The translations under genes and the position numbers were made by a program. The notes beneath the pieces were generated by a model, which was not told where the DNA came from, did not search any database, and worked only from the letters and a program-made list of their open reading frames with translations. 64,000 nucleotides of DNA, from positions 1-64,000 of the IMG/VR virus record IMGVR_UViG_3300025137_000017; one strand, 5' to 3'. Below are positions 1 to 64,000 of the stretch, in pieces (positions within the stretch are counted from its first letter, which is position 1; each line of letters starts with the position of its first letter). This stretch comes from a virus.

Positions 1-18
1 CCTGCGGTTACACCCCAT

Positions 19-525
19 CTAATCATATCTTAAATCCTCAAATGCAAAATCATGTATTGCAATTCTAAATAATAGTCTATCTTTTTCAGGTGAACATACC
101 TGATGTTCAGCTTGTGTATTAAGTATTAACATCTTATTATACACAATATCTTCACATGAGTCAACCTTTAATACACCTGTATTTTCTGCTAAAGGATACA
201 GCATAGCTATTTTTGACTTGTGATCTACGTGTGGTGGCAAACTCCCGCCCGGCTTTGTTAGGAAGAAGTCACAACGAAAGTCCTGAGTTTTTATTCCCCA
301 ACGTTTAAATGTTTTAATTAAAAACTTTTTAAGTGACATATCATAATCGCTTATGTGCTTAACATATTGTTCCACAGGCATAGCATCAGTCATTGCGTCT
401 GTATATTCTTTATGATCACCATACAGTTCATTAATGTTTTCCCAATCCATTTGATCCATATAATGAGAAAAGAAATCTACATCGGGTACTACATCAGTTA
501 ATATATAATTAGTTGTTACTTCCAT
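19..525 (-). CDS. 2OG-Fe(II) oxygenase-like protein (168 aa)
   Basis: Probable double-stranded beta-helix dioxygenase. The iron-site pattern is visible: PPHVDHKSK gives the H-x-D pair at about residue 100, followed by a strand ending MLYPL. A distal His lies in NTQAEHQV, and the Arg in DRLLFRIAIHD would bind 2-oxoglutarate. This is the order expected of aspartyl/asparaginyl beta-hydroxylase-like folds. It is related in pattern to the protein at 39386-39880. Its ATG overlaps the end of the upstream gene by 17 bases, so it is the last gene of the minus-strand accessory operon visible here. The substrate is unknown; phage proteins of this kind could act on protein side chains, nucleotides or small molecules. 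Confident about the fold, not the reaction. Confidence 0.6.
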   Translation of the reverse strand: MEVTTNYILTDVVPDVDFFSHYMDQMDWENINELYGDHKEYTDAMTDAMPVEQYVKHISDYDMSLKKFLIKTFKRWGIKTQDFRCDFFLTKPGGSLPPHVDHKSKIAMLYPLAENTGVLKVDSCEDIVYNKMLILNTQAEHQVCSPEKDRLLFRIAIHDFAFEDLRYD

Positions 526-1099
526 TTTTTAATCCATGCCAGAATGGCGTTGTGTCGTGTTCTGTACTTAATCCAATGCTCTGCCAACATTCTGAATTGT
601 CTGGGTCAGGAGCACATAGATAAGGTCCACGTCTATATTCCCAGGCATTTATGCTTCTATCACTTAGTTCTGTAATAAACATTTCAAACTGTCTGGGAGC
701 TCTTACTTCTCTACTTATAAATTTGTATTTAAATCCCATGCTGTCACTAAATCCTATCTGTTGATCAATAGTGGCATGAGTTGCGGGTTGTAATAGTTTT
801 GTGCTTATCTGTGTTCTGTTTGCTGGTGCAATATAAAATCTATTTAATAGTCTAATACTCAGTTCTGGATAGAAGTCTCTCGCCCAGCCTGTTGAATAGC
901 CTGTAATTTTACCATCCTTCTTCCAAGTGGTAATAAATGAATACTTTGCCCAGTCCATATTGTCATAGTTTTTGCTTAGTCTATGTGCATCTTCAACTAC
1001 AAACTCTGTTAGTTCTTCAAGTAGAGCTGGTTGTTGATCACTAAAGAACGTACATACTCTGTCTGCTCTAGTATCGCCTATTATTTCTCTATCTATCAT
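509..1099 (-). CDS. Hypothetical protein, weakly GNAT-like (196 aa)
   Basis: Not firmly recognised. A stretch in the middle (KITGYSTGWARDFYP, then RLLNRFYIAPANRTQ) is reminiscent of the beta4-beta5 region of GNAT acyltransferases, where a strand is followed by a turn that binds the CoA pyrophosphate. The canonical R/Q-x-x-G-x-G/A is not clear, so this is only a suggestion. I chose the ATG at 1099 because it gives an ATGA overlap with the stop of the upstream methyltransferase, a junction repeated through this operon. A GTG twelve bases upstream (1111) would add four residues. It lies between a methyltransferase-like and an oxygenase-like gene, which fits a modifying-enzyme role but does not prove it. 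Confidence 0.5.
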   Translation of the reverse strand: MIDREIIGDTRADRVCTFFSDQQPALLEELTEFVVEDAHRLSKNYDNMDWAKYSFITTWKKDGKITGYSTGWARDFYPELSIRLLNRFYIAPANRTQISTKLLQPATHATIDQQIGFSDSMGFKYKFISREVRAPRQFEMFITELSDRSINAWEYRRGPYLCAPDPDNSECWQSIGLSTEHDTTPFWHGLKNGSNN

Positions 1100-1752
1100 A
1101 TTTTTAGGCACCTCTGTACGCCTAATGCTCCGTCAAAGTTCTCATTGATCTTTAGTACTTCAGCATTTAATTGTTTTGCTATATAGTCATCATCATAAAA
1201 CTGTAATACATATTCAGTATTGGGTGGATAACTGTCAACACCCATGTCTGTTTTTGAACAAGCAACAAATGTTCTGTTTCTATACATTAACATGTCTGCT
1301 AATTCTTCTGGGTTTGCAAAGTATTCCGGCCTATTGTTAAATATTTTAATTAGGCTGTCTCTGTCACTTGTTGACATAAAGGTTGCTAAAACTGTTGTTG
1401 CATGTTGCTTTAATTTTTTAATGGTTGTCTTAAATTCTTTTATACTTGTATGTGTAAACACACTATAAGCAAAGGCATAATCATATTCACCAAGCTCTGG
1501 CCAGTTCTCTTTAACAGCTTCATTTCTATATTGGTAATTAAACTTGTCCAGTAGTAGCCATGTATGTTGTGGATACTGTTTCTTATTTGCTTCTATTACT
1601 CGCTGTATGATATCTAGTCCAGTATATTCTCCAGCAAAGGGTTCGTAACGTAGAAAGTTTGCATGGTTACAACCATAATCCAGGATTCGAAGACCTGTTA
1701 AATCATCTGTATATGCTTCAAAGTAATCTCTTACTGGATATTCAATGTACAA
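1096..1752 (-). CDS. Class I SAM-dependent methyltransferase-like protein (218 aa)
   Basis: Rossmann-fold methyltransferase. Motif I is seen as ILDYGCNHANFLRY (residues about 23-36), motif II as the acidic end of a strand in YTGLDI, and motif IV/post-motif as YDYAFAYSVFTHT. In motif I the usual GxGxG is altered to GCNHAN, a form common in small-molecule and sugar methyltransferases. The start is uncertain: the frame opens with TTG at 1752, inside the last codons of the upstream gene, and there is no ATG before the motif I region. Translation is probably coupled to the gene upstream, whose stop is at 1742. The substrate is unknown; the neighbours suggest a sugar or lipid metabolite. Confidence 0.65.
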   Translation of the reverse strand: MYIEYPVRDYFEAYTDDLTGLRILDYGCNHANFLRYEPFAGEYTGLDIIQRVIEANKKQYPQHTWLLLDKFNYQYRNEAVKENWPELGEYDYAFAYSVFTHTSIKEFKTTIKKLKQHATTVLATFMSTSDRDSLIKIFNNRPEYFANPEELADMLMYRNRTFVACSKTDMGVDSYPPNTEYVLQFYDDDYIAKQLNAEVLKINENFDGALGVQRCLKI

Positions 1753-2452
1753 TATCTTGTTGTCCGTTTAAACTAATGATTAAATGTATTCTACCTTCAG
1801 TACCGTTATTCTCTGCCCAATGTCTCATACCAGTATTTAAAAACCAGCATGTGCCGTCAGCAGGAAAATGCCTACGGATTATGTTGCCTTCATAATCATA
1901 TGCACATAGATAACTATCAGGGTTTGTTATGATTGGTATGTGTACACGGATACTATAGGTTGTATTATAATCTATATGTGGTTTGATCTCATATTGGGGA
2001 GCCAGAAATGCGAAGCGTGTTCTAGTAATGGGTGCTTTAAAACTGTCCAGTATTGTATTCCAATAACCCGTACATATGTCTTTACGTTTGGTATAGTTGC
2101 GTTCATCCAGTATGGGATTATAATTTTTACTTGACTTTATTGCTGAAGTCTTATATGTTGCCATACTTGTGCTTGTGGGTTTTACATCACTAGCATCACC
2201 ATTATATTCAGTTAGACTTAATTGTCTATAGAAGTCACTAGCACCTTTGCCCTGTTCATCTTTATGAATAAACTTATTTAAATGAAACTCTTTCTCTTTA
2301 CCTAACTGTAGATAGCTGGCATCTGGGTTATTATAATTTAAATCCTGATAGGTAGTTGTATCCTGAAACTGTTCAAATGCAGAAAGTATTTTATCCATGT
2401 CGAACTTATACGGCAGTTGCATGTATGCAGGTAACTGTTTTCTGTCTAACAT
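1742..2452 (-). CDS. Aspartyl/asparaginyl beta-hydroxylase-like oxygenase (236 aa)
   Basis: 2-oxoglutarate/Fe(II) oxygenase family. The C-terminal half carries KPHIDYNTTYSIRVHIPI (H-x-D iron ligands and the conserved R-x-H strand), then CWFLNTGMRHWAENNG, where the distal His follows the W-x-x-N pattern typical of Asp/Asn hydroxylases, then GRIHLIISLNG with the 2OG-binding Arg. The N-terminal 90 residues are unrecognised. The ATG at 2452 has an AAGGA ribosome site and sits two bases from the end of the desaturase gene, so they are co-transcribed. Known members of the family hydroxylate peptide side chains or free metabolites. The target here is unknown. Confidence 0.7.
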   Translation of the reverse strand: MLDRKQLPAYMQLPYKFDMDKILSAFEQFQDTTTYQDLNYNNPDASYLQLGKEKEFHLNKFIHKDEQGKGASDFYRQLSLTEYNGDASDVKPTSTSMATYKTSAIKSSKNYNPILDERNYTKRKDICTGYWNTILDSFKAPITRTRFAFLAPQYEIKPHIDYNTTYSIRVHIPIITNPDSYLCAYDYEGNIIRRHFPADGTCWFLNTGMRHWAENNGTEGRIHLIISLNGQQDIVH

Positions 2453-2454
2453 AT

Positions 2455-3102
2455 CTAATCCTTGAGTTTAGTAACTAGGTTGTTATTAGCAAGGGTTTCC
2501 AATACAAATCCAGTTAGATCCCACTTATGAAAGCGGAAGTTTTTTCCATTATGATGTTCGTCATGCCAACCTTCGCCGGCACTCAGTAAGTTAACAAGTG
2601 GAAAGTTACGGCTTACACCGTTCTTGTGACATACTGCGTTAATTAATCCAAAGCCTATTGGTGCAAGTATTGCCGGCATTAGTACCCATGCTACAAATAC
2701 GTTTACACTTATTATAGCACTAACGATAGCACTTGTCAACCATATTTTTCCCCAATGGTTATGGAAAAATACCATACGAGGATTTTTAAATAAATCTTTT
2801 GAATACTTGGGTGGAAAACTTTTTACTGACCATAGACTTAAAAATACTGTCCAGAATCCTTTATACTTGGGTGAGTGAGGATCTAGATCACTATCGCTAT
2901 GGTGATGATGCATACGGTGTGCAGAAATCCAACCTATTGGGCTTCTACTTCCGGCTAGGACTGCAAAGTATAGGGTAATGATCTCAAAAAATGCGTTAGC
3001 ATTAAATGATTTATGAGCCCAGTATCTATGTAAGCCTGCACTGATGCCGACATGAGCGATAACTTGATACCACAAGAAACCGATCAATAAAGTTATTTCC
3101 AT
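2455..3102 (-). CDS. Membrane fatty-acid (acyl-CoA/acyl-lipid) desaturase (215 aa)
   Basis: Di-iron membrane desaturase that introduces a double bond into an acyl chain. All three His boxes are visible: HRYWAH at 25-30, HRMHHHH at 62-68 and HDEHH at 179-183 (in GEGWHDEHHNGK, normally GEGWHNxHH). Two hydrophobic segments (about 36-60 and 121-156) separate the boxes, as in delta-9 desaturases. At 215 residues it is shorter than most cellular enzymes, mainly at the ends, but the catalytic core looks whole. The ATG at 3102 follows an AAGGA site. It needs ferredoxin or a similar electron donor, which would be the host's. In a phage it could alter membrane fluidity or the acyl chain of a modified lipid; this role is inferred. 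Confidence 0.88.
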   Translation of the reverse strand: MEITLLIGFLWYQVIAHVGISAGLHRYWAHKSFNANAFFEIITLYFAVLAGSRSPIGWISAHRMHHHHSDSDLDPHSPKYKGFWTVFLSLWSVKSFPPKYSKDLFKNPRMVFFHNHWGKIWLTSAIVSAIISVNVFVAWVLMPAILAPIGFGLINAVCHKNGVSRNFPLVNLLSAGEGWHDEHHNGKNFRFHKWDLTGFVLETLANNNLVTKLKD

Positions 3103-3114
3103 TGTCTATCCTTT

Positions 3115-3378
3115 TTAGTCTGTTACGCCATCATGATCACTACCGATCCATGTGACTGTTACGCCAGCATGAGCAGTGAAATGAGCGTCTTTTGCCGCCT
3201 CATTTTCATAAACTATAACACGAGTTACTGATGCACCGTCGTCTGCCAGAGTTAATGAGCCAGTTGTTACTGTATCATAATTAGTTCCGCATGGTCCATG
3301 TTCTGCAATCCATTCGTTTACAGTCGTATATGTGTTAGAGTTTTTGCTTGTTAATTTACTTGTAAATGTATAAGCCAT
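3115..3378 (-). CDS. Hypothetical protein (87 aa)
   Basis: Not recognised. It is a small, Thr-rich soluble protein with no signal peptide or membrane segment. The sequence alternates short strands (ASVTRVIVYENEAA, AGVTVTWIG) and looks like an all-beta or alpha/beta single domain. It has its own strong ribosome site (AAGGAGAG) and a late-promoter-like CATAAATAT motif immediately upstream at 3397-3405, so it may be expressed separately from, and more strongly than, the enzymes on either side. A small abundant late protein is plausible; function unknown. Confidence 0.6.
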   Translation of the reverse strand: MAYTFTSKLTSKNSNTYTTVNEWIAEHGPCGTNYDTVTTGSLTLADDGASVTRVIVYENEAAKDAHFTAHAGVTVTWIGSDHDGVTD

Positions 3379-3393
3379 AGTTATCTCTCCTTT

Positions 3394-3406
3394 ATTATAT
3401 TTATGC
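3394..3406 (-). promoter_or_regulatory. T4-late-promoter-like motif (CATAAATAT)
   Basis: The minus strand reads GCATAAATATAAT here, close to the T4 late consensus TATAAATA recognised by gp55-RNA polymerase. It ends 16 bases before the ATG at 3378, leaving room for the AAGGAGAG ribosome site. Confidence 0.5.
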
Positions 3407-4449
3407 TATCTAAAGTATCTCTCTAATTCTTCTGAATTTCTTTTAACATTATATGCTTCTGCTGTTGGAAATGGGTTTGAGAAGTCAAAGTCGTTAATTA
3501 GTATTCTATTTGTTGTGTTAATACCTGAAATTAGTCTATAATCTGTAAATCCCAAGTCCAGCAATACTGCGTTTGTTTCAACATCATATGCACTTGGACG
3601 GGCTGTAGTAAAGATAAACTGTGCTCCTAGTGCCTGTTGTTCAAGCAGAGTTGCTACATTTGAATGCAATATTTCTGGAGGTGTACCGAATTTATTCTTA
3701 CCATAGCGACTCTGATTACGAATCAATACTCCGTCAATATCACAGAACAATACTGGATGTCGTCTGTTAAACATAATCCAATCTGATATTGTGCCTACAT
3801 CTTCAAAGTCTTTTGTGTGTACTACTTCAAATATTTCACCATCAGCTATCATTGAATCAATAACGTTGCTTAAATATATTTCCTGAGTGGGCTTTGCTAA
3901 CAGTTTATCGGCAGTTCTTAGGAAAGCATCACAATCTCTAAATTGATATCCTCCCACACTAAACAGATTACTTACTACTTGTTTCTCAATCACACTTTGT
4001 ATAATGCCATTTGTATCTGCTTTAACATAACTCTTACCTGCAACATTATATAGATTTGGATAGTCGTTTAGCCTACCAACTGCTACGCCATTACATTCTG
4101 TTATGGGTTTTTCAAACTTAATAAACGTATCACAGTCTTTAATATACACAGGTCCTGTAATGTTTAATTGTTGAATAGCCTGTTGCGTTGTTTGTGTAGG
4201 ACCATTTGTTGCTTGTTCTAATATTAAAACATTTACATTGGGTAGAGCTTCTGCTAGAAAAACATCTGCTTGATATTCTGTACAATGTTCACGTAGAATT
4301 ACAACGGTGATTTGTTTTGGATCAACACTATCAAAACATTCAATACAATGTTCAATCATTAGTCTATGATCATAAGCGGTTAGTAAATATTTGGGTCTCG
4401 TATTGGGGAATCTACTGCTTTGCCCAGCTGCCAATATAATAATATTCAT
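3406..4449 (-). CDS. Sugar/choline-type nucleotidyltransferase fused to HAD-family phosphatase (347 aa)
   Basis: Two domains. Residues 1 to about 230 are an NTP-transferase: the start MNIIILAAGQSSRFP followed by RPKYLL is the LAAG-x-x-x-R...PK nucleotide-binding signature, and KDCDTF supplies the metal-binding D-x-D. Residues about 233-347 are HAD-like: FCDIDGVL (motif I, D-x-D), TTARP (motif II Thr) and INDFD (motif IV region). The transferase would activate a phospho-sugar or phosphocholine; the HAD domain would act on a phosphorylated intermediate. I start at 4449, not the in-frame ATG at 4488, because 4449 begins exactly at the domain and forms an ATGA overlap with the kinase gene. That pairing resembles LicA/LicC or AmgK/MurU. 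Substrate inferred only. Confidence 0.8.
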   Translation of the reverse strand: MNIIILAAGQSSRFPNTRPKYLLTAYDHRLMIEHCIECFDSVDPKQITVVILREHCTEYQADVFLAEALPNVNVLILEQATNGPTQTTQQAIQQLNITGPVYIKDCDTFIKFEKPITECNGVAVGRLNDYPNLYNVAGKSYVKADTNGIIQSVIEKQVVSNLFSVGGYQFRDCDAFLRTADKLLAKPTQEIYLSNVIDSMIADGEIFEVVHTKDFEDVGTISDWIMFNRRHPVLFCDIDGVLIRNQSRYGKNKFGTPPEILHSNVATLLEQQALGAQFIFTTARPSAYDVETNAVLLDLGFTDYRLISGINTTNRILINDFDFSNPFPTAEAYNVKRNSEELERYFR

Positions 4450-5183
4450 TTGTTTCTCCATAGTATTTCCATTTGATTTGCTAACCACGAGCGATCTTGT
4501 TTAGTTGAATAGGGCCAAACTCTCAACAAACAAAGTATTGCCATGGCATTGTTATCATAATACTCACAATGTTCACTAAGTGATTGTTGTATGCTTAATA
4601 ATCTATTACTTAATAGTACATTGCTTTCTCGTAAAAACCAACCACAATCAATATCCTGTCTAAGTTTGCTTATGTCAAAATGTACATTATCCAAGTCAAT
4701 ATCAACAGCATCTATTAATACAAAGCGATTGTTATTATAATCATATAATATATTGTTACAAGTTAAATCACCGTGATATACAGTCTTGGGTAAGTGTCGG
4801 GGCAACTCGTCCATTAGGTTATCAATACTGGTTGGTAACCACTCTGCAGAACTTAGCCGCCTTTCATATACACTTGTATAATCTCCCACGCCTGTAGGTA
4901 AACGTACGAACTTATCGTAAACTGTTTTAATAAAACGAGTTAATTGTTTGTGTTCACCGTTAATTAAATAATGCTGTATATCTTGATTATGTATATACTC
5001 CATTGTTATAGTATCGTCCGTGTATTCCAGTATCTCTGGTTGATCAACTATACCAGTTAAACTGGTAATACGATTATAGTTGCGTTCAATACCTATGCCA
5101 CTCTTTTCCACAACAGTACCTAATTTATTTTTAACTAGGTTAACAGTTGCACCCGAGTGTCCTATAAATTGCTTGATAATCAT
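4446..5183 (-). CDS. APH/choline-kinase-fold small-molecule kinase (245 aa)
   Basis: Aminoglycoside-phosphotransferase/choline-kinase fold. The catalytic loop is VYHGDLTCNNILYD (residues about 136-149: His-Gly-Asp with Asn for metal) and the DFG-equivalent is LIDAVDIDLD, followed by FDISKLRQD, a helix typical of LicA, AmgK and homoserine kinase-type enzymes. The N-terminal lobe is compact, with VVEKSG giving the likely ATP-binding Lys and MEYI the hinge. Members phosphorylate hydroxyls of choline, sugars or amino sugars. Translation is coupled at both ends: ATGA with the downstream nucleotidyltransferase and a one-base TAATG junction with the upstream gene. The kinase and nucleotidyltransferase probably work in sequence to make an activated head group. 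Confidence 0.78.
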   Translation of the reverse strand: MIIKQFIGHSGATVNLVKNKLGTVVEKSGIGIERNYNRITSLTGIVDQPEILEYTDDTITMEYIHNQDIQHYLINGEHKQLTRFIKTVYDKFVRLPTGVGDYTSVYERRLSSAEWLPTSIDNLMDELPRHLPKTVYHGDLTCNNILYDYNNNRFVLIDAVDIDLDNVHFDISKLRQDIDCGWFLRESNVLLSNRLLSIQQSLSEHCEYYDNNAMAILCLLRVWPYSTKQDRSWLANQMEILWRNK

Positions 5184-6055
5184 TATAGACCCGGATGATT
5201 ATCAACATAAAACTTAATATGTTTCTTTGCTGTAGTTGGATCCATTACATCTAGGGTTAGATCTGATTCCGGACGGACTGGTCCTACATCTAATCCTGAC
5301 AGTTGTTTCATTAGAGTATTGGTACGCTTCATTGCATTAAACAACATAACGTTTGGTCCTATAAATTGTTGTGATTCATTCATATCTGTATCGCTTCTAT
5401 AACTGTCTATTAGATACTGGCTTAGGTTTGCTGACATCATATCAATACTGTAACTGTCTCCACCGAACCAAAAGTCTCCAGTACCCCAGGAACCATCCTC
5501 TTCCCAGAACTTTGAAAACCAAGCCCAGTATGTTACTTCATTAATAATTCCGTATTCTTTTATTATCTTTTCAATGGGTGTAAATGGTATTGTTACTATA
5601 TCAAATCTTTGACATATGCATAAGTCATAACGTATGCCCGTTTCTAATTCATGCTGTTGTTTTAAATTAACTACTGATACAAGTCCCAATAGTAAAGGCT
5701 TACCAAAATTCCATTGAATTAAACTGTTGTTGTTTTTATGTTGAGGTTCATCCTCAACTAAAGTCATGCCCGAAAGTTTTGGATTATATATAGCCGTCAG
5801 CTGATTCAGTTCATCTGTGTTGATAACACCTGTTTGTTCCTGATATGTCTTTCCAATAAACTGTCCAACAGTATTGGTTTCTTTTGTCCAAAAGAAATAA
5901 TCTACATTTACTATACAGGGTTGTACTTTGCCATTAATATTAATGTTTATAGTTTTGCCGTCAACGTAGTCATATGCTGCCTTGACGGCTGGAGCACAAT
6001 ACAGTCCAGTTCTTATCTGTCCGAATAGACATACTGCAATGTTAATCTGTTTCAT
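5183..6055 (-). CDS. Putative glycosyltransferase-like protein (290 aa)
   Basis: Begins INIAVCLFGQIRTG, resembling the first strand and loop (CLSGQxR) of a family of bacterial and phage surface-polysaccharide proteins that are probably glycosyltransferases. Further along are CICQRFDIV (an R-x-D acidic motif after a strand) and GTGDFWFGG, which also fits a GT-A-like fold. No certain catalytic residue assignment. I place the start at the ATG at 6055, where it forms an ATGA overlap with the stop of the upstream gene; the longer frame to 6106 adds 17 residues lying inside that gene. It is followed by the kinase-nucleotidyltransferase pair. Confidence 0.55.
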   Translation of the reverse strand: MKQINIAVCLFGQIRTGLYCAPAVKAAYDYVDGKTINININGKVQPCIVNVDYFFWTKETNTVGQFIGKTYQEQTGVINTDELNQLTAIYNPKLSGMTLVEDEPQHKNNNSLIQWNFGKPLLLGLVSVVNLKQQHELETGIRYDLCICQRFDIVTIPFTPIEKIIKEYGIINEVTYWAWFSKFWEEDGSWGTGDFWFGGDSYSIDMMSANLSQYLIDSYRSDTDMNESQQFIGPNVMLFNAMKRTNTLMKQLSGLDVGPVRPESDLTLDVMDPTTAKKHIKFYVDNHPGL

Positions 6056-6648
6056 GTGTTCAATTTCCTTAAACGTAATCCCAATAGACGTAGCCATCTC
6101 CACCATGTGCTTCTGGGTCCGGATAATTCATATAACATACCAATGGGTTGGTTCTGACGTTTCCATAATAAACTTATTTTATCAAAATTATGTGGGCGAG
6201 TAATAAAGAAATTAAATCCTATTTGTGCTTTTCTGTCGTCTTTTACTGCCAAGTAGGCTTTGTCGTCAATAGCATCCAATCCCATAAATGGATTTACACT
6301 AGGCAGACCTTTTAAACTATAGCCATTATAATATACAACACAATCAAATCGGTTGGGTGTTAGCAAATCAAGCCCAAGTCTTGAGTTACTTGCAACATTC
6401 ATTGCATATGTCATTTGCTTGAATGGTCTAAAACTGTCCGGTTCTGTTGGTTGTTCCCAAGTGTGTACTAGTGCATCGCCATCTACATTCCAAAATTGTT
6501 TAACATCTAAAGTATCTCTAGCATGATCACTTGCTGGTTTACCATCCAATAGATGTGTTAGATAATAGGTAACATCAGCTTCTTCACACCATTCAAGTAC
6601 TGGTACAATGCCTTCTGCTGATCCCTGATAAACAATATGTATGTGCAT
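6052..6648 (-). CDS. Hypothetical protein in glycan-modification operon (198 aa)
   Basis: Not firmly recognised. It begins MHIHIVYQGSAEGIVPVLEW like a Rossmann-type enzyme, and contains FDCVVYYNGYSL and GFNFFITRPHNFDKISLLWKRQ, which recall the middle of GT-A-type transferases that lack an obvious DxD. The C-terminus is basic and Trp/Leu/Arg-rich (WWRWLRLLGLRLRK), possibly an amphipathic membrane-binding helix. It starts one base after the ThyX stop and ends in an ATGA overlap with the next putative transferase, so it belongs to the same translationally coupled set. A role in modifying a surface glycan or lipid is inferred from position. Confidence 0.5.
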   Translation of the reverse strand: MHIHIVYQGSAEGIVPVLEWCEEADVTYYLTHLLDGKPASDHARDTLDVKQFWNVDGDALVHTWEQPTEPDSFRPFKQMTYAMNVASNSRLGLDLLTPNRFDCVVYYNGYSLKGLPSVNPFMGLDAIDDKAYLAVKDDRKAQIGFNFFITRPHNFDKISLLWKRQNQPIGMLYELSGPRSTWWRWLRLLGLRLRKLNT

Positions 6649-6649
6649 G

Positions 6650-7318
6650 TTAGCCTAGAGTTTTTGCAAGTGGAAAGATTTCTGCAATGACTTTACTACA
6701 AGCATGTGCAATTTCCATGTGTTCTTTTTGTGTACCATTAGCACCACGTAGTTCAATGTAGTGAACCCAACTACGAATACTACCCTGCATGTATAGGGTA
6801 GTCTTTGTTAGACCTTCCGGTAATACTTTACGAGCCTGTTCTTTAGCAATACCTTTTTTAATTGCCCAGTCATATTCTTTCTTGGCCCAATGTGCAATAC
6901 GCATTTGTGCATGTAGCCAATCCAGTTGTAGTTTATTATCTTCAACATCAATACTATTTTGTCTATTTTTGGGATCTTGCAAACGTGCTTCTGAAAATTC
7001 AAACATATCGCCTTGTTCTTCTGGATTAGCATAACGCTGACTAAACTCCTGGAAAGCAAAACTTCTGTGTCTAACAACTTGGTGTGCAATGTCACGAGTT
7101 GTCTTAATTTCAAGTGTAGCATTAACCATTTCAAGTGGTGACCAGTGTTGATGTTTAATTAGATATTTAATTAAACGTTCACTTGTCTCTGTATTAATTT
7201 GTGCGGCTGGGTTTGAAACTTTTGCACAAAAGGCTATAAGCTCTTGTAGATCTGTTAAACCCTCTGCATTAAAATCGTCTGTTGCTTTTGAATACGCTAC
7301 TAATCTTACTTGTGTCAT
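6650..7318 (-). CDS. thyX: Flavin-dependent thymidylate synthase ThyX (222 aa)
   Basis: Converts dUMP to dTMP using methylenetetrahydrofolate and FAD/NADPH. The family signature RHR-x7-S is present as RHRSFAFQEFSQRY at residues 83-96. The later Ser/Arg region (YMQGSIRSWVHYIELR) and RGANGTQKEHMEIA match the C-terminal dUMP and FAD-binding motif. The length is normal for the family. The ATG at 7318 follows an AGGAG site. ThyX is a common nucleotide-metabolism gene of marine T4-like phages and supports genome replication. It is unusual here only in lying between glycosyltransferase-like genes and not in a replication cluster. Confidence 0.95.
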   Translation of the reverse strand: MTQVRLVAYSKATDDFNAEGLTDLQELIAFCAKVSNPAAQINTETSERLIKYLIKHQHWSPLEMVNATLEIKTTRDIAHQVVRHRSFAFQEFSQRYANPEEQGDMFEFSEARLQDPKNRQNSIDVEDNKLQLDWLHAQMRIAHWAKKEYDWAIKKGIAKEQARKVLPEGLTKTTLYMQGSIRSWVHYIELRGANGTQKEHMEIAHACSKVIAEIFPLAKTLG

Positions 7319-7323
7319 TTATT

Positions 7324-7509
7324 TTATCTCCTAAACATTTTCTTAGCCATTGCTAAAGGGTTCTTTAATCCTTCGTATGTCTCATTTATAAAGTCAACAT
7401 GTTGACCAAACTTGGATAATAATTCTTGTTGTTGAATTTCTATTTTATCTAAACGTAGTTGAATTATTTCTAACTTATCTAGTATTGTTGTTAGTTCTTT
7501 ATCTTCCAT
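7324..7509 (-). CDS. Small coiled-coil protein (61 aa)
   Basis: Unrecognised. Residues about 5-35 form a charged heptad helix (LTTILDKLEIIQLRLDKIE), so it probably oligomerises. The tail (NPLAMAKKMFRR) is basic and could be an amphipathic anchor. Its ATG shares one base with the stop of the upstream glycosyltransferase (TAATG) and it ends six bases before ThyX, so it is a real member of the operon. It may be a small adaptor for the neighbouring enzymes; no evidence for a specific function. Confidence 0.6.
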   Translation of the reverse strand: MEDKELTTILDKLEIIQLRLDKIEIQQQELLSKFGQHVDFINETYEGLKNPLAMAKKMFRR

Positions 7510-8495
7510 TATTTTTCTAATTTATCCTCTACTTGATCTTCTCTGATTTGTGCACCTAATCGGCTTGGGTTAATATATACAGTCTTAAAGAATTCACTTC
7601 CTTCTATACCTATATCAGCAATTTCTAAATCTAGTTTTCTACGAATATCAGTACCTAGTTCTAGTGTTGCTTGTTTAAGTAATTTACTATCCCAACGTTG
7701 TCCAGTCCTAGGACATAATTGATCTTCTGTTCCTATAAATTTAGGAGCAATATCTGTTTCGAACATTTTAGTTAGGTAACGGAAGTCTCTGACATTACGC
7801 CAATCCCATTCGTTACGAGTAATGTTTGTCATATGGCAACCCAGTCTAGCACCGTATATTGCCCACAGTCCATTATCAGTATCTTCTCCGACAGTCATCC
7901 ATGTTAACAAACGTTGATAATTCTTTTTGTGTACGTTCTTAATAGCTTCCTGTGGAACAACATCACCATCGATAAGTCCCATCTTAACACCTTCCCTAAA
8001 GCCTGCACGCCAGGCCTGTAGTGGTGATCCGTTATTCATAACATCACAATATATATTATTCATTTGTACATAGTTGATGTTCCAACAAAAATCCACTTGG
8101 GCTCTCTTGTCGCCTTCCGGTGCGTTCTCATGTGTCTTCATTCCATATACTACACGTTTAGACCAACATTTAATTCCACCATTGCCGTATACTAATCCGT
8201 TAATAATATTTTTACCAGCCCAACTAATAACGTCCATCTCTCCAATGGCATCCATGTCTACATCTACACTAAAGAATGCAGGATCAACAATATTATCTGC
8301 GTCAATAGTAATAAACCGATCTGTTTCTGCTAGATCAGCCGCCGCCTTATGTGCGGCATCACTACCAAATACTCCATGACTACGTTTAGCCCATGGACAT
8401 TTGTCCAATAGGTCTGCATAATTTTCATCTGCGTTTGGTTCATCAAAACTAATAAAAACAATATCAAATTCATTGATACTAATATTGTTGGGCAT
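7509..8495 (-). CDS. GT-A-type glycosyltransferase-like protein (328 aa)
   Basis: Opens with a strand FDIVFISFDEPNADENYADLL, as in family 2-like transferases, then RFITIDADNIVDPAFF, in which DADN is the metal-nucleotide D-x-D at about residues 64-67. GNGGIKCWSK and WAGKNIINGLVYGNGG resemble acceptor-side motifs. The C-terminal third is less clear. Homologues of this organisation are commonly annotated as glycosyltransferases in marine T4-like phages. The ATG at 8495 follows a TAGGAGAG site and the gene overlaps the end of the upstream gene by 17 bases. The donor and acceptor are unknown; phage glycans or host surface sugars are the possibilities. Confidence 0.65.
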   Translation of the reverse strand: MPNNISINEFDIVFISFDEPNADENYADLLDKCPWAKRSHGVFGSDAAHKAAADLAETDRFITIDADNIVDPAFFSVDVDMDAIGEMDVISWAGKNIINGLVYGNGGIKCWSKRVVYGMKTHENAPEGDKRAQVDFCWNINYVQMNNIYCDVMNNGSPLQAWRAGFREGVKMGLIDGDVVPQEAIKNVHKKNYQRLLTWMTVGEDTDNGLWAIYGARLGCHMTNITRNEWDWRNVRDFRYLTKMFETDIAPKFIGTEDQLCPRTGQRWDSKLLKQATLELGTDIRRKLDLEIADIGIEGSEFFKTVYINPSRLGAQIREDQVEDKLEK

Positions 8496-9471
8496 CTGTC
8501 TCTCCTACATAATTTACTGATAATGTATTACTCTTGTATACGATTAGTGGCTTTTCAGGCCATTTAAATTTAGTTTCTATATCTATATCTATAACTTCTC
8601 TTAGTTTGTCTCCCGGCACACCAATGGCACCAATAGGTTTGTCTATATGTCCATCACAAACTAAGAACATAATTTTATTAACACTTGATGTGGCGTAGCT
8701 AGTATCTTTTGTTGTTCTATTTAAAATCTTTACGCCACCTTCTGATCTTACTATAGTTAAATGTGGTTCCACATCATTAAATGATACTGTTTGTAATAAG
8801 CGATCAGTAACAAAATGCCTGTTGGGATTGTGACTAACATTATAATATTCAATACCGTAACTGGTAAACATTGGCCTTGTAAAAAAACTAACGTTATCCC
8901 AATCAATATCTTTTTCAATAGTAAACCTAATTTGCCGTTCTTTAATCAATGTTATGGGATCTATCTCTATAACATGCAATAATCTGTCCGGATTATGTTT
9001 GGCACATATGTAAAAATTAACTAGTGAACTATCACTACTACTTATATTACTAATTTCTCCAATATTTAGACTGCGTTGAATATGTAGGATATTTGCTTTT
9101 ATTTCTACTGTGTTTGTATCTTTGAATACGTTAATATATATGTCGTTGTTATTGGGATTTTTACCTGTAACTTTTAATATACTAATACCACGATCTTGAA
9201 TATGTAGTGTAGTAGTTTCAGTAGCGGGTTCCCATTCTTCTCGTACAACATCATAAACCATTCGTACCCATTTTTTAGGAAGTGTACGTTTAATAATTTG
9301 TCCTATTAGATCATTACCTGTGGACGTGATACCAATATCTTCCTGATACTCATCGGGCTTTGGAATTTTTCTTGCAGATACTTTTAAAATAATACCATTG
9401 ATCTTATTAAACTTGACCCACCACTTGGAGTCGTGTTTAGTTAGATATTCTAAATGTTGTTCGCTGTGCAT
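8479..9471 (-). CDS. Hypothetical protein (330 aa)
   Basis: Not recognised. A soluble, largely beta protein rich in Ile, Thr and Asn, with alternating strands throughout and no signal peptide, membrane helix or catalytic motif I can name. It lies between two glycosyltransferase-like genes, overlapping the end of the upstream one by 35 bases and the start of the downstream one by 17. The start is taken as the ATG at 9471; a TTG immediately before it is in frame. It could be a virion-associated or carbohydrate-binding protein, but this is a guess from composition only. Confidence 0.5.
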   Translation of the reverse strand: MHSEQHLEYLTKHDSKWWVKFNKINGIILKVSARKIPKPDEYQEDIGITSTGNDLIGQIIKRTLPKKWVRMVYDVVREEWEPATETTTLHIQDRGISILKVTGKNPNNNDIYINVFKDTNTVEIKANILHIQRSLNIGEISNISSSDSSLVNFYICAKHNPDRLLHVIEIDPITLIKERQIRFTIEKDIDWDNVSFFTRPMFTSYGIEYYNVSHNPNRHFVTDRLLQTVSFNDVEPHLTIVRSEGGVKILNRTTKDTSYATSSVNKIMFLVCDGHIDKPIGAIGVPGDKLREVIDIDIETKFKWPEKPLIVYKSNTLSVNYVGETDAQQY

Positions 9472-10282
9472 CAAATATTTCTTCTGTTAAGAACTCAGAT
9501 TCTTTGTATGCTAATAAATCATTAACCACATAGTTCTGAATCTTTACTTCTCCGTGGTCTCCTGGCCATACGTTTATGTAACTTGTCCATTGTTCATGTG
9601 ACCTACTTAGATAGTACTGAATTATATCCATGTCTGTATAGGAAAGTATCTCTTTATCCAATGGTGTTACTTTTTCAATTATATCCAGGAAGCGAACAAC
9701 AATAGTATGGAATATATTATTGTCGTATATGTCAGGAATATATTGTTCTTCAATTATTTCAAGTAGTGTGTCTCTGTTATTTTTTATTAGTGGATCAGCA
9801 AGTTTAAAATAATCTAATGCTAGATCACTCTTATCGAAATACATAAAGTCTGTATACACACCTTTTAACATGTACTTGCCATAAAATGCATAACGAGGAT
9901 CTTCAAACTGCATAACTTCGCCTCTGAAGTTTTTTATTTGTGTTGGTAAACATATACTATGATGTTCTATACAGTAATCAAATACATTTGTCATATCTCT
10001 TTGTACTAGTGTATAGGGTGATAACATTATAGTATATTCATAAGGTGTTGCCCACCAGGCCTGCCAAGTATGTTGATCCCATCTTGGAGCATCACTACCA
10101 AATGGATATTCAATAACATCATCAAATGGTTCTGCATAATCTTCACTAATAAAATTAACTATACTATCCACAACCATTGTAACACTTGCATTTGGATTAT
10201 TATTTTTAATACTGTATGCACTTGCACAGGCGGCTCTTTGATCAGCTGGTGTTTTTGTTAATATTAGATAGCCCTGGTTCAT
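9437..10282 (-). CDS. Glycosyltransferase-like protein (281 aa)
   Basis: Begins MNQGYLILTKTPADQR and continues with a Rossmann-like strand (ASVTMVVDS). APRWDQHTWQAWWATPYEYTIMLSPYTL then parallels the 'SPYEQTLLLDIDYM' segment of the next gene, placing the D-x-D region at TIMLSPY, where the acidic pair is not conserved. It therefore looks like a diverged paralogue of the upstream transferase. I start at 10282 because this gives an ATGA overlap with the upstream stop. The longer frame to 10339 adds residues inside the neighbouring gene. Confidence 0.55.
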   Translation of the reverse strand: MNQGYLILTKTPADQRAACASAYSIKNNNPNASVTMVVDSIVNFISEDYAEPFDDVIEYPFGSDAPRWDQHTWQAWWATPYEYTIMLSPYTLVQRDMTNVFDYCIEHHSICLPTQIKNFRGEVMQFEDPRYAFYGKYMLKGVYTDFMYFDKSDLALDYFKLADPLIKNNRDTLLEIIEEQYIPDIYDNNIFHTIVVRFLDIIEKVTPLDKEILSYTDMDIIQYYLSRSHEQWTSYINVWPGDHGEVKIQNYVVNDLLAYKESEFLTEEIFDAQRTTFRISN

Positions 10283-11160
10283 GTATTGGTCTCCCAGATT
10301 TGTTTTGCATGTCTGGATAATGCACGTTTGTTCATGCAATGCAAGTCTTGATCTGTTATTTTAACAACAATGTTCTGCCATTGTTTTTCTGTGTCATTTG
10401 CTAACATAATCCATTCGTTATCTCTAACCTCTACTATGTCATCCTTCTGATCCATATTAATTAAACTAGCCGGAAAACTATTAATACTATCTCCAGGTGT
10501 CATTCCATTTAGGATATGTACTGCTATACTGACACAGTAGTCTGTTCTAAATAATCTACCGGGGAAGTTATATAGGTATTGATAAAAATCATAATTGTCT
10601 GCAACGTGAGCCCATAAATCAAAGAATAACTTTGATATATCTGTTCTATCAAAATATACAACAGTTGACCACCACATGGGGATACCAGCATCGAAAAGGA
10701 ATCTTTCTCTTGATCCGGGTAGTTCACTTCTTAGATTAACTGCATTATTAAACATACAAACACCTTCATAATGATCTAGACTATGTAGTAGATTATCACT
10801 ACGGATCATATAGTCAATATCAAGTAATAGTGTCTGCTCATAAGGACTATACTCCCAGATTTTATGTTTGTTGTTATTAAAGAAAGGAGCATTAAAACTA
10901 CTCCAGGGAGAGTCCCAATGTTTTCTGTGATTGGGTTTTAGTTCATCATCTGTAATAACTATGTTGTCAATAAACTTTTTAGCCTGAGCTACTCCTCCAT
11001 GGTTTTGGTTCAACCAGTTGTATGTACCAGCATCTGTAATTACTGTTACCGGTAGATTCAGATGTCGTTTAGACTGTGCCGCCGCAAGAATAGCCAGTTC
11101 TATATAATCAATTGCTTCGTTATTGTATGCAAAGAAACATACGCCCTTAGTTTCAGCCAT
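10279..11160 (-). CDS. GT-A-type glycosyltransferase-like protein (293 aa)
   Basis: A nucleotide-sugar transferase fold: an N-terminal CFFAYNNEAIDYIELAILAA followed by a strand LPVTVITDAG, then YSPYEQTLLLDIDYMIRSD containing the D-x-D (LDIDYM, about residues 113-118). PMWWSTVVYFDRTD lies near the acceptor site. The pattern matches the family-8-like transferases frequent in cyanophage and pelagiphage genomes. The ATG at 11160 shares bases with the preceding stop (TAATG). It is followed by a related gene at 9437-10282, suggesting duplication. Substrate unknown. Confidence 0.65.
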   Translation of the reverse strand: MAETKGVCFFAYNNEAIDYIELAILAAAQSKRHLNLPVTVITDAGTYNWLNQNHGGVAQAKKFIDNIVITDDELKPNHRKHWDSPWSSFNAPFFNNNKHKIWEYSPYEQTLLLDIDYMIRSDNLLHSLDHYEGVCMFNNAVNLRSELPGSRERFLFDAGIPMWWSTVVYFDRTDISKLFFDLWAHVADNYDFYQYLYNFPGRLFRTDYCVSIAVHILNGMTPGDSINSFPASLINMDQKDDIVEVRDNEWIMLANDTEKQWQNIVVKITDQDLHCMNKRALSRHAKQIWETNT

Positions 11161-11507
11161 TACCAGTCCATAAGTTTTGTTACTGTACGTTGTTTTTTAA
11201 TTTTAATGTATTCAGCGTTCAGTTCATTGGTGGCACTAAAGTAAGCACTTGTTAGATTATCTAATAGGTTTTTAATATCATTAACTTCAACTGGATTATC
11301 TTTTGTATCAATAAGTATTGCACTTTTGTTACCTAGATCAATTAAAGTTTTTACAAAGCTGATAGTGGCTTCATCAGCAAAAAACACACCATTGTTATGA
11401 TGTACTATTCTCAGCTGGTTTATTCTGTTCTTGATGTTTTTCTTTTGATTAGTAATAGTCAAACTATAGTTGGAAAACTCAAGAGCTTTCTGTAGACGTT
11501 CGTCCAT
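11160..11507 (-). CDS. Hypothetical helical protein (115 aa)
   Basis: Not recognised. Helix-rich, with a basic N-terminal third (ITNQKKNIKNRINQLR), a short beta segment (GVFFADEATISFVKTLIDLGNKSAILIDTKDNP) and a long C-terminal helix (SATNELNAEYIKIKKQRTVTKLMDW). It has a good AAGGAG ribosome site and its own late-type promoter motif at 11536-11546. It is therefore the first gene of the left-hand accessory operon after the tail module and may be made late. It might be a chaperone or virion accessory protein; nothing decides this. Confidence 0.55.
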   Translation of the reverse strand: MDERLQKALEFSNYSLTITNQKKNIKNRINQLRIVHHNNGVFFADEATISFVKTLIDLGNKSAILIDTKDNPVEVNDIKNLLDNLTSAYFSATNELNAEYIKIKKQRTVTKLMDW

Positions 11508-11535
11508 CTGTTTACTCCTTGAATAATATTATACT

Positions 11536-11546
11536 ATTATTTATGT
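11536..11546 (-). promoter_or_regulatory. T4-late-promoter-like motif (CATAAATAA)
   Basis: Minus strand ACATAAATAAT, about 30 bases upstream of the ATG at 11507, within the 78-base gap separating the tail module from the accessory operon. No terminator hairpin is seen in the gap. Confidence 0.5.
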
Positions 11547-11585
11547 TAATTATATGCTATGTTTATGAGGATGTCAAGTAGTCTT

Positions 11586-12791
11586 TTAACTAGCTGTCCA
11601 GGCACTTACTTGAGCTACTTGGGGTTGAACCTTTTCATCAAATCTATATTGTGTGCCGTTTACTGTAAAGAAACTTGCATTTGAACCAATAGCACTATGA
11701 TCAGGAGTATTAATTGGTTGTAGGTTATAACAACTTGCTACTATAACAGTATCCATAATCTGTGTATCATCTGGATCGTCAGTTAGTTTAATTTTTGCAG
11801 TAACTTCAAAGTTCCCACCATTTTCAACGCCTTTATATATTACTTCAATTGCTCTGTCACCATATTGTGCTGATTCTGATCCTGGACTTCCGGACGGTGC
11901 GTATGCGTAACTGTATGCGTGTGCGTATGGACCAAAGCCACTTGCTGTAAACATACTTGTTTCTGTGCCGTTATGATTTAGGCCATAAAAGCCTCCATTA
12001 CCCAAACCGTTTGATCCTGTTCTATCAACTGAGTCTGCTTTAAAATGAATTTCTCCAATTGAACGGAAAATTTCTAACCAATCATCACTTCCGTTTGTGC
12101 CACCACCAACGCCGGGGTTAGTTCCTGGTCTGTTTGTGTTTGCAGGAGCGGCCGCATTGCCTTTTCCGTTTGACCAAGCACCTTGACCTGCTGTTAAGTC
12201 AACTACTATACTTCCACCGCTATTAAAGAAATGTCTTGCTTCTGTATAATTTGTAAATGTCCATTTGGCTTCACATGTAAGTGTGTTTTGCCAACCTGTG
12301 CCACCGTTACTAATATCAACAAAGTAATTTGTATCTGAGTAACTGTCTTCGCCACTAAGAGCTCCTAGTTCATGTTTATTTGTGTCAATAGTGCTTGTTA
12401 TTTCACCTTGTATTCCTAACCAACCCTTTGAGTTTAGACTTGCAGGAATTCCAGGTACTGAATTAGAACTATCAGCGTATATACTATCAATTGTAGCGTA
12501 TTTCACTAGTAAAGGTAAATCATTATCACAATGGTATAAGCCTGCGTTTATTTGTGCTACTAGATGGTTAACATCATCCGCTTCAATGAGAGCTGTAACG
12601 GCTACATCTGTTAAAGTGGTTGTTTGTCCCCATCCTTTACGTCTAACTAAATCAGTTGAATGGTTACTATCATATGTATATGCAATAACATTTCCGGAAC
12701 CATCCTTAGGATCTTTCCAAAACACATCATATGTGGCTGTGATTGCATTAAAATCAGATGCTGTGATAATACCTTTTTTGCTGACTGCCAT
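11586..12791 (-). CDS. Virion structural protein, tail/fibre-associated (401 aa)
   Basis: A Gly/Ser/Thr/Asn-rich beta protein typical of phage tail accessory proteins. The first 130 residues are alpha/beta (MAVSKKGIITASDFNAI, then a Val/Ala/Leu-rich helix around LIEADDVNHLVAQINAGL). A glycine-rich linker (GVGGGTNGS) and a second beta domain with repeated Tyr-Ala (YAHAYSYAYAPSGS) follow. It contains FTNYTEARHFFNSGGSIVVDL, a motif I associate with marine T4-like structural proteins. It is the last gene of the baseplate/tail block, 11 bases after its neighbour. The exact position in the virion is not known from sequence. Confidence 0.6.
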   Translation of the reverse strand: MAVSKKGIITASDFNAITATYDVFWKDPKDGSGNVIAYTYDSNHSTDLVRRKGWGQTTTLTDVAVTALIEADDVNHLVAQINAGLYHCDNDLPLLVKYATIDSIYADSSNSVPGIPASLNSKGWLGIQGEITSTIDTNKHELGALSGEDSYSDTNYFVDISNGGTGWQNTLTCEAKWTFTNYTEARHFFNSGGSIVVDLTAGQGAWSNGKGNAAAPANTNRPGTNPGVGGGTNGSDDWLEIFRSIGEIHFKADSVDRTGSNGLGNGGFYGLNHNGTETSMFTASGFGPYAHAYSYAYAPSGSPGSESAQYGDRAIEVIYKGVENGGNFEVTAKIKLTDDPDDTQIMDTVIVASCYNLQPINTPDHSAIGSNASFFTVNGTQYRFDEKVQPQVAQVSAWTAS

Positions 12792-12802
12792 GTCTTATAT
12801 CC

Positions 12803-13726
12803 CTATTTGGTGCCGACTACTACTTCTAATAAACCTACTGATTCTGACGTTTTATCTGCTAACGCTCTTCCAACAATACGATACCAATCTAACGCTTCTT
12901 GATGTTCGTAATCGCTGACTGCTCTAGCAACGCCAGGAGTTTCACTTGAAACCAAACGTTGTCCTTTGCGTACAGGACCAATTACTTTACATGGTACACG
13001 ACCTTCGAGTGCTATTGCAACACCTTCTGTTCCGCTATTCATTAAGTAAGCAGGATCTGTACTAACAATACCGAAAACTTCCGGACAAAATCCTTCAGTT
13101 GTCTGTGTTACTTCTGCTTCGCCACCAATTTTAACTACTGTACCCGGCTCATAATCTGCATCTGTTGTATACATTTCTGCAACGTCGGCGTATTGTGCTT
13201 GAGTGGCAATACCGTGAAGTTTAATTGCATCACTGCCTGCAGTCGCTGATGTTGGATTAAGATTTACGCCTTTGGCAATCTGTGTAGAACCCCATATTGC
13301 ATATAATGTTGCCGTATCGCCTACTGCTGTACTACTTAAAGTAAATGGTTGGTTACTAGATGTTACACTAACAACAACTCCGCCTACTGTATTAATTGAA
13401 ACAGACTTATCGGCGTCTGCGTTGTCTTTTACCACAGAGTTTTTGGCTCCGCCTGCTGGTAATCCACTCCATGATGTTCCATCAAAGTATTTGTATTCAT
13501 CTGAAGTTGTATTGTAATAAATCTGACCTTGTACTGCTGTTGCAGTTGATGGATCAGTTGCTTGTGCATGATTCTCTAATAAATGCAAGAAGTTTTCAGC
13601 AATATATTCGCCATAGTTGTAGAAATTCTTACCCACTAGAGATAGTTGTGTTGTTGCGTTTATTGTACCGTCACTAACCGAAATCGCTGCTTTGGCTGTG
13701 TTTGTAAAATTTACGTTATAAGGCAT
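12803..13726 (-). CDS. Tail fibre-like structural protein (307 aa)
   Basis: The N-terminal part contains ATAVQGQIYYNTTSDEYKYFDGTSWSGLPAGG, the recurring fibre element in which a short strand is followed by 'Y-DG-x-W'. The C-terminal half (ADVAEMYTTDADYEPGTVVKIGG through GLLEVVVGTK) resembles the conserved C-terminal domain of marine phage tail fibre/collar proteins: E-x-Y then PGTVV, then a strand-turn GPVRKGQRLV. This suggests an exposed trimeric protein. The ATG at 13726 has a GGGAG ribosome site. It overlaps nothing and follows the next gene by three bases. Confidence 0.65.
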   Translation of the reverse strand: MPYNVNFTNTAKAAISVSDGTINATTQLSLVGKNFYNYGEYIAENFLHLLENHAQATDPSTATAVQGQIYYNTTSDEYKYFDGTSWSGLPAGGAKNSVVKDNADADKSVSINTVGGVVVSVTSSNQPFTLSSTAVGDTATLYAIWGSTQIAKGVNLNPTSATAGSDAIKLHGIATQAQYADVAEMYTTDADYEPGTVVKIGGEAEVTQTTEGFCPEVFGIVSTDPAYLMNSGTEGVAIALEGRVPCKVIGPVRKGQRLVSSETPGVARAVSDYEHQEALDWYRIVGRALADKTSESVGLLEVVVGTK

Positions 13727-13729
13727 TTT

Positions 13730-14329
13730 CTAACTCCCTGCTCTAATTCTAACTGTGTAGATCACTTGGATCTTTCTATTCGCCGATTTTTCGATCGGGT
13801 GGAATATAATATGAGAAATATAACTTCCTGTTTCAGTAATTAAACCAATCTCGTCAAATGCAAAATCACCTGTTAAGTTAGTTGAGTTATCAACTGTTGC
13901 TTGTGCGGCTGGTTCTGTGTAATCAAGTGTACTTGTGATTACAATGTCACTGTAAACTAATCCATCAAACTTTTGAACAGTTGTTGTGTTCTCATTGGGC
14001 AGTATTGCATCTGTACCATCAACAAGTTTCTCGTAAGTCTTGTTGTATAATGCTCCTGCCTCTGTGTCTGTGTTTGTAGATCTATATTCAATAGTGCCTG
14101 TACCATCAATAAGTGTTCCTCCGTTACCATAAGCCATCTTTTTAATTACATAGCTTAGTCCAGATTCTGCATCTACTTCTCCGCCTAACACTCTAGCCAT
14201 AGCCAAAGCCATGTTTGTAAAGTTAATAGCGTTATGTTTGTTTAATAATACTTCACCAGTGTCTATGTCTTTTATAAGAACGTGACCTTCAACTAAAGCT
14301 GATGCATTATCTTTAAGATTATTTTCCAT
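13730..14329 (-). CDS. Baseplate/fibre-attachment structural protein (199 aa)
   Basis: Unnamed structural protein with the pattern VEGHVLIKDIDTGEVLLNKHNAINFTNMA, which resembles proteins in other phages that cap or attach fibres to the baseplate. The C-terminal half is beta-rich (DEIGLITETGSYISHIIFHP, then KIQVIYTVRIRAGS). The frame stays open upstream to an ATG at 14362, but the extra 11 residues (MLNTRT...) are the translation of a late-promoter motif. I therefore start at the ATG at 14329, which begins MENNLKDN and lies downstream of GGAGAG. Confidence 0.6.
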   Translation of the reverse strand: MENNLKDNASALVEGHVLIKDIDTGEVLLNKHNAINFTNMALAMARVLGGEVDAESGLSYVIKKMAYGNGGTLIDGTGTIEYRSTNTDTEAGALYNKTYEKLVDGTDAILPNENTTTVQKFDGLVYSDIVITSTLDYTEPAAQATVDNSTNLTGDFAFDEIGLITETGSYISHIIFHPIEKSANRKIQVIYTVRIRAGS

Positions 14330-14351
14330 TTCCGTTTTACTCTCCGTTCTT

Positions 14352-14362
14352 GTATTTAGCAT
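14352..14362 (-). promoter_or_regulatory. T4-late-promoter-like motif (ATGCTAAATAC)
   Basis: Minus strand ATGCTAAATAC, identical over 11 bases to the motif upstream of the gene at 34849-35460. It lies 22 bases before the ATG at 14329 and overlaps the stop of the giant structural gene. Confidence 0.55.
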
Positions 14363-17300
14363 TATAATTCGATACCTTTTGTACTTGCTTGTATTTGTGT
14401 TGGTATCATGTTAGTTGCTGTTGAATCCAATAGGCTTTTACCCAACTCGTTAATCAAAACCTCTGTTTGATATCTTCCTGTGCTTGGATTTGCACCGCCT
14501 GTTGTTATTCCTGAATCTATTGTTAACGCTGAGTCTGTAATATCAATAATTTTTGATGCAGTAGCGTGTTTCTTAGCTCTAGTAAGTCCAACACCTCTGG
14601 TTATGTTTTGTAAGTTGTTGCCGTTTACATCTCCATAGTGTATTATCTCACCATTAATATATGCAAAGCCTGTTTTACCAAACTTCGTTCCGTCTGTTAC
14701 CGGAATTGTTGTTAGTATAATAGTAACTTCTGAAGTAACAGTTGTTGCGTTTGTATCTTCTAAACTATAGGCCGCTAGAGTTAAATCATTATTCTGTTGA
14801 TATAATAGTGTTCTACTGCCAGCATTAACAGTTGATCCTGATGTATTAGTTATTACACTAATTGCTAGATCTTCCATAGTCTGTAGTCTAAATGTTGTTC
14901 TTCCATCGTGATCGTCTGCGTTTAGGAACACATCACTACCGATTGTATCTACTACTGCACTACTTGTAAATGCTTTTCCGACATAAGCATCACTAGGAGT
15001 AGTTGTAAAGTCGCCACCATTTACTACTGTGCCTGCATATTGAGCTTTGTTTTCATTTTTGGCATAATTTGCCACTATATTTTCCTGAACGTTGTGATCG
15101 TTTAGTCTACTTGTAATCATCATGTTTCGTGTCTGTTCAGTTATTGAAGTATCTGCTTTATCTAATATAGTATGTGCATCAAACACGTTGCGTATCTTTG
15201 AATGGAAAGGCTTAACTGTGTTTATGTATCCTATCAATTCATTTACACCATTCTTTCTATAACGTCTTAGCGTTGTTGATAGCGGTGTAGATAAACTTAG
15301 TTCCAAGTATGTTGTTTTATATACCCAGTCAACTGATTGTTGGTCTGCTAGTGCCTGATAAATCATTGCAAAGAAGAATAAGTTGAAGTTGTCCGAATAC
15401 TTGTCTATGAATATATCTTTTCTTAGAGCTTTAACAAAATAGTATGCAAAGATATCTGTATTGCCATCATACGCAATGCTATCCCATGCATTTTTATCCC
15501 ACGCATCAATGTTTGCTGGATTATAAATTGTATTATTAAATTTGATAGTGGCATTTTTCTTTTCTACCATTACCCATTCAGTACCATTCCAACTTTGAAT
15601 CTCATCTCTATCTAAACCATCTTTAACAATTTTAATTTGTACAAGTTGATGTTTTGTAGTATCAATACCAGAAAGTAAACTTGGTCTATTGATAATAACA
15701 CTAGGTATTGCATTTAGATTCTTATCAGCACTTACATAATCTGTCCATTCCCACATTGTAGTTAGATCATAAACAGTTGCTGCTCTTTTCCAGTTAGTAG
15801 GTTCATCAGTTATAAAATTAGCTGATGATGTATGTGCAACTTTACAAATATAAATTTCTCTTCTATATGCAACTCTGTTACCAACTACATAAGACTTACT
15901 TGCAGTCCAATCCGCTGTTGCTTTTTCACTTACTTCAATATCAATTACTTTGTTTGTAAGTCCAATACTTCTATCCCACTTGCCACCTAGATCTCCAATT
16001 AGATTCATACGCTTCATTAATCTATTTGCGGCACTAACCGCCTCACGTCTTGCATCAAGTGTATCTGTATACCAACTCTGTGCTATGGATCTGTCATCAC
16101 CATATCTATTGACCTCATGTAGGCTTAGGTTAGGTAACTCTATGCCTGTCGATAGTTGTCTACCCACAATATTATCTCTAACTCCCAAGTACCAATACTC
16201 TGGAATTACTCCGTTACCTTCTTGTAGTAGTGTCCAGTTTGAATGAGCACCATTGTCTAACTTTCTATTAACTTGTAATACTGTATCAGTACCTACATAT
16301 GCATCTATGTTTGATATAATTAAGTTTTCATCATCAATAGCCGCCGCCCAACTAATACCGTTTGCTGTAGGATCAGAAATAATACTTGCAAGGCTTTGAA
16401 CATTCATTCTTCTGTTACTTCGTGAAGGGACTGTTGTCTTGTCATATACCCAGAAGTAATATGCAGGATCATATAATCCAGTATTTGTATTATACTCTTC
16501 CAGCTGGCTGTAATAATAAACCTCTTCATTAAGTTCACTACTAAATTCACTAAATGCTTTACCAGTTGCTGGTTGTCCAAACATATCTAAGCCTGTGCTT
16601 ACTGCATTCTCCCATTCGTCTGGAGCAACGGTTGACTTTGTCCATTCATAAACTTTTATAATAGTACCAGGGAATAAGTTACCCCAATTATCTTTTCTAT
16701 ATTCTGCTGATCCCTGGCTATAATCATAATATACTAGGCTATTTGTATTCCACCATGTGGTACCAATACGTCCTTCGCCCCAGGCATTTTTATCATCTGC
16801 TTCATCAAACTCACCTAACGCTGTACTATGTGTATAAACAGCATGATCCAAAGGACTCTTACTGTCAATTTCTCTATCAGCAACCCCTGGGATAATCCCA
16901 ACAACCGGATCATATATTTCTAGTTCCACTTGTGTTGTCTTTGTATCATTGTCATATAGTACAATGTGATCTAGTTTAGCGTTTGTAGGTCTGGTTGTAA
17001 CTGTTCTAGTTGTGTTAAGTGTCCACGTTGTACCATCATAATCCCATCTATATGTTCCTCTGTTGGTTGGTACGTTTGCATCCGCCTGTGTTAAGTAATT
17101 AGTCCAAGCAATGTCGCCACTCTGCCATTTATATTTGTTTACGTTTGCTCCTGACCCTACAGTTGAATCAAGTGCTTCCTTGTGTTCGAAGCGACAGTTT
17201 CTCAATACATATACTTCTTGAGCACTACCACATTCCTCAATAAATCTGTCTATATAGAACTTGCTAGGATTGTTTAGATCTCCTAGAGCTGTTACTCTAT

Positions 17301-20300
17301 GAATTCCATCAATTGCTGGTTTAGTATTTGTGTTAACCAACATTACATAGTCGCCAATTTCTAATCCATGTGCAATTGGCAAGTTAGTTGAATCTGATAT
17401 ACTTACTTCAGCATCATTACCATCACTTGTTGCCGTGCCGGCACATATACTACATGAACTTGTGTATGTTATATTTCCACTTGCATCTAATATGTCATTA
17501 CCATCGGCATCAACTGCTTTACCTAGGGTATACCAACCAAAACTATGTGGTTGTAATACATTCCAGCCTTCATGTTTACTTTTAACTGTACCAGTTAAAC
17601 TATCATTGTTTATAATAGCACTATCGTCAACTACTTGGATTCTAAAACGTGTTGGGTCAAATGTTTCTACGTTCCAATCTGAGGCATCAAATACGTTAGC
17701 AATAATTGTTGCAGTTGCATATTGTATGCCGTCTTGTGGAAAACCTGCAGTTACATTCATTGGGTTTGTTTTTAAGCCTAGGTTAATATTATCATTTGTT
17801 GAGGTGATTGTCAACCTATTTCCTGTTGTAGTTGCTGTTACTCCAGCAATGTTGGCCGCCAAAATACTTGCGGCCGCTTCAGCTACACTACTTGGTCTCG
17901 CTGTATCTGTAAATGTCATCGGACCGTATGTTGAACTAAATCCATTCAATGGGCCTGCTGTTCCTGTAATAGTTAAACTATCACCTGAACCTACTGACGT
18001 ACTACTTGTTGGTGTCTTTGTTATAATTAATTGATCTGTGCCACTTACACTTGCAACAATATTTGCTGGCAAACTTCCGTTTGCGTTAATTAGGCCAGCT
18101 TGTATGGTTGGATTCATTGGACTGTCAACCGCACTCTGTATTAATGCTGGTGAGTATGTTGCTACACTTAATCCTAAATCTGTATTTGCTGTTCCGGCAC
18201 CAATAACAAGTTGTCCTGCCGCATTGTTCTGCACATCATATACAATTTTAATTGCTGTACCAGTGTCAGTTGCTACTAGTCTACCACTGGCATCACTTGC
18301 ATTAATTAGAGAAACAATCTGTGCTCTAGTTAAATTTGCTGTTGTACTAATTGGTATTGTACTACCATTATACATGTTAATAGTTGCACCGTTAATAAGT
18401 AAATTCTTACCTGTGTTGTCAGTAATTACTGGATTAGTTAGTGTTCCTGTTGTAATATGAGGATTGCCACTTTCTGCCGCTGAACTATCAACTTGATTCG
18501 TTAATGGCTGGTAACTCAGTGGTATTGACAAAGTATCAATAGTAATATCACTTGGAGAAGCTACTGTTTGTCCTGCCGTTCCTGTTGCTATTAGGTTGCT
18601 AAACACTCTAGTTGTTTCATCAAACCATATACTTGTGCCATCAATAATTGCACTAGCAGGATTACTTAAGGCTTGACTTGCATATTCAAATGTTGGGTTA
18701 ATCTCTGTACCAATAAATGTTAGATCAGTTGGTGTTGTGTCGTAACCAATACTCGCTGTTGCTAGTCTATAATAGACGCCGTCCTTACGAACTACATCTC
18801 TTCTTTTATAACTTGTTTGTCCATTCCATGTTGGTATAGTGGCATAATCCGCTGTGCTATCCCAAACTGTTCCGATATTTGTAACATCAAAAACTGCTTT
18901 TTTCACTTCTGAAACTATAACTTCGCCTGCTGTTCTAAATCTATTTTCTTGTTCTAAATGTGCTTGGAATGATATTTCCTCAAAAACATCTGATGTCTTT
19001 TTATTGTTTACCCAATCTGTATCTGCTACTGAACCAAATTTAACTAGATGCTTCTTTTGTTTGATTGTGCCAACATCTAAAGCTATTTCAGTTGCGTTTA
19101 CATTCTGTGTGTCTCCGAAGTGACTCATACGGAACATCCACTCTTCATTGAGTGCTACTTTACTGTCGCCACCATTTATTAGGTTGCTTCTAGCAAAACT
19201 TTTTGTTACTCTAGTTGTGCCTTTGTCTCTAATCATACCTTTGTAGAACTCACCAAATACGCTGTTTGGTAAATTAGTATCTGTAATCCAGTCTCTACCA
19301 TAGTTGCCAATAGTTAAACTTTCAGCTTTGGTTACTCCTTGATTTACATTCTCAATATCATAGTTATAGAAGTCGTCAATTGATTGTACACTAGTATCCC
19401 AATTTTCAACCACTTTTTCAGCAAACACTAGATACCCAGGAGCTCGTTTATTTCCGTCCCAGTCTTTTGTTCGTTGTCCTTCAATGCTAAGTCTATAATG
19501 TCTTTGATTGTTTACTGCATTATATAATACATCGTTGAACTGTGTAATATTTTTGAATACTGCCACATGTTCAAAGTCTACTTCTGCAAAACTAACACTA
19601 CCAATTTCCATAAACGTATCTTCATTTACTTTAACTGTTACACTGTCTGTAGTTCTGTCAACAAATGTTTCACTCTTATCAATTGCTTTACCTGATGTGC
19701 TTAGTAGTCCATTTGTTTTGTTTGGTAACTTATCAAATTCTAGAATATATCCGTGGTTCGCTTTGTAAGTTACTACACTTCCGAGGAATACTGTATGTAC
19801 ATCTCCGTCCTCTGCCGTTACTGCCCAGTTTGCCAAGTTCAATGCTTCAGCATCTTTATCTTCTTCAAACGTAATACCCTTTGATTCTAGGTATTGTCTG
19901 TTGCCTCTGATAAAATCATATATGTCTTGAATCTTTGCTAGTGTGCTTCCGAACTCAACTACACTTGATATAGTACTAAAGTTTTTATATTTCTTAACTG
20001 TTGATGAAGTTGTTACCTCAACATCAGTATAGTTTGTGTCTTTAATACACTCTAAAATTTTAAATCTCTGTTTGTTTGAACTTAGTCCTGTTATAATGTA
20101 GTTGATACCTGATTTAGTTATTTTAACATCACTTGCAGTAATAATATCTGTAGGAACACCACTATACATTTTTAGACTAAAGTCATTTTCGTTAATTCTA
20201 TATTCGCCACTAGGTCCACTTTCAGTTTTGAATGTTAGTAGATTCTTATTTGTAAATCCAGCTATCTTTTGTACTAACTGAGTATCCAAACTATAGTACT

Positions 20301-23300
20301 GTTGCTCTAGATCATCCTTATAGAAGTTTCTATCTAAATTATTCTTTTGTGCTTCGTTAATACCATTTGTTCTTTCAGCAATTTCAACTGTTTCAATTGC
20401 TACCTCTGTATACACATTGGCGACTGATGAACCGTTAATAATATCTATAATTGGTTTAGCGTTATAGTCAATGCCTCTGTTTGTAAGAGCTACTCCCACA
20501 ATTGTTCCGCCTTGAATATCCAGCGTAGCTGTTGCTGATTTTCTACTAATCAGATCCAACATATCAATTGTAGCCGCCGAAACATAACCAGTTGTTGAAC
20601 TAACAACTTTAATACTCTTTATCTTTTTACCATATATCTTTCCACTATATATTACATCCTTAGGACTAATAAGTTTATTTCCTACATGGTATACTTCCTT
20701 TGAAGTACTATTATCAACAGTATGCTTAATTGCACCCGGTTGGAAGAAGTCATTAAATGCTTCGTTTGGATTTAGTTTGATAGCAGTATCAACAAGTGTA
20801 CTATGTCCTAAACTACTTGATCTCCATATAAATTCTACAGGACCCCAATCACCAAATACAAATGGTGCCGCCGCATTTACGTTAGTGGGTGTTCCCAAAA
20901 CTGTCGAACGAGCTATTAGGTTACCACTTGAATCTACCGGACACTTTGTAGAAAAGTTCCAATAAACGTTTGCATAATTAATATCATTCTTTACATTTGG
21001 ATTTTCTGCAGGACTATTTACATGTCCTGTATTCAACGCTTTAATTAATGCTGTACGCTTAGATGCATCTGTCCAACTATAATATGTATCCCACCAACTT
21101 GGTTTCATACTATGACCTAGCATATGCCAAGGAGTTAAGTGTGGAGTATGTGTTCCGAATATAACTGTATATGCACCCTTCCAATGTCCAGGTAATTTGT
21201 TACCAATGAAATTATTTCCTATGTGTAGAACCCTTGTATTATAGTTCCAAGTTGTATCATCAGCACTATCATAATAGCCAGTAGGAGTTAAACTAGCAAC
21301 TCCTGTCTTTGCTTTCCAATCTGCAAAATGTTGTTCTGCATATAGATCCATATCAGCAAGTTTATACCAATGACCGTTAGATAAGGAAGGCATATACTTA
21401 ACAGCACTCACTGTATTTTCATGTTCTACTATACCTGCGTATGCTCTTTTTTCTAATTCATAATAGGCCGCATTTACTAAATCATATTTGCTATCAAGAG
21501 GATAATCAAAAGTGGCGCCGGTTTGAAATACATACTCACATCCATCATGTCCAATAATAGTTGTGCCACTTATTTGTGGTTGTGTTACATTACTTAATCC
21601 TAACTTGGCTATACTTGCCGGAACATGACTATCATAATCCATATCATGCCATACAACATCTAGTGTTGGTGTTCCACTACCTGTAACTGGAGTTATCAAT
21701 AGTGTAAGTGTATTACCTGTAAAAGTATAATCAATATCCTTAGTTAATAGTCTTTGAACATATACGTTTGTTCCACCTGTTAGTGTTTGTTGATCTGTTA
21801 GGTAAACATATACATGATCTCTTTGTGTGAGGTCACTGTTTGCTGTATATTTTGTCGTATAAACTGTTTGACTAACCACACATTCTATAATCTCTACCTT
21901 ATCATCATATGCATAAACCATGTTACTAAACTGATGTAACTTGCTACCTTTTTTGGTTGAACTAATGGCATTGATTGCATCATTGACTAGTTCTCTGGTT
22001 GTTGTATAACTGTTTGTACTATATAGACGTTTAACTTGACTTTCAAATCTACGCTTGAATGCCCACCAATCTCTACCTTGAGCCGCTAAACTTTCTTTAA
22101 TATTAATTCTGTTATCTGCATAATTTAAATCATGCATAATACTAGGCTCATTGTGTATGAATATTTCACCACCGAGTCCTGTTACTTTAGTTTTCTTATA
22201 TGAATTATTATTACCGTATGAAAGTCCAGTAAAGTCAATCGTTGAACGTATCTTACTTTCCCAATGTCCAAGTGTTTCAGTAATTGTTAAAGTTTCCAAC
22301 ATCTTATTTGTAGCATTATGACTATGTGTTTCAACATTTAGTGTATCGTGACTCAATAGTTCTAAACTGTTGTTATAGTATTCTACATCAATTATTGAAG
22401 TATCTGTTAGTAAACTAGCAGGTACTGTTATCTCTGTTGAACCAATTGTATATGAAGCTGGTGCTGTCCATTTTCCATCAATATATAAATTATGGAAATG
22501 CGTATCCAAGTCTGCTACTACAATAATTCTAGCAAGTTTATGTCCTGCACCTGTTGAGTATCCGTAATAGTATACTCCATTTGTACTAGGAGTAAATGTT
22601 AGTGTTTCATCAAAACTGTCGCTATTTTTATCTGAGTATACGACACCAGATGATATAACTGTTGTTTTATCTTCAGCATAGATCTTTAAATTGTTAGTGG
22701 ATGCTGATCCAATTAGATCATGGAATATAGTTGCATCACCATTTACTAGAACAATATCAGGGTGTACTTTACGTCTTTCAGTTGTTAGTCCGTCACTAAA
22801 CTTTTGTGCTACACTGAACCCATTTAGTTCTGCTCCGGTTCCGTAAACCCAATACGCTGTAGTCTTACGCCAGTTACTATGTCCTACTGGTACTGTTGCG
22901 TTTGCTGTTCCATCAGTTACTGATACTTGTGATTCGCTTTTCGCACCCAAATTCATTATACTAGGAACATATAGGTGTCGTCTATCAGTACCACTACCGT
23001 ACGCAAATAAACCTTCTGCGTTTCTATCTCCGCCAATCAATCCACCTGTACTTGTGCTTACATTGTATGAACTTGTTAATGTATGTAGGAATGCCTCAAA
23101 TACATAGTCTGCCTTAGAACCAGTATCTTTATAAGTTAAAGCAAAACCTAATTCTGTATCTGCTGTTCCTGTACCTACTTTATATCCAAATAGTTTGTTA
23201 CCTGCAAAAGAATTGCCAGGATATTTTGTTTCATCTTTTAGTTCAACACCTGTATCGTCCCATACTAAAAATAATGGAGCCTGATTTTCTGTTGTTTTCT

Positions 23301-25329
23301 CTTGTCCGATTGTTATTGTTGTTCCGTTGAAGAACAAATCTTTAAGTGCATATTTGAATTGGTTTGATGTAATATAGTCTGGACTACTTAGGGCAAGTAA
23401 ACTATCACCAGTTGTCATAGTAGTATGAACATCAAATATTCTAGTTACAACGCCTGTACCTGTTGGTGTTGATGTTGCGAGGAAAACCGTACCTACTGTA
23501 CTATCCGACGCACCTGCTGTTGTAAAATCTGTTGTACCTGCTGTTGTAATTTCATATACAAATCCTGAAGCTATACTTGTGGCCGCTATATTTGGTGTGT
23601 TAACAATTTTATAGATGTTTTGATCATTCAATAATACAAACTTTGAACCAACCTGCATAGTAATTGCTTTAGTCTTTGCACTAAGGACAGCCGATACTGG
23701 TCCTTGCCATTTACTTGTAACATTTTTAATATTCTTAAACAAGTGTAAGTCTTGTTTAAATTCTATAATTGGTCTCCTAGCTTGAAGTGTATCAGTAGTA
23801 TGTGTTGATGCTTTGTAACCTAGTATTATACCTTCCAGACTTTGTAGTGTATCTTTGTGTACCCAATAGTTTCCTCTGGACCAAATTGTTCCAGTATTAT
23901 CTCTAGTTGATATAAGTAGATAATCTTTTACAGAAGTTGTTAGATAATCTCTATCCCAACTTTCACCGTCCCACATATCATTAACAAAATCTTTTTGGGC
24001 CTGTGTTAAACTAGATGGTAAAAGCTGAAATACACTGAAATCTCCACTTGCTTCATCTTTGTATCTAGCACTAACCAAAACAGTAGTGGAAATTATTCCA
24101 GCTGATGAAACTGATGCTTGGTATATTTTAAATTGATCTAAGTAGCCACCTTTGTAATGTGTTACTGTTCCAGTTCCGGAGCCACCATTTTGTGTAGCTC
24201 TAAAAAATACTCCTGGAGTATTTGCAGTTGCACCCAAGGTTGTAAAGTTTGTTGTGCCTACTGTTGTAATTTTATATACTTCACCACTAGAAATTTGTGT
24301 TTCTGTTTGTGCTACTGGTTGCATATCTGGCCAGTCACTGTCCAGTTTAAATATCATTTCATTAGATATATATGATTTCTTTTCTTGTCCACCATCATAA
24401 TAGTATAGAAGTGGTGGAGCAGTATTTGCCTGTACCTGTATATTATATGCACTAATAAGTGAGTGTATACTACTATAACCTCTAGGGTCTGTTCCTTGGA
24501 AAGTTAATGAACTAGCCCAAGTTGTAATTTTATCGTTATCCCAATACTGTCCAACAATGTCTTTGAATGTTGAATCGTCTGTCCATATTCTTTCATATCT
24601 AGAATTTGTACTGTGATATTCTGTATGTAATTGTAATTTAATTTCATCACCAACACCAGTAACTAAGTATGTGTTTAGATTTATAGCACCATAGCCACTC
24701 ATCAACTTAATTAACATTCCGTTTTCTAAATCAAATGTCTTAGCATCATCTATAAATGTATGTGCAATTTTGCCGTTGACATCTGTTACTAAGTCAGTGG
24801 TATATGTGCCTGTACCATTAGCGTTAACACTCTCATATATTGGCATATCACTTACCCAATAGTATGAATTATAGTTTACAAATTTATCATCATCAATTGG
24901 TGGTGCAAAGCTGTATGTCTGGGCATTGTAGGCACTATTATAACTGTAGTTGTCAAAGTCTATACCAACGCTATTTGCAATATCGTCTGGTGTTAGCATA
25001 CTATTGATTGTTGAATCTTCTAGTGATGTTACAATGCTTGGATCCAGTTGTCTGTTTCTGCGTACTGTTGCGTTACTTGATTCTTTAAGATATACTTCAC
25101 CTTGTTTAGCAATGCCACCCTGAGTGCTACCAACGTATGCATCAATATCTTCTAGGCTACCCTTGGAGATCATTTGATCCAGAGTTGCATCCATCCATTT
25201 TTGATTTAATGGTGTGTTAAAAACTAACGGTAAGTAGTCAGTTGATTTGATCTTATTTGTTTTATAAGTTCCAGATCGCTTTTTATTTTCAGCAATTGTC
25301 TGTTTCTTGGATTCGTAGTTCTCGGACAT
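14362..25329 (-). CDS. Giant tail/baseplate structural protein (3655 aa)
   Basis: By far the largest protein in the window. The N-terminus (TNKIKSTDYLPLVFNTPL, then QKWMDATLDQMISKGS) is a signature I associate with very large virion proteins of marine T4-like phages, encoded next to gp6 where T4 has gp7/gp8. It is mostly Thr/Ser/Asp/Tyr-rich beta structure. Two copies of a short GTTxFTTxGA module lie at about nt 24161-24290 and 23450-23580. Fibre-like Val/Ala/Thr-rich segments occur around nt 17700-18600, and 'WKRAATVYDLTTMWEW' repeats of aromatic-rich strands near the C-terminus. An AAGG site precedes the ATG at 25329. Probably a peripheral baseplate wedge or arm; the frame is intact throughout. 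Confidence 0.75.
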   Translation of the reverse strand: MSENYESKKQTIAENKKRSGTYKTNKIKSTDYLPLVFNTPLNQKWMDATLDQMISKGSLEDIDAYVGSTQGGIAKQGEVYLKESSNATVRRNRQLDPSIVTSLEDSTINSMLTPDDIANSVGIDFDNYSYNSAYNAQTYSFAPPIDDDKFVNYNSYYWVSDMPIYESVNANGTGTYTTDLVTDVNGKIAHTFIDDAKTFDLENGMLIKLMSGYGAINLNTYLVTGVGDEIKLQLHTEYHSTNSRYERIWTDDSTFKDIVGQYWDNDKITTWASSLTFQGTDPRGYSSIHSLISAYNIQVQANTAPPLLYYYDGGQEKKSYISNEMIFKLDSDWPDMQPVAQTETQISSGEVYKITTVGTTNFTTLGATANTPGVFFRATQNGGSGTGTVTHYKGGYLDQFKIYQASVSSAGIISTTVLVSARYKDEASGDFSVFQLLPSSLTQAQKDFVNDMWDGESWDRDYLTTSVKDYLLISTRDNTGTIWSRGNYWVHKDTLQSLEGIILGYKASTHTTDTLQARRPIIEFKQDLHLFKNIKNVTSKWQGPVSAVLSAKTKAITMQVGSKFVLLNDQNIYKIVNTPNIAATSIASGFVYEITTAGTTDFTTAGASDSTVGTVFLATSTPTGTGVVTRIFDVHTTMTTGDSLLALSSPDYITSNQFKYALKDLFFNGTTITIGQEKTTENQAPLFLVWDDTGVELKDETKYPGNSFAGNKLFGYKVGTGTADTELGFALTYKDTGSKADYVFEAFLHTLTSSYNVSTSTGGLIGGDRNAEGLFAYGSGTDRRHLYVPSIMNLGAKSESQVSVTDGTANATVPVGHSNWRKTTAYWVYGTGAELNGFSVAQKFSDGLTTERRKVHPDIVLVNGDATIFHDLIGSASTNNLKIYAEDKTTVISSGVVYSDKNSDSFDETLTFTPSTNGVYYYGYSTGAGHKLARIIVVADLDTHFHNLYIDGKWTAPASYTIGSTEITVPASLLTDTSIIDVEYYNNSLELLSHDTLNVETHSHNATNKMLETLTITETLGHWESKIRSTIDFTGLSYGNNNSYKKTKVTGLGGEIFIHNEPSIMHDLNYADNRINIKESLAAQGRDWWAFKRRFESQVKRLYSTNSYTTTRELVNDAINAISSTKKGSKLHQFSNMVYAYDDKVEIIECVVSQTVYTTKYTANSDLTQRDHVYVYLTDQQTLTGGTNVYVQRLLTKDIDYTFTGNTLTLLITPVTGSGTPTLDVVWHDMDYDSHVPASIAKLGLSNVTQPQISGTTIIGHDGCEYVFQTGATFDYPLDSKYDLVNAAYYELEKRAYAGIVEHENTVSAVKYMPSLSNGHWYKLADMDLYAEQHFADWKAKTGVASLTPTGYYDSADDTTWNYNTRVLHIGNNFIGNKLPGHWKGAYTVIFGTHTPHLTPWHMLGHSMKPSWWDTYYSWTDASKRTALIKALNTGHVNSPAENPNVKNDINYANVYWNFSTKCPVDSSGNLIARSTVLGTPTNVNAAAPFVFGDWGPVEFIWRSSSLGHSTLVDTAIKLNPNEAFNDFFQPGAIKHTVDNSTSKEVYHVGNKLISPKDVIYSGKIYGKKIKSIKVVSSTTGYVSAATIDMLDLISRKSATATLDIQGGTIVGVALTNRGIDYNAKPIIDIINGSSVANVYTEVAIETVEIAERTNGINEAQKNNLDRNFYKDDLEQQYYSLDTQLVQKIAGFTNKNLLTFKTESGPSGEYRINENDFSLKMYSGVPTDIITASDVKITKSGINYIITGLSSNKQRFKILECIKDTNYTDVEVTTSSTVKKYKNFSTISSVVEFGSTLAKIQDIYDFIRGNRQYLESKGITFEEDKDAEALNLANWAVTAEDGDVHTVFLGSVVTYKANHGYILEFDKLPNKTNGLLSTSGKAIDKSETFVDRTTDSVTVKVNEDTFMEIGSVSFAEVDFEHVAVFKNITQFNDVLYNAVNNQRHYRLSIEGQRTKDWDGNKRAPGYLVFAEKVVENWDTSVQSIDDFYNYDIENVNQGVTKAESLTIGNYGRDWITDTNLPNSVFGEFYKGMIRDKGTTRVTKSFARSNLINGGDSKVALNEEWMFRMSHFGDTQNVNATEIALDVGTIKQKKHLVKFGSVADTDWVNNKKTSDVFEEISFQAHLEQENRFRTAGEVIVSEVKKAVFDVTNIGTVWDSTADYATIPTWNGQTSYKRRDVVRKDGVYYRLATASIGYDTTPTDLTFIGTEINPTFEYASQALSNPASAIIDGTSIWFDETTRVFSNLIATGTAGQTVASPSDITIDTLSIPLSYQPLTNQVDSSAAESGNPHITTGTLTNPVITDNTGKNLLINGATINMYNGSTIPISTTANLTRAQIVSLINASDASGRLVATDTGTAIKIVYDVQNNAAGQLVIGAGTANTDLGLSVATYSPALIQSAVDSPMNPTIQAGLINANGSLPANIVASVSGTDQLIITKTPTSSTSVGSGDSLTITGTAGPLNGFSSTYGPMTFTDTARPSSVAEAAASILAANIAGVTATTTGNRLTITSTNDNINLGLKTNPMNVTAGFPQDGIQYATATIIANVFDASDWNVETFDPTRFRIQVVDDSAIINNDSLTGTVKSKHEGWNVLQPHSFGWYTLGKAVDADGNDILDASGNITYTSSCSICAGTATSDGNDAEVSISDSTNLPIAHGLEIGDYVMLVNTNTKPAIDGIHRVTALGDLNNPSKFYIDRFIEECGSAQEVYVLRNCRFEHKEALDSTVGSGANVNKYKWQSGDIAWTNYLTQADANVPTNRGTYRWDYDGTTWTLNTTRTVTTRPTNAKLDHIVLYDNDTKTTQVELEIYDPVVGIIPGVADREIDSKSPLDHAVYTHSTALGEFDEADDKNAWGEGRIGTTWWNTNSLVYYDYSQGSAEYRKDNWGNLFPGTIIKVYEWTKSTVAPDEWENAVSTGLDMFGQPATGKAFSEFSSELNEEVYYYSQLEEYNTNTGLYDPAYYFWVYDKTTVPSRSNRRMNVQSLASIISDPTANGISWAAAIDDENLIISNIDAYVGTDTVLQVNRKLDNGAHSNWTLLQEGNGVIPEYWYLGVRDNIVGRQLSTGIELPNLSLHEVNRYGDDRSIAQSWYTDTLDARREAVSAANRLMKRMNLIGDLGGKWDRSIGLTNKVIDIEVSEKATADWTASKSYVVGNRVAYRREIYICKVAHTSSANFITDEPTNWKRAATVYDLTTMWEWTDYVSADKNLNAIPSVIINRPSLLSGIDTTKHQLVQIKIVKDGLDRDEIQSWNGTEWVMVEKKNATIKFNNTIYNPANIDAWDKNAWDSIAYDGNTDIFAYYFVKALRKDIFIDKYSDNFNLFFFAMIYQALADQQSVDWVYKTTYLELSLSTPLSTTLRRYRKNGVNELIGYINTVKPFHSKIRNVFDAHTILDKADTSITEQTRNMMITSRLNDHNVQENIVANYAKNENKAQYAGTVVNGGDFTTTPSDAYVGKAFTSSAVVDTIGSDVFLNADDHDGRTTFRLQTMEDLAISVITNTSGSTVNAGSRTLLYQQNNDLTLAAYSLEDTNATTVTSEVTIILTTIPVTDGTKFGKTGFAYINGEIIHYGDVNGNNLQNITRGVGLTRAKKHATASKIIDITDSALTIDSGITTGGANPSTGRYQTEVLINELGKSLLDSTATNMIPTQIQASTKGIEL

Positions 25330-25337
25330 TTTAAACC

Positions 25338-28300
25338 TTAAGCTGCTCTAATATTACTCTGTGTGATATTATCTATAATATCAATGTCTGTTGCTGATAC
25401 ATCAGGAATTAATAATTCTCCTCCTAATGGTGTAATCTGGAAAAGGTCTCCAAATACACTAGTAGACAGTTGTGGCACAATAACAAAACTGCTGATAATA
25501 CCTGCTAGTTCTTTATGTACATATGCCGCCAGCTCAGTGAAGTAAAATGTTTCACCAAAGTCCCAATTGTCTATGTTAAAGAACTTACCAATCTCTTCTA
25601 CTACTTTATCTTTTATTTCATTATCAGTAAATCTTGTGCCTGGCACTTTGATAATTCTAAACTTTGCTTGTAGTGATGCATCTGCTTTGGCACCAAACAA
25701 TACTTTGTAATTTACTGGTCTGTAAATAATACTATCACTCATTGCCTTTTTACCTGTTTGCTGTGAGAAACTCTGCTTCAACTCATCAATTGTAGGTGGT
25801 ACAGGTTTTACTAGATCCTCTCTAGTGTCCTTTAACCAATTTCTATATGCTGTGTCGTAGTAACGTGTTAACACAAAAACATCTATTAGGTTTGTAAAAC
25901 TTGGATCAACAACTTCATTGTCTGCAGGAACATGTGTCCACTCAAAACGCAAATTGTCTTGTGCGTTTCCGTAAGCAGTACCAGTTCCTAGACCGGCACC
26001 TGTTGCTGTAAATGTTACACCAACTGTATTTGCACTAGCACCAAGGCCAGTAAAATCTGTTGTACCTACTGTACTAATTGTGTATGATCTGCCAACCACA
26101 AATGCACCAGCAGTTTCTACAGTAATACTATTAAAACTATCCGGATCATCTGGTCTATCATCATTGTTGTTATCTACTAGACTTAGAATAATTTTGTTCT
26201 GATTATATATTCCACTCTGGTCTCCCTGTGTATCAAACTCATATCCATATATGAAGAAGTCACTACTTGGAAATCCAGTTCTAGTTAAGTCCTGTAATTT
26301 AACTCTATCTCTTTGTTTCTTGTTACTTTGTTCATTTAGTTGAAACTCGTTAGTAATATTACTAAAATCTATCTGTGTACTTTCTAGAGTATAACGTAAC
26401 ACTCTAGTTGTGATATCCCATTTACTTGTTGCACTAGTTGAATCATATGCAATATGTATTGTCCAGTTATTATCTTCACTACTAGCATCAACCGGATTGT
26501 AAGCAAAGGGAGTAGGGAAAGCCGTACTCACTGCACTTGGCAATGGATCTCTGTCTATAATATCCCAACCTAAGTTTAAGAAATCATACTTTAGTGCAAA
26601 AGTTGTTCTATTACCTAGAAACTCAATAACGTTAGCTCTTTCAGTTGGATCAAACTGTCTTGTGTACGCTGGAATAATATACATCATCTTGTAGCCGTTT
26701 GGAATTGTTGCATCAAGACTAATTGCACCAAAGTTTCTGTTTGCTGTTAGTCCTGTTGGGTTACCATCAGCACCATCAATACCTAATCCACTTGCAAAAA
26801 TCTTACTTACTTTTGCCCACTTAACTGTTCCGCCTGTTTCAAGTAATCCGGTCCCGGCATCTAATGCACTACCAAATTTAACAAGAGCACCTACTCTTAG
26901 ATATTTTAGATAGTTGTTTTGTGTTTTACCAGTACGTTTGATTACGCTATCACTATCAGTAAAATATCCTGTGTTGGTAGTACCTGTTTGTTGCCAAGTA
27001 AACGGAAATTTTGAGTCTCCATTTCTATAAACTGTGTCTTCAATAGTATCAAATGTTCCTCTATACTCGCTGAAGTATAGATTAATTAGTTCATCATCTT
27101 GAATAATCTGTTTAAGTAGTTGATCAAAAACTGTACTAGGTGTCATATCTGTTGCATACTTAACTTTAGTCTGCGTAGTCTTTGTTACTTTACCGTCAGT
27201 TGCAAATAAATTTAGATTAGTATACGCACCAGTTGGATCATTAAGCGTTACAAAACGACTATGCCCACTATGGGTTCTATTAATACTTTTAATTTTTCTA
27301 ATGTTATCGCTCTGTGTATACAAATAACTATTGTAATCATCTGCCGTGATCATGCGGTCCTGCGTTGCATAAATGCGTGGCGCATTTGTTTTTATATCGT
27401 CCAAACTTTCACTGCTACTAGCGTTGGTTACACTTTCTCTTAGTTGTACTGCAAGTACTGCCGTATAGGCATTACCGTCTGCACCTGTATAGTCTATACT
27501 AATACGTTTTGTTCCAATATCATCAGGTCTTAATACATATGTTAGGTTCTCACTTTTACGATACCATATACGAATAATTCCTTTTGGTGGATTACCAAAA
27601 CTTTTATCAGCAAAACATACGCTGATTTTATTATCTTCTCTTGTCTTAACGCTGTAAATATCTCTAATGCCTTGCTCAATAAAATTATAGTTTGAACTTT
27701 GTCCGTAGATATTATCTACACTAGTCCATTTTTTATTAACTGTTCCATCTGCATTTACTGTCTGTACCCAAACGTCCGTTGAGTTGATGTTAGTCTCATC
27801 TATGTCCAGCGTCATTCCACTTAGTGATTCAGTAATGTTAAAGTCCTTAAATGTTAACTGTCCTTGTTTGAATCCTACAAAAAATCCTGTGTGGTTACTA
27901 CTGATACTTTGTCCATCATTTTTATATTGGATACTAAATGATCCACTTGGATCAGGTGTATTTTCAATCATTTTCTTTTGTACAATATCGTAATCCAAAC
28001 CAACAGCATTAAAAGATACGCTTGAACCTTGTGCAAGTCCAGTAAATGTAAACACAATCTGGTCTGATACATTATTTGTGTTATAGTATTGTGTAGATAC
28101 ATTATTTTCTGTTACTTGTCTACGAGGACTACCGAATTGATTACTCTGTACAAATAGGGCGTTCATTACTGTTGTAAAGTTATCTAGATTATCTGCTGTA
28201 GTTGTATTCTCAAAACGAATCTCATCTCCACCAAGCGTTGTGCCACTTGCACCAATAACATTCTCGTTTGTTTTTATACTTGTAACTTTTAACAACCCAA

Positions 28301-28643
28301 AAGGTGTAACGTTTCGTCTAGGTTTATATCCCAAAAACTCTGACAGTTTGAATACGCTGTCCTGCCTTTCAGCTGTGCTTAAAAAGTTATTTCTGCTGTT
28401 TAGATCTACTCTAAATGCTAAGTTATGCCCGAACTGTGCTACAACGTCGAGGAGTGCGACAAATTCTGCACTTTCTACCCAATCACTATAGCTTTCCGGA
28501 TAATTATTACTAATGTACTCAATCATTGAAGTACGGATAGTATCAAAATCATATGCTTGGAAGTTTGCGTTCACATAAGATTCATAAACTGCTTTATAAT
28601 CCTCTGCCGCAAATAACCTGCTCTGTCTTACCTGTTGTGCCAT
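25338..28643 (-). CDS. 6: Baseplate wedge protein gp6-like (1101 aa)
   Basis: The N-terminus is characteristic of T4 gp6/baseplate J family: DFDTIRTSMIEYISNNYPES, then SAEFVALLDVVAQFGHNLAFRVDLNSRNNFL and FKLSEFLGYKPRR. The C-terminal part contains KVLFGAKADASLQAKFRI and a final domain that fits the gp6 dimerisation region. gp6 forms the iris of the baseplate with gp7 and gp53. At 1101 residues it is larger than T4 gp6 (about 660), the extra material being internal beta domains that include one GTTDFTGLGA module (nt about 25973-26100). It is followed directly by the giant protein and preceded two bases away by gp25, matching the T4 order of assembly partners. Confidence 0.9.
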   Translation of the reverse strand: MAQQVRQSRLFAAEDYKAVYESYVNANFQAYDFDTIRTSMIEYISNNYPESYSDWVESAEFVALLDVVAQFGHNLAFRVDLNSRNNFLSTAERQDSVFKLSEFLGYKPRRNVTPFGLLKVTSIKTNENVIGASGTTLGGDEIRFENTTTADNLDNFTTVMNALFVQSNQFGSPRRQVTENNVSTQYYNTNNVSDQIVFTFTGLAQGSSVSFNAVGLDYDIVQKKMIENTPDPSGSFSIQYKNDGQSISSNHTGFFVGFKQGQLTFKDFNITESLSGMTLDIDETNINSTDVWVQTVNADGTVNKKWTSVDNIYGQSSNYNFIEQGIRDIYSVKTREDNKISVCFADKSFGNPPKGIIRIWYRKSENLTYVLRPDDIGTKRISIDYTGADGNAYTAVLAVQLRESVTNASSSESLDDIKTNAPRIYATQDRMITADDYNSYLYTQSDNIRKIKSINRTHSGHSRFVTLNDPTGAYTNLNLFATDGKVTKTTQTKVKYATDMTPSTVFDQLLKQIIQDDELINLYFSEYRGTFDTIEDTVYRNGDSKFPFTWQQTGTTNTGYFTDSDSVIKRTGKTQNNYLKYLRVGALVKFGSALDAGTGLLETGGTVKWAKVSKIFASGLGIDGADGNPTGLTANRNFGAISLDATIPNGYKMMYIIPAYTRQFDPTERANVIEFLGNRTTFALKYDFLNLGWDIIDRDPLPSAVSTAFPTPFAYNPVDASSEDNNWTIHIAYDSTSATSKWDITTRVLRYTLESTQIDFSNITNEFQLNEQSNKKQRDRVKLQDLTRTGFPSSDFFIYGYEFDTQGDQSGIYNQNKIILSLVDNNNDDRPDDPDSFNSITVETAGAFVVGRSYTISTVGTTDFTGLGASANTVGVTFTATGAGLGTGTAYGNAQDNLRFEWTHVPADNEVVDPSFTNLIDVFVLTRYYDTAYRNWLKDTREDLVKPVPPTIDELKQSFSQQTGKKAMSDSIIYRPVNYKVLFGAKADASLQAKFRIIKVPGTRFTDNEIKDKVVEEIGKFFNIDNWDFGETFYFTELAAYVHKELAGIISSFVIVPQLSTSVFGDLFQITPLGGELLIPDVSATDIDIIDNITQSNIRAA

Positions 28644-28645
28644 TA

Positions 28646-29032
28646 TTAAAACTCTGCCTCTGCAAATTCTCTATCGAACTTCAATCGTAATACTGTCTCT
28701 GTCGTAGTAGGCAAATATAACAATTGTATACTTATTGTAATTGAACTGGAGTCTTCATCCACTCTAACATTCCTAGTCATTAGACTAAAACGTGGATCGT
28801 AAGTAACTACATCATTTACGTCTTGTTCAATTAGTTCTATCGTATTCTCATCCAAAGGTTGAAATACATAAAAGGGCAACATGCTGCCAAATGAAGGTTG
28901 ACTCCACTTTTCACCCTTACGGATTTTAAAATGGTTGTCAAGGTCCTGTTTTGCTAGATCCAGCTTAGTCATTTGCTTTGCTGATCTTGTCTGACCTCGT
29001 GTTGTGTATCCTATACCTGTGCTATTGTTCAT
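28646..29032 (-). CDS. 25: Baseplate wedge protein gp25-like (128 aa)
   Basis: gp25/lysozyme-like baseplate family (also TssE of type VI systems). Diagnostic features are LAKQDLDNHFKIRKGEKWSQPSFGS, the conserved helix followed by the RKGE-x-x-x-x-P-x-x-G turn, then a C-terminal sheet with YDPRFSL (equivalent to the E/DPR motif) and ISIQLLYLPTTTETVLRLKF. It contacts gp6 and gp53 and nucleates the sheath. The start at 29032 has no Shine-Dalgarno; a TAAATATT late-promoter motif ends three bases before the ATG, suggesting a leaderless mRNA or translation from the upstream transcript. Confidence 0.88.
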   Translation of the reverse strand: MNNSTGIGYTTRGQTRSAKQMTKLDLAKQDLDNHFKIRKGEKWSQPSFGSMLPFYVFQPLDENTIELIEQDVNDVVTYDPRFSLMTRNVRVDEDSSSITISIQLLYLPTTTETVLRLKFDREFAEAEF

Positions 29033-29035
29033 ACT

Positions 29036-29045
29036 AATATTTAGC
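29036..29045 (-). promoter_or_regulatory. Late-promoter-like GCTAAATATT abutting the gp25 start
   Basis: Minus-strand GCTAAATATT followed by three bases and ATG. With T4 late-promoter geometry (last A of TAAATA at -6) the first transcribed base would be the A of the ATG. Confidence 0.4.
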
Positions 29046-29063
29046 TGAAAAAAACCGACGTTT

Positions 29064-29624
29064 CTAATTTTGTACAGTTATAACTAAACTTTTATCAACA
29101 GACACCAGTTCTTCAGGCCAAAACAGAAAATCACGCCAGGATTCGTCTGGAATATATAATCTAAACAATTTTGCATTGCGATTTATGTCATGATAGCTAG
29201 GTTGATAAGGAATTGATATAGGTTGTTGTAGCTTGTTGGACTTTTTACTGTTACATGGCCTACATGCACTAGCACAATTTGTCCAGGATGTTCGGCCTCC
29301 GTGGCTTTTTGGGATAACGTGATCTATTGTTAAATCGCCTTGCCGGTGTTTTGTGCCACAGTACTGACAAGTATAGTTATCTCTTATAAACATGTTTCGC
29401 CTGGTGAATTTTGCTCTCGTTGGTAATTTATGGTAACGATTAAGCATTACAATACTTGGCATTGGCATTATAAAGTTCTCACTATGCAGGTGTTGATCCT
29501 CATAGCTCTTTACTATTTTTATCTTATCGGAAAAATATGCTTTGACGGCACTTTGCCAACTAATTGTGCTTAATGGTAATATGCTTAAAGGTTGTGCGTC
29601 TGCATTAAGTAATAATACACTCAT
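29064..29624 (-). CDS. HNH endonuclease (186 aa)
   Basis: HNH nuclease of the CxxC zinc-ribbon class: C86-x-x-C89 (TCQYCGT), D101-H102 with VIPKS-x-GG, N116 and C121-x-x-C124-N (CRPCN). These give the beta-beta-alpha-metal fold, with His102 as the likely general base. The N-terminal 80 residues (VLLLNADAQPLSILPLSTISWQSAVKAYF) are typical of standalone bacterial and phage HNH proteins of this subgroup. Inserted between gp25 and the lysozyme-like gene inside the baseplate operon, it may be a freestanding homing-type nuclease or have a packaging/host-DNA role. An ATAAATATT motif lies three bases before its ATG. Confidence 0.88.
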   Translation of the reverse strand: MSVLLLNADAQPLSILPLSTISWQSAVKAYFSDKIKIVKSYEDQHLHSENFIMPMPSIVMLNRYHKLPTRAKFTRRNMFIRDNYTCQYCGTKHRQGDLTIDHVIPKSHGGRTSWTNCASACRPCNSKKSNKLQQPISIPYQPSYHDINRNAKLFRLYIPDESWRDFLFWPEELVSVDKSLVITVQN

Positions 29625-29627
29625 GTC

Positions 29628-29638
29628 AATATTTATGT
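29628..29638 (-). promoter_or_regulatory. Late-promoter-like ACATAAATATT abutting the HNH start
   Basis: Minus-strand ACATAAATATT, three bases before the ATG at 29624. The spacing is identical to that at the gp25 gene, again placing a predicted start of transcription on the initiation codon. Confidence 0.4.
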
Positions 29639-30364
29639 AGACAGATTTGATAGGTTGACAATTTGTCTTTTTCTAGACTGTGTCATTTTAGGTAGGAATC
29701 TTTTTGTTTCTTTATAGTATACATACTCTGCTTGGTTTAGAGATTTGGTTGTTTCAAATCCATTAGGGTATAGTGTTCTAATGTTTTGTAGTCCTTGTGC
29801 TTTGAGCAATGCTCTTGATTTAATACTACCATAGTCAGCTAACATCATAATCTTTGCTTCACCTTGTCGTACTGTTCTTTGGTTACCACTTAATACTAGA
29901 GCTGTTGCAACCCATTGCCATTCTTCATTAACAATATAACTGCTTATTTTAAACTGTCTATCCGGTGTTCCTGTTTTTGATATATCACCAGTAAAATAGA
30001 ATAAACTAAACAGAGCATCATAGTTTGTTTGACTTATAAGTGGTGATGGTAGGATCTTTTTAAATGCTCTCTCTTTGTTTTTTAAGTCTTCAATAAAATA
30101 ACTGTAGGCTTCTGATTCTGTTAGTCCATTACCATCATTACCAGTTCCAAATCCATAACCAATAACTGGTATTTTATTCACTGTATATGTAAAGGGTGAC
30201 CATGATTTTTGTTTAATTATAAAACTTATAATACTACTACTTGCTTCCAGATCTGTCAAAGGTATTTTTGTATCTGTCATTGTGGAATTTAAGTTTGTAA
30301 ACAAGTCAAACTCTATTAGATCGTTTTCTGATAGAGTGTTTGATAATGTATAGGTCCTTGGCAT
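29633..30364 (-). CDS. Lysozyme-like (GH24 fold) baseplate-cluster protein, catalytic Glu missing (243 aa)
   Basis: The middle region follows T4-lysozyme family order: FIIKQKSWSPFTY, then PVIGYGFG (normally TIGYGH), then LTESEAYSYFIEDLKNKERAF, and NYDALFSLFYFTGD (normally the DALVSF-x-F-N-x-G helix). Where the family has the catalytic Glu seven residues before the conserved Tyr, this protein has Lys53 (Tyr at 60), and GH is replaced by GF. It may therefore be enzymatically dead or use another residue. In T4 a GH24 domain is inserted in gp5, which here is the neighbouring, separate gene. A structural peptidoglycan-contact role or a degenerate endolysin are the alternatives. Confidence 0.65.
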   Translation of the reverse strand: MPRTYTLSNTLSENDLIEFDLFTNLNSTMTDTKIPLTDLEASSSIISFIIKQKSWSPFTYTVNKIPVIGYGFGTGNDGNGLTESEAYSYFIEDLKNKERAFKKILPSPLISQTNYDALFSLFYFTGDISKTGTPDRQFKISSYIVNEEWQWVATALVLSGNQRTVRQGEAKIMMLADYGSIKSRALLKAQGLQNIRTLYPNGFETTKSLNQAEYVYYKETKRFLPKMTQSRKRQIVNLSNLST

Positions 30365-30365
30365 T

Positions 30366-31577
30366 TTAAGTATTACCCTCTGAATTTCTAAACTTTTCTT
30401 CTTGTTTGTTCACACCCTTCCAAGGATGATGTTCTGGAACCCTACTTGCCGCACTTGCTAGTACGTTCTTGTTCTCAACTAACTGGTTAGTAATAATTCT
30501 ACTAGGTAGATCAGGAGTAGGTCCGTTCATATCAATCCTAGCCGCTTGTTCCATATAGTTACCTGCAATAGTTACATTGCCATTAAGTGCCGCCTGCACA
30601 TTCATATTGGCCGCTGTGTATAAATTATAATCTCCGGTAGTTGCTTCAAGGTTAACGCCTTCAGTGCCTGTTGATCTAATGTTTACACCCATATCACTTT
30701 CAATATTAACATTGCCTTTTGCATGTATATTAAAATCTTCTTCACTATGAATACTAACACTTGTTTCACTATACACATCAATTCTACCTTCAGCATCCAT
30801 TTCAACCCAGGCATTGCCTTTATGGTTAGTTATAAACATAAATTCGTTTGTGTCGTCTACTAATATTTGAGCACCGCCTCTAGTTCTGAAACGCATGTTT
30901 TTACTTTTGCCTTCAATATCACCATCATCCATTGATATAACATGTCCACCACGTGTCGTAATACCGAATACTCTACTAGGTGATTCTCTTCTAGCACTAC
31001 TGTTTGAATGCCCTCTACTAAAATCTTCAGTTAATCCTTGTGTGGTTAGTGTTTCCAAAAACTTAGCATCAACTGGTTTTTTATCTGGATCTGTTTTGTC
31101 GTATGGATTCTTTTCGCCTACTGGTGCTAGTTTTCCATCTGGCTGGCCTTCTGCACTTGCTCTACCACCTAGCATATGATTTCTATCTTTTGAAATAAAA
31201 CTTCCCATTAGAAAGCCTTCTTCTCTACTAGTTGTAAATGCAATTAATACCTCTGTGCCAACAGCAGGAGGTTGTGGCCACATGCCATAACTTTTTGGAG
31301 TACCGTTTGTTCCGCCTTCTTCATCACCATATTTTGTAGGATCAAAACTTCCTTCTAATGCTTCTGTTGTTCCACCAAATGGAGATACCAACAGTACGAT
31401 TCTAGGAGCACTTGTACTTCCAAACTCTGGAATCTGTACTTCAATTCTACCTGAGTATAAGCTGTCTTTATTTTTAACTACATTACCAACGTATAAACCA
31501 TTAATATTATTGATGCCACTGCCACCACCTTGCTTAACTCTGTCAGGTACTTTTGTGCCATCAGTTCTAACTAACAT
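30366..31577 (-). CDS. 5: Baseplate central spike gp5-like (VgrG-type) protein (403 aa)
   Basis: N-terminal OB-fold at about residues 25-140 (GLYVGNVVKNKDSLYSGRIEVQIP through PPAVGTEVLIAFTTSREEGFLMGS), as in T4 gp5 and VgrG. A linker follows, then TRGGHVISMDD, and then a repetitive beta-helix (ISIHSEEDFNIHAKGNVNIE, MGVNIRSTG, NYNLYTAAN-like repeats) that forms the triangular needle. The C-terminus VPEHHPWKGV matches the conserved end of gp5-family spikes. No lysozyme domain is inserted, as in other marine T4-like phages; the lysozyme-like gene follows immediately. The start at 31577 has a GGAGG site. Confidence 0.9.
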   Translation of the reverse strand: MLVRTDGTKVPDRVKQGGGSGINNINGLYVGNVVKNKDSLYSGRIEVQIPEFGSTSAPRIVLLVSPFGGTTEALEGSFDPTKYGDEEGGTNGTPKSYGMWPQPPAVGTEVLIAFTTSREEGFLMGSFISKDRNHMLGGRASAEGQPDGKLAPVGEKNPYDKTDPDKKPVDAKFLETLTTQGLTEDFSRGHSNSSARRESPSRVFGITTRGGHVISMDDGDIEGKSKNMRFRTRGGAQILVDDTNEFMFITNHKGNAWVEMDAEGRIDVYSETSVSIHSEEDFNIHAKGNVNIESDMGVNIRSTGTEGVNLEATTGDYNLYTAANMNVQAALNGNVTIAGNYMEQAARIDMNGPTPDLPSRIITNQLVENKNVLASAASRVPEHHPWKGVNKQEEKFRNSEGNT

Positions 31578-33451
31578 TATCTAACCTCCATCTCGTTCAC
31601 TAGTAATACTGTACTTACATTTCTATTTCTATATGCTACTAGTTGCATATCAAATTTTCCCATAGTCATTGATGTTTCAATCTTTCTAACTTCATATACA
31701 CCACTGGCCGCTACATCTATTTCTCCACCTACACTTGCATCTGGTTCAGTCATAGCTTCGTCTGGTAAATGGTTTAGGAACAATACAATACTATCTGTAT
31801 TTAAATAGTTAGCAGACGTTACAACAGCATCATTTGTATATACTCCAGGTGTACCCATCCAAAATGGATCGCCCTTAATTTTAAACTTAACTTGAATGTA
31901 GTCTGTATTTCTACTTCTAAATTCTAAATCAGCCAATGCGTCTATTGTATCAATAGCACCAGGGCCCTTTGATTCGTTTACTTGTTGACTATCAGGACTT
32001 GCAATAGCATAAGCATATGCAACACGTTCCATAAATCCCTGATGTGAGCCGTCTACCTCGCTTAATGAAGTGGCATATGCACCGCCGGCGGCCTTGGGGA
32101 CTGTAATTGGTGTTGGGTTAGTGGGTACATGTGATTGTTTAATTTCTGGATACGCTGCCCCGTTGGCAGGATCTTTCGCCATAAAAAATGCATTATCAAT
32201 CATCAAGTCAAAACTCATTATCTCTGTATTACTTCCGTTATACAAATAGTTATATTTTTTTGTAATAGGTAAACTTTCAAATAGGGTACGTTGAAATCCT
32301 CTATCATTCTGTTTTTCTTTTTGTTTCTTAGGATCGTTTTGTGGTATACTATAAGTTATATCTAGATCAACTACTAATTCAATTTCCATTTCACTTGTGT
32401 CAGTAAAATCATCTGTACCATCACCAAACGTAATGTTAGGAGTTACACTGATTACTGTTCTCTTAACACCATCTGTTCTTTCCAATGCATTTAGTTCTCC
32501 TAGTGCAGGAACGTTTGAGGTTAAAAACTTTCTAAGATAACTTATTAAGTTTGTTTCACTATTAATATTTGCATTGATTGTATCTTTATCATCTGTATTC
32601 CTATTCTGTCCACCAGCCGTTTCGGCATTACTTGTACCAGCAATAGGTTTTGAACCTAGATCGAAACTTTCTGTTACACTTGCTTTACCATATGAATTAG
32701 GTCCTGGGCCATTACTTGGTACTGCTTTACCAACTGATGTTGTAGCATTGGGTCCTAGTGTTATCTTCCAGGTATGCTTACTAACAGGATCTTTATTTTC
32801 CGGTGACTTTCTGTATTCTATTTCTGATTCATTTAATTTTGCTTCTAAAAGTTTTAGGTATTGTTTTACTGTACTTGCACCTTCCACAACAATATCTGTT
32901 TTTACTTTGGATAAAGCAATTGCTGTCTTTGGAGAGTTATGTGCAATAATATTATGTTGTGTTCCACTCTCATTAATTGAACTTTGAATCTGCTTAAAAA
33001 TTAGACTGTAAAAGAATTGTCCACCATATTTTATATTCTCTTTTGTTTCTGTATCTACTCCTTGAAATTCTACTTTTAAAACATACTTGGCACTCTGAAG
33101 TGTTATAAAGTTAAAGGGTCTACTATATTGTAATACTCTGTTTAAAAGTTTAAATCCTAATATCTCATACAAGTTAAATTGAAATACACCACTGGTAGTG
33201 TTACCACTTGAATTACCAGGAGTAACATAACTTATAATACTTAGGTTGTCAATAGCATATGTAGATGTTCCTCCACTTTCTGCAATTACGACTGCAAGTG
33301 GTTGTCCTGTACCATCTCTAGGAACCTCAAGGCTTGCTAAGGTATTTGGATTATTCCAGACACTAGGATGTACCAAGTATAATGTTAACTTGTATGTTGG
33401 ACTGTCAACTGATGACATCCAATTGGGTGTGATTTTTACTTGTGTTGCCAT
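31577..33451 (-). CDS. Baseplate hub structural protein, gp27 candidate (624 aa)
   Basis: Large structural protein between gp53 and gp5. It begins KITPNWMSSVDSPTYKLTLYLVHP, with strand-rich N- and C-terminal parts and a Lys/Asn/Ser-rich central region. The C-terminal domain (FWMGTPGVYTND through MTMGKFDMQLVAYRNR) looks like a tube-type beta-sandwich. Position next to the gp5 spike, on which gp27 must sit, makes it the best gp27 (hub ring) candidate, but sequence alone does not prove homology and it is about 230 residues longer than T4 gp27. The ATG shares a boundary with the gp53 stop. Confidence 0.6.
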   Translation of the reverse strand: MATQVKITPNWMSSVDSPTYKLTLYLVHPSVWNNPNTLASLEVPRDGTGQPLAVVIAESGGTSTYAIDNLSIISYVTPGNSSGNTTSGVFQFNLYEILGFKLLNRVLQYSRPFNFITLQSAKYVLKVEFQGVDTETKENIKYGGQFFYSLIFKQIQSSINESGTQHNIIAHNSPKTAIALSKVKTDIVVEGASTVKQYLKLLEAKLNESEIEYRKSPENKDPVSKHTWKITLGPNATTSVGKAVPSNGPGPNSYGKASVTESFDLGSKPIAGTSNAETAGGQNRNTDDKDTINANINSETNLISYLRKFLTSNVPALGELNALERTDGVKRTVISVTPNITFGDGTDDFTDTSEMEIELVVDLDITYSIPQNDPKKQKEKQNDRGFQRTLFESLPITKKYNYLYNGSNTEIMSFDLMIDNAFFMAKDPANGAAYPEIKQSHVPTNPTPITVPKAAGGAYATSLSEVDGSHQGFMERVAYAYAIASPDSQQVNESKGPGAIDTIDALADLEFRSRNTDYIQVKFKIKGDPFWMGTPGVYTNDAVVTSANYLNTDSIVLFLNHLPDEAMTEPDASVGGEIDVAASGVYEVRKIETSMTMGKFDMQLVAYRNRNVSTVLLVNEMEVR

Positions 33452-33452
33452 A

Positions 33453-33740
33453 TTATGTAAAGTTCGTAGGTATTTGGATCTCTAAACCCGAAACAAAATC
33501 CACTATTGGATCTTTTAGTGTGTCAGGATTAAACTCTGCGAATACCCACCATAGCCTTGCGTTTCCATAAAGTTCATGAGCAAGTTTATCAGGTTTGTTC
33601 TCATATGCAGATGTAATAGTAAATGGCTCCAATAACATTTCAGTTTTATTTCCTATACTACTTTCCATAATATCTAAGTAGCCACCATTTACAAATTTTG
33701 TAGTTCTATACATACTGTCTGTTCTATATTTTGTAGACAT
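33453..33740 (-). CDS. 53: Baseplate wedge protein gp53-like (95 aa)
   Basis: Short gp53 of the marine type. The diagnostic segment is PDKLAHELYGNARLWWVFAEFNPDTLKDPIVDFVSGLEI, corresponding to the LysM-like domain (A-x-x-LYG-x-x-x-x-WWV-x-x-x-N) conserved in gp53 and related baseplate proteins. gp53 closes the wedge on gp6 and gp25. T4 gp53 is about 196 residues, so this is close to a minimal version. It lies directly after gp48 and before the hub protein. Confidence 0.85.
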   Translation of the reverse strand: MSTKYRTDSMYRTTKFVNGGYLDIMESSIGNKTEMLLEPFTITSAYENKPDKLAHELYGNARLWWVFAEFNPDTLKDPIVDFVSGLEIQIPTNFT

Positions 33741-34849
33741 TAGTTAAATCCTTTTGTCAATGCTTTGCCTGTTGCGTATTCTCTAACATTAAATGTGTTC
33801 TGTACTTTTGTAGGAGTCTGTTGTATTGCTAAATCAATTGACATCACAAACTGTACAGGAATACTTGTTGAGTAATCAACTTTCCATTTCTCACTTCTTG
33901 ATTCATTACTTGGGTCTTTCTTAGAAGGATCAACTGTTACAAAGTCAACGTCTTCTGCATAGGTATAGTTCACACTTCTAACCACTACAGGAATTTTCTC
34001 TGCGTTGCCTGATCCATACGCACTAAACAAGAGTACTGGAGGTGGGCTACCTGCAGTAGCATTTCTAGTCTTTGCATCACTTAGGAAAGCACCAAAGTCT
34101 CCTTTAGTTGCCCATCTTAAAAAGTGTAGGCTTGCTAGTGAATATTCTGACTCAGCAATCGTTGTCGCTGTGAATGTTGCTGTTATCTGGATAGTTGGAT
34201 TAGGAGTATTTTGCCAATACTGTTGTTGGTAAACACTATGCGTTGTATCATAAGTTCCATAGCTGGCACTATAATTCCACATGATAGTGGGCGTATATGG
34301 AAACTGTATTCCAAATCCTGTTTTAAGAAGTGGATCCATCAATCCACCACTCATTAATTCATTGTTCTTTGCGTTTGTTGAGAATAATCTTACTCTGTTT
34401 TCACTAGGTATACCGGCTACAATTTGTGGCTTTACAGGATCAACTGGTGCTGTGTATTCCTCAAAACTATCCGGTTCCACAAAGGCTGGTCCGGATGCAT
34501 CTTGTTTCTTTTCAACTACTGGTGTCACCTCGTCTGATTCAACTTCGCCCGTTGCTACTCCGCTCCAGTCTTGGCCTAATCCATCTAATCTTTTTTGTTC
34601 AGCAATGTTTGCCTTTAGTGCCTGAGCCTCTGATGGTTTAAGTCTTCCCTGATCAACTAAAAAATCTGCTTCTTTTTCACTAACAAGGGCATAACCCCCA
34701 CTGTCTGGATTCTCGCTACCATCTTCATTAACAAACGGTTTAATTTTTACTGGAGCCCTACTTGGATCTTTGTTATCACCAGCTTTTGTGTAACTGGTGT
34801 CTTCATTTAATAACAGTTGGTTTGGGCTTATTTTTTCTAGTTTTGCCAT
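33740..34849 (-). CDS. 48: Baseplate tube cap gp48-like protein (369 aa)
   Basis: The C-terminal two thirds match the gp48/tube initiator pattern: GFGIQFPYTPTIMWNYSASYGTYD, then EYSLASLHFLRWATKGDFG and SPPPVLLFSAYGSGNAEKIPVVVRSVNYTY. This protein and gp54 build the platform on which the tail tube polymerises. The first 140 residues are a charged, Pro/Glu-rich extension with an 'ALVSEKEADFLVDQGRL' segment, not obviously part of the fold. The ATG at 34849 follows an AAAGG site and overlaps the stop of the upstream nucleotidyltransferase by one base. Confidence 0.82.
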   Translation of the reverse strand: MAKLEKISPNQLLLNEDTSYTKAGDNKDPSRAPVKIKPFVNEDGSENPDSGGYALVSEKEADFLVDQGRLKPSEAQALKANIAEQKRLDGLGQDWSGVATGEVESDEVTPVVEKKQDASGPAFVEPDSFEEYTAPVDPVKPQIVAGIPSENRVRLFSTNAKNNELMSGGLMDPLLKTGFGIQFPYTPTIMWNYSASYGTYDTTHSVYQQQYWQNTPNPTIQITATFTATTIAESEYSLASLHFLRWATKGDFGAFLSDAKTRNATAGSPPPVLLFSAYGSGNAEKIPVVVRSVNYTYAEDVDFVTVDPSKKDPSNESRSEKWKVDYSTSIPVQFVMSIDLAIQQTPTKVQNTFNVREYATGKALTKGFN

Positions 34850-35460
34850 TAGCCTTTTACACGCTCCTCAATAAAATTAAAGATATCAGTATCGAACTTA
34901 CCAAAGAACTGTGTAAATAATTTTTGCTTTTCTTCTACAGGCTGCTCGCTTGCCATTACTTGTCTAAAATCTGTTGCACTCATACCACCTTCGTTAACTG
35001 GCATTGTTACAAAATAAACACGATTTTCATCTTCGGTTTGTAAGTTTGCTCTGTCATCTGGTAACTCTTGCAGTACTCCACCACTGTTTAATCTACCTGC
35101 ATCTTTCTCACTAAACGCAAGAACTGTAGCAGTATTTGACTTAGTTCTACCAACAAGTGTAACATCTGGCCTGTATGGCTGTGTGTTTACAAACCTGTCT
35201 GTAGGTATATTAAACATTTGACTGGCTATTTTTGCCTTTTCTTCAAATGTAAATGGATCTGTGCTAAAGTCACCCTTGGAATGCATTGCTTGTTGTTTTG
35301 CTCCAAAAGTAGTAGCGATAAATACATTAGAAGCACCAAATTGTGATCCTAGTTGCTTATATAAAGCATAGTGTCCTTTATGCATAGGCTGAAAACGCCC
35401 TCCATAGAACACAGTTACCTGATCTGTTGTGGCTTCATTTAATAAATCTGTATAACGCAT
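34849..35460 (-). CDS. Cytidylyltransferase/NMNAT-like nucleotidyltransferase (203 aa)
   Basis: HxGH-type nucleotidyltransferase: VFYGGRFQPMHKGHYALYKQL supplies the phosphate-binding GRFQP and the HKGH motif at about residues 29-32. The second signature SATDFRQV (S/T-x-T-x-x-R-like) near residue 170 corresponds to the ISSTxxR motif. Such proteins transfer a nucleotide to NMN, pantetheine phosphate or a phospho-alcohol. Related genes are found in marine T4-like phages near the tail genes. I start at the ATG at 35460 because AGGAG lies eight bases upstream. The extra nine residues from 35487 (MLNTSRRFI) derive from the promoter motif and ribosome site. Confidence 0.8.
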   Translation of the reverse strand: MRYTDLLNEATTDQVTVFYGGRFQPMHKGHYALYKQLGSQFGASNVFIATTFGAKQQAMHSKGDFSTDPFTFEEKAKIASQMFNIPTDRFVNTQPYRPDVTLVGRTKSNTATVLAFSEKDAGRLNSGGVLQELPDDRANLQTEDENRVYFVTMPVNEGGMSATDFRQVMASEQPVEEKQKLFTQFFGKFDTDIFNFIEERVKG

Positions 35461-35476
35461 TATAAATCTCCTACTG

Positions 35477-35487
35477 GTATTTAGCAT
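35477..35487 (-). promoter_or_regulatory. T4-late-promoter-like motif (ATGCTAAATAC)
   Basis: Minus strand ATGCTAAATAC, 16 bases upstream of the ATG at 35460. It is likely the main late promoter of the leftward tail/baseplate operon. Confidence 0.6.
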
Positions 35488-35499
35488 GGAAAAAACAGG

Positions 35500-35528
35500 T
35501 TGACATGATACCTAATAGGTGTTAGTAT
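35500..35528 (+). promoter_or_regulatory. Sigma70-like promoter for gp55
   Basis: TTGACA at 35500-35505, a 17-base spacer, then TAGTAT at 35523-35528 (4 of 6 bases of TATAAT). This fits host-polymerase early transcription of gp55, whose ATG is 22 bases further on. Confidence 0.6.
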
Positions 35529-35550
35529 TAGTAATAACAAAGGAATAATT

Positions 35551-36420
35551 ATGGCTAGAAACCACTATCTATCAAACAAAGAATTACTAAAAGAGATACA
35601 TCGTTCAAAACTATCCTATAGTTGGGTAAGTGATGAGAAATATGAATGGAACGATCTAATTATTAATAGTCTGGATGAGATTAATCCAGAAACAATTGCT
35701 GAAGCAAAGCAGACAAGAGCTGCTAGGATGCAAAAAGAGGCACACGAGGCACAAGTAAAATTGTGGGAAAAAGGATTATTGGAAAGAAAAACAAAGCCCA
35801 GAGCTATTGACTTTGCAGTTGATCCTGATACTATTCCAGAAACAGATATTGTATTTCGTGTTATGACATTTGAGCATGTTCCAGAAGAGCCTGGAAGAAA
35901 GAGCAATCCTAAACAAGAAGCAGATTACCACACACGTTGTAACTTCCCTCCCTTTAAACATTTTGCACTAAAAGGTAAAAAATGGAGTGAGGTAGCTAGA
36001 AGTCACTGGGAGGGTGGTAAGGATAATGGACACTTTAGTATTACAAGTGGTAATACTACTGAAAGACTTGCTAAGATGTATATCATGCTATGTCATAGAT
36101 ATAGTATGCGAGGTAACTGGCGTGGATATACATATGTAGATGAAATGCGAGGACAAGCCTTGTTACAGTTAGCACAGATAGGTCTACAGTTTAATGAAGC
36201 AAAGAGCCAAAATCCATTTGCATATTATACTGCCGCCATTAATAATAGTTTCACAAGAGTATTGAACCTAGAAAAACGTAGTCAGAATATTAGAGATGAT
36301 ATTCTTGAGGAAGAGGGATTGAATCCAAGTTTTACTAGAACATTCAATGCAGAATGGGAACAGAAGATGGCCAATATTGCAGAAGCCAATCCACAAATAG
36401 AAGAAGAGACAAAGGAATAA
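35551..36420 (+). CDS. 55: Late-transcription sigma factor gp55 (289 aa)
   Basis: T4 gp55 homologue: binds host RNA polymerase core and recognises the late promoter TATAAATA. The recognisable core is MYIMLCHRYSMRGNWRGYTYVDEMRG through QIGLQFNEAKSQNPFAYYTAAINNSF and RVLNLEKRSQNIRDDILEEEG, equivalent to sigma region 2 (core binding and -10 recognition). The first 150 residues are an N-terminal extension compared with T4 gp55 (185 residues); marine phage gp55 proteins are often longer. The ATG follows AAAGGA. It stands first in the rightward operon, with gp47 three bases downstream, and its product should activate the CTAAATAC-type promoters throughout the window. Confidence 0.92.
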   Translation: MARNHYLSNKELLKEIHRSKLSYSWVSDEKYEWNDLIINSLDEINPETIAEAKQTRAARMQKEAHEAQVKLWEKGLLERKTKPRAIDFAVDPDTIPETDIVFRVMTFEHVPEEPGRKSNPKQEADYHTRCNFPPFKHFALKGKKWSEVARSHWEGGKDNGHFSITSGNTTERLAKMYIMLCHRYSMRGNWRGYTYVDEMRGQALLQLAQIGLQFNEAKSQNPFAYYTAAINNSFTRVLNLEKRSQNIRDDILEEEGLNPSFTRTFNAEWEQKMANIAEANPQIEEETKE

Positions 36421-36423
36421 ATT

Positions 36424-37452
36424 TTGTTATTTGATGAAGTAGTAGTCTTTACCGATATCCATTTCGGTATGAAGAATAATAGTCGCCACCATAACCAAGA
36501 TTGTGAAGACTTTATTATATGGATGATTGATCAAGCAAAGGCTCGTGGTATTACAAAATGTATTTTTATGGGAGACTGGCACCATCAACGTGCAAGTATT
36601 AACGTAAGTACACTCAACTATACTATTAGTAATTTAAGAAGAATCAATGATGCATTTGAAGAAGTGTATATGATTATGGGAAATCACGATCTCTATTATA
36701 GAGAAAAACGTGAGATCAATAGTATACCAATGGCAGAAGAATATACTAATATTACTGTTGTTAATGAACTATTAGTTAAGGATGATATTGCTATTGTTCC
36801 CTGGCTAGTTGATGATGAGCATAAAGCTCTTAGAGATCTAAATGTAAAGTATATGTTTGGACACTTTGAGTTACCTAGTTTCTATATGAATGCAATGGTA
36901 CAAATGCCTGATCATGGACATGGAGTTAAAGCTGAAGATTTAACAAAACCTGAGCTTGTGTTTAGTGGACACTTCCACAAACGCCAAAGAGTAGGCAATA
37001 TTATATATACAGGCAATGCTTTTCCACATAATTACTCAGATGCATGGGACGATGACAGAGGACTTATGTTCTTAAAATGGGGAGGACAGCCAGAGTATGT
37101 TGTTTGGCCTGATGCTCCTAAATATAGAACAATATCTTTAAGTAAACTTATTGACAAACCCGAAGAAGTGTTGTCTAATAAAGTACATTGTCGTATTGCA
37201 CTAGATGTTCCTATTACATATGAAGAAGCAAACTTTATTAAAGAAACATTTGCCGCCCAATACAATCTCCGTGAGATTGCTCTTATGCCTAGCAAGAAAG
37301 AGGAACACACAAATGATTGGAATACTGGGATAGATATCGAAGTTGAGAATGTGGATCAGATAGTCCTAAGTCAGCTGGAAACAATACAAAGTGATACTAT
37401 AAAAAACGAACTACTAATCAACATATATAACGGTTTATCAATAAATGCTTAG
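36424..37452 (+). CDS. 47: Recombination endonuclease subunit gp47 (Mre11-like, 342 aa)
   Basis: Calcineurin-like metallophosphoesterase of the SbcD/Mre11 family. Metal-binding motifs appear in order: FTDIHFG (D-x-H), FMGDWHH (GD-x-H), MGNHDLYY (GNHD) and FSGHFHKRQ (G-H-x-H). With gp46 it resects DNA ends for recombination-dependent replication and host DNA breakdown. Length and order are normal. The initiation codon appears to be TTG at 36424, preceded by AAAGGA with the same spacing as at gp55; no ATG lies before the first metal motif except after residue 15. It overlaps gp46 by eight bases. Confidence 0.92.
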   Translation: MLFDEVVVFTDIHFGMKNNSRHHNQDCEDFIIWMIDQAKARGITKCIFMGDWHHQRASINVSTLNYTISNLRRINDAFEEVYMIMGNHDLYYREKREINSIPMAEEYTNITVVNELLVKDDIAIVPWLVDDEHKALRDLNVKYMFGHFELPSFYMNAMVQMPDHGHGVKAEDLTKPELVFSGHFHKRQRVGNIIYTGNAFPHNYSDAWDDDRGLMFLKWGGQPEYVVWPDAPKYRTISLSKLIDKPEEVLSNKVHCRIALDVPITYEEANFIKETFAAQYNLREIALMPSKKEEHTNDWNTGIDIEVENVDQIVLSQLETIQSDTIKNELLINIYNGLSINA

Positions 37453-39214
37453 AATCAAGAATATTACAGTAAAAAACTTCATGAGTGTGGGTAATGTCAC
37501 CCAAGCGATACAATTTGATGATCAAGGACTAACACTAGTCCTAGGTAATAACGTAGACTTAGGTGGAGACGGTTCTCGTAACGGAACAGGCAAAACTACA
37601 ATAGTTAATGCCTTAAGTTATGCACTATATGGAAATGCTCTGTATAATATTAAGAAGGATAATCTAGTTAACAAGACCAATAACAAACAAATGTTAGTAA
37701 CTGTTGACTTTGAAATGAATGGACAGAGTTATCGTATTGAACGAGGTAGAAAACCAAACTTATTCAAGTATATAGTCAATGATGTGGACAATGCATCAAC
37801 AGATGAGATGCAGGGAGAAGGTCGTGAGAGTCAAGCAGTAATTGAACGTACATTAGGTATGAGTCATACAATGTTTAAACATGTTGTGGCACTTAATACA
37901 TATACAGAACCTTTCTTAAGTATGAGAGCTAATGATCAACGTGAACTTATTGAACAATTACTTGGTATTACTAAACTTAGTGAGAAAGCTGACTTACTAA
38001 AAGATCTTGTGAAGCAGAACAAAGATAGTATTCAAGAAGAAACATATAAAATTAGAGGTACTGAAGAAGCTAATGAACGTATTGGTAGCAGTATTAAAGA
38101 TCTAGAACGCAGGCAGTCAATATGGTTTACTAGACGAGATAAAGATGTTACAGATCTCCAACAGGAACTATCAGATCTTGAGAAAGTTAATATTGATGCT
38201 GAATTACAGGCACATATTAACTTTACAGAGTTTAATACTCGTAGAACACAGATAGATACAGTAAATGGCGAGATTGCACGTTTACAAACTACTATTGAAC
38301 GTGAGCAGAAGCGTATGGATAAGGCACAAAAGGACCTGGATCATACTCTAGATCATAAATGTTATGCATGTGGTCAGGATCTACATGATGAAGCACATGA
38401 AAAGATTGTAGCAACTAAGACAGAAGCGGTTGCAGATTCAGTAAGACACATTACTTCTGACAGCGAAAAGATAAATGATTATAAGAGTGCCTTAACGGAT
38501 ATTGGTGAACTAGGCAAAGCACCTGTACTGCATTATAACACAGTACAAGAAGCATATGAACACCAAAACAAGATGAGTGCCGCAGGTACAGAGATTAAAC
38601 GTAAGCAAGAAGAACTAGATCCATATGAGGAGCAAATTGATACACTTCGCAATACTGGTTTACAAGAAATAGACTGGAGCGAAGTCAATAGACTCACAGA
38701 GCTTAAAGATCACCAGGACTTCCTATTAAAGTTGCTTACAAACAAAGACAGTTTTATCCGTAAAAGGATTATTGAACAAAACCTACAGTTTATGAATAGT
38801 AGGTTAGAGTATTATATTACTCGTTTGGGATTACCACATGAAGTGCAGTTCCAATCGGATCTAACAGTTAGTATTATACAACTAGGACAGGATTTAGACT
38901 TTGACAATCTATCTCGTGGTGAACGTAACAGACTTATATTAGGTTTAAGTTGGGCGTTCAGAGATGTGTTTGAGAGTATGAATCATCCTATTAACCTAAT
39001 ATGTATTGATGAACTTGTTGATAGTGGTATGGATACTATTGGTGTTGAGAGTGCTCTAGGAGTACTTAAAAAGATGGAGCGTGAACGTAATAAAAATATT
39101 TTGCTTATTTCTCATAGGGACGAACTTGTTGGCCGTGTTAGTAGTGTACTACAAGTCACAAAGGAAAATGGATTTACAACGTTCAGTACAGAAGTGGAAA
39201 TAGTTGACGCATAA
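37445..39214 (+). CDS. 46: Recombination endonuclease subunit gp46 (Rad50/SMC-like, 589 aa)
   Basis: SbcC/Rad50-type ATPase. Walker A is RNGTGKTT (residues about 45-52). A long coiled coil is interrupted by the zinc hook CYAC at about residues 305-308. The ABC signature is LSRGERNRLILGLSWAF (about 487-503) and Walker B is LICIDELVDSGMD (about 520). It partners gp47 as the ATP-driven end-processing complex. The ATG at 37445 lies within the last codons of gp47, so translation is coupled. Size and domain order match T4 gp46 (560 residues). Confidence 0.94.
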   Translation: MLRIKNITVKNFMSVGNVTQAIQFDDQGLTLVLGNNVDLGGDGSRNGTGKTTIVNALSYALYGNALYNIKKDNLVNKTNNKQMLVTVDFEMNGQSYRIERGRKPNLFKYIVNDVDNASTDEMQGEGRESQAVIERTLGMSHTMFKHVVALNTYTEPFLSMRANDQRELIEQLLGITKLSEKADLLKDLVKQNKDSIQEETYKIRGTEEANERIGSSIKDLERRQSIWFTRRDKDVTDLQQELSDLEKVNIDAELQAHINFTEFNTRRTQIDTVNGEIARLQTTIEREQKRMDKAQKDLDHTLDHKCYACGQDLHDEAHEKIVATKTEAVADSVRHITSDSEKINDYKSALTDIGELGKAPVLHYNTVQEAYEHQNKMSAAGTEIKRKQEELDPYEEQIDTLRNTGLQEIDWSEVNRLTELKDHQDFLLKLLTNKDSFIRKRIIEQNLQFMNSRLEYYITRLGLPHEVQFQSDLTVSIIQLGQDLDFDNLSRGERNRLILGLSWAFRDVFESMNHPINLICIDELVDSGMDTIGVESALGVLKKMERERNKNILLISHRDELVGRVSSVLQVTKENGFTTFSTEVEIVDA

Positions 39215-39393
39215 TGATTGATGATGATGACGATGCTGAAGGTTTCATTAGTTTGGATGACTTCAGCAACAAAGGATACAAGCAAGACGAAGAAGTTTTC
39301 ACCACAACACCTGATTATGGAATACTAGAAGTTAAGAAAGAACTAGGTGTGGATATCATACAAGAGATAAAGAAGACGTTTGAAGATGAATGA
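39214..39393 (+). CDS. Small acidic hypothetical protein (59 aa)
   Basis: Starts in a TAATG overlap with the gp46 stop and runs to TGA at 39391-39393. It begins MIDDDDDAEGF and is strongly acidic in its first half, with a C-terminal helix (KKELGVDIIQEIKKTFEDE). Coupled translation with gp46 and overlap into the next gene argue that it is real in spite of its length. It could be an accessory factor of the recombination complex or a small inhibitor; function unknown. Confidence 0.6.
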   Translation: MIDDDDDAEGFISLDDFSNKGYKQDEEVFTTTPDYGILEVKKELGVDIIQEIKKTFEDE

Positions 39394-39880
39394 ATATGTT
39401 ATTCCTTTAACTGATTTCTTGTGGAATAGACAGGACGTATTTGATATACAGGATAACCATCCTGACTATAAAGCTAATCCTCTCTGGACTAAACTAGGAA
39501 TTGATACACCAACAGATGCATTGATGTGGGATCTAATGATATATCATTCGGACTTACGAAAATTAGAAGCACGGTTTAACTGTGTAACTGATAGTAAGTT
39601 CACTAAAATACTAGCTGGTGGACACATGCCAGCACATATTGATCCACGTAGGACTGCGGTAGTTATGTTTCCATTAACAGAATATCCTAGTCCTATAACA
39701 TATTATGAAAATGAGAAAGAAATCTTTACACATCAATATGAATGTGTTACTGTTATAAATGCAAAGATACAACATGCTGTACCAAACAACCACAGGGACA
39801 GAATTTTCTTCCAAGTTAAATTAGATTTGCCTTGGGAAGATGTTGTATCGATGCATAGTGAAGGAACATTATATGACTAA
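39386..39880 (+). CDS. 2OG-Fe(II) oxygenase-like protein (164 aa)
   Basis: Same pattern as the protein at 19-525: AHIDPRRTAVVMFPL with the H-x-D iron ligands, a strand with ITYYENEKE, then NAKIQHAVPNN with the distal His, and RDRIFFQVKL with the 2OG-binding Arg. The fold is probably a double-stranded beta-helix of the Asp/Asn hydroxylase type; the substrate is unknown. The ATG at 39386 overlaps the small acidic gene by eight bases; a TTG at 39380 is also possible. It follows gp46 in the early/middle operon, unlike its relatives in the left-hand accessory region. Confidence 0.6.
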   Translation: MNEYVIPLTDFLWNRQDVFDIQDNHPDYKANPLWTKLGIDTPTDALMWDLMIYHSDLRKLEARFNCVTDSKFTKILAGGHMPAHIDPRRTAVVMFPLTEYPSPITYYENEKEIFTHQYECVTVINAKIQHAVPNNHRDRIFFQVKLDLPWEDVVSMHSEGTLYD

Positions 39881-40460
39881 CTACCCGTTCTTTTACTTTT
39901 ACGATTTGGAATTTGACGCAGATAAAATTTTAGAATTCGTCAACACTATTCCACAAAACCAATGGATAGGCCCACATATTGGAAATTATGATCCTGATGT
40001 TAAGGTTGAACCACATAGAGCAGACAACAAATTATGGACTGCTAATAATAGAGATACAGACTTCACAGCATGTGAAGAAATAAACAAGATTGCGAAATAC
40101 TTCGATACTTACTATACGAGTATGATGATTAAGAAAAGTATAAATGGATTCAATGCTCCGTTTCATCCTCTGATGCAAAATGCAGACTACGATAAAAAAC
40201 ATAACATTGTCCGTACATTTGATATCATTGTTCCTATACAAGGTGGCTTTATGGAAAGCCCGCTCGAAGCTATTGATACAAAGACAGGTGAACATTATTC
40301 ATTAGTACCTAAGGGTTTAGCTTTTATGGTACCAAATGATCCTAGTTGGCATTATAGTTGGTTAGAAACTATATACGATTTTAGATATACTCTTCATCTT
40401 CGTGGTGTAATGCCACAAACATATGAGAAGATAAAGGAACTATATCTTAAAAATGGGTGA
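39873..40460 (+). CDS. Hypothetical protein, possibly oxygenase-like (195 aa)
   Basis: Begins MTNYPFFYFYDLEFDADKILEFVNTIP. The C-terminal half (IVRTFDIIVPIQGGFMESPLEAID, then KGLAFMVPNDPSWHYSWLE and FRYTLHLRGVM) has the strand spacing of a beta-helix oxygenase, with a His-x5-10-Arg pair, but the proximal H-x-D is not clear (possibly FHPLMQNAD). This makes catalytic activity uncertain. The ATG at 39873 follows AAGGAAC and overlaps the previous gene by eight bases. Paired with the preceding oxygenase it may form a two-protein module. Confidence 0.5.
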   Translation: MTNYPFFYFYDLEFDADKILEFVNTIPQNQWIGPHIGNYDPDVKVEPHRADNKLWTANNRDTDFTACEEINKIAKYFDTYYTSMMIKKSINGFNAPFHPLMQNADYDKKHNIVRTFDIIVPIQGGFMESPLEAIDTKTGEHYSLVPKGLAFMVPNDPSWHYSWLETIYDFRYTLHLRGVMPQTYEKIKELYLKNG

Positions 40461-40917
40461 TTGGAAGTATAAAAGACAGATTGTCGAGAGTCTACCGGAA
40501 GACTGTGTCGGCTTTGTATACATCATCACTAATACTATTACAGGCAAAAAGTACATTGGCAAAAAACTGGCAAAATTCGCAAAAACAAAATATAAAATGC
40601 ACACACAAAAAAATGGCAAAAAAGTTAGAAAAAAGATAAGATCAAAAATAGACTCAGACTGGCAAGAATATTATGGCTCCTCAAAGGCACTAACAGCAGA
40701 TATAGAAAACTTAGGCAAAGACAAATTTAAAAGAGAGATATTGTTCTATTGTGCCTCAAAGGCAGAATGCTCATACGTTGAAGCAAGAGAACAATTCACA
40801 CACAGGGTACTTGAAAGTGATGATTACTATAATGGTCACATACAAGTTCGTGTTCATGGCTCACATATACTAACAGAACAACTCTTAAACAATCCCACAG
40901 ACACAAAGTCAAACTAA
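40453..40917 (+). CDS. GIY-YIG family endonuclease (154 aa)
   Basis: The GIY-YIG core is visible at residues about 19-37: GFVYIITNTITGKKYIGKK, in which GFVY stands for GIY and KYIG for YIG. A basic insertion rich in Lys follows (KMHTQKNGKKVRKKIRSK), then WQEYYGSS and FKREILFYCAS, strands seen in T4-like freestanding GIY-YIG proteins. The Glu in YVEAREQFTHRVL could be the metal ligand. It overlaps the previous gene by eight bases. Its A-rich codon use stands out from its neighbours, consistent with a mobile freestanding homing nuclease. It is followed by a long gene-free stretch. Confidence 0.8.
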   Translation: MGDWKYKRQIVESLPEDCVGFVYIITNTITGKKYIGKKLAKFAKTKYKMHTQKNGKKVRKKIRSKIDSDWQEYYGSSKALTADIENLGKDKFKREILFYCASKAECSYVEAREQFTHRVLESDDYYNGHIQVRVHGSHILTEQLLNNPTDTKSN

Positions 40918-41260
40918 TATAGGCAAAGAATGCTCCGATTGGTCGTGATAGCTCGACCCACCTTGAACGCATGGGAACGCATGTTTGGATCTGGTGTAGC
41001 AAAGTGTCACTGCGTTGGTTTGACAAACCGAAATGATCAAGCTCTTCTGACAATTGAAACTTGAGGGTAGCACAAAGTCGTTGATATGGCAATGTGTGTT
41101 CCTGCGTTATTAAGCAGTAAGTAAAAAGGTACCGCGTAACCGCCTTTTCCTAGCGTTAATTAGGTTTTACTATATCGATGTGTTGACTTTGACGGGAAAA
41201 GTCGATTTTGCATTTGGCCTTATCAGGCTAAGTGTGAATGACAGATCAAGGAAAAGACGT
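40918..41260 (+). ncRNA. Candidate structured noncoding RNA or regulatory region
   Basis: No convincing coding frame on either strand. The DNA is more GC-rich than its AT-rich surroundings (33 of 60 bases at 40921-40980, about 25 of 60 in each of the next two lines). It holds several possible stems: GGTCG 40941-40945 with CGACC 40954-40958; GGTTT/AAACC around 41016-41028; AAAAGG/CCTTTT 41124-41148; GACTTT 41185-41190 with AAAGTC 41198-41203. A GCATG element is repeated near 40970-40983. I could not match it to tRNA, tmRNA, RNase P, 6S, SRP or a known riboswitch. The strand is assumed from the flanking genes. It could also be an origin or attachment region. Confidence 0.35.
41123..41150 (+). 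terminator. Possible weak terminator hairpin
   Basis: AAAAAGG at 41123-41129 can pair with CCTTTT at 41143-41148 around a GC-rich loop, the 3' arm ending in a short T run. This could end transcripts from the gp55-gp46-nuclease operon or the candidate RNA. The T tract is short, so confidence is low. Confidence 0.3.
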
Positions 41261-41272
41261 ACATAAATACAC
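41261..41272 (+). promoter_or_regulatory. T4-late-promoter-like motif (CATAAATACA)
   Basis: ACATAAATACAC, upstream of the gene at 41377. It leaves a leader of roughly 100 bases that contains two tetraloop hairpins. Confidence 0.5.
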
Positions 41273-41311
41273 TATAATATAAACCATATAGATATTAGTA
41301 ATATTAATCGA

Positions 41312-41351
41312 AATACCGTTAGGTATTGAAGATTAGATGCCGTATGGCATC
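41312..41351 (+). promoter_or_regulatory. Paired leader hairpins before the 41377 gene
   Basis: AATACC 41312-41317 pairs perfectly with GGTATT 41322-41327 (loop GTTA). Eight bases later GATGCC 41336-41341 pairs with GGCATC 41346-41351 (loop GTAT). Both lie between the late-type promoter and the ATG at 41377, so they could stabilise the mRNA or control translation. Confidence 0.5.
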
Positions 41352-41376
41352 ACTAATATAACAGCAAAGATATATA

Positions 41377-41817
41377 ATGAACTTCGACATATTCAAAATG
41401 AAATTCCTTGAGTGGACAGAGAATGTAATTGAGCAGAAAAAAGAAGATGGTTTTTCTATCTGTCCGTTTGCCAAAAGGGCACGTCTAGACAATAAAATAC
41501 AGTTTATAGATTGTACAATAGCTACCAGTGAGTTGCTTACATTTAACAAAGAACGATACGAAATAGGTATTGCTTGGTTGGGTGATTCAGTAGACATGTC
41601 TATCATTGATGAAGTTCTAGAGCGTTATAAGGCAGAAAATCCTGACCTATTATACTTTACAAGTACAACAGATTCAGGATACTTTGCTAAGAACTTTACT
41701 AATTGTGTGTTTATTCAATTAAGAGGTGATATAGATATGCGGAGGGAACAGTTACACAAAACCAAGTACTATGACAGTTGGCCAGAGCATTACTATAAAA
41801 TAATAACCGGGCACTAG
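41377..41817 (+). CDS. Hypothetical protein (146 aa)
   Basis: Not recognised. It starts MNFDIFKMKFLEWTENVIEQ and contains SICPFAKRARL (a CPFA motif near residue 30), then alternating helix and strand with YFTSTTDSGYFAKNFTNCVFIQL. An alpha/beta single domain seems likely; the lone CP motif recalls thioredoxin-like or DUF1415-type proteins but is not enough to assign either. No strong ribosome site precedes the ATG; the leader instead holds two hairpins. It converges on the gp51-like gene, the two stop codons sharing the bases CTAG. Confidence 0.5.
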   Translation: MNFDIFKMKFLEWTENVIEQKKEDGFSICPFAKRARLDNKIQFIDCTIATSELLTFNKERYEIGIAWLGDSVDMSIIDEVLERYKAENPDLLYFTSTTDSGYFAKNFTNCVFIQLRGDIDMRREQLHKTKYYDSWPEHYYKIITGH

Positions 41818-41993
41818 CGTTTCGCCTTCATATCTTCTGAACGCTTATTCATTCTCTCGATTAACATCTGAACAGCCGGTAAAGGCATGGTCATAATCTC
41901 TTGATAACCAACAGCACCACCACTATATAATATTATGTCTATGTAGTTTTCTTCAACGGCTTTTCTTTGCTCATCATATCGTTCTACAATCAT
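41814..41993 (-). CDS. 51: Baseplate hub assembly protein gp51-like (59 aa)
   Basis: Short helical protein: MIVERYDEQRKAVEENY, then GYQEIMTMPLPAVQMLIERMNKR. The last segment, a helix following M-x-x-P-x-P, is the recognisable end of gp51, which is needed for assembly of the baseplate hub. The start is the ATG at 41993 with GGAGA five bases ahead. A longer frame to 42071 overlaps gp26 and lacks a ribosome site. In T4, gene 51 also sits with the hub genes 26-29, supporting the call. Confidence 0.7.
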   Translation of the reverse strand: MIVERYDEQRKAVEENYIDIILYSGGAVGYQEIMTMPLPAVQMLIERMNKRSEDMKAKR

Positions 41994-42022
41994 TTGGATC
42001 TCCGACGGCTGACTAGTGGATA

Positions 42023-42859
42023 TCAACCTACGAAAAAATTTGATACATCCAGTTCTACTTCTTGTGACCATTCATTAGAACATTCAATACATTTGGCTTT
42101 GAAATTTGTATCCAAGCCATCATCACTTAATGCTTCAATTCTATCTTTGATTGCATCGTGATCTTTTTTACTAATATTTTGTAACCACTCCCGAATCATA
42201 TCTTTATCTACAATAACTTCTGAACTGTCGGGTGCCTGGACACTTGAGATACAACTTGTGATTACATCAATAGTTAGTGTAGCAAGTTCAACAAAAGTTT
42301 CTCCAAACATTTTAGATTTTGTATTATCATCTGCTTCACTGGCAATTAGATTATCTACCATCTTTTGTCGTTTGATATTTTGAATTTGCATGAGAGTCCT
42401 ATCATCAATTGTATAGGGTCTAACTATTATCTTAAAGTTACTTTCCAGTCTTACTTCTGTATCAAATTCAACTTCTTTAATTTGTGATAGTAGTTGAGCA
42501 CTATCAATGGTCAATTGATTAAGGTGTTTACATTTTGGGCATTCAAGATCTACGTCAAACTTGTTACCATAAGTTGCTTGTCTAATAGCAATTAGTAACA
42601 CAAGCAGATCGTTAACTGGAATCTGTCTGGGATTTTGTATATCCGGACAGCATGATTCAAGTAGTGCAATATTGGCTTCCCCATTAAACAACGCATCAGG
42701 CGTTTTTGTTAACAGTTCGTCTCTGGCACTCATAGGATACACGGCTAGTTCATTATCAACACTTAATTTTGGCTTTGGATCGTACCATTTTGCCCCTGAA
42801 GGCAACGATACAAACACAGCAGGCTTTTTATATGCCTGGATTAGAGGATTTTCTGACAT
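42023..42859 (-). CDS. 26: Baseplate hub protein gp26-like (278 aa)
   Basis: Matches the T4 gp26 family found in the hub. The N-terminus (VSLPSGAKWYDPKPKLS, then LAVYPMSARDELLTKTPDALFNGEA) is characteristic. Two Cys pairs (CPKC near residue 110 and CIEC near 258) should form a zinc ribbon, as in marine gp26 homologues. The middle (RPYTIDDRTLMQIQNIKRQ) is helical. It is transcribed leftward, opposite to the genes on both sides, from a GTATAAATAC promoter at 42904-42913, and is followed by gp51. T4 gp26 (208 residues) is a bit smaller. Confidence 0.82.
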   Translation of the reverse strand: MSENPLIQAYKKPAVFVSLPSGAKWYDPKPKLSVDNELAVYPMSARDELLTKTPDALFNGEANIALLESCCPDIQNPRQIPVNDLLVLLIAIRQATYGNKFDVDLECPKCKHLNQLTIDSAQLLSQIKEVEFDTEVRLESNFKIIVRPYTIDDRTLMQIQNIKRQKMVDNLIASEADDNTKSKMFGETFVELATLTIDVITSCISSVQAPDSSEVIVDKDMIREWLQNISKKDHDAIKDRIEALSDDGLDTNFKAKCIECSNEWSQEVELDVSNFFVG

Positions 42860-42874
42860 CTGGTGTTTTCTCCG

Positions 42875-42883
42875 AATAAATAC
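42875..42883 (+). promoter_or_regulatory. T4-late-promoter-like motif (AATAAATAC)
   Basis: Fifty bases upstream of the ATG at 42933, reading into the tape-measure and head genes. It is interleaved with an oppositely directed late motif at 42904-42913. Confidence 0.5.
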
Positions 42884-42903
42884 TTATGTATAAAGCGTCA
42901 ATA

Positions 42904-42913
42904 GTATTTATAC
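42904..42913 (-). promoter_or_regulatory. T4-late-promoter-like motif (GTATAAATAC)
   Basis: Minus strand GTATAAATAC, one of the closest matches to TATAAATA in the window, 45 bases upstream of the gp26 ATG. Confidence 0.6.
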
Positions 42914-42932
42914 ATTAAATAGGTAGTTAATT

Positions 42933-45044
42933 ATGGATATAGGACAAATTGCTAGTATTTTTTCTTCATTGCCCGAATGGGTATCAGAAGATACTATGCA
43001 AGGTATATTAAGATCACAGCGAAGTAATACTAATCAGAATATAGCTAAGATCAATAAGATTGCCTCAAAATGGGGTTTAGATCCTATCGAAGCTCAAATT
43101 GATGAAATAATTGACAACAAACAAAGAGGTATGCAGGATACTAAACGTATGTCTGCACAGACTAGATCAGCTATAAATGATTTACAGCGAGAAAACGATC
43201 CCATTCAGGGACTAGGTGCTGGTATTAGTTTGGTTGGTGGTGCTCTTGGTAATGTTGGAAAAGGAGTTGACTTCCTAACAGGTAACAAATTAAGTAGTCT
43301 TGCCAAGAAAAAAATAGGACCTAAACTATTAAAAGCAGGAAACAAAGGACTAGGCGCTCTGGCAGGAGTCGCCGGATTTACTGCTGGTACAAGTGCCTTC
43401 ATAATGAGTTTAGAACGAGATATCCGTGCAATGGTTGAAATGAGTGTGTTTACCAATCCATCAGAAATGCAATATATTAAAGAAGCTGCCAATGGTGTTG
43501 GTATGAGTATGGTGGAAGCTACAAAGATGCTGGGCGGTAGTCAGGCAATGATAGCCGCAGTCGGAGACGGTGATGTAGCAACAGGAACACTAAGGTTTTT
43601 AAAATTTGCAGAAAAATTAGAACATATGAATGCTAATGGCAAAGGTGGTATTAGTGATTTTGGTTTAGGCGTTGACCAAATGGCTCAAAGACTGGCACAA
43701 GAAGCATCATTGCTATATGATCTAAACGAATTAACAGAAACAAATTTAACACCAAAGGGACAAGCATATAAAAACTTTGAAACAATGGAAGGTATGATGA
43801 CCTATATGGCAGACTGGACCGGCGTTAGAAAGAGTGAATTACTTGACCAGGGTATGCAGGCTGATGCAATGATAGATTATAGAATGGCTCTCAAACAAAA
43901 CAAAGCACATTTAGAAGCGGCCTATGGTGAAGGAACTGTGGTGGCAGTAGCAAATGGCAGAAGAAGATTAGCAATGCAATTGGCTATGGTTCCAGAATTA
44001 CAAACAGAACTATTAGCTGGTCTTGATAAGACAATAAACGACATTCAATATAACGGAGGCGATTCAGTAATCTCCTTTAATCAAGAGTTTCTAGATAAGA
44101 TGAATGTCCTGGATCCAGATGCAGCGAATAGAATGACAAAACTTATTAAGGATATAGCAACAGGACAATTTAAAGACGATCCAATACAACAGGATATAGA
44201 AGTTAAGAAATTCTTACAGTCAGTTGCAAATGCAAAAACTAAAGATGGTCCACAAGAAATGTTCAAAGCAGTTAACACGTTAATTACCACGACTAACTTA
44301 ATTCCTAATCTTGATATGTCAGATAATGAGCAAAGAGAAAAAGCGGCAAATGTAAAAGCCAAAGCTGAAGAAGGCGACAACATGATTGATACAATAGACA
44401 ACACTAGAAAAACATTGAGATCAGGTATTACGGCACTAGCACCCACAACAAATACAGTAGTTGATTTATTTGGAACTCTTACTACGGGTATTGGAATTTT
44501 TGGTTCAGCGATATCTATGATTCCTGGATTTGAATCCATGCATAAAGTTTTGGGAAAAGATGCAATTGGAAAGTATCGTATTGATCCAAGTACAACATAT
44601 GGTCCGCAGATGTCTGATTTTGTTGAACCTACAGTACCAAAACTTTCAGATGAAGAAATTAGGAAACGAAATCACGAAGCTATGGTAAAAGGCCCACACT
44701 TGGATGGCACAAAGGTGGTTGTACCAGTTACAGTAACCGATCCAAATGAAAAATCTTTTCTAGGAAACATTTGGGATTCAATTACAGGAGCCGACGATGG
44801 TAAAAAAGAAAAAGAAAGAGTAGCAGGATTATCTACTCCAGAACTAACAGCAAGACTTGACGAAGTTAAAGACAAAATTAAACAACTAGAAATTAAAAAA
44901 GCAGAATCTAAAAACGGTTTTCATATAGATGGTATCAATAGAAGGATAGCTTCGGAAGAAAGAGCAATGGCTAGAATACTAGCTGACATAGTGGCAAAGA
45001 CAAATCAATCAACACTCTCGGAGACAGTAGACAATGGCAAGTAG
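42933..45044 (+). CDS. Tail tape-measure/tail assembly-like protein 1 (703 aa)
   Basis: Large helical protein. The N-terminal 100 residues are charged and coiled. A Gly/Ala-rich hydrophobic stretch follows at about 95-155 (GLGAGISLVGGALGNVGKG through ALAGVAGFTAGTSAF), typical of the membrane-active region of tape measures, then long amphipathic helices and a second hydrophobic patch (LFGTLTTGIGIFGSAISMIPG, about residue 512). The C-terminus is Lys/Glu-rich coil. It shares a P-x-W-x-x-E-x-T-x-Q motif near the N-terminus with the next gene. Position beside gp26/gp51 suggests the T4 gp29 role (tail length), but homology is not proven. Confidence 0.55.
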   Translation: MDIGQIASIFSSLPEWVSEDTMQGILRSQRSNTNQNIAKINKIASKWGLDPIEAQIDEIIDNKQRGMQDTKRMSAQTRSAINDLQRENDPIQGLGAGISLVGGALGNVGKGVDFLTGNKLSSLAKKKIGPKLLKAGNKGLGALAGVAGFTAGTSAFIMSLERDIRAMVEMSVFTNPSEMQYIKEAANGVGMSMVEATKMLGGSQAMIAAVGDGDVATGTLRFLKFAEKLEHMNANGKGGISDFGLGVDQMAQRLAQEASLLYDLNELTETNLTPKGQAYKNFETMEGMMTYMADWTGVRKSELLDQGMQADAMIDYRMALKQNKAHLEAAYGEGTVVAVANGRRRLAMQLAMVPELQTELLAGLDKTINDIQYNGGDSVISFNQEFLDKMNVLDPDAANRMTKLIKDIATGQFKDDPIQQDIEVKKFLQSVANAKTKDGPQEMFKAVNTLITTTNLIPNLDMSDNEQREKAANVKAKAEEGDNMIDTIDNTRKTLRSGITALAPTTNTVVDLFGTLTTGIGIFGSAISMIPGFESMHKVLGKDAIGKYRIDPSTTYGPQMSDFVEPTVPKLSDEEIRKRNHEAMVKGPHLDGTKVVVPVTVTDPNEKSFLGNIWDSITGADDGKKEKERVAGLSTPELTARLDEVKDKIKQLEIKKAESKNGFHIDGINRRIASEERAMARILADIVAKTNQSTLSETVDNGK

Positions 45045-47130
45045 TTATAATATAAATTTACCTGATGGATCAAGTTTACCAGTTCCAGCTTGGGCAACAG
45101 AACAAACTCTACAACAACTAGCACAAATGTTGAATAAGAATAACTTATCTGTAGATATTATTACTGATCTAATGCAAGAAAATAATATGGACGTAGGTGA
45201 TGTTGCAGCCAAAATGTCACAACTAGCTGATGTAGACAAGAAAGAACTGCAACAAAGACTTTCAGAAGCAAAGAAACAATCCAAGAGCTTTGGTGCTAAA
45301 CTAACAGGCATAATGGACAAGTATAACAATACAGATAAACCATTAAGTAGTTTAGTTGATTTGGCTACCAACTTGGGTCGGGATATGAAAGATAGTTCTG
45401 GTACTTTTGGTAAAGACAAACAAAAAACAGCCGCCGGTGCAACGGCATTGACTGGAGTTATGGGTAAGCTGGGCAAGGCTATGGGTGTAGCGGGTGATAT
45501 TGCTCTTGTATACGCTGGTTTTATGGCCGGTAAAGGTGAAGAGTTTGCCAAAGCACAACAAAATATGATTGATAGTGGTGCTATCTTCTTTGAAAATGCG
45601 GCGGCCTTTAATGCGTTACAGACACAGGCAAGAGATGCAGGCATTGGCTATGAGAAGTTCACAACTATTGTAGGTAACTTCGGAAGTGCGATGGTTGGAT
45701 TAGGTGGCAACGTTAGTAATGGTGCTGTTGAATTTGGCGTTCTAGCAGAAAAACTAAATGATTCAAGTGATAAGTTCGGAGACTTTGGTATGACAAGTGA
45801 AAACTTGGCTGAAGGTTTTGCAGAGTTTATTGAAACACAACGTATGGCTGGAAATATAGATAGAACTCAGGTAGGCTACGGAGACAAGTTAGTCAAAGCA
45901 TATCAGGAATTGTTAATTGAAACAGGTTCATATGCAAGTGCTACAGCATTCACAAGAAAGCAGATGTTGGAATCATACACAGAGGCTATGAGTGCTCCAG
46001 TATTTGCAGGTACAATGAAAATATTAGATAAACTTGGTGAAAATGCCACAAAAGAAGCGGCTCAGGCAATACAAGTACAGTTAAAGTTACTTGAAAAAGG
46101 TGGGGTTACAGATATAGCAACACCATTACTTGGTGCTTTTGAACAGGCGTTGAGTGCATCAACAGGCGACTTAAAGAGTTTTGATATTACTAGTTACCTA
46201 GCAGAAAATGGCGGTGAACAATTAATTGCAACACTCGATAATGTAAATTCTACCCTATTACAAGATATTAATAGATCAATCCGTAATGGTGAGAAGCTGT
46301 CTGGAGATATGATACAGCAGTTAATGGCGGCGTATGAGAGTGTTAAGCCAGGAATGGTTATTCCTGCTGGTGCAACAGATGGCTTAATGGGTTACATGAA
46401 GAGAACACAGAATCAAATGGAAGAATTCCGTTTAAAAACTAAAGCAGTTTCTGAAATGTCAGAAGAAGAACGTAAAGAACTTAAAAACAAACATAAGAAA
46501 GATCTAAAGGGTGCAGGACAGTTAACTAAAGTAATGAATGATGTTACAGAGGGATACCTAAACGCAATGGATGCCTTGACACTTCCAATGGATAAATTCG
46601 CTACAGTACTAAACACAGTAACAACTGGTTTGAGCAACGTGGCAGGTGGAGCCAAAAACAATGCTAGTGGTCAAAACTTTATGCCTGGGTATGAGGGATA
46701 TTACGACATGGGTAAAGAACATAGATCTCCAAACAGAACTCCAATGGCGGCTGGTGGGTATGCTACCCCAGGATCAATAGGCATTGTGGGAGAAGAAGGT
46801 CCGGAATTATTACAAATGGGTGCCATGGGCGGAACAGTAATGTCTAATATGGTATTAAATAATTTGGTTGACAGCTTCAAAGAAAGCATGTATAATGAAG
46901 ATAATAAAGCTATGGTATCTCCCAATAGTTCAATTGGCTCGTCATTAATTAGTGAATATGAACAGGCATTGGCAGGCGATACTTCGGAATCCGGTGAAAG
47001 TATGAAGGGTCTAGAAGAAATCTTAGAGATGAAAAAACAAACTGTTACATCTTTAAAAAATCTAGACAGCGTATTAACTGGTATGTTTGCTCTAAGCGAA
47101 CAGCGATCAATTGCTTCTGAGATGTCTTAA
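45034..47130 (+). CDS. Tail tape-measure-like protein 2 (698 aa)
   Basis: Long helical protein starting MASSYNINLPDGSSLPVPAWATEQT. The section at about residues 135-185 is Ala/Gly-rich (GATALTGVMGKLGKAMGVAGDIALVYAGFMAG), and AAGGYATPGSIGIVGEEGPELLQMG near residue 575 is the G-x-x-G-E-x-GPE motif common in tape-measure proteins of many tailed phages. The ATG at 45034 overlaps the previous gene by 11 bases with CGGAGA upstream. Together with the preceding protein of equal length it may form a two-subunit measure, or one of them may be a tail-tip chaperone or hub component. The portal gene follows. Confidence 0.6.
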   Translation: MASSYNINLPDGSSLPVPAWATEQTLQQLAQMLNKNNLSVDIITDLMQENNMDVGDVAAKMSQLADVDKKELQQRLSEAKKQSKSFGAKLTGIMDKYNNTDKPLSSLVDLATNLGRDMKDSSGTFGKDKQKTAAGATALTGVMGKLGKAMGVAGDIALVYAGFMAGKGEEFAKAQQNMIDSGAIFFENAAAFNALQTQARDAGIGYEKFTTIVGNFGSAMVGLGGNVSNGAVEFGVLAEKLNDSSDKFGDFGMTSENLAEGFAEFIETQRMAGNIDRTQVGYGDKLVKAYQELLIETGSYASATAFTRKQMLESYTEAMSAPVFAGTMKILDKLGENATKEAAQAIQVQLKLLEKGGVTDIATPLLGAFEQALSASTGDLKSFDITSYLAENGGEQLIATLDNVNSTLLQDINRSIRNGEKLSGDMIQQLMAAYESVKPGMVIPAGATDGLMGYMKRTQNQMEEFRLKTKAVSEMSEEERKELKNKHKKDLKGAGQLTKVMNDVTEGYLNAMDALTLPMDKFATVLNTVTTGLSNVAGGAKNNASGQNFMPGYEGYYDMGKEHRSPNRTPMAAGGYATPGSIGIVGEEGPELLQMGAMGGTVMSNMVLNNLVDSFKESMYNEDNKAMVSPNSSIGSSLISEYEQALAGDTSESGESMKGLEEILEMKKQTVTSLKNLDSVLTGMFALSEQRSIASEMS

Positions 47131-47140
47131 TTAAATTATA

Positions 47141-47150
47141 GCTAAATACA
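47141..47150 (+). promoter_or_regulatory. T4-late-promoter-like motif (GCTAAATACA)
   Basis: GCTAAATACA, 21 bases before the gp20 ATG at 47171, with AAGG between. It is likely a promoter for the head operon. Confidence 0.55.
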
Positions 47151-47170
47151 TTAAATAAAAGGTTACAAAA

Positions 47171-48832
47171 ATGAGTTGGAAGAAACATTTTACGAGATAT
47201 GATGGTGACGCAAAAGCTGGCCAAACGAAGGCGAATCGTTGGCAGAGTTGGTTACCTGAAGTATACTCCGGCATGCCAAATCGTACAGAGCGTTATGTTC
47301 AGTATGATCAGATGGATCAAGACAGTGAAATTAATGCGGCATTGGATACTATTGCAGAATTTAGTACACAAAAAGAAATAAAGAACCTACTACCATTTGA
47401 GATCAACTATAAAGATGATGCAACTGAATCAGAAGTCAATGCATTGGAAACAGGATTAAAACAATGGTGTAATATTAATGATCTAGAAAGACGTGTATTC
47501 GGTATGTTTAGAGCATCAATTAAGTATGGCGACCAGTTCTTTATTCGTGATCCAGAAACATTTAAACTAATATGGGTTGATCCTAGTGATGTCAGTAAAG
47601 CGATTGTTAATGAAAGTAGTGGTAAAGAAATTGATCAGTATATCATTAAAAATGTTGCATTAAACTTACAAGACATGGTAGCAGTTGATACAAAAAAGAC
47701 TGCCAATGTTGCACAAAAAGGACAAACAACAAGTTATACAACTCCACCAAATACCAATGCAGGTGTTTATCATGGTAATTATAATAGTAGTAATACTGAA
47801 TATGCAATTGATGCCAGTAACGTTATCCATATTGCATTAACAGATGGTATGAGTGCAAACTGGCCTTTTGGAACAAGTATTCTTGAAAGTGTATTTAAAG
47901 TATATAAGCAAAAAGAATTACTAGAAGATTCAATTATTATTTACAGAGTACAACGTGCTCCTGAAAGACGTGTGTTTTATATTGATGTTGGTAATATGCC
48001 GGCCCATAAAGCAATGAGCTTTGTTGAGAGAGTTAAAAACGAAGTACACCAAACTCGTATACCTAATAAGACAGGTGGCGGAACAAATGTAATGGATGCG
48101 GCCTACAATCCACTATCAATTATGGAAGACTACTTCTTTGCTCAGACGGCAGAAGGTCGTGGTTCTAAAGTTGATGTGTTACAGGGTGGCGATAACTTAG
48201 GTGAGATTGATGACCTAAAATACTTTAATAACAAACTTATGCGAGGTTTAAGAGTACCAAGTAGTTACCTTCCAACAGGTGGCGAAGATGGAACAGCAAC
48301 GTATAATGATGGTAGAGTTGGAACAGCTCTAATCCAGGAATTTAGATTCAGCAAATACTGTGAAAGGATTCAAGCAATTCTACAAACTTCACTTGATACT
48401 GAATTTAAACTTTTCCTCAGACACAGAGGAATTGAAATACCAAGTAGTTTATTTGATCTACAATTTACTGAGCCACAGAGCTTTAGTCAATATAGAGACA
48501 TTGAACTAGAATCCCAACGAGCTACACTATTCTCACAGATTGAAGGTGTTGGTTACTTGAGTCGTAGATTCTTAATGAAGAAGTATCTAGGCCTAACTGA
48601 AGATGAGCTAGTTGAAAATGAACGTATGTGGAGAGACGAAAACGATATTAAGTCAGAAGCAGAAGTAGACTCTAAAGGAGATCTTGGAAGTCTAGGATTA
48701 CGTTCAGGTGATGTTGAAGGATTTGAACCTACTGATGTCGATGCAGAAGTAGATGATATTGATGGAGATGTACCCGGCATTGATGATGGTGGTGAATCTC
48801 CTATATCAGGAGACGCTCCGGAGGAGAACTAA
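47171..48832 (+). CDS. 20: Portal vertex protein gp20 (553 aa)
   Basis: T4-type portal through which DNA is packaged. Diagnostic regions are RYVQYDQMDQDSEINAALDTIAEFSTQ, then SIKYGDQFFIRDPE and IIYRVQRAPERRVFYIDVGNMPAHKA with NEVHQTRIPN. TGGGTNVMDAAYNPLSIMEDYFF, LQGGDNLGEIDDLKYFNNKL and LRVPSSYLP follow, all conserved in marine g20. The C-terminus is an acidic Gly/Asp-rich tail. Length is close to T4 gp20 (524). The order gp20-gp67-core-gp21-gp22-gp23 downstream is the T4 head order. Confidence 0.96.
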   Translation: MSWKKHFTRYDGDAKAGQTKANRWQSWLPEVYSGMPNRTERYVQYDQMDQDSEINAALDTIAEFSTQKEIKNLLPFEINYKDDATESEVNALETGLKQWCNINDLERRVFGMFRASIKYGDQFFIRDPETFKLIWVDPSDVSKAIVNESSGKEIDQYIIKNVALNLQDMVAVDTKKTANVAQKGQTTSYTTPPNTNAGVYHGNYNSSNTEYAIDASNVIHIALTDGMSANWPFGTSILESVFKVYKQKELLEDSIIIYRVQRAPERRVFYIDVGNMPAHKAMSFVERVKNEVHQTRIPNKTGGGTNVMDAAYNPLSIMEDYFFAQTAEGRGSKVDVLQGGDNLGEIDDLKYFNNKLMRGLRVPSSYLPTGGEDGTATYNDGRVGTALIQEFRFSKYCERIQAILQTSLDTEFKLFLRHRGIEIPSSLFDLQFTEPQSFSQYRDIELESQRATLFSQIEGVGYLSRRFLMKKYLGLTEDELVENERMWRDENDIKSEAEVDSKGDLGSLGLRSGDVEGFEPTDVDAEVDDIDGDVPGIDDGGESPISGDAPEEN

Positions 48833-48833
48833 G

Positions 48834-49031
48834 ATGAGATTTGGTGAATTAGCACAATCGGCTGAGAATGATGAGTACAATAAATGGGATATCGATGATA
48901 CTCGACGCCCTAGACTTACATTAAGACAACTTAATAAGATGCGTGGCATGAGAGAAATCGCAAAGGCAGAGCATATTGAACAAGTTGATCAGTTTAAAAC
49001 AATGTACGGTGCAACTGCTCCTGCCGAGTAA
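48834..49031 (+). CDS. Small prohead protein, gp67 position (65 aa)
   Basis: Starts MRFGELAQSAENDEYNKW at 48834, one base after the gp20 stop, with GGAGGAGA in the end of gp20 as ribosome site. It is a small charged protein with a basic middle (RRPRLTLRQLNKMRG) and a helical end. T4 has the small core protein gp67 at this place; this protein is less acidic, so the match is by position and size. A frame extending upstream to 48753 overlaps gp20 and is not used. Confidence 0.6.
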   Translation: MRFGELAQSAENDEYNKWDIDDTRRPRLTLRQLNKMRGMREIAKAEHIEQVDQFKTMYGATAPAE

Positions 49032-49064
49032 AACCCCTTAAAATTTATCTATAATCACCGAAAG

Positions 49065-49080
49065 CACGGTTTTAACCGTG
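49065..49080 (+). other. Hairpin in the gap before the core protein gene
   Basis: CACGGT 49065-49070 pairs with ACCGTG 49075-49080. It lacks a clear T tract, so it is a weak terminator or processing site between the gp20/gp67 genes and the late motif at 49108. Confidence 0.35.
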
Positions 49081-49107
49081 TTTCGCCTTAGTTTACACCA
49101 ATACGTC

Positions 49108-49117
49108 TTAAATATAC
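49108..49117 (+). promoter_or_regulatory. Late-promoter-like motif (TTAAATATAC)
   Basis: TTAAATATAC, 33 bases before the ATG at 49150, which has a strong AAGGAGA ribosome site. It is a weaker match than most others in the window. Confidence 0.4.
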
Positions 49118-49149
49118 ATGTTATAACCTATCTATAGAAGGAGATTATT

Positions 49150-49962
49150 ATGAGTGCTCAAGATCGTTATAAAAAAATCGTAGAGTCCCTAGTAAATGAT
49201 GAGACAGATCAAGCGTCTGAACTTTTACATGAGGCTTTCGTAGAAAAAGCTCGCGAAATCTGGAATGATTTGCTAGAGCAAGACGAACTCATCGAAGATG
49301 AGATCGAAGAAGAAGATATCGAAGAAGCAATTGGTGATGAAAAATCTGGAGATTTTCTAGACGACATCGAAACTGATAAAGATGAGATTGAAAGTGAAGA
49401 AGCTTTTGGTGAAGCTGACGATGAAGAGGATGAAGGTGAACTTGATCCTGCTGATATGGAAGCCGAACTAGAATTAGCTGACCCAGACATGGGCGACATG
49501 GACGCTCCAGAAGGAGAAGAAGGTGTTGAAGCGGCTATGGATAATGTTGAAGATGCTCTAGCGGCATTGAAGGCAGAATTTGCATCTATTATGGGTGACG
49601 ATGACGGAGAAGTAGAAGGCGATCCAGAAATGGATATGCCGGAAATGGAGTCAGAGGAACTAGCTTTCGAAGAAACTGATGAAGTTGATGAAGAAGTAGA
49701 AGAACTAGATGAAGCAGCAGAACTTAAAGCCGTTAGTGCCCCAGCAAACACTGGTGGAGACGATGGTAAAAAGTCCCCTATTGCAGACTTGAATAAAGGA
49801 AAAGATCCTGCTAAAGGAACTGGAGAGAACAAAGAGGCTTCTGCAGTTAACTTTGCTGGTGGCAATGAAAAAGGCGGTAAAGCACCTGCACCGAAGGCAA
49901 TGAGCGTAACAACTCCTGCTGATGCTGGTAGTCCAAAGCCTGCTCCAAAGCCAAAAGGATAA
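49150..49962 (+). CDS. Acidic prohead core protein, gp68-like position (270 aa)
   Basis: Very acidic: the region from about residue 40 to 190 is nearly all Glu/Asp with Ala and Met (repeats such as EIEEEDIEEA, EADDEEDEGEL and PDMGDMDAPEGEEG). Residues 195-270 are a basic Lys/Pro/Gly tail (APAPKAMS, PKPAPKPKG). The N-terminal 35 residues are an ordinary helix (YKKIVESLVNDETDQASELLHEAF). Such proteins form the disposable prohead core along with gp22 and are cleaved by gp21. The ribosome site AAGGAGATTATT precedes the ATG. It corresponds by place to T4 gp67/gp68, not by alignment. Confidence 0.7.
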   Translation: MSAQDRYKKIVESLVNDETDQASELLHEAFVEKAREIWNDLLEQDELIEDEIEEEDIEEAIGDEKSGDFLDDIETDKDEIESEEAFGEADDEEDEGELDPADMEAELELADPDMGDMDAPEGEEGVEAAMDNVEDALAALKAEFASIMGDDDGEVEGDPEMDMPEMESEELAFEETDEVDEEVEELDEAAELKAVSAPANTGGDDGKKSPIADLNKGKDPAKGTGENKEASAVNFAGGNEKGGKAPAPKAMSVTTPADAGSPKPAPKPKG

Positions 49963-49968
49963 TTGATA

Positions 49969-50610
49969 ATGCGTAATGTAACTCTAACTGAACGTCTATC
50001 TTTCGATAAGGCAAATATCATCGTTGAATCCAAAGAGGATGGCAACGGCGGTAAAAACCTATACATGGAAGGTATCTTCGTTCAGGGTGACAAACGCAAT
50101 CAAAACAAAAGAGTTTACCCTACAAGTGAGATCCAACGTGCTGTTAAGAATATACAGACAAAGATCGATGAAGGGTTTTCAGTATTAGGTGAAGCGGACC
50201 ATCCAGATGATTTACAAGTAAATCTAGACAGAGTGTCCCACATGATAGAAAAGATGTGGATGAACGGCGCTGATGGTTACGGAAGACTTAAACTATTGCC
50301 TACTCCAATGGGACAAATATGTATTACACTATTGGGGAACGGCGTAAAGCTAGGCGTGTCAAGTCGCGGCAGCGGTAACGTTACAGAATCAGGTAACGTA
50401 TCAGAATTTGAGATACAGACGGTGGACATTGTTGCCAACCCAAGTGCTCCTGATGCCTATCCAGATCCACTCTACGAAGCTATTATGAATGGTCCTCGTG
50501 GAAATATTTTATTGGACGTAGCAACTGCAACTAATCATGACACAAAGGCACAAAAGTACCTCCAGGAAGAGGTACTTAGATTGATAAACAACCTAGGTAT
50601 TAGGAGATAA
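49969..50610 (+). CDS. 21: Prohead maturation protease gp21-like (213 aa)
   Basis: T4 gp21-family serine protease that degrades the core and trims gp23. Likely catalytic His78 in LGEADHPDD and Ser in GVSSRGSG (131-132) have the order and spacing expected for the His-Ser pair of this family. SEFEIQTVDIVANPSAPDAY is the conserved C-terminal strand. I use the ATG at 49969 (MRNVTLTERLSF), preceded by AAGGAT; the in-frame TTG at 49963 would add two residues. It is located between core and scaffold genes, as in T4. Confidence 0.9.
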   Translation: MRNVTLTERLSFDKANIIVESKEDGNGGKNLYMEGIFVQGDKRNQNKRVYPTSEIQRAVKNIQTKIDEGFSVLGEADHPDDLQVNLDRVSHMIEKMWMNGADGYGRLKLLPTPMGQICITLLGNGVKLGVSSRGSGNVTESGNVSEFEIQTVDIVANPSAPDAYPDPLYEAIMNGPRGNILLDVATATNHDTKAQKYLQEEVLRLINNLGIRR

Positions 50611-50612
50611 GA

Positions 50613-51710
50613 ATGGCTCATGCAATCGAACAACTCCTAAGTTCAGAAGTACTTTCAGAAGAGGTCAAAACCACACTTTCAGAAGCGTGGGAATCCAAAC
50701 TTTCTGAAGCTCGCGAAGAAATCACTGTTGAATTACGTGAAGAATTTGCGAACCGTTATGAAGCAGATAAAGATCAAATGGTAGAGGCACTAGATGCCAT
50801 GCTAACTGATACTTTAAAAACAGAACTAACAGAATTTGCTCAAGATAAGAATGAGGCTGTAAAAGCTAAAGTTCTATATCAAAAGCAAATTTCAGAACAT
50901 GCAAAACTTCTAGATGGTTTCGTAATGGAAACCCTTAAAAAGGAAATCCAAGAATTACGTGACGATCGTAAATTACAAGAAGGTAACTTTGTAAAGTTAG
51001 AGGACTTCGTAATGGAGCAACTAACAACTGAACTTAATGAATTCCACCAAGATAAGAAAGACGTTCTCGCAGAGAAAGTCAAATTGGTGAAAGAAGGTAA
51101 GAAAATGATTGCCGAAGCAAAGGCGAAATTCATATCTAAAGCAAGTACTAAACTAGCTGGTATTGTAGAATCTACACTAACAGCAGAATTAGGACTACTT
51201 AAAGAAGACATTCAGAAAGCAAAAGAAAATAACTTTGGTCGTAAGATCTTTGAAACTTTTGCAGCTGAATTTATGAGTTCCAACTTAGCGGATGGTACAC
51301 AAGTTTCAAACTTAGCTCAGGAATTAGAAAATATGAAGAAGCAACTAGCTGAATCAGAAACACTAATGGCTGAGAAAGACGGTAAAATAGTTAAAGCAGA
51401 AAAGAAAGCAGATCGTATTGCGGAAGCAAACGAACGTGCTGGTGTTCTAGCAGAACTACTTGGCCCTCTTGCAAAAGACAAGCGTGAATTGATGGGTAAT
51501 TTACTTGAATCAGTAGCGACTACTAAATTAAAAGTGTCCTATAACAAGTATCTACCAACTGTTTTAAATGAAACAGTTAAAACAACAACAAAAGCGAAAA
51601 CACTAAATGAATCTCAGAAGACTGAGATTACAGGTAACAAGGCAAAGACACAGGATACTGATGTGGACGCTGAAATTATTAACCTAAGAAAATTAGCCGG
51701 TATTAATTAA
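50613..51710 (+). CDS. 22: Prohead scaffold protein gp22-like (365 aa)
   Basis: Almost wholly alpha-helical and Glu/Lys-rich, as scaffold gp22. A coiled coil runs through residues about 20-270, with repeated segments FVMETLKKEIQELRDD and FVMEQLTTELNEFHQDK. The C-terminal part (RAGVLAELLGPLAKDKRELMGNLLESV through EIINLRKLAGIN) matches the end conserved in marine gp22. It assembles the core with gp21 and is digested during maturation. It follows gp21 by two bases, with GGAGAT before the ATG, and precedes gp23. Confidence 0.9.
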   Translation: MAHAIEQLLSSEVLSEEVKTTLSEAWESKLSEAREEITVELREEFANRYEADKDQMVEALDAMLTDTLKTELTEFAQDKNEAVKAKVLYQKQISEHAKLLDGFVMETLKKEIQELRDDRKLQEGNFVKLEDFVMEQLTTELNEFHQDKKDVLAEKVKLVKEGKKMIAEAKAKFISKASTKLAGIVESTLTAELGLLKEDIQKAKENNFGRKIFETFAAEFMSSNLADGTQVSNLAQELENMKKQLAESETLMAEKDGKIVKAEKKADRIAEANERAGVLAELLGPLAKDKRELMGNLLESVATTKLKVSYNKYLPTVLNETVKTTTKAKTLNESQKTEITGNKAKTQDTDVDAEIINLRKLAGIN

Positions 51711-51729
51711 CTTTAAAGGAGATACCAAA

Positions 51730-52893
51730 ATGTCACAAAACCTATTTGAAAACTGGAGTGTAACTAAAGACGCTCTAACTGACGGTTTGACAGGCAACAA
51801 GAAAGTCGTAATGGAAACAGTTCTTGAGAACGCAAAAATACAACTTTCAGAATCAGCCTTATCAGGCACAACAATGGCAGGTAACATTGCAACACTAAAC
51901 AAAGTTATCCTTCCAGTAATCCGTCGTGTCATGCCAACTGTCATCGCTAACGAACTAGTTGGCGTACAACCAATGACTGGTCCAGTAGGCCAGATCCATA
52001 CACTTCGTGTACGTTATTCACAAGCAGCTGCAGGCGTAGCCGCTGGTGATGAAGCACTATCACCATTTGCAATTGCAAAAGGTTATTCAGGTAATGCTAG
52101 TACAGGAAAAGCTGATTCAACATCAGCATACGAAGCCGAAGCTGGACGTAAGATGTCCATCCAGGTACTAAAACAAACTGTTGAAGCTAAAACACGCAAA
52201 CTATCAGCACGTTGGACTTTTGAAGCAGCACAAGATGCTCAATCAATGCACGGTCTAGACGTTGAAGCTGAAATTATGCAGGCTCTAGCTCAAGAGATCA
52301 CAGCTGAAATTGATCAAGAAGTTTTAACTTCACTTGATACATTAGCTGGTACGGCTGCAGATACTTACAACCAAGCTGGTGTAAGTGGTACTCCAACATT
52401 CGTTGGTGACCAACATGCTGCCCTAGCAGTTCTAATTAATAGATCAGCTAACCTAATCGCGGCAAGAACACGTCGTGGTGCAGGTAACTGGGTTGTGGTT
52501 TCACCAACAATCCTAACAGTACTACAATCAGCGACAACTTCAGCGTTTGCAAGAACAACTGAAGGTCCTTTTGAAGCACCTACAAACACAAAATTCGTTG
52601 GAACTCTAAACGGTACAATGAAAGTATTTGTAAACCAGTATGCGGCAGATTCTGCCAACGTACTAGTAGGCTACAAAGGCGAAGGCGAAATTGATGCGGC
52701 AGCTTTCTATTGCCCATACATTCCGTTGATGTCATCTGGTACAGTACTAGATCCAGCAACATTTGAGCCAGTAGTTTCATTCATGACCCGTTATGGTTAT
52801 GTAGAGCTAACTAACCAAGCTTCATCCCTTGGTAATGCAGCTGACTACCTAAGCAAAATTGCTGTTAACAGTGGTAACCTTAGCTTCCAGTAA
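51730..52893 (+). CDS. 23: Major capsid protein gp23-like (387 aa)
   Basis: HK97-fold major head protein. Conserved T4 gp23 segments are visible: NIATLNKVILPVIRRVMPTVIANELVGVQPMTGPVGQIHTLR at about residues 58-98, then the F-x-A-AQDAQSMHGLDVEAEIMQALAQEITAEIDQEVL helix and GNWVVVSPTILTVLQS. PYIPLMSSGTVLDPATFEPVVSFMTRYGY lies near the end. At 387 residues it is shorter than T4 gp23 (521) and cyanophage relatives (about 460), suggesting that the T4 insertion domain is reduced. The ribosome site AAAGGAG is strong. A terminator follows. Confidence 0.95.
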   Translation: MSQNLFENWSVTKDALTDGLTGNKKVVMETVLENAKIQLSESALSGTTMAGNIATLNKVILPVIRRVMPTVIANELVGVQPMTGPVGQIHTLRVRYSQAAAGVAAGDEALSPFAIAKGYSGNASTGKADSTSAYEAEAGRKMSIQVLKQTVEAKTRKLSARWTFEAAQDAQSMHGLDVEAEIMQALAQEITAEIDQEVLTSLDTLAGTAADTYNQAGVSGTPTFVGDQHAALAVLINRSANLIAARTRRGAGNWVVVSPTILTVLQSATTSAFARTTEGPFEAPTNTKFVGTLNGTMKVFVNQYAADSANVLVGYKGEGEIDAAAFYCPYIPLMSSGTVLDPATFEPVVSFMTRYGYVELTNQASSLGNAADYLSKIAVNSGNLSFQ

Positions 52894-52917
52894 AATTTAT
52901 TTTACAAGGAAAACGAA

Positions 52918-52944
52918 AACAGCACCTTCGGGTGCTGTTTTTTT
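52918..52944 (+). terminator. Strong intrinsic terminator after gp23
   Basis: AACAGCACC pairs with GGTGCTGTT around a TTCG tetraloop and runs into seven further T bases. It ends the head operon; the next gene has its own late motif. Confidence 0.92.
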
Positions 52945-52958
52945 ATGACAAAAATAAA

Positions 52959-52967
52959 CTAAATACA
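52959..52967 (+). promoter_or_regulatory. T4-late-promoter-like motif (CTAAATACA)
   Basis: CTAAATACA, 29 bases before the ATG at 52996, immediately downstream of the gp23 terminator. Confidence 0.55.
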
Positions 52968-52995
52968 TATATAGAACGAATTGGAGAGTTTTGAA

Positions 52996-53661
52996 ATGGC
53001 AACCATAATCAACCCTGATAACGGAGAGTTTATCGTAAAAGGAACTATAACGTCTAGTGCCTCAGGAGCGTCTAGTTCTGAAAAAATTAGAATTACAAGT
53101 ACTGATGATATAGACCTAAATAGCATTCCAGTAGATTTTGCGTCCGCCGATGTTGCACTAAACATTGCAGGCGGTGTTTATACTGCTGGAAATCATTATA
53201 TAGATGGAACATTTGTTGCTAACGGAGATATTGTATCTTTAGGTAACGTAGGTGGAAGCCTAAGTCTTGGAGCAAATATTAGTAGTAACCTCATACCTAG
53301 TACAAACAACAGTTTTAGTATAGGTAATGCTTCAAATAATTGGGCAAAAGTATATATGAGTCATTTAATCCTAGATGATGACGAACAAACAATTACATCT
53401 GGATGGACAGATGGAAATTCCACAAGTAAGATTACTTCAGGAACATCAAGCACTCTATCTTTAGGTGCTGGAACAGTAGGCGGAGTATATGTATTTTATG
53501 TTGATTCAACAGGTGCAGGTTCTGGAACAGTAACTATAACACCAGCCACAGCTAACGGTTTCTCTACTATGACATTTAGTAATGCCGGAGATAGTCTAAC
53601 TGCTACATATAGGGCAGACGGTTGGACAATTATCAACGCTTTTAGGACTGCGATAGCTTAA
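52996..53661 (+). CDS. Fibre-type virion structural protein (221 aa)
   Basis: A Ser/Thr/Asn-rich beta protein. It contains SNLIPSTNNSFSIGNASNNWAKVYMSHLIL, a version of the fibre element 'LP-x-x-x-x-x-x-LG-x-x-x-x-x-W-x-x-x-Y' also present twice in the large fibre gene near the right edge. The C-terminal half (TLSLGAGTVGGVYVFYVDSTGAGSGTVTI) is a beta-sandwich or beta-helix. I use the ATG at 52996 because GGAGAG lies seven bases upstream; the frame opens earlier at 52981. Probably a head or tail decoration or fibre protein, first of the four-gene fibre group. Confidence 0.65.
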   Translation: MATIINPDNGEFIVKGTITSSASGASSSEKIRITSTDDIDLNSIPVDFASADVALNIAGGVYTAGNHYIDGTFVANGDIVSLGNVGGSLSLGANISSNLIPSTNNSFSIGNASNNWAKVYMSHLILDDDEQTITSGWTDGNSTSKITSGTSSTLSLGAGTVGGVYVFYVDSTGAGSGTVTITPATANGFSTMTFSNAGDSLTATYRADGWTIINAFRTAIA

Positions 53662-53668
53662 TAATATC

Positions 53669-53679
53669 GTATAAATACA
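53669..53679 (+). promoter_or_regulatory. T4-late-promoter-like motif (GTATAAATACA)
   Basis: GTATAAATACA contains the full TATAAATA consensus, 24 bases before the TTG start of the PKD-domain gene. Confidence 0.62.
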
Positions 53680-53703
53680 TTAAGGAACCAGAGGAATTAT
53701 AAA

Positions 53704-56700
53704 TTGCCAATTAATATAAATCATGCACAAAATAAACTCTCAACAGACAGTACGTTAACGGTTGATTCAACTAGTAACGTTAGTCTAAGTGGAACTTCGC
53801 AAATTAAAGATGCCGTTGATCCAACTGATGCACAAGATTTAACAACAAAGGCATACGTCGACTCACAAGTAGCAGGCGGTGGTGGCGATCTTACGTTAGG
53901 TACACCAACAGATGGAACTTTCGGTGATGGTTCATATAAAGATTTAGATTCAACTGCAACAATTACAGATGCAATTGATGATATAAATGAAACAATGGAA
54001 AACATTCGCAACAATACGTTTGTTCGTGATGTTGATTTTACTGCTGACGTTGATACAGGCGGCGCAGGTTTATTAGTAACATTAACAACCACAGTAGATG
54101 GAAATGCAAACCAATTTGTAATCGATTGGGGAGATGGATCAGGTATTGACACAGTAGTTGATACAACACCTTCACATACATATAATACAAATGTTGGAAG
54201 TCCTTTTAATGTTTCAGTAACTGCAAAAAATACAAGCGGTAGTGGATCTGGATCCAATTCAGTAGAACAAAAGAATTCTTTTATTACAATTTTTACAGCA
54301 ACACCGGTTCTTAATTTAGCGGCCTATTCAGCTAGTGCAGGAGGTAGTCCTATAACACAATGGGACGACGGCGACACAGTATATTTTGAGAATACAACAA
54401 CTAATACATCAGGAGCATCACTACAATATACATATAATTGGGGAGATGGAACAAGTATTGATACAGTAAATGCAGACTCTGATCCAGGTGGAGTAGGAGG
54501 CGGACGCCTTGCTCACACGTTTGCAACAGCAGGATCAGAAACAGAAGTTACTAGATTAGTTACCTTAACTCTTGTATCACATTCAACAGCAACACCATCA
54601 GAAATTCCAATTGTTGAAACTGATAGTTTTAAAATATATGATGAACATACTCCTAGTTTGACAATATCTGCCACTACAGGAATTAATGAATTAGCATCTA
54701 GTGGTCTAGATGTAACAGTAACAAACACGACAGAAACAACAATAGGTAGTTATTCTACATATGGTATTCAATATTTATGGACATGGGGTGACGGCACAAC
54801 AGATTCTGTAAACACAGGATCTGGATTTTTTGGTGATACTGGAAATACTTTAGATCATACATATGTACTAAGCTCCAGTGACCAAGCAAATGGCGTTGCT
54901 CAAGATTACACAGGTAATCTACAAGTTATAAGTAATCATTCAAACAGTCCTTTCTCAAGTACTAACTTTACTGTTCACTTGGAACCAGATGTTAGAGCAA
55001 ACATTGCCGGTACAGCCGTATCAATAAGTGATAGAAATGGTGATAACCAATTTGATTTATATGATGGTGTTGATTATAACGGTGTGAATCGTGCTTTATT
55101 CCGTGCTACAAATACATCACAAAACGGAGATGCATATGTATACGATTGGGGTGACTCAAGTGCAGATGAAAATGTTACTGAAGATGGATCATCACCAGGA
55201 ACAATATTTGCCACAATAGATCATGACTATAGTGGTGAATCAACTGGTAATAAAACATTTAACTTTACAGCAAATGGTACACCTGATATCACAGCACAAA
55301 CAGATTCAGAATCATTAACAGTACAACTTAATAGTGTTCCGGTAGCACCAGATGGATTAAGTACGAAGAGCCTAACACTACAGGATAGTTACCAAGGAAT
55401 TTCACCAGCGTTAGCATATGGGTATACAGACAATAGTGCAACTAGTCCTCTATCAGTAGGAGAAAGTTTAACCTCAACAACAGCGAGACGTTATGCAACA
55501 GGAACAATTGATACCAATGTTGTTACCAATGTATATGATGCAACAACTGGTATAGTAAGTGCTAAGATTAACGGAGTAGATGTAGGTAATAGAACACTTT
55601 CAACAACTCTAAATGAAAATGGAACATATACTAAACTAATACTATCCAATAATGGAGATGCAAATACTACAATTAGTAGCACAACGTATCCAACTGGATT
55701 TTATCAAACATTCAATGCAAAGATAACACAAGCAATTGCAGATTATCCTGTAGGATTAAGTGATGAGAGAATTGAACACACAACAACTGGTAACACCAAT
55801 TATGTTTCTGTTCTTAAAGATGATGTAACAACAACACCTACAGTAGATTTATCAAACGCAACACTTGTAGAAGATGTTGCTGGCACTTTGAGACAAATAA
55901 GTGGCATTAGTTATTATAATACTGGTTCTCCTAGTTTAACATTATCAGGTGTAGAACTTTATAATTGGATTGGCCAGTCATTTAGAGATGAAACAAATAT
56001 ATTTGAGATCCGTAATGGTACAAACTATGAAAGCACAAGCGGAGCAACTATTAGTACACAGTATAAAACTTATGCAGACCTACAGGGTGGTATAAACTAT
56101 ATTACTGGCGGAGCACCACATGCCAATACAGGTAAAGATGTTTCAAACAGTTATGAAATTGGAGCTCAAACAATTAGTTTAACTACAAGTACTACATATG
56201 GGGTTGAAACAATTAAGTTTAGAGCGTATAATGTAAATGGTACTGGAAGTTTTTCCGAATTCACAAATAAGAAGATACAGTATCACAAGTCAAGTCCTTT
56301 TGGAATTGTTGAAGATGATATAGACGTTAATAGTAGCCTGGGTAACGGAGACTTTACTGATAATGGATTGCGTATAGCAGACTTCTTAAGTGAGACAACT
56401 GATAATCCAGCAATTAATGGATCAACTAATTATTACACAAACAACTTATTTACAGGTGCCGAGACAGTACAAGGAACAAAAGAAGCTACAATTAGATTTG
56501 GAGTATTAAAAAACTACATAGAAGATTTAAGCACTGATTATTTGCCAGCAGGTCCTGATAGAAGTGGTGATAATGGAAGACAGTATTTTACTTTTGCTTT
56601 CCGTAGAAAAGTTGTTGCTAACTTTGATATTTCTATTAATTCATCAACTGGTATTGCGGGCGTTTGGATTGCGGCACCGGGTACTGGCATAGATAGTTCA

Positions 56701-56970
56701 TCAGGATTAAATGGATGGCTAGATGCAACTGCACAATATTTAGGTGTTGGTGTGCCGGGTAGTAACACAGGAGCAGGCGGTAATGGTGGAAATGGGTGTG
56801 CTTTAACTGGTGGAGATGTTATTTCTACAGGAGTAAGCATAAACAATAGTTTTACACTTACATTAGGAAGTGAGAATATGAGTAATGCAACAGGAAATGT
56901 TGTGTTAGTTAGAATTGCATTAGATGGTAATGAAAGTATCTCAAGTCTAAGTATTGAGGAGGCGGCCTAA
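53704..56970 (+). CDS. PKD-domain fibre/adhesin structural protein (1088 aa)
   Basis: The N-terminal 60 residues have the fibre-attachment element DPTDAQDLTTKAYVDSQ. Four PKD/Ig-like modules follow, each with a W-G-D motif, at about residues 141, 244, 360 and 480 (DWGDGSG, NWGDGTS, TWGDGTT, DWGDSSA), each ended by an H-x-Y/F strand (SHTYN, AHTFA, DHTYV, DHDYS). The C-terminal 120 residues (QYFTFAFRRKVVANFDISIN, WIAAPGTGIDSSSGLNGWLDAT, Gly-rich GAGGNGGNG) match a domain conserved in marine T4-like fibres and may bind the host. The start is TTG at 53704, after AGAGGAA. Probably a surface-exposed adhesin. Confidence 0.75.
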   Translation: MPININHAQNKLSTDSTLTVDSTSNVSLSGTSQIKDAVDPTDAQDLTTKAYVDSQVAGGGGDLTLGTPTDGTFGDGSYKDLDSTATITDAIDDINETMENIRNNTFVRDVDFTADVDTGGAGLLVTLTTTVDGNANQFVIDWGDGSGIDTVVDTTPSHTYNTNVGSPFNVSVTAKNTSGSGSGSNSVEQKNSFITIFTATPVLNLAAYSASAGGSPITQWDDGDTVYFENTTTNTSGASLQYTYNWGDGTSIDTVNADSDPGGVGGGRLAHTFATAGSETEVTRLVTLTLVSHSTATPSEIPIVETDSFKIYDEHTPSLTISATTGINELASSGLDVTVTNTTETTIGSYSTYGIQYLWTWGDGTTDSVNTGSGFFGDTGNTLDHTYVLSSSDQANGVAQDYTGNLQVISNHSNSPFSSTNFTVHLEPDVRANIAGTAVSISDRNGDNQFDLYDGVDYNGVNRALFRATNTSQNGDAYVYDWGDSSADENVTEDGSSPGTIFATIDHDYSGESTGNKTFNFTANGTPDITAQTDSESLTVQLNSVPVAPDGLSTKSLTLQDSYQGISPALAYGYTDNSATSPLSVGESLTSTTARRYATGTIDTNVVTNVYDATTGIVSAKINGVDVGNRTLSTTLNENGTYTKLILSNNGDANTTISSTTYPTGFYQTFNAKITQAIADYPVGLSDERIEHTTTGNTNYVSVLKDDVTTTPTVDLSNATLVEDVAGTLRQISGISYYNTGSPSLTLSGVELYNWIGQSFRDETNIFEIRNGTNYESTSGATISTQYKTYADLQGGINYITGGAPHANTGKDVSNSYEIGAQTISLTTSTTYGVETIKFRAYNVNGTGSFSEFTNKKIQYHKSSPFGIVEDDIDVNSSLGNGDFTDNGLRIADFLSETTDNPAINGSTNYYTNNLFTGAETVQGTKEATIRFGVLKNYIEDLSTDYLPAGPDRSGDNGRQYFTFAFRRKVVANFDISINSSTGIAGVWIAAPGTGIDSSSGLNGWLDATAQYLGVGVPGSNTGAGGNGGNGCALTGGDVISTGVSINNSFTLTLGSENMSNATGNVVLVRIALDGNESISSLSIEEAA

Positions 56971-58235
56971 TGGCAATTTCAGACGGCCAAAAACTTGACT
57001 TTGTATGGAAAAAATTAGGTTATGGTGCAGCCAAAACTGATTTAAACAGTAATAAACTAGCGGCCAACGAAGCCATTGTTAGTCCGCTATTACTCAGAGG
57101 AGATAAGATCCTAACAGATGCTGGCAGTATTCCAGCAGTTATTCCAGGATCAAGTACTAGTGCAGTTACAGTTTATTCTACTCCGGTTGAGTGTACAAAT
57201 GATGTAACAGCGTCAGCAAATAGAACATGGAAAACAGACCTAACAGATTGGATTACCCCAGAATTTGGTTCAACATATCTAGTTAAAGTATACATCCATA
57301 CGGCAGGAGATGCGGCCGGAGCCTCCGGTATTAGCAGACAGGTGTTTGTTACTGGTAGTGGTAATAATGACGAATGGTTCTTTGATTACCAAGCGGGTGT
57401 GTTAAACTTTATCGGTGATAATTTACCTAATGGAAAAACTTTTACTGGAAATAGCGTTTATATTTCAGGTGCTAGATATGTAGGAACATTTGGATTAAGT
57501 GCTTCTGCAAGTCAAGGTTTAACAATAGCAGAAGTAAATGACAGTCCAAACGTTAATGTTGGAAATGCTTCTCAAATTAGATTTAATACTACAAACGGTT
57601 TTGAATTAACGGACGAAGGATCAGGATCTGTACTAGTTGAATATACAGCAGGTGCAACTAGCCTTACTGATTTAAGTATCACAGACGGAACAGCAGGACA
57701 AGTACTTAGTACTGATGGTAATGAAAACTACTCATTCCAAGATTCTATTTTAACTGGAACTGTTCCAACAGGAGAGGTTTTTAATCCAGCCTCCAATCAA
57801 ACTGCATTTACACTTGCAACAACTCCTGCAAACGAAGAAGCTATTGATGTATATGTTGATGGTGTTATACAAGTACCTGGAGCAAGTGAAAACTTTTCAG
57901 TTTCAACTAATACATTAACATTCACTTCAGCAGTACAGTCAGGCAGTGAAGTATTTGTTAAACACAGAACACCACATGCAACTGTGGCGGCTGTCAACGC
58001 AAATTCAATTACAAACAATAATCTAAACTTAACTTATACAAGTCATGAATTTACTGGAGACGGCACAACAACTGACTATACAATACAAGCAGAACATTCA
58101 GTACATAGTGTCCTTGTTTTTGTTGCTGGACTTTTGGTATCAACTTCCACTTACACAATTTCAGGAAGTACATTAACATTTACTACTGCTCCAACTGTTG
58201 GACAGGACATATTCTTTAGGTATATGCCAGTATAA
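56970..58235 (+). CDS. Tail-fibre/structural protein with tandem fibre modules (421 aa)
   Basis: The N-terminal domain (MAISDGQKLDFVWKKLGYGAAKTDL through FDYQAGVLNFIGDNLPNGKTF) is one I associate with marine T4-like virion proteins. After it come two tandem copies of a beta module: residues about 275-335 (ASNQTAFTLATTPANEEAIDVYVDGV, then LTFTSAVQSGSEVFVKHRTP) and 355-421 (FTGDGTTTDYTIQAEHSVHSVLVFVAG, then LTFTTAPTVGQDIFFRYMPV). The same module occurs once more in the following fibre gene near nt 62510-62690. The start shares bases with the preceding stop (TAATG). It is likely a joint or fibre subunit. Confidence 0.7.
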   Translation: MAISDGQKLDFVWKKLGYGAAKTDLNSNKLAANEAIVSPLLLRGDKILTDAGSIPAVIPGSSTSAVTVYSTPVECTNDVTASANRTWKTDLTDWITPEFGSTYLVKVYIHTAGDAAGASGISRQVFVTGSGNNDEWFFDYQAGVLNFIGDNLPNGKTFTGNSVYISGARYVGTFGLSASASQGLTIAEVNDSPNVNVGNASQIRFNTTNGFELTDEGSGSVLVEYTAGATSLTDLSITDGTAGQVLSTDGNENYSFQDSILTGTVPTGEVFNPASNQTAFTLATTPANEEAIDVYVDGVIQVPGASENFSVSTNTLTFTSAVQSGSEVFVKHRTPHATVAAVNANSITNNNLNLTYTSHEFTGDGTTTDYTIQAEHSVHSVLVFVAGLLVSTSTYTISGSTLTFTTAPTVGQDIFFRYMPV

Positions 58236-58304
58236 AGTTACCCTAACAGTTATGTAGATCTCTATCTCATTTAAAAACAGACTACTTAACTCCTTTCACA
58301 ATTA

Positions 58305-58313
58305 TATAAATAT
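58305..58313 (+). promoter_or_regulatory. T4 late promoter, exact TATAAATA
   Basis: TATAAATAT matches the T4 late consensus exactly. It is in the 160-base gap before the long fibre gene, about 83 bases before its ATG. Confidence 0.7.
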
Positions 58314-58320
58314 TACTAGG

Positions 58321-58367
58321 AATAGCTCTAGCCAGCTATTACCTCGCCTTTGTCCTGAGGACAAAGG
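58321..58367 (+). promoter_or_regulatory. Paired leader hairpins before the long fibre gene
   Basis: AATAGCT 58321-58327 pairs perfectly with AGCTATT 58334-58340. Then CCTTTGTCC 58347-58355 pairs perfectly with GGACAAAGG 58359-58367 around TGA. Both fall between the late promoter and the ATG at 58396. There is no T tract, so they look like leader structures and not a terminator. Confidence 0.6.
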
Positions 58368-58395
58368 ATCATTATAATGAATGGGGAATTTAAAC

Positions 58396-61300
58396 ATGGC
58401 TTTTAGACAAATTAAAACTCCCGCTCTCGCGAATCTGGCAGTAACAAATGTCAAGTTAGATGTAACGTCGATAACCGGTCAAACGGCGTTGAGTACAATA
58501 TCTAGCAAGGCAAACGATGTTATTATGATTTTCGATAGTGCGAATTCTGCCTTAAAGAAGATATCTATTACAGACTTGATTACAACAAGTTTGACAACAA
58601 CAGATCTTCCAGAAGGTTCTAACAAGTACTTTACAACAGGCAGAGTAGATACACAAATCGATGCATACCTTACAGGTGGCACAGGTGTTGGTGTATCTTC
58701 AGGCGAAATTAGTATTGGACAAGCAGTAGCAACAAGTGATTCAGTTGAATTTGCTGGTATTACAGGACCTTTAACAGGTAATGTAACTGGTAATATTGAC
58801 GGTATCGTTGGTGGTAACACACCGGCTGCTGGTACATTTACAACAATTAACACATCAAGTAATGTGGTAGTTGGCGGAAACTTGACAGTTTCAGGAACAA
58901 CAACAACTGTTAGCTCAAATGAAGTTAACATTGGTGATGCTATCCTACTACTGAATAGTGACGAAACAGGGTCAGCGTCAGAGAACGCTGGTATCGAAAT
59001 TGAGCGTGGAACAGATGTAAATAAGACTTTAATCTGGAACGAAACTACTGACAAATGGACAGTTGGTGCAGAAACTTTTGTAGCAGGTGCATTTGAAGGA
59101 GACCTTACAGGTGATGTAACAGGTGACGTAACTGGTGATTTAACTGGTGACGTAACAGGTAATATTACTTCAGCAGGTGCTTCAGTATTCAGTGGTACAA
59201 TCAACCTAAACGGTGCGGTTGTTTCTAATGCGGCATTTGATCTTACTGGTGATATCACTGGTAACATTGCTTCTGCAGGATCAAGTTCATTTGCAACTGT
59301 TGATATCAATGGCGGTGCTATTGACGGAACTACAATTGGATCCACCACACCTTCAACTGGTGCTTTCACTACAATAACTTCAACTCTTGGTTATACTGGT
59401 GCAGTAACTGGTGACTTAACTGGTGACATCTACTCAAATGATGGCGCAGTCAAGGTTCTTGACAACGGTACAGACGGTACTGATGCTACAGCGATTATGG
59501 ATGTTACAGGTGACCTAACAGGTAATGCCTCAACAGCCACAACATTGGCAACTGCAAGAAACTTTAGTGCTACAGGTGACATAACAGCCGCCGCAGTATC
59601 ATTTAACGGTTCTAGTAACGTTGCTCTATCAACTGCATTGGCAGCTTCTGGCGTAACAGCTGGTACTTATGGTAGTTCTTCAGAAATTCCTGTACTTACA
59701 GTGGATGCTAAAGGACGTATTACAGCGGCTACAGTAGCAGCTTCAGGTGCAACATTAACAATTGGTGATGGTGCGTCAACTGATGATGTTATCGTTGGTA
59801 CAGATACACTAGCTTTTGTTGGTAGTACAGGCGTAACTTCAGCAGTTACTAACAATACAGTAACACTAAGTATTGGACAAGATGTTGGTACTTCTTCAGA
59901 CGTAGAGTTTGGTGGAATTACTGGTTCATCTCTTACAGATGGTGTTGCTACACTTAATGGTAGTGGTGCTTTAGCTGGAGTAACAACATTTACTTCAACT
60001 GGTAACGTTAACATCAATAATACTTTTACTATAAACGCAACAACAGGTATGGCTTCCGGTAATTTAACTGGTGACGTAACTGGTAATGCAGATACGGCGA
60101 CTTCACTTGAAACAGCTCGTGCATTAAGTTTAACAGGTGACGCTACGGCTTCCCTAGCAGGCTTTGATGGTTCAGCTGATGTTTCTGCAACATTAACTCT
60201 TGCGGCTACAGGTGTGGCAGCAGGTTCAACTGGTAGTGCAACACAAATTCCAGTAGTTACTGTTGATTCAAAAGGTCGTGTAACAGGAATGAGTACAGCA
60301 TCTCCGGCAGTCAGTATTGACTATGCAGGTGATACAGGTACTGATGCCCTTATTACAAATACTGAAACACTAACATTTAGTGGTGGTACAGGTCTTACTT
60401 CAGCCGTAACGGCGAACCAAGTAGAATTTCTATTGGCAGATACAGCCGTTACAGCGGCAACTTACGGTACTTCAAGTGCAGTAGGAACATTTGCCGTTGA
60501 TGCTCAGGGTCGTATTACAGGTGCAAGTGAAACTGATATTGCTATTAGTACATCGATTGCTGGTGACTCTGGAACTGAGAGTATTGCTCTTGGAACAGAT
60601 ACCCTAACAATTGCTGGTGGAACAGGACTAACATCTACAGCGGCTAGTGACACAGTTACTATTGCTCTAGATAATACAGCCGTAACTCCAGGTACAGTTG
60701 GTAGTGCAACAGAGATTCCAGTTATTACAATTGACCAACAAGGTCGTATTACTGGTACAACTGTAGCGACAACAAGCACTTCACAGACAATTGCTGGTGA
60801 CTCAGGAACTGACCAAGTTGTTAGTTTCACAGACACACTAACATTTGAAGGTGGAACAGGTGTAACAACAACTGTAACAGATAACAAGGCAAGTTTTGCT
60901 ATTGGACAGGCTGTTGCAACTTCAGACAACGTAACATTTAACAATGTAAACGTTTCTGGTACACTAACATCAGATGACTTAACATCAACTGATATTACAG
61001 TGGCTGGTAACGCAACAGTTAGTGGAAACCTAACAGTTAACGGTACAACAACTTCTGTAAATTCAACAACAGTACAGATTGACGATCCAATCTTTACACT
61101 AGGTGATAGTGGAATTTCCGCAGACGACAACAAAGACCGCGGTATTGAATTCCATTGGCATAATGGTACAGCAGCGAAAACTGGATTCTTCGGATATGAT
61201 GATTCAGCTTCTAAGTTTGTATTCTACAATGACGCAACTAACACTGGCGAAACTTTTGCTGGTACGGCTGCTGATGCAGAATTTGGTGACTTAGTTGTAA

Positions 61301-64000
61301 CTAGTGTAACTTCAAGTAGTGACTTTGTCGGTGACTTAACAGGTAATGTAACTGGTAACGTAACTGGTGACTTAACTGGTGATGTGACTGGTGATGTGAC
61401 TGGTGATGTAACTGGTGATCTAACTGGTAATGCCGATACAGCAACAGCTCTAGCAACAGGTAGAACAATTGCAATTACTGGTGATGCAACATACACTTCA
61501 GGAGCATTTGATGGTTCTGCTGGCGTAACTGGTGCAATGACTTTATCAGCAAGTGGTGTAACTGCAAGTACATATGGTTCAGGAACAACAATTCCTGCTA
61601 TCACAGTAGATGCAAAAGGTCGCATTACAGCCGCAACTTCAGAAACATTTGCAGTAACACAAGCAATTGCTGGTGACTCTGGAAGTGATAATGTTGGACT
61701 AGGTAGTGATACCCTAACATTTGAAGGTGGAACTGGTGTTACAACAACAGTATCTGATAACAAGGCAAGTTTTGCTATTGGACAAGCAGTCGCAACTACA
61801 GACAGCGTAACATTTGGTGACGTAACAACAACTAACGGTATTGCCATTGGCGGTGCTCTAGGAGTAACTGGTGAATCAACATTAGCAAGTGCTATTATTA
61901 GTGATTTAACAGCAACTCGTGTTGTATTTGCTGGTACAGATGGTGCAATTGAAGATAGTGCAAACCTAACATTTAGTGGTTCTCTACTAGATATTACTGG
62001 TGATGCTACTGCTTCAGGAACTATCACAGGTGGAACACTAACTGACGGAGCGGCAAGCTTCACAAGTGGTGCTCTAACAGGTGCAACCACTGGTGCATTT
62101 AGTAGTAACGTAACAATCGGCGGAACAGCAGGTATTACAGGACTAACAACAATGTCAACAGCGGCAGTAACAAGTACAAGTACATTTACTGGTGCAATTA
62201 CAGCCAATGGTGGATTAGTTGGAGACGTAACTGGTGATATTACTGGTACAGTTTCAGACATTAGTAATCATAACTTAAACGGACTAGGCGATGTAACAAT
62301 TTCTAGTGCGGCAAACGGTCAAGTTCTACAATGGAACGGATCTGCTTGGGTTAATGCTACTAAGTTCTTTGCACTAACATCTTTAACAGATGTTGGCGAT
62401 AGTTCACTAACAGGTAAAGGCGATTATCTACTACAAGTTAAAGCAGATGCAAGTGGATTTGAATTAGTTGATCCATCAACTGTATCATTTAGTTCGCAAA
62501 ATCGTGTCACAATAAACGGTGATGGTGTTGCAACTACATTTAACTTAGGATTTACTCCAAACTCAGCAACAATGGTGTTTGTGGGCGGTGTTATCCAGGA
62601 TCCAAGTACACACTATACTATCGATACAGATAATGATCAGATTACTTTAGGCTCAGTAATGCCAACAGGTACATCAGCGGTTATTATGAGTACTGAAAGT
62701 AGTGCGGTACCATATGTTCCAACAAATGGTGTTGGTACAACTGAAATCCAGGACGATGCAATCACATCAGCAAAAATTGCCGATGGTAATGTTACTAGTG
62801 CTAAATTGGATACCAACATTGCTATTGCAGGTAACTTAACTGTTGCCGGTGATGCAACAATTAGTGGTAACCTAACATTTGGTGATGCGGCAACTGACAC
62901 AGTTAGTTTTGGAGCCGATATCGCAAGTGATATTCTTCCAAATGCAAACAACACACTTGATTTAGGTGCTAGTGGTATAGCGTTTGCTGAAGTACACGCT
63001 ACTAACTTTTACGGAATCCATAACGGTAACGTAACAGGTAATGTAACTGGTGATATTACAGGTGATGTAACTGGTAACGTAACTTCTGCAGGAACAAGTG
63101 ATTTCTCAGGAACTGTAGACTTTACAGGCGCAACTATTACTGGACTATCAACTACACTAACAGGTAACTTAACTGGTAACGTAACAGGTAATGTAACTGG
63201 TGATTTAACTGGTGATGTTACAGGTGATGTAACTGGTAACGTAACTGGTGATTTAACTGGTGCTTCAGCTGGTGCACATAACGGTACAATTGGTGCAACA
63301 ACTCCAACAACTATCGTTGGTACAACAATCGGTGGTACAGTTATTACAGCAAGTACAAACTTTGCAGGTGATATTACTGGTGATGTAACTGGTAACGTAA
63401 CTGGTAATGTAACTGGTAACGTAACAGGTAACTTAACTGGCGATGTAACTGGTGATGTAACTGGTGACTTGACAGGTAATAGTGCTGGTACACATACTGG
63501 TGCTTCTGTTGGTGCTCACACTGGTGCAGTAGACGGCATCTTGGGTGGTAACACTCCGGCGGCAGCTACAGTAACAACAATGACAGCAAGTAGTGACGTA
63601 ATTGTACAAGGTAACTTTACAGTTTCAGGAACTACAACCACAGTTAACTCAAATGATGTTAACATTGCAGACTCAACACTAACACTTAATAGTGATGAAG
63701 CTGGAACTCCTTCACAGGATGCGGGTATTGTTATTGAACGTGGTACAGCGGCAAATGTTAGTTTCTTATGGGACGAAACAGGTGACCAATGGACTACAGG
63801 TACAGAAGCAATTAAATCTGGACACCTATTACCAGCAGCAGATGATACTTATGACCTAGGTGCAGACGGAAACGTTTGGAGAGACTTATATCTAAGTGGA
63901 AGTACAATCAAACTTGGTGGTGCAACTCTTAGTGCTAGTGGATCTAACCTAAGTATGGGATCTGGATCCTTTGATCTAAGTAACAGTACAACTGCCAACT
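58396..64000 (+). CDS. Long repetitive tail-fibre protein, 3'-truncated by window edge (at least 1868 codons)
   Basis: Open from ATG 58396 (GGGGAA site upstream) to the right edge without a stop. It begins MAFRQIKTPALANLAVTNVKL. The repeated elements are five copies of the fibre motif with VDAKGRIT or similar at nt about 59701, 60262, 60496, 60730 and 61606, and five arrays of the tetrapeptide G-(D/N)-(V/L/I)-T at 59101-59169, 61330-61431, 63025-63084, 63163-63261 and 63367-63480. There are three copies of a 'GNLTVSGTTTTVSSNEV...GIEIERGT' block near 58870, 61020 and 63610, and DLGASG/DLGADG elements near 62960 and 63860. Such proteins form long trimeric fibres that contact the host surface. 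Confidence 0.85.
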   Translation, partial: MAFRQIKTPALANLAVTNVKLDVTSITGQTALSTISSKANDVIMIFDSANSALKKISITDLITTSLTTTDLPEGSNKYFTTGRVDTQIDAYLTGGTGVGVSSGEISIGQAVATSDSVEFAGITGPLTGNVTGNIDGIVGGNTPAAGTFTTINTSSNVVVGGNLTVSGTTTTVSSNEVNIGDAILLLNSDETGSASENAGIEIERGTDVNKTLIWNETTDKWTVGAETFVAGAFEGDLTGDVTGDVTGDLTGDVTGNITSAGASVFSGTINLNGAVVSNAAFDLTGDITGNIASAGSSSFATVDINGGAIDGTTIGSTTPSTGAFTTITSTLGYTGAVTGDLTGDIYSNDGAVKVLDNGTDGTDATAIMDVTGDLTGNASTATTLATARNFSATGDITAAAVSFNGSSNVALSTALAASGVTAGTYGSSSEIPVLTVDAKGRITAATVAASGATLTIGDGASTDDVIVGTDTLAFVGSTGVTSAVTNNTVTLSIGQDVGTSSDVEFGGITGSSLTDGVATLNGSGALAGVTTFTSTGNVNINNTFTINATTGMASGNLTGDVTGNADTATSLETARALSLTGDATASLAGFDGSADVSATLTLAATGVAAGSTGSATQIPVVTVDSKGRVTGMSTASPAVSIDYAGDTGTDALITNTETLTFSGGTGLTSAVTANQVEFLLADTAVTAATYGTSSAVGTFAVDAQGRITGASETDIAISTSIAGDSGTESIALGTDTLTIAGGTGLTSTAASDTVTIALDNTAVTPGTVGSATEIPVITIDQQGRITGTTVATTSTSQTIAGDSGTDQVVSFTDTLTFEGGTGVTTTVTDNKASFAIGQAVATSDNVTFNNVNVSGTLTSDDLTSTDITVAGNATVSGNLTVNGTTTSVNSTTVQIDDPIFTLGDSGISADDNKDRGIEFHWHNGTAAKTGFFGYDDSASKFVFYNDATNTGETFAGTAADAEFGDLVVTSVTSSSDFVGDLTGNVTGNVTGDLTGDVTGDVTGDVTGDLTGNADTATALATGRTIAITGDATYTSGAFDGSAGVTGAMTLSASGVTASTYGSGTTIPAITVDAKGRITAATSETFAVTQAIAGDSGSDNVGLGSDTLTFEGGTGVTTTVSDNKASFAIGQAVATTDSVTFGDVTTTNGIAIGGALGVTGESTLASAIISDLTATRVVFAGTDGAIEDSANLTFSGSLLDITGDATASGTITGGTLTDGAASFTSGALTGATTGAFSSNVTIGGTAGITGLTTMSTAAVTSTSTFTGAITANGGLVGDVTGDITGTVSDISNHNLNGLGDVTISSAANGQVLQWNGSAWVNATKFFALTSLTDVGDSSLTGKGDYLLQVKADASGFELVDPSTVSFSSQNRVTINGDGVATTFNLGFTPNSATMVFVGGVIQDPSTHYTIDTDNDQITLGSVMPTGTSAVIMSTESSAVPYVPTNGVGTTEIQDDAITSAKIADGNVTSAKLDTNIAIAGNLTVAGDATISGNLTFGDAATDTVSFGADIASDILPNANNTLDLGASGIAFAEVHATNFYGIHNGNVTGNVTGDITGDVTGNVTSAGTSDFSGTVDFTGATITGLSTTLTGNLTGNVTGNVTGDLTGDVTGDVTGNVTGDLTGASAGAHNGTIGATTPTTIVGTTIGGTVITASTNFAGDITGDVTGNVTGNVTGNVTGNLTGDVTGDVTGDLTGNSAGTHTGASVGAHTGAVDGILGGNTPAAATVTTMTASSDVIVQGNFTVSGTTTTVNSNDVNIADSTLTLNSDEAGTPSQDAGIVIERGTAANVSFLWDETGDQWTTGTEAIKSGHLLPAADDTYDLGADGNVWRDLYLSGSTIKLGGATLSASGSNLSMGSGSFDLSNSTTAN
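59101..59169 (+). repeat. GDVT tetrapeptide array A
   Basis: In-frame 12-base units coding G-(D/N)-(V/L/I)-T, about five units. The codons vary between units, so the repeat is kept mainly at protein level. Confidence 0.75.
61330..61431 (+). repeat. GDVT tetrapeptide array B
   Basis: About eight 12-base units. Two adjacent ones read GATGTGACTGGT identically, suggesting recent duplication. Confidence 0.8.
63025..63084 (+). repeat. GDVT tetrapeptide array C
   Basis: About five units of G-(N/D)-(V/I)-T, ending at a Ser-Ala-Gly turn that also ends array A. Confidence 0.75.
63163..63261 (+). repeat. GDVT tetrapeptide array D
   Basis: Eight units with alternating GNVT, GDLT and GDVT, directly after a beta strand SAGTSDFSG-like segment. 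Confidence 0.8.
63367..63480 (+). repeat. GDVT tetrapeptide array E
   Basis: Nine units, the longest array seen. Several neighbouring units have the same nucleotides (GGTAACGTAACT). Confidence 0.8.

Follow-up and report, generated by a model that had tools for sequence, protein, structure and literature searches.

The window, i.e., the whole stretch of DNA analyzed, corresponds to the initial 64 kb of a virus contig 135,611 bp long. Its carrier is an uncultured marine T4-like phage, for which a nucleotide search found no near relatives among isolates. The nearest terminase relatives (50-56% identity) belong to PA5oct-like phages (Arenbergviridae), Sinorhizobium phage Phosso, and Agrobacterium phage Atu_ph07, with PA5oct-like phages as the best matches at 55%, and the SbcC-like protein is nearest to the same phages (45-49%). 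Baseplate-type genes lie upstream of an enzyme operon. As the initial annotation had described, the operon is a one-strand array of overlapping genes: between positions 19 and 11160 every ORF is intact and on the minus strand, and from u115 to ox1 most adjacent genes overlap by a few bases and the others are 0-27 nt apart. The only larger gap in the operon, 78 nt, separates vs401 from u115. All 15 genes tested (window versus L003/L005) have dN/dS values of 0.10-0.30, i.e., are under purifying selection, and are therefore maintained genes. By simple hydropathy, the desaturase is the only protein of the unit with transmembrane stretches. An HNH endonuclease gene (29064-29624; PHROG 16726, 4e-37) lies within the baseplate operon.

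The region consists of a fixed core (7509-11507) and exchangeable cargo behind it, with the following features:

11549-11577, minus strand: sigma70-type promoter, TTGACA-17-TATAAT (12/12 match), 41 nt before u115
11160-11507, minus strand: u115, first core gene, small protein, kept in all 44 loci with a median identity of 57%
10279-11160, minus strand: GT293, GT8-like glycosyltransferase, DxD invariant in a 34-member alignment
9437-10339, minus strand: GT300, GT8-like, DxD lost in this clade, probable start at Met 10282 by relatives
8479-9474, minus strand: u331, fast-evolving multi-domain protein, tandem beta-sandwiches predicted
7509-8495, minus strand: GT328, GT-A glycosyltransferase-like, invariant D-A-D
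7324-7509, minus strand: small ORF of 61 aa between GT328 and ThyX
6650-7318, minus strand: ThyX, flavin-dependent thymidylate synthase (PF02511, 2.7e-41), nucleotide cargo
6052-6648, minus strand: GT198, putative glycosyltransferase-like protein, 46% relative in the same order in L075, no family match
5183-6055, minus strand: GT307, putative glycosyltransferase-like protein, start 6055 by comparison with L075, no family match
4446-5183, minus strand: APH-fold small-molecule kinase (PF01636, 7e-7) with HGDxxxxN and LIDA motifs
3406-4461, minus strand: nucleotidyltransferase-HAD fusion, NTHAD (NTP_transf_3 PF12804, 2e-8; PF00483; PHROG 3980, 3e-25)
3115-3378, minus strand: sm87, small protein conserved in L003 and L063
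2455-3102, minus strand: membrane desaturase of the acyl-CoA delta9 type (FA_desaturase PF00487, 3e-9)
1742-2452, minus strand: 2OG oxygenase of the AspH/LpxO superfamily (Asp_Arg_Hydrox PF05118, 9e-13; beta-hydroxylase profile match, 2e-9)
1096-1752, minus strand: SAM methyltransferase, MT (PF08242, 4e-7)
509-1111, minus strand: u2, weakly GNAT-like acyltransferase, conserved order
19-525, minus strand: ox1, second 2OG-oxygenase-like protein, HxD...H...R, no family match

The family matches support the enzyme classes that the initial annotation had assigned to the oxygenases, the methyltransferase, the desaturase, the nucleotidyltransferase-HAD fusion, and the APH kinase, with ox1 supported by motif only; ThyX and the GNAT-like protein were missing from its list. 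It had also called the whole an accessory operon, but four of these genes form, together with u115, a core conserved in this phage group.

A search with GT293 returned 44 viral contigs. About 44 contigs of marine viruses share the core order u115-GT293-GT300-u331-GT328 at the same site behind tail genes, which bears out the proposed location beside these genes. Contigs that are long enough there read giant - tail210 - tail307 - vs401 - u115 - GT293 - GT300 - (u331) - GT328, and in five contigs the u331 slot is without a match. Searches of 50,697 phage records with GT293 and GT328, the two core proteins queried, yielded no relative of either. GT293 and GT300 are paralogues (hhalign 98%), and the start Met 10282 gives GT300 an ATGA overlap. 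The GT300 profile matches glycogenin, a GT8 enzyme, at 3e-4, and GT293 is assigned as GT8-like from the relation of its sequence to GT300. The DxD motif of GT300 is present in 12 members and lost in 18, including the window, which has LSPY at that place; the glycosyltransferase class proposed earlier for these proteins is upheld, except that GT300 lacks the motif in this clade. The GT300 alignment A3 splits cleanly into DxD and no-DxD members, which suggests that one clade has a pseudo-glycosyltransferase as partner. Among the core proteins, conservation is highest for GT328 (68-78% identity, 27 members) and lowest for u331 (17-32%). GT328 has no Pfam or PHROG match, and a PDB sequence search with GT293, GT328, and ox1 gave no useful match. 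The GT328 model resembles GT-A enzymes, is nearest, weakly, to those of GT2 type, and has a weak likeness to the peptide S-glycosyltransferase SunS and the Che8 glycosyltransferase. Overall, the core glycosyltransferases look to be of GT-A/GT8 type. The AF2 model of u331 (pLDDT 79) has FN3-like Foldseek matches with low TM. A virion-protein identity of u331 was not adopted, the fold being only suggestive (query TM no higher than 0.23).

The promoter sits in the 78-nt gap upstream of u115, the sole sizeable gap of the operon, and shuffled sequence gives a chance expectation of 0.02 such sites per 14.4 kb. The best match reached 11-12/12 in 31 of 35 distinct loci, compared with at most 10/12 in the control regions before GT293, GT328, u331, vs401, and tail307. 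The core thus has its own sigma70-type promoter and is therefore more than a continuation of the tail operon, so that of the proposed attachment to that operon the adjacency stands. TTGACA/TATAAT also precedes other genes in the genome, e.g., at 76624, 92901, and 93940, and the late-type TATAAATA precedes structural genes elsewhere (53704, 58381, and 77356). Judging by its sequence, from which we infer both activity and timing, the promoter could allow early expression by the host polymerase. Close to u115, 29 of 37 loci have a late-like octamer (7-8/8), versus 28% of shuffles, an enrichment that makes dual early and late expression possible; read-through from the tail genes or late expression of the unit is also possible. 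A second 12/12 match within the desaturase gene (2739) was discarded as a promoter; it is kept only in the near relatives L003 and L063 and may therefore be a coding coincidence.

ThyX occupies the same place after GT328 in L008-L010 and L028 and is clearly a nucleotide-metabolism cargo, unrelated to surface chemistry. In L075, GT198-GT307-APH-NTHAD have kept their order, located after a radical SAM-like gene and before genes for a UDP-sugar dehydrogenase and a cytidylyltransferase, and the APH/NTHAD pair recurs inside a sugar cluster in L004. GT307 is 51% identical to its relative in L075 and 28-29% identical to those in L024/L027; the start Met 6055, supported by comparison with relatives, gives an ATGA overlap. 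Relatives likewise make Met 4461 the probable start of NTHAD. Four relatives conserve the HGD motif of the kinase, and four conserve the LAAGxSSRFP, DCD, and DIDGV motifs of NTHAD, which carries a HAD-like domain at its C-terminus.

Behind NTHAD, the window carries sm87-desaturase-AspH-MT-u2-ox1. The desaturase has three invariant His boxes (HxxxxH/HxxHH/HxxHH) and its profile matches SCD1 at 3e-13. H99, D101, and H158 of ox1 as well as several Arg residues are invariant in 8 relatives. PF00583 was matched by two u2 relatives at 0.012-0.024, below the cut-off. Besides the near relative L003, the loci L063, L064-L066, L067, L069/L071, L070, and L072 also have desaturase-(MT)-AspH-u2-ox1; MT is absent from some of these loci and lies ahead of AspH in others. 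Eleven contigs with the desaturase cassette were tested for GT328 relatives, and 4 encode one. An identity of the AspH-type protein as the lipid A hydroxylase LpxO was rejected (NCBIfam NF033391, 16.8 bits versus a cut-off of 500). The desaturase-family, PF05118, methyltransferase, and GNAT enzymes resemble the combination OlsE/OlsC/OlsG/OlsB. Given the closeness of the desaturase to SCD1 and the weak GNAT match, an ornithine-lipid modification set was retained as no more than a lead. By eye, a small ORF at G000 131057-131329 resembles sm87. The contig end truncates the operon in the window, and it continues in L003, where, as in L063, a carbamoyltransferase gene and CsgF/CsgG follow the cassette. 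The continuation in L003 (5874-12397) encodes a NodU-type carbamoyltransferase, a kinase, a cytidylyltransferase, CsgF, CsgG, a curlin-repeat-like protein (by eye), and a FecR protein; a csgG gene was looked for in the phage's own contig and not found.

The cargo behind the core is swapped from virus to virus, and in most relatives it includes radical SAM/SPASM enzymes. In related loci, 54 of the 112 proteins encoded behind GT328 are radical SAM proteins, 17 of the 112 carry SPASM, and others are UDP-sugar dehydrogenases, epimerases, GDP-mannose dehydratases, cytidylyltransferases, and mannose-isomerase-type cupins; some relatives carry ThyA and DHFR at the same insertion site. The window has none of the radical SAM, ThyA, DHFR, or sugar-nucleotide cargo of its relatives behind GT328, and the sole radical SAM match of the phage genome, at 84978, is weak. 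The ORF at G000 96829-97230 appears SufE-like (iron-sulfur assembly) by eye and may fit the radical SAM-rich relatives. GT328 relatives were also found in Bdellovibrionales and Bacteriovoracaceae-type MAGs. Like the phage loci, Bacteriovoracaceae/Halobacteriovoraceae MAG clusters (L058 and L059) combine a GT328 homologue and several genes for radical SAM/SPASM enzymes, with up to 65% identity between radical SAM genes of the two groups, and, in L059, with envelope-type glycosyltransferases; GT2 and O-mannosyltransferase-like genes accompany the Bacteriovoracales GT328 relatives. These clusters differ in being bacterial contigs in which no tail genes or GT293/GT300 were seen.

Pelagimyophages carry GT8 enzymes (their commonest glycosyltransferase family), radical SAM cassettes, and, elsewhere in their genomes, curli genes (PMC7029224). 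Curli genes are also present in methylophage Melnitz (PMC9004378), and a T4-like marine genome has 12 radical SAM genes (PMC5332604). The island resembles the host recognition cluster of pelagimyophages and cyanomyophages (PMC7029224), which lies between VrlC and gp14 and is likewise a hypervariable island in the structural region with glycosyltransferases and LPS-type surface-sugar genes, and shares with it marine T4-like carriers, tail-gene neighbors, and radical SAM cassettes (here in relatives). In contrast, our carrier's terminase and SbcC-like protein are nearest to Arenbergviridae, Phosso, and Atu_ph07 and not to pelagimyophages, and the island has a fixed glycosyltransferase core with its own conserved promoter in which GT293 and GT328 have no isolate relative. 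Pelagibacter phage Mosig EXVC030M (MT647606, Kyanoviridae) also carries a fatty acid desaturase (47% identical), AspH (25%), a methylase, and a GNAT protein in an island that adjoins tail-fiber genes and includes TauD; unlike here, gene order is rearranged, an aminotransferase, a reductase, and a peroxiredoxin are added, and the core glycosyltransferase profiles gave no match. In Phosso, as in relatives of our phage, radical SAM genes occupy this site behind giant-tail210-tail307 homologues, and no homologue of the glycosyltransferase core was found; PA5oct has no radical SAM genes behind the tail genes at that site.

The chemistry classes of the island enzymes are well supported. From here on we infer expression timing, substrates, a joint pathway, target, and benefit. 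Our preferred reading, on which our judgement is evenly balanced, is that the island is an early-expressed surface-glycoconjugate module that acts most likely on the host envelope. The core would be transcribed early by the host polymerase from its own sigma70-type promoter. The APH kinase would phosphorylate a sugar or alcohol, NTHAD would turn the product into an NDP-activated building block, and GT198/GT307 together with the core glycosyltransferases would transfer it. The desaturase, the two 2OG oxygenases, MT, and the GNAT-like protein would modify that surface molecule at its acyl, amine, or hydroxyl groups. The probable product would be an altered host envelope glycolipid or glycan that blocks adsorption of competing or progeny phages. 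In favor of this reading are the core synteny, the conserved promoter as opposed to the late-type sites before structural genes, the GT8/GT-A assignments, the intact catalytic motifs, the radical SAM and sugar-nucleotide cargo of relatives, the sugar-gene neighbors of the APH/NTHAD pair, the conserved order of the desaturase cassette and its rearranged counterpart in Mosig, the bacterial GT328 clusters, and the dN/dS values. Several points speak against it: the DxD of GT300 is gone here, the AspH-type protein falls below the LpxO cut-off, the octamer and possible read-through would allow late expression, different enzymes of the set might belong to different pathways, and simple hydropathy of the operon genes found no flippase, polymerase, or membrane glycosyltransferase in the unit, whereas a Gtr-type O-antigen conversion cassette has both a membrane flippase and a membrane glycosyltransferase. 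Three features lead us to rank host-envelope remodeling ahead of virion decoration, which comes second: the promoter of early type, the lipid-type enzymes, and the envelope context in bacteria.

Virion decoration, in which the glycosyltransferases and cargo would modify the phage's own tail or fiber protein and thereby change host range or shield the particle, appears rather unlikely. It would suit the fixed place of the unit directly behind the tail genes, the fast-evolving beta-sandwich protein u331 between the glycosyltransferases, the weak likeness of GT328 to SunS and the Che8 enzyme, and the late-like octamers near the promoter, and it has a precedent in phage-encoded glycosyltransferases suggested to glycosylate the capsid of a mycobacteriophage (PMC11256854). 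However, the conserved promoter is of sigma70 and not of late type, a protein is a poor substrate for a desaturase and a lipid-type oxygenase, and GT328 relatives reside in bacterial envelope clusters.

Doubtful, too, is the view that the island holds two or more unrelated cargos, with sugar activation, lipid desaturation, and ThyX having nothing but an insertion site in common. ThyX does belong to nucleotide metabolism, ThyA with DHFR or radical SAM genes occupy the site in relatives, and each of the two cassettes, sugar (3406-6648) and lipid-type (19-3378), is also found separately from the other. Against this, the cassettes keep their internal order across 38-65% identity, L067/L068 join the core to a lipid-type cassette in the order of the window, and a similar functional set recurs beside the fibers of Mosig. 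Co-occurrence had been set beforehand as the test of the annotated grouping, and the desaturase cassette, the APH/NTHAD pair, and the glycosyltransferase core each stay together.

Glycosylation of phage DNA, a frequent role of phage glycosyltransferases and one that ThyX within the unit might suit, is highly improbable and was rejected, since no PF00303 protein (thymidylate synthase/dCMP hydroxymethylase family) is present in the genome, where controls were found (the contig may be incomplete), the glycosyltransferases look GT-A/GT8 whereas the T4 DNA glucosyltransferases are GT-B, and relatives carry no DNA-base cargo beyond ThyA/DHFR/ThyX.

The analysis resolves a loosely defined hypervariable island into two components, exchangeable cassettes and a fixed core whose promoter is conserved and of early type. 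Whether phage glycosyltransferases target the host surface or the virion is a long-standing question, which expression timing and a small defined gene set now make testable. A link also emerges between marine phage cargo and bacterial radical-SAM/envelope-glycan clusters. More speculatively, and with a low probability in our view, GT328 and radical SAM/SPASM proteins may represent an undescribed modification pathway of marine T4-like phages and predatory Bacteriovoracales-type bacteria, anchored in the phages by the fixed core with its conserved promoter and degenerating GT8 partner, and making a modified glycan or glycopeptide of a kind that no phage is known to produce.

Further GT328-like genes were seen elsewhere. 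A Rhodospirillales MAG contig (L056:1968-6079) contains three of them in tandem. Two more glycosyltransferase-like ORFs lie outside the window, behind plus-strand fiber-like genes (G000 69228-70972, L049:5228-6972), and part of one of these shows 30% similarity to GT328.

Follow-up and report, generated by a model that had tools for sequence, protein, structure and literature searches.

A conserved, putatively structured RNA beside a nuclease gene in many uncultured bacterial viruses

Many uncultured bacterial viruses carry, beside a nuclease gene, a region of about 340 bases that comparison of relatives indicates to be a structured RNA. We describe it from a 64,000-nucleotide stretch (hereafter the window: positions 1 to 64,000 of the IMG/VR record IMGVR_UViG_3300025137_000017), taken from a virus record of 135,611 bases with T4-like genes; the RNA likely extends from about 40920 to 41259. 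It represents a new and larger form of something partly known through the Rfam family RF01718 (Polynucleobacter-1), and its full extent, core and location are not described in the literature that we searched. On balance, we lean towards regarding it as a single-copy, free-standing and trans-acting structured RNA of T4-like phages, in which two copies of a phage-specific word would bind an external partner. With this, an orphan Rfam motif of 2010 becomes one module of a much larger and widespread phage RNA, one that offers a defined genomic place, a testable structure with two pseudoknots and an unusual twin-word signature.

The region had been singled out in an earlier note on this DNA as a gene-free, GC-rich and hairpin-rich stretch (40918-41260) behind a GIY-YIG nuclease gene, and proposed as a candidate novel noncoding RNA. 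The nuclease gene is indeed there: it encodes a SegE-like protein of 154 aa (40453..40917, + strand; Pfam SegE_GIY-YIG PF19835, E 1.6e-32, match spanning residues 4-130), and the stretch lies between it and a gene that we call 'Y' (41377..41817, + strand; 146 aa, PHROG 10325), the next gene after the RNA, which starts approximately 110 nt downstream. The stretch is also free of credible genes, as the sole + strand ORF of at least 40 aa inside it has 44 codons and open frames of at least 60 codons occur in antisense only; a bypass-type coding reading was rejected by eye, the frames not being kept open in relatives. The GC content is raised, only moderately so: with 43.1% vs 37.0% for the window, it stands at the 94th percentile among segments of 343 nt, some 1.85 SD up. 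The impression of hairpin richness did not hold for the single sequence, its minimum-free-energy z-score being only -0.36 for the + strand, where 32 of 100 shuffles reach an equally good fold, and -0.05 for the - strand. Single-sequence folding is thus ordinary, and the structure emerges only by comparing relatives. The comparison of conservation and covariation that the note had proposed found both, and the strong conservation and compensatory change support, as far as sequences can tell, a noncoding RNA.

Candidate loci were fetched with the baseplate protein and the SegE protein, and then compared with the RNA region by blastn. The noncoding part is 74-77% conserved in L005/L006, L010 and L016, while the identity of the gp26-like query protein is lower (56-57% in L005, L006 and L010, best segment; 41% in L016). 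By means of a protein-free DNA pattern of two core motifs, the 3' core (41018-41269) was recovered in at least 119 viral contigs, and over the loci examined an upstream core motif (GCTCT) was also present at 133 of 134 pattern places, the sole exception starting too near the contig end. The covariance model R1, built from an alignment (A1) of 38 sequences of the window-type set, scores the conserved 3' core of the window (41018..41269, + strand) at 231.9 bits (E 1.6e-63), the window being among the 38 model sequences, and it matches 65 of 81 loci outside the model at E < 1e-3, which are not independent counts since several loci represent the same or nearly the same phage. Eight of the 16 non-matches run up to a contig end or close to it (L035, L036, L042, L044, L053, L067, L074, L083) and seven have a different core (L023, L029, L055, L057, L058, L072, L085), so that downstream RNAs of the L023/L029/L055 type, missed by R1, were counted as non-hits; in the last one (L017) the terminal hairpin is lost or replaced and R1 reaches just 14 bits. 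Applied to 34 control loci (26 chance-prone matches of a looser pattern in bacterial genome contigs and 8 cultured-phage stretches), R1 gave one clear match, L237.

The RNA is present at one full-length copy each in 22 of the 25 phage records searched, extra short matches being the palindromic terminal hairpin read on the other strand. Among cultured phages, blastn of the window region and of the relatives' RNAs against 50,697 records yielded no homologue (chance-level pieces only), and R1 found no clear RNA in eight cultured-phage stretches around relatives of SegE or gene Y (best L251, 12.4 bits, E 0.12). Three side observations concern the margins of this distribution. The control match L237 (27.8 bits for the core, E 6e-6) is a contig of 4.5 kb that was assigned to a Bacteroidetes MAG and that probably derives from a phage. 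The RNA copy of L017 is possibly decaying. The seven loci with a different core carry it, RNA-like, at the same place downstream of SegE: L023 shares the 5' module of the window (module 'a', described below), the other six have by eye a 'c'-like 5' module, and those read as far as the end (L023, L029 and L055/057/058) show the same hairpin-plus-repeat ending, with ACATGAA as the copies.

The 38 representatives of A1 were clustered under 92% identity, and the helices were written from the window sequence, with P6 moved by one base before counting. Across A1, 88.6% of cells are paired vs 73.9% in shuffles, 35 of 53 pairs show a double change, and 325 cells are doubly changed vs 106.8 in shuffles, indicating that the overall shape of the predicted RNA is kept by evolution. 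Sliding the structure by 1-3 columns left just 32-45% of cells paired, a comparison that somewhat favours the unslid version, whose helices had been derived from the sequence of the window; the weakest measure, the number of further pair types, was reached by 25 of 500 shuffles.

The predicted core (all positions on the + strand) opens with P1 (41037-41041 with 41060-41064), paired in 100% of cells and changed on both sides in 4 of 5 pairs, and continues with P2 (41065-41069/41097-41101 and 41071-41074/41093-41096), with 73.5% of cells paired (81.3% for the outermost pair), mostly doubly changed. Inside the P2 loop lies the 5' strand of P3, a long-range pseudoknot helix of 11 bp (41079-41089 with 41170-41180; 82.2% paired, both sides changed in 8 of 11 pairs). 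The hairpin P4 (CUGC...GCAG, 41102..41117; 85.8% of cells paired) would form the second pseudoknot, through pairing of its loop GUUA (41106-41109) with UAAC (41137-41140) within P5; here 97.4% of cells are paired, and the varying pair is A-U 19 times, G-C 16 times and G-U 3 times. P5 itself (41125-41129 with 41143-41147; 94.7%) is followed by the hairpin P6 (41149-41152 with 41161-41164; 96.8%), by P7 (GACUUU...AAAGUC, 41185..41203), a hairpin read by eye from the sequence, and by the terminal hairpin P8 (41211-41219 with 41226-41234; 93.6%). G-U is the commonest type at four pairs on the + strand (21-27 of 38 rows), which fits an RNA of that strand. The hairpins could instead act as DNA, for example in a replication origin or a recombination site, structured single-strand DNA being conceivable and a recombination gene (46, an SbcC/gp46-like protein gene at 37445-39214) lying nearby; given that the G-U pairs are strand-specific and that two pseudoknots are conserved on a single strand, we hold such a DNA element to be highly improbable.

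The 5' part of the RNA is modular. The module found in the window, 'a' (40929..41038, + strand), has four helices that are upheld by covariation in a second alignment (A2, 16 sequences, with 96.0% of cells paired and 30 doubly changed cells vs 7.1 in shuffles), from which L011, L014, L114 and L140 were left out, the module's 3' hairpin being absent or the sequence cut too short. On the + strand, it comprises the hairpin Ha (GGUCG...CGACC, 40941..40958; 98.2% of cells paired), the closing helix Hb around the hairpin Hc (40959-40962 with 40993-40996; 96.9%) and the hairpin Hd (GGUUU-GAC-AAACC, 41017..41029; 96.3%), which covaries with GAUUU/AAAUC. The corresponding model, R2, also matches before more distant cores (L026, L037, L048, L052), before a different core in L023, and in L067, where the contig end cuts off the match. 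By a rough, regex-based typing of the at least 119 contigs listed, 77 have the 5' type 'a', 22 an RF01718-like type labelled P1, 9 type 'd' and 3 type 'c', with 8 left untyped.

RF01718 itself was detected in 8 of 17, 6 of 7 and 8 of 16 loci scanned, also before the core of freshwater relatives, and in nine loci (L073, L084, L107, L124, L142, L176, L186, L188, L215) it abuts a window-type core (150-173 bits). As RF01718 ends where the core begins, it is the 5' module of a larger RNA, one of several exchangeable modules of which the window carries another. The Rfam model (141 nt) covers the 5' part only, and the core, pseudoknots, repeats and phage locus are absent from it. The window stays below 37 bits against RF01718, with no match even to E 10 in 40700-41500, and shares the 3' core that follows this family in other phages. 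Nowhere in the window does an Rfam family attain its gathering score. The description as novel is nonetheless only partly right, because a core of the same type stands directly behind RF01718 in nine loci. Weinberg et al. 2010 (PMC2864571) mention Polynucleobacter-1 once in their main text, in a table, as probably an RNA, probably cis-regulatory and uncertain as a riboswitch, with Burkholderiales and fresh water/estuary as taxa. Full-text searches, which left subscription journals mostly uncovered, returned no later work on Polynucleobacter-1/RF01718 and none on GIY-YIG proteins with noncoding or guide RNA.

Searches by E-value gave no further Rfam families in the window, L144, L031, L029 and seven freshwater loci; a cow-rumen-2 match in L031 (20.5 bits, cut-off 66) did not recur and was taken as chance. 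ARAGORN found no tRNA in the window, neither ARAGORN nor Rfam at its cut-off identified the RNA as a tRNA or tmRNA, and a weak tRNA match (21.6 bits, cut-off 29) is in conflict with the covarying helix P1. Similar in kind are GOLLD and ROOL, presented in PMC12286853 as large, ornate and pseudoknotted phage RNAs. The window-type RNA differs from them in being shorter (approximately 340-400 nt) and in residing between recombination and baseplate genes, whereas GOLLD and ROOL are situated at tRNA islands; neither the window nor the relatives scanned gave an Rfam match to either family.

The oddest feature of the RNA, and the most promising handle on its function, is a pair of variable words. A short purine-rich word lies in the segment from P6 to P8 and recurs immediately behind P8, so that two direct repeats flank the 3' hairpin, usually identical within an RNA and different between RNAs. 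In the window both copies read GGAAAAG in the same sense (+ strand): copy 1 (41195..41201) lies in the loop and 3' arm of P7, the small hairpin before the terminal one, and copy 2 (41250..41256) in the 3' tail. The relatives have GGTGAAG, TGTCAAG, TGTGAAG, TGCCAAG, GGCGAAA, TGGTAAAG, GGATAAT, AGATAAT and others. The copy-2 hexamer was found in the RNA's own copy-1 segment in 67 of 95 RNAs, vs a mean of 6.5 and a maximum of 13 when segments were swapped (200 shuffles), the remaining 28 failing this fixed-window test; taking one RNA per distinct hexamer, the figures are 19 of 30 vs 1.7 (maximum 5). Two copies that paired with each other would not be expected to co-vary in the same sense. Iterative reverse transcription between the direct repeats was considered and dropped, as none of 17 phage records (17/17) had a reverse transcriptase match.

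No internal complement of the repeats beyond chance was detected within the RNAs (5.49 own vs 5.54 swapped, and 6.21 vs 6.18). A near relative with the window's word (L002) has a perfect complement, CUUUUCC, next to P5, and most relatives lack it. Genome-wide, the word is not enriched in 10 phage records (mean z 0.33 for own and 0.41 for other words; G015 and G016 fell outside this test, the script having found no copy), and no conserved target near start codons was seen across 71 ortholog groups of 12 phage records, the words of G015 and G016 being set by hand; 6-mer complements near start codons show a weak excess only (23 vs 16.6, sd 3.8). With neither an internal complement, nor enrichment, nor a start-codon site, the simplest remaining explanation is an external partner. 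Equally, the lack of word enrichment and of a conserved start-codon target means that the data point to no particular partner, which counts against the explanation that we favour. In this explanation, an exchangeable 5' module precedes a compact core that contains the two pseudoknots and closes with the terminal hairpin, and the RNA would display a phage-specific word (about 6-9 nt) at two places, the small hairpin before the terminal hairpin and a single-stranded 3' tail. These twin sites would most likely bind something external: a phage-specific protein, or a nucleic acid with which they would pair. Should the twin words prove to be recognition sites, the regulatory or targeting RNAs of phages would gain a new class.

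The order gp46 - nuclease - RNA - (Y) - gp26 recurs across many contigs; in the window the gp26-like baseplate hub protein gene lies at 42023-42859 on the - strand, and gene Y is variable in relatives, some of which lack it behind the RNA or have it there in inverted orientation. Among the at least 119 contigs listed, 83 have the SegE-like GIY-YIG gene directly upstream on the same strand and 23 have a PD-(D/E)XK nuclease instead (PF24608, E 1.3e-24; PHROG label 'RusA-like Holliday junction resolvase'), and a nuclease thus precedes the RNA in 106 of the 109 listed contigs with enough upstream sequence. The exceptions are L120, L129 and L149, in which neither type is found; ten contigs start less than 400 bases upstream of the RNA (L109, L112, L136, L137, L150, L154, L168, L177, L203, L218). 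Some side observations belong to this neighbourhood. L120, L129, L149 and L150 (one of them a contig of 330 kb) have the RNA core in other phage contexts, with no gp46 or gp26 in the stretch fetched, and L064 (1083-1319), unlike the remaining loci, has the core on the opposite strand to the SegE gene. SegE-like GIY-YIG proteins (phrog_447, phage records) are widely labelled 'NAD synthetase', probably a misannotation that was carried over.

Among the matches listed, RNAs with the 5' module 'a' stand behind both kinds of nuclease (61 GIY-YIG and 13 PD-(D/E)XK loci). Since the kind of nuclease swaps while the RNA type stays, no single nuclease goes with the RNA, which argues against the intron remnant or homing target at which the earlier note had hinted on account of the adjacent GIY-YIG gene. 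No interrupted gene was identified (in the window the RNA lies between complete genes), and Rfam models returned no group I or group II match, in agreement with the note's own failure to find a group I core; we regard this reading as scarcely credible.

The same swap weakens the idea of a guide RNA, whose twin words would direct cleavage by the neighbouring GIY-YIG or PD-(D/E)XK protein. Guide RNAs of the OMEGA/CRISPR type are structured, lie beside a nuclease gene and have a variable word near the 3' end. The RNA described here shares these traits, and the constancy of the nuclease neighbourhood, the shortness of the SegE-like protein and a phage-variable word, placed in a loop and in the 3' tail with no internal complement, would all suit a guide. 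It departs from such guides in its freely swapping nuclease folds, in its two copies of the word and in having no target found by the enrichment or start-codon tests, the words moreover being short (6-9 nt). As RNA type does not track nuclease type, three contigs have the RNA with no nuclease, and the gp46-nuclease-gp26 synteny alone accounts for the neighbourhood, we find a guide function very doubtful. A broader version, in which a programmable phage RNA uses its scaffold to show the word twice and so select a nucleic-acid target, possibly for an interchangeable nuclease, appears to us quite unlikely.

The nuclease neighbourhood also bears on whether the RNA is an element at the 3' UTR or operon end that controls or stabilises the nuclease mRNA. 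The same-strand position of the nuclease and the lack of a promoter in the window by consensus scan speak for such an element. The two nucleases with the same RNA type are, however, unrelated, an extra ORF intervenes between nuclease and RNA in L022, L048, L052, L072 and L085, the nuclease is missing from the three contigs named above, and in one clade a strong, near-consensus sigma-70 promoter (TTGACA-17-TATNNT) is located between the two (19 loci with scores of at least 7.2, from -363 to -417). Across the full set of 124 upstream regions, scores of at least 6 for promoters are barely above the controls (34 vs 24 for reverse complements), and in the window the consensus scan detected no good promoter or terminator; both results count against the free-standing RNA that we favour. 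We consider a 3' UTR element unlikely, if still deserving of some weight, and infer that the RNA may well have a transcript of its own.

A cis-regulatory role for the downstream gene, as its 5' leader or riboswitch, would accord with the co-directional gene Y closely following the RNA in the window, and with the RF01718 entry (cis-reg 'y', switch '?') in the table of Weinberg et al. 2010, who leaned that way. The downstream genes differ, though, so that no consistent gene class follows the RNA, and gp26 frequently lies in convergent orientation. Of 14 such loci checked, 6 have no co-directional ORF of at least 35 aa that starts between the RNA and gp26, the other 8 having one or more short co-directional ORFs (75 aa at most). 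Moreover, a box resembling the T4 late promoter often separates the RNA from Y. The T4 late promoter consensus is TATAAATA; the window has CATAAATA just after the RNA (41262..41269, + strand), and boxes of this kind come after the RNA in 28 of the relatives' 69 distinct tails vs 14% in shuffles. A leader function hence seems very unlikely to us, and the convergent gp26, the loci with no co-directional ORF and the differing downstream genes suggest that the RNA would act in trans. Ahead of gene Y, the window has two short, perfect hairpins, each with a loop of four bases (41312-41327 and 41336-41351), and similar hairpins (e.g., around GCTTCGC) occur after the RNA in many relatives.
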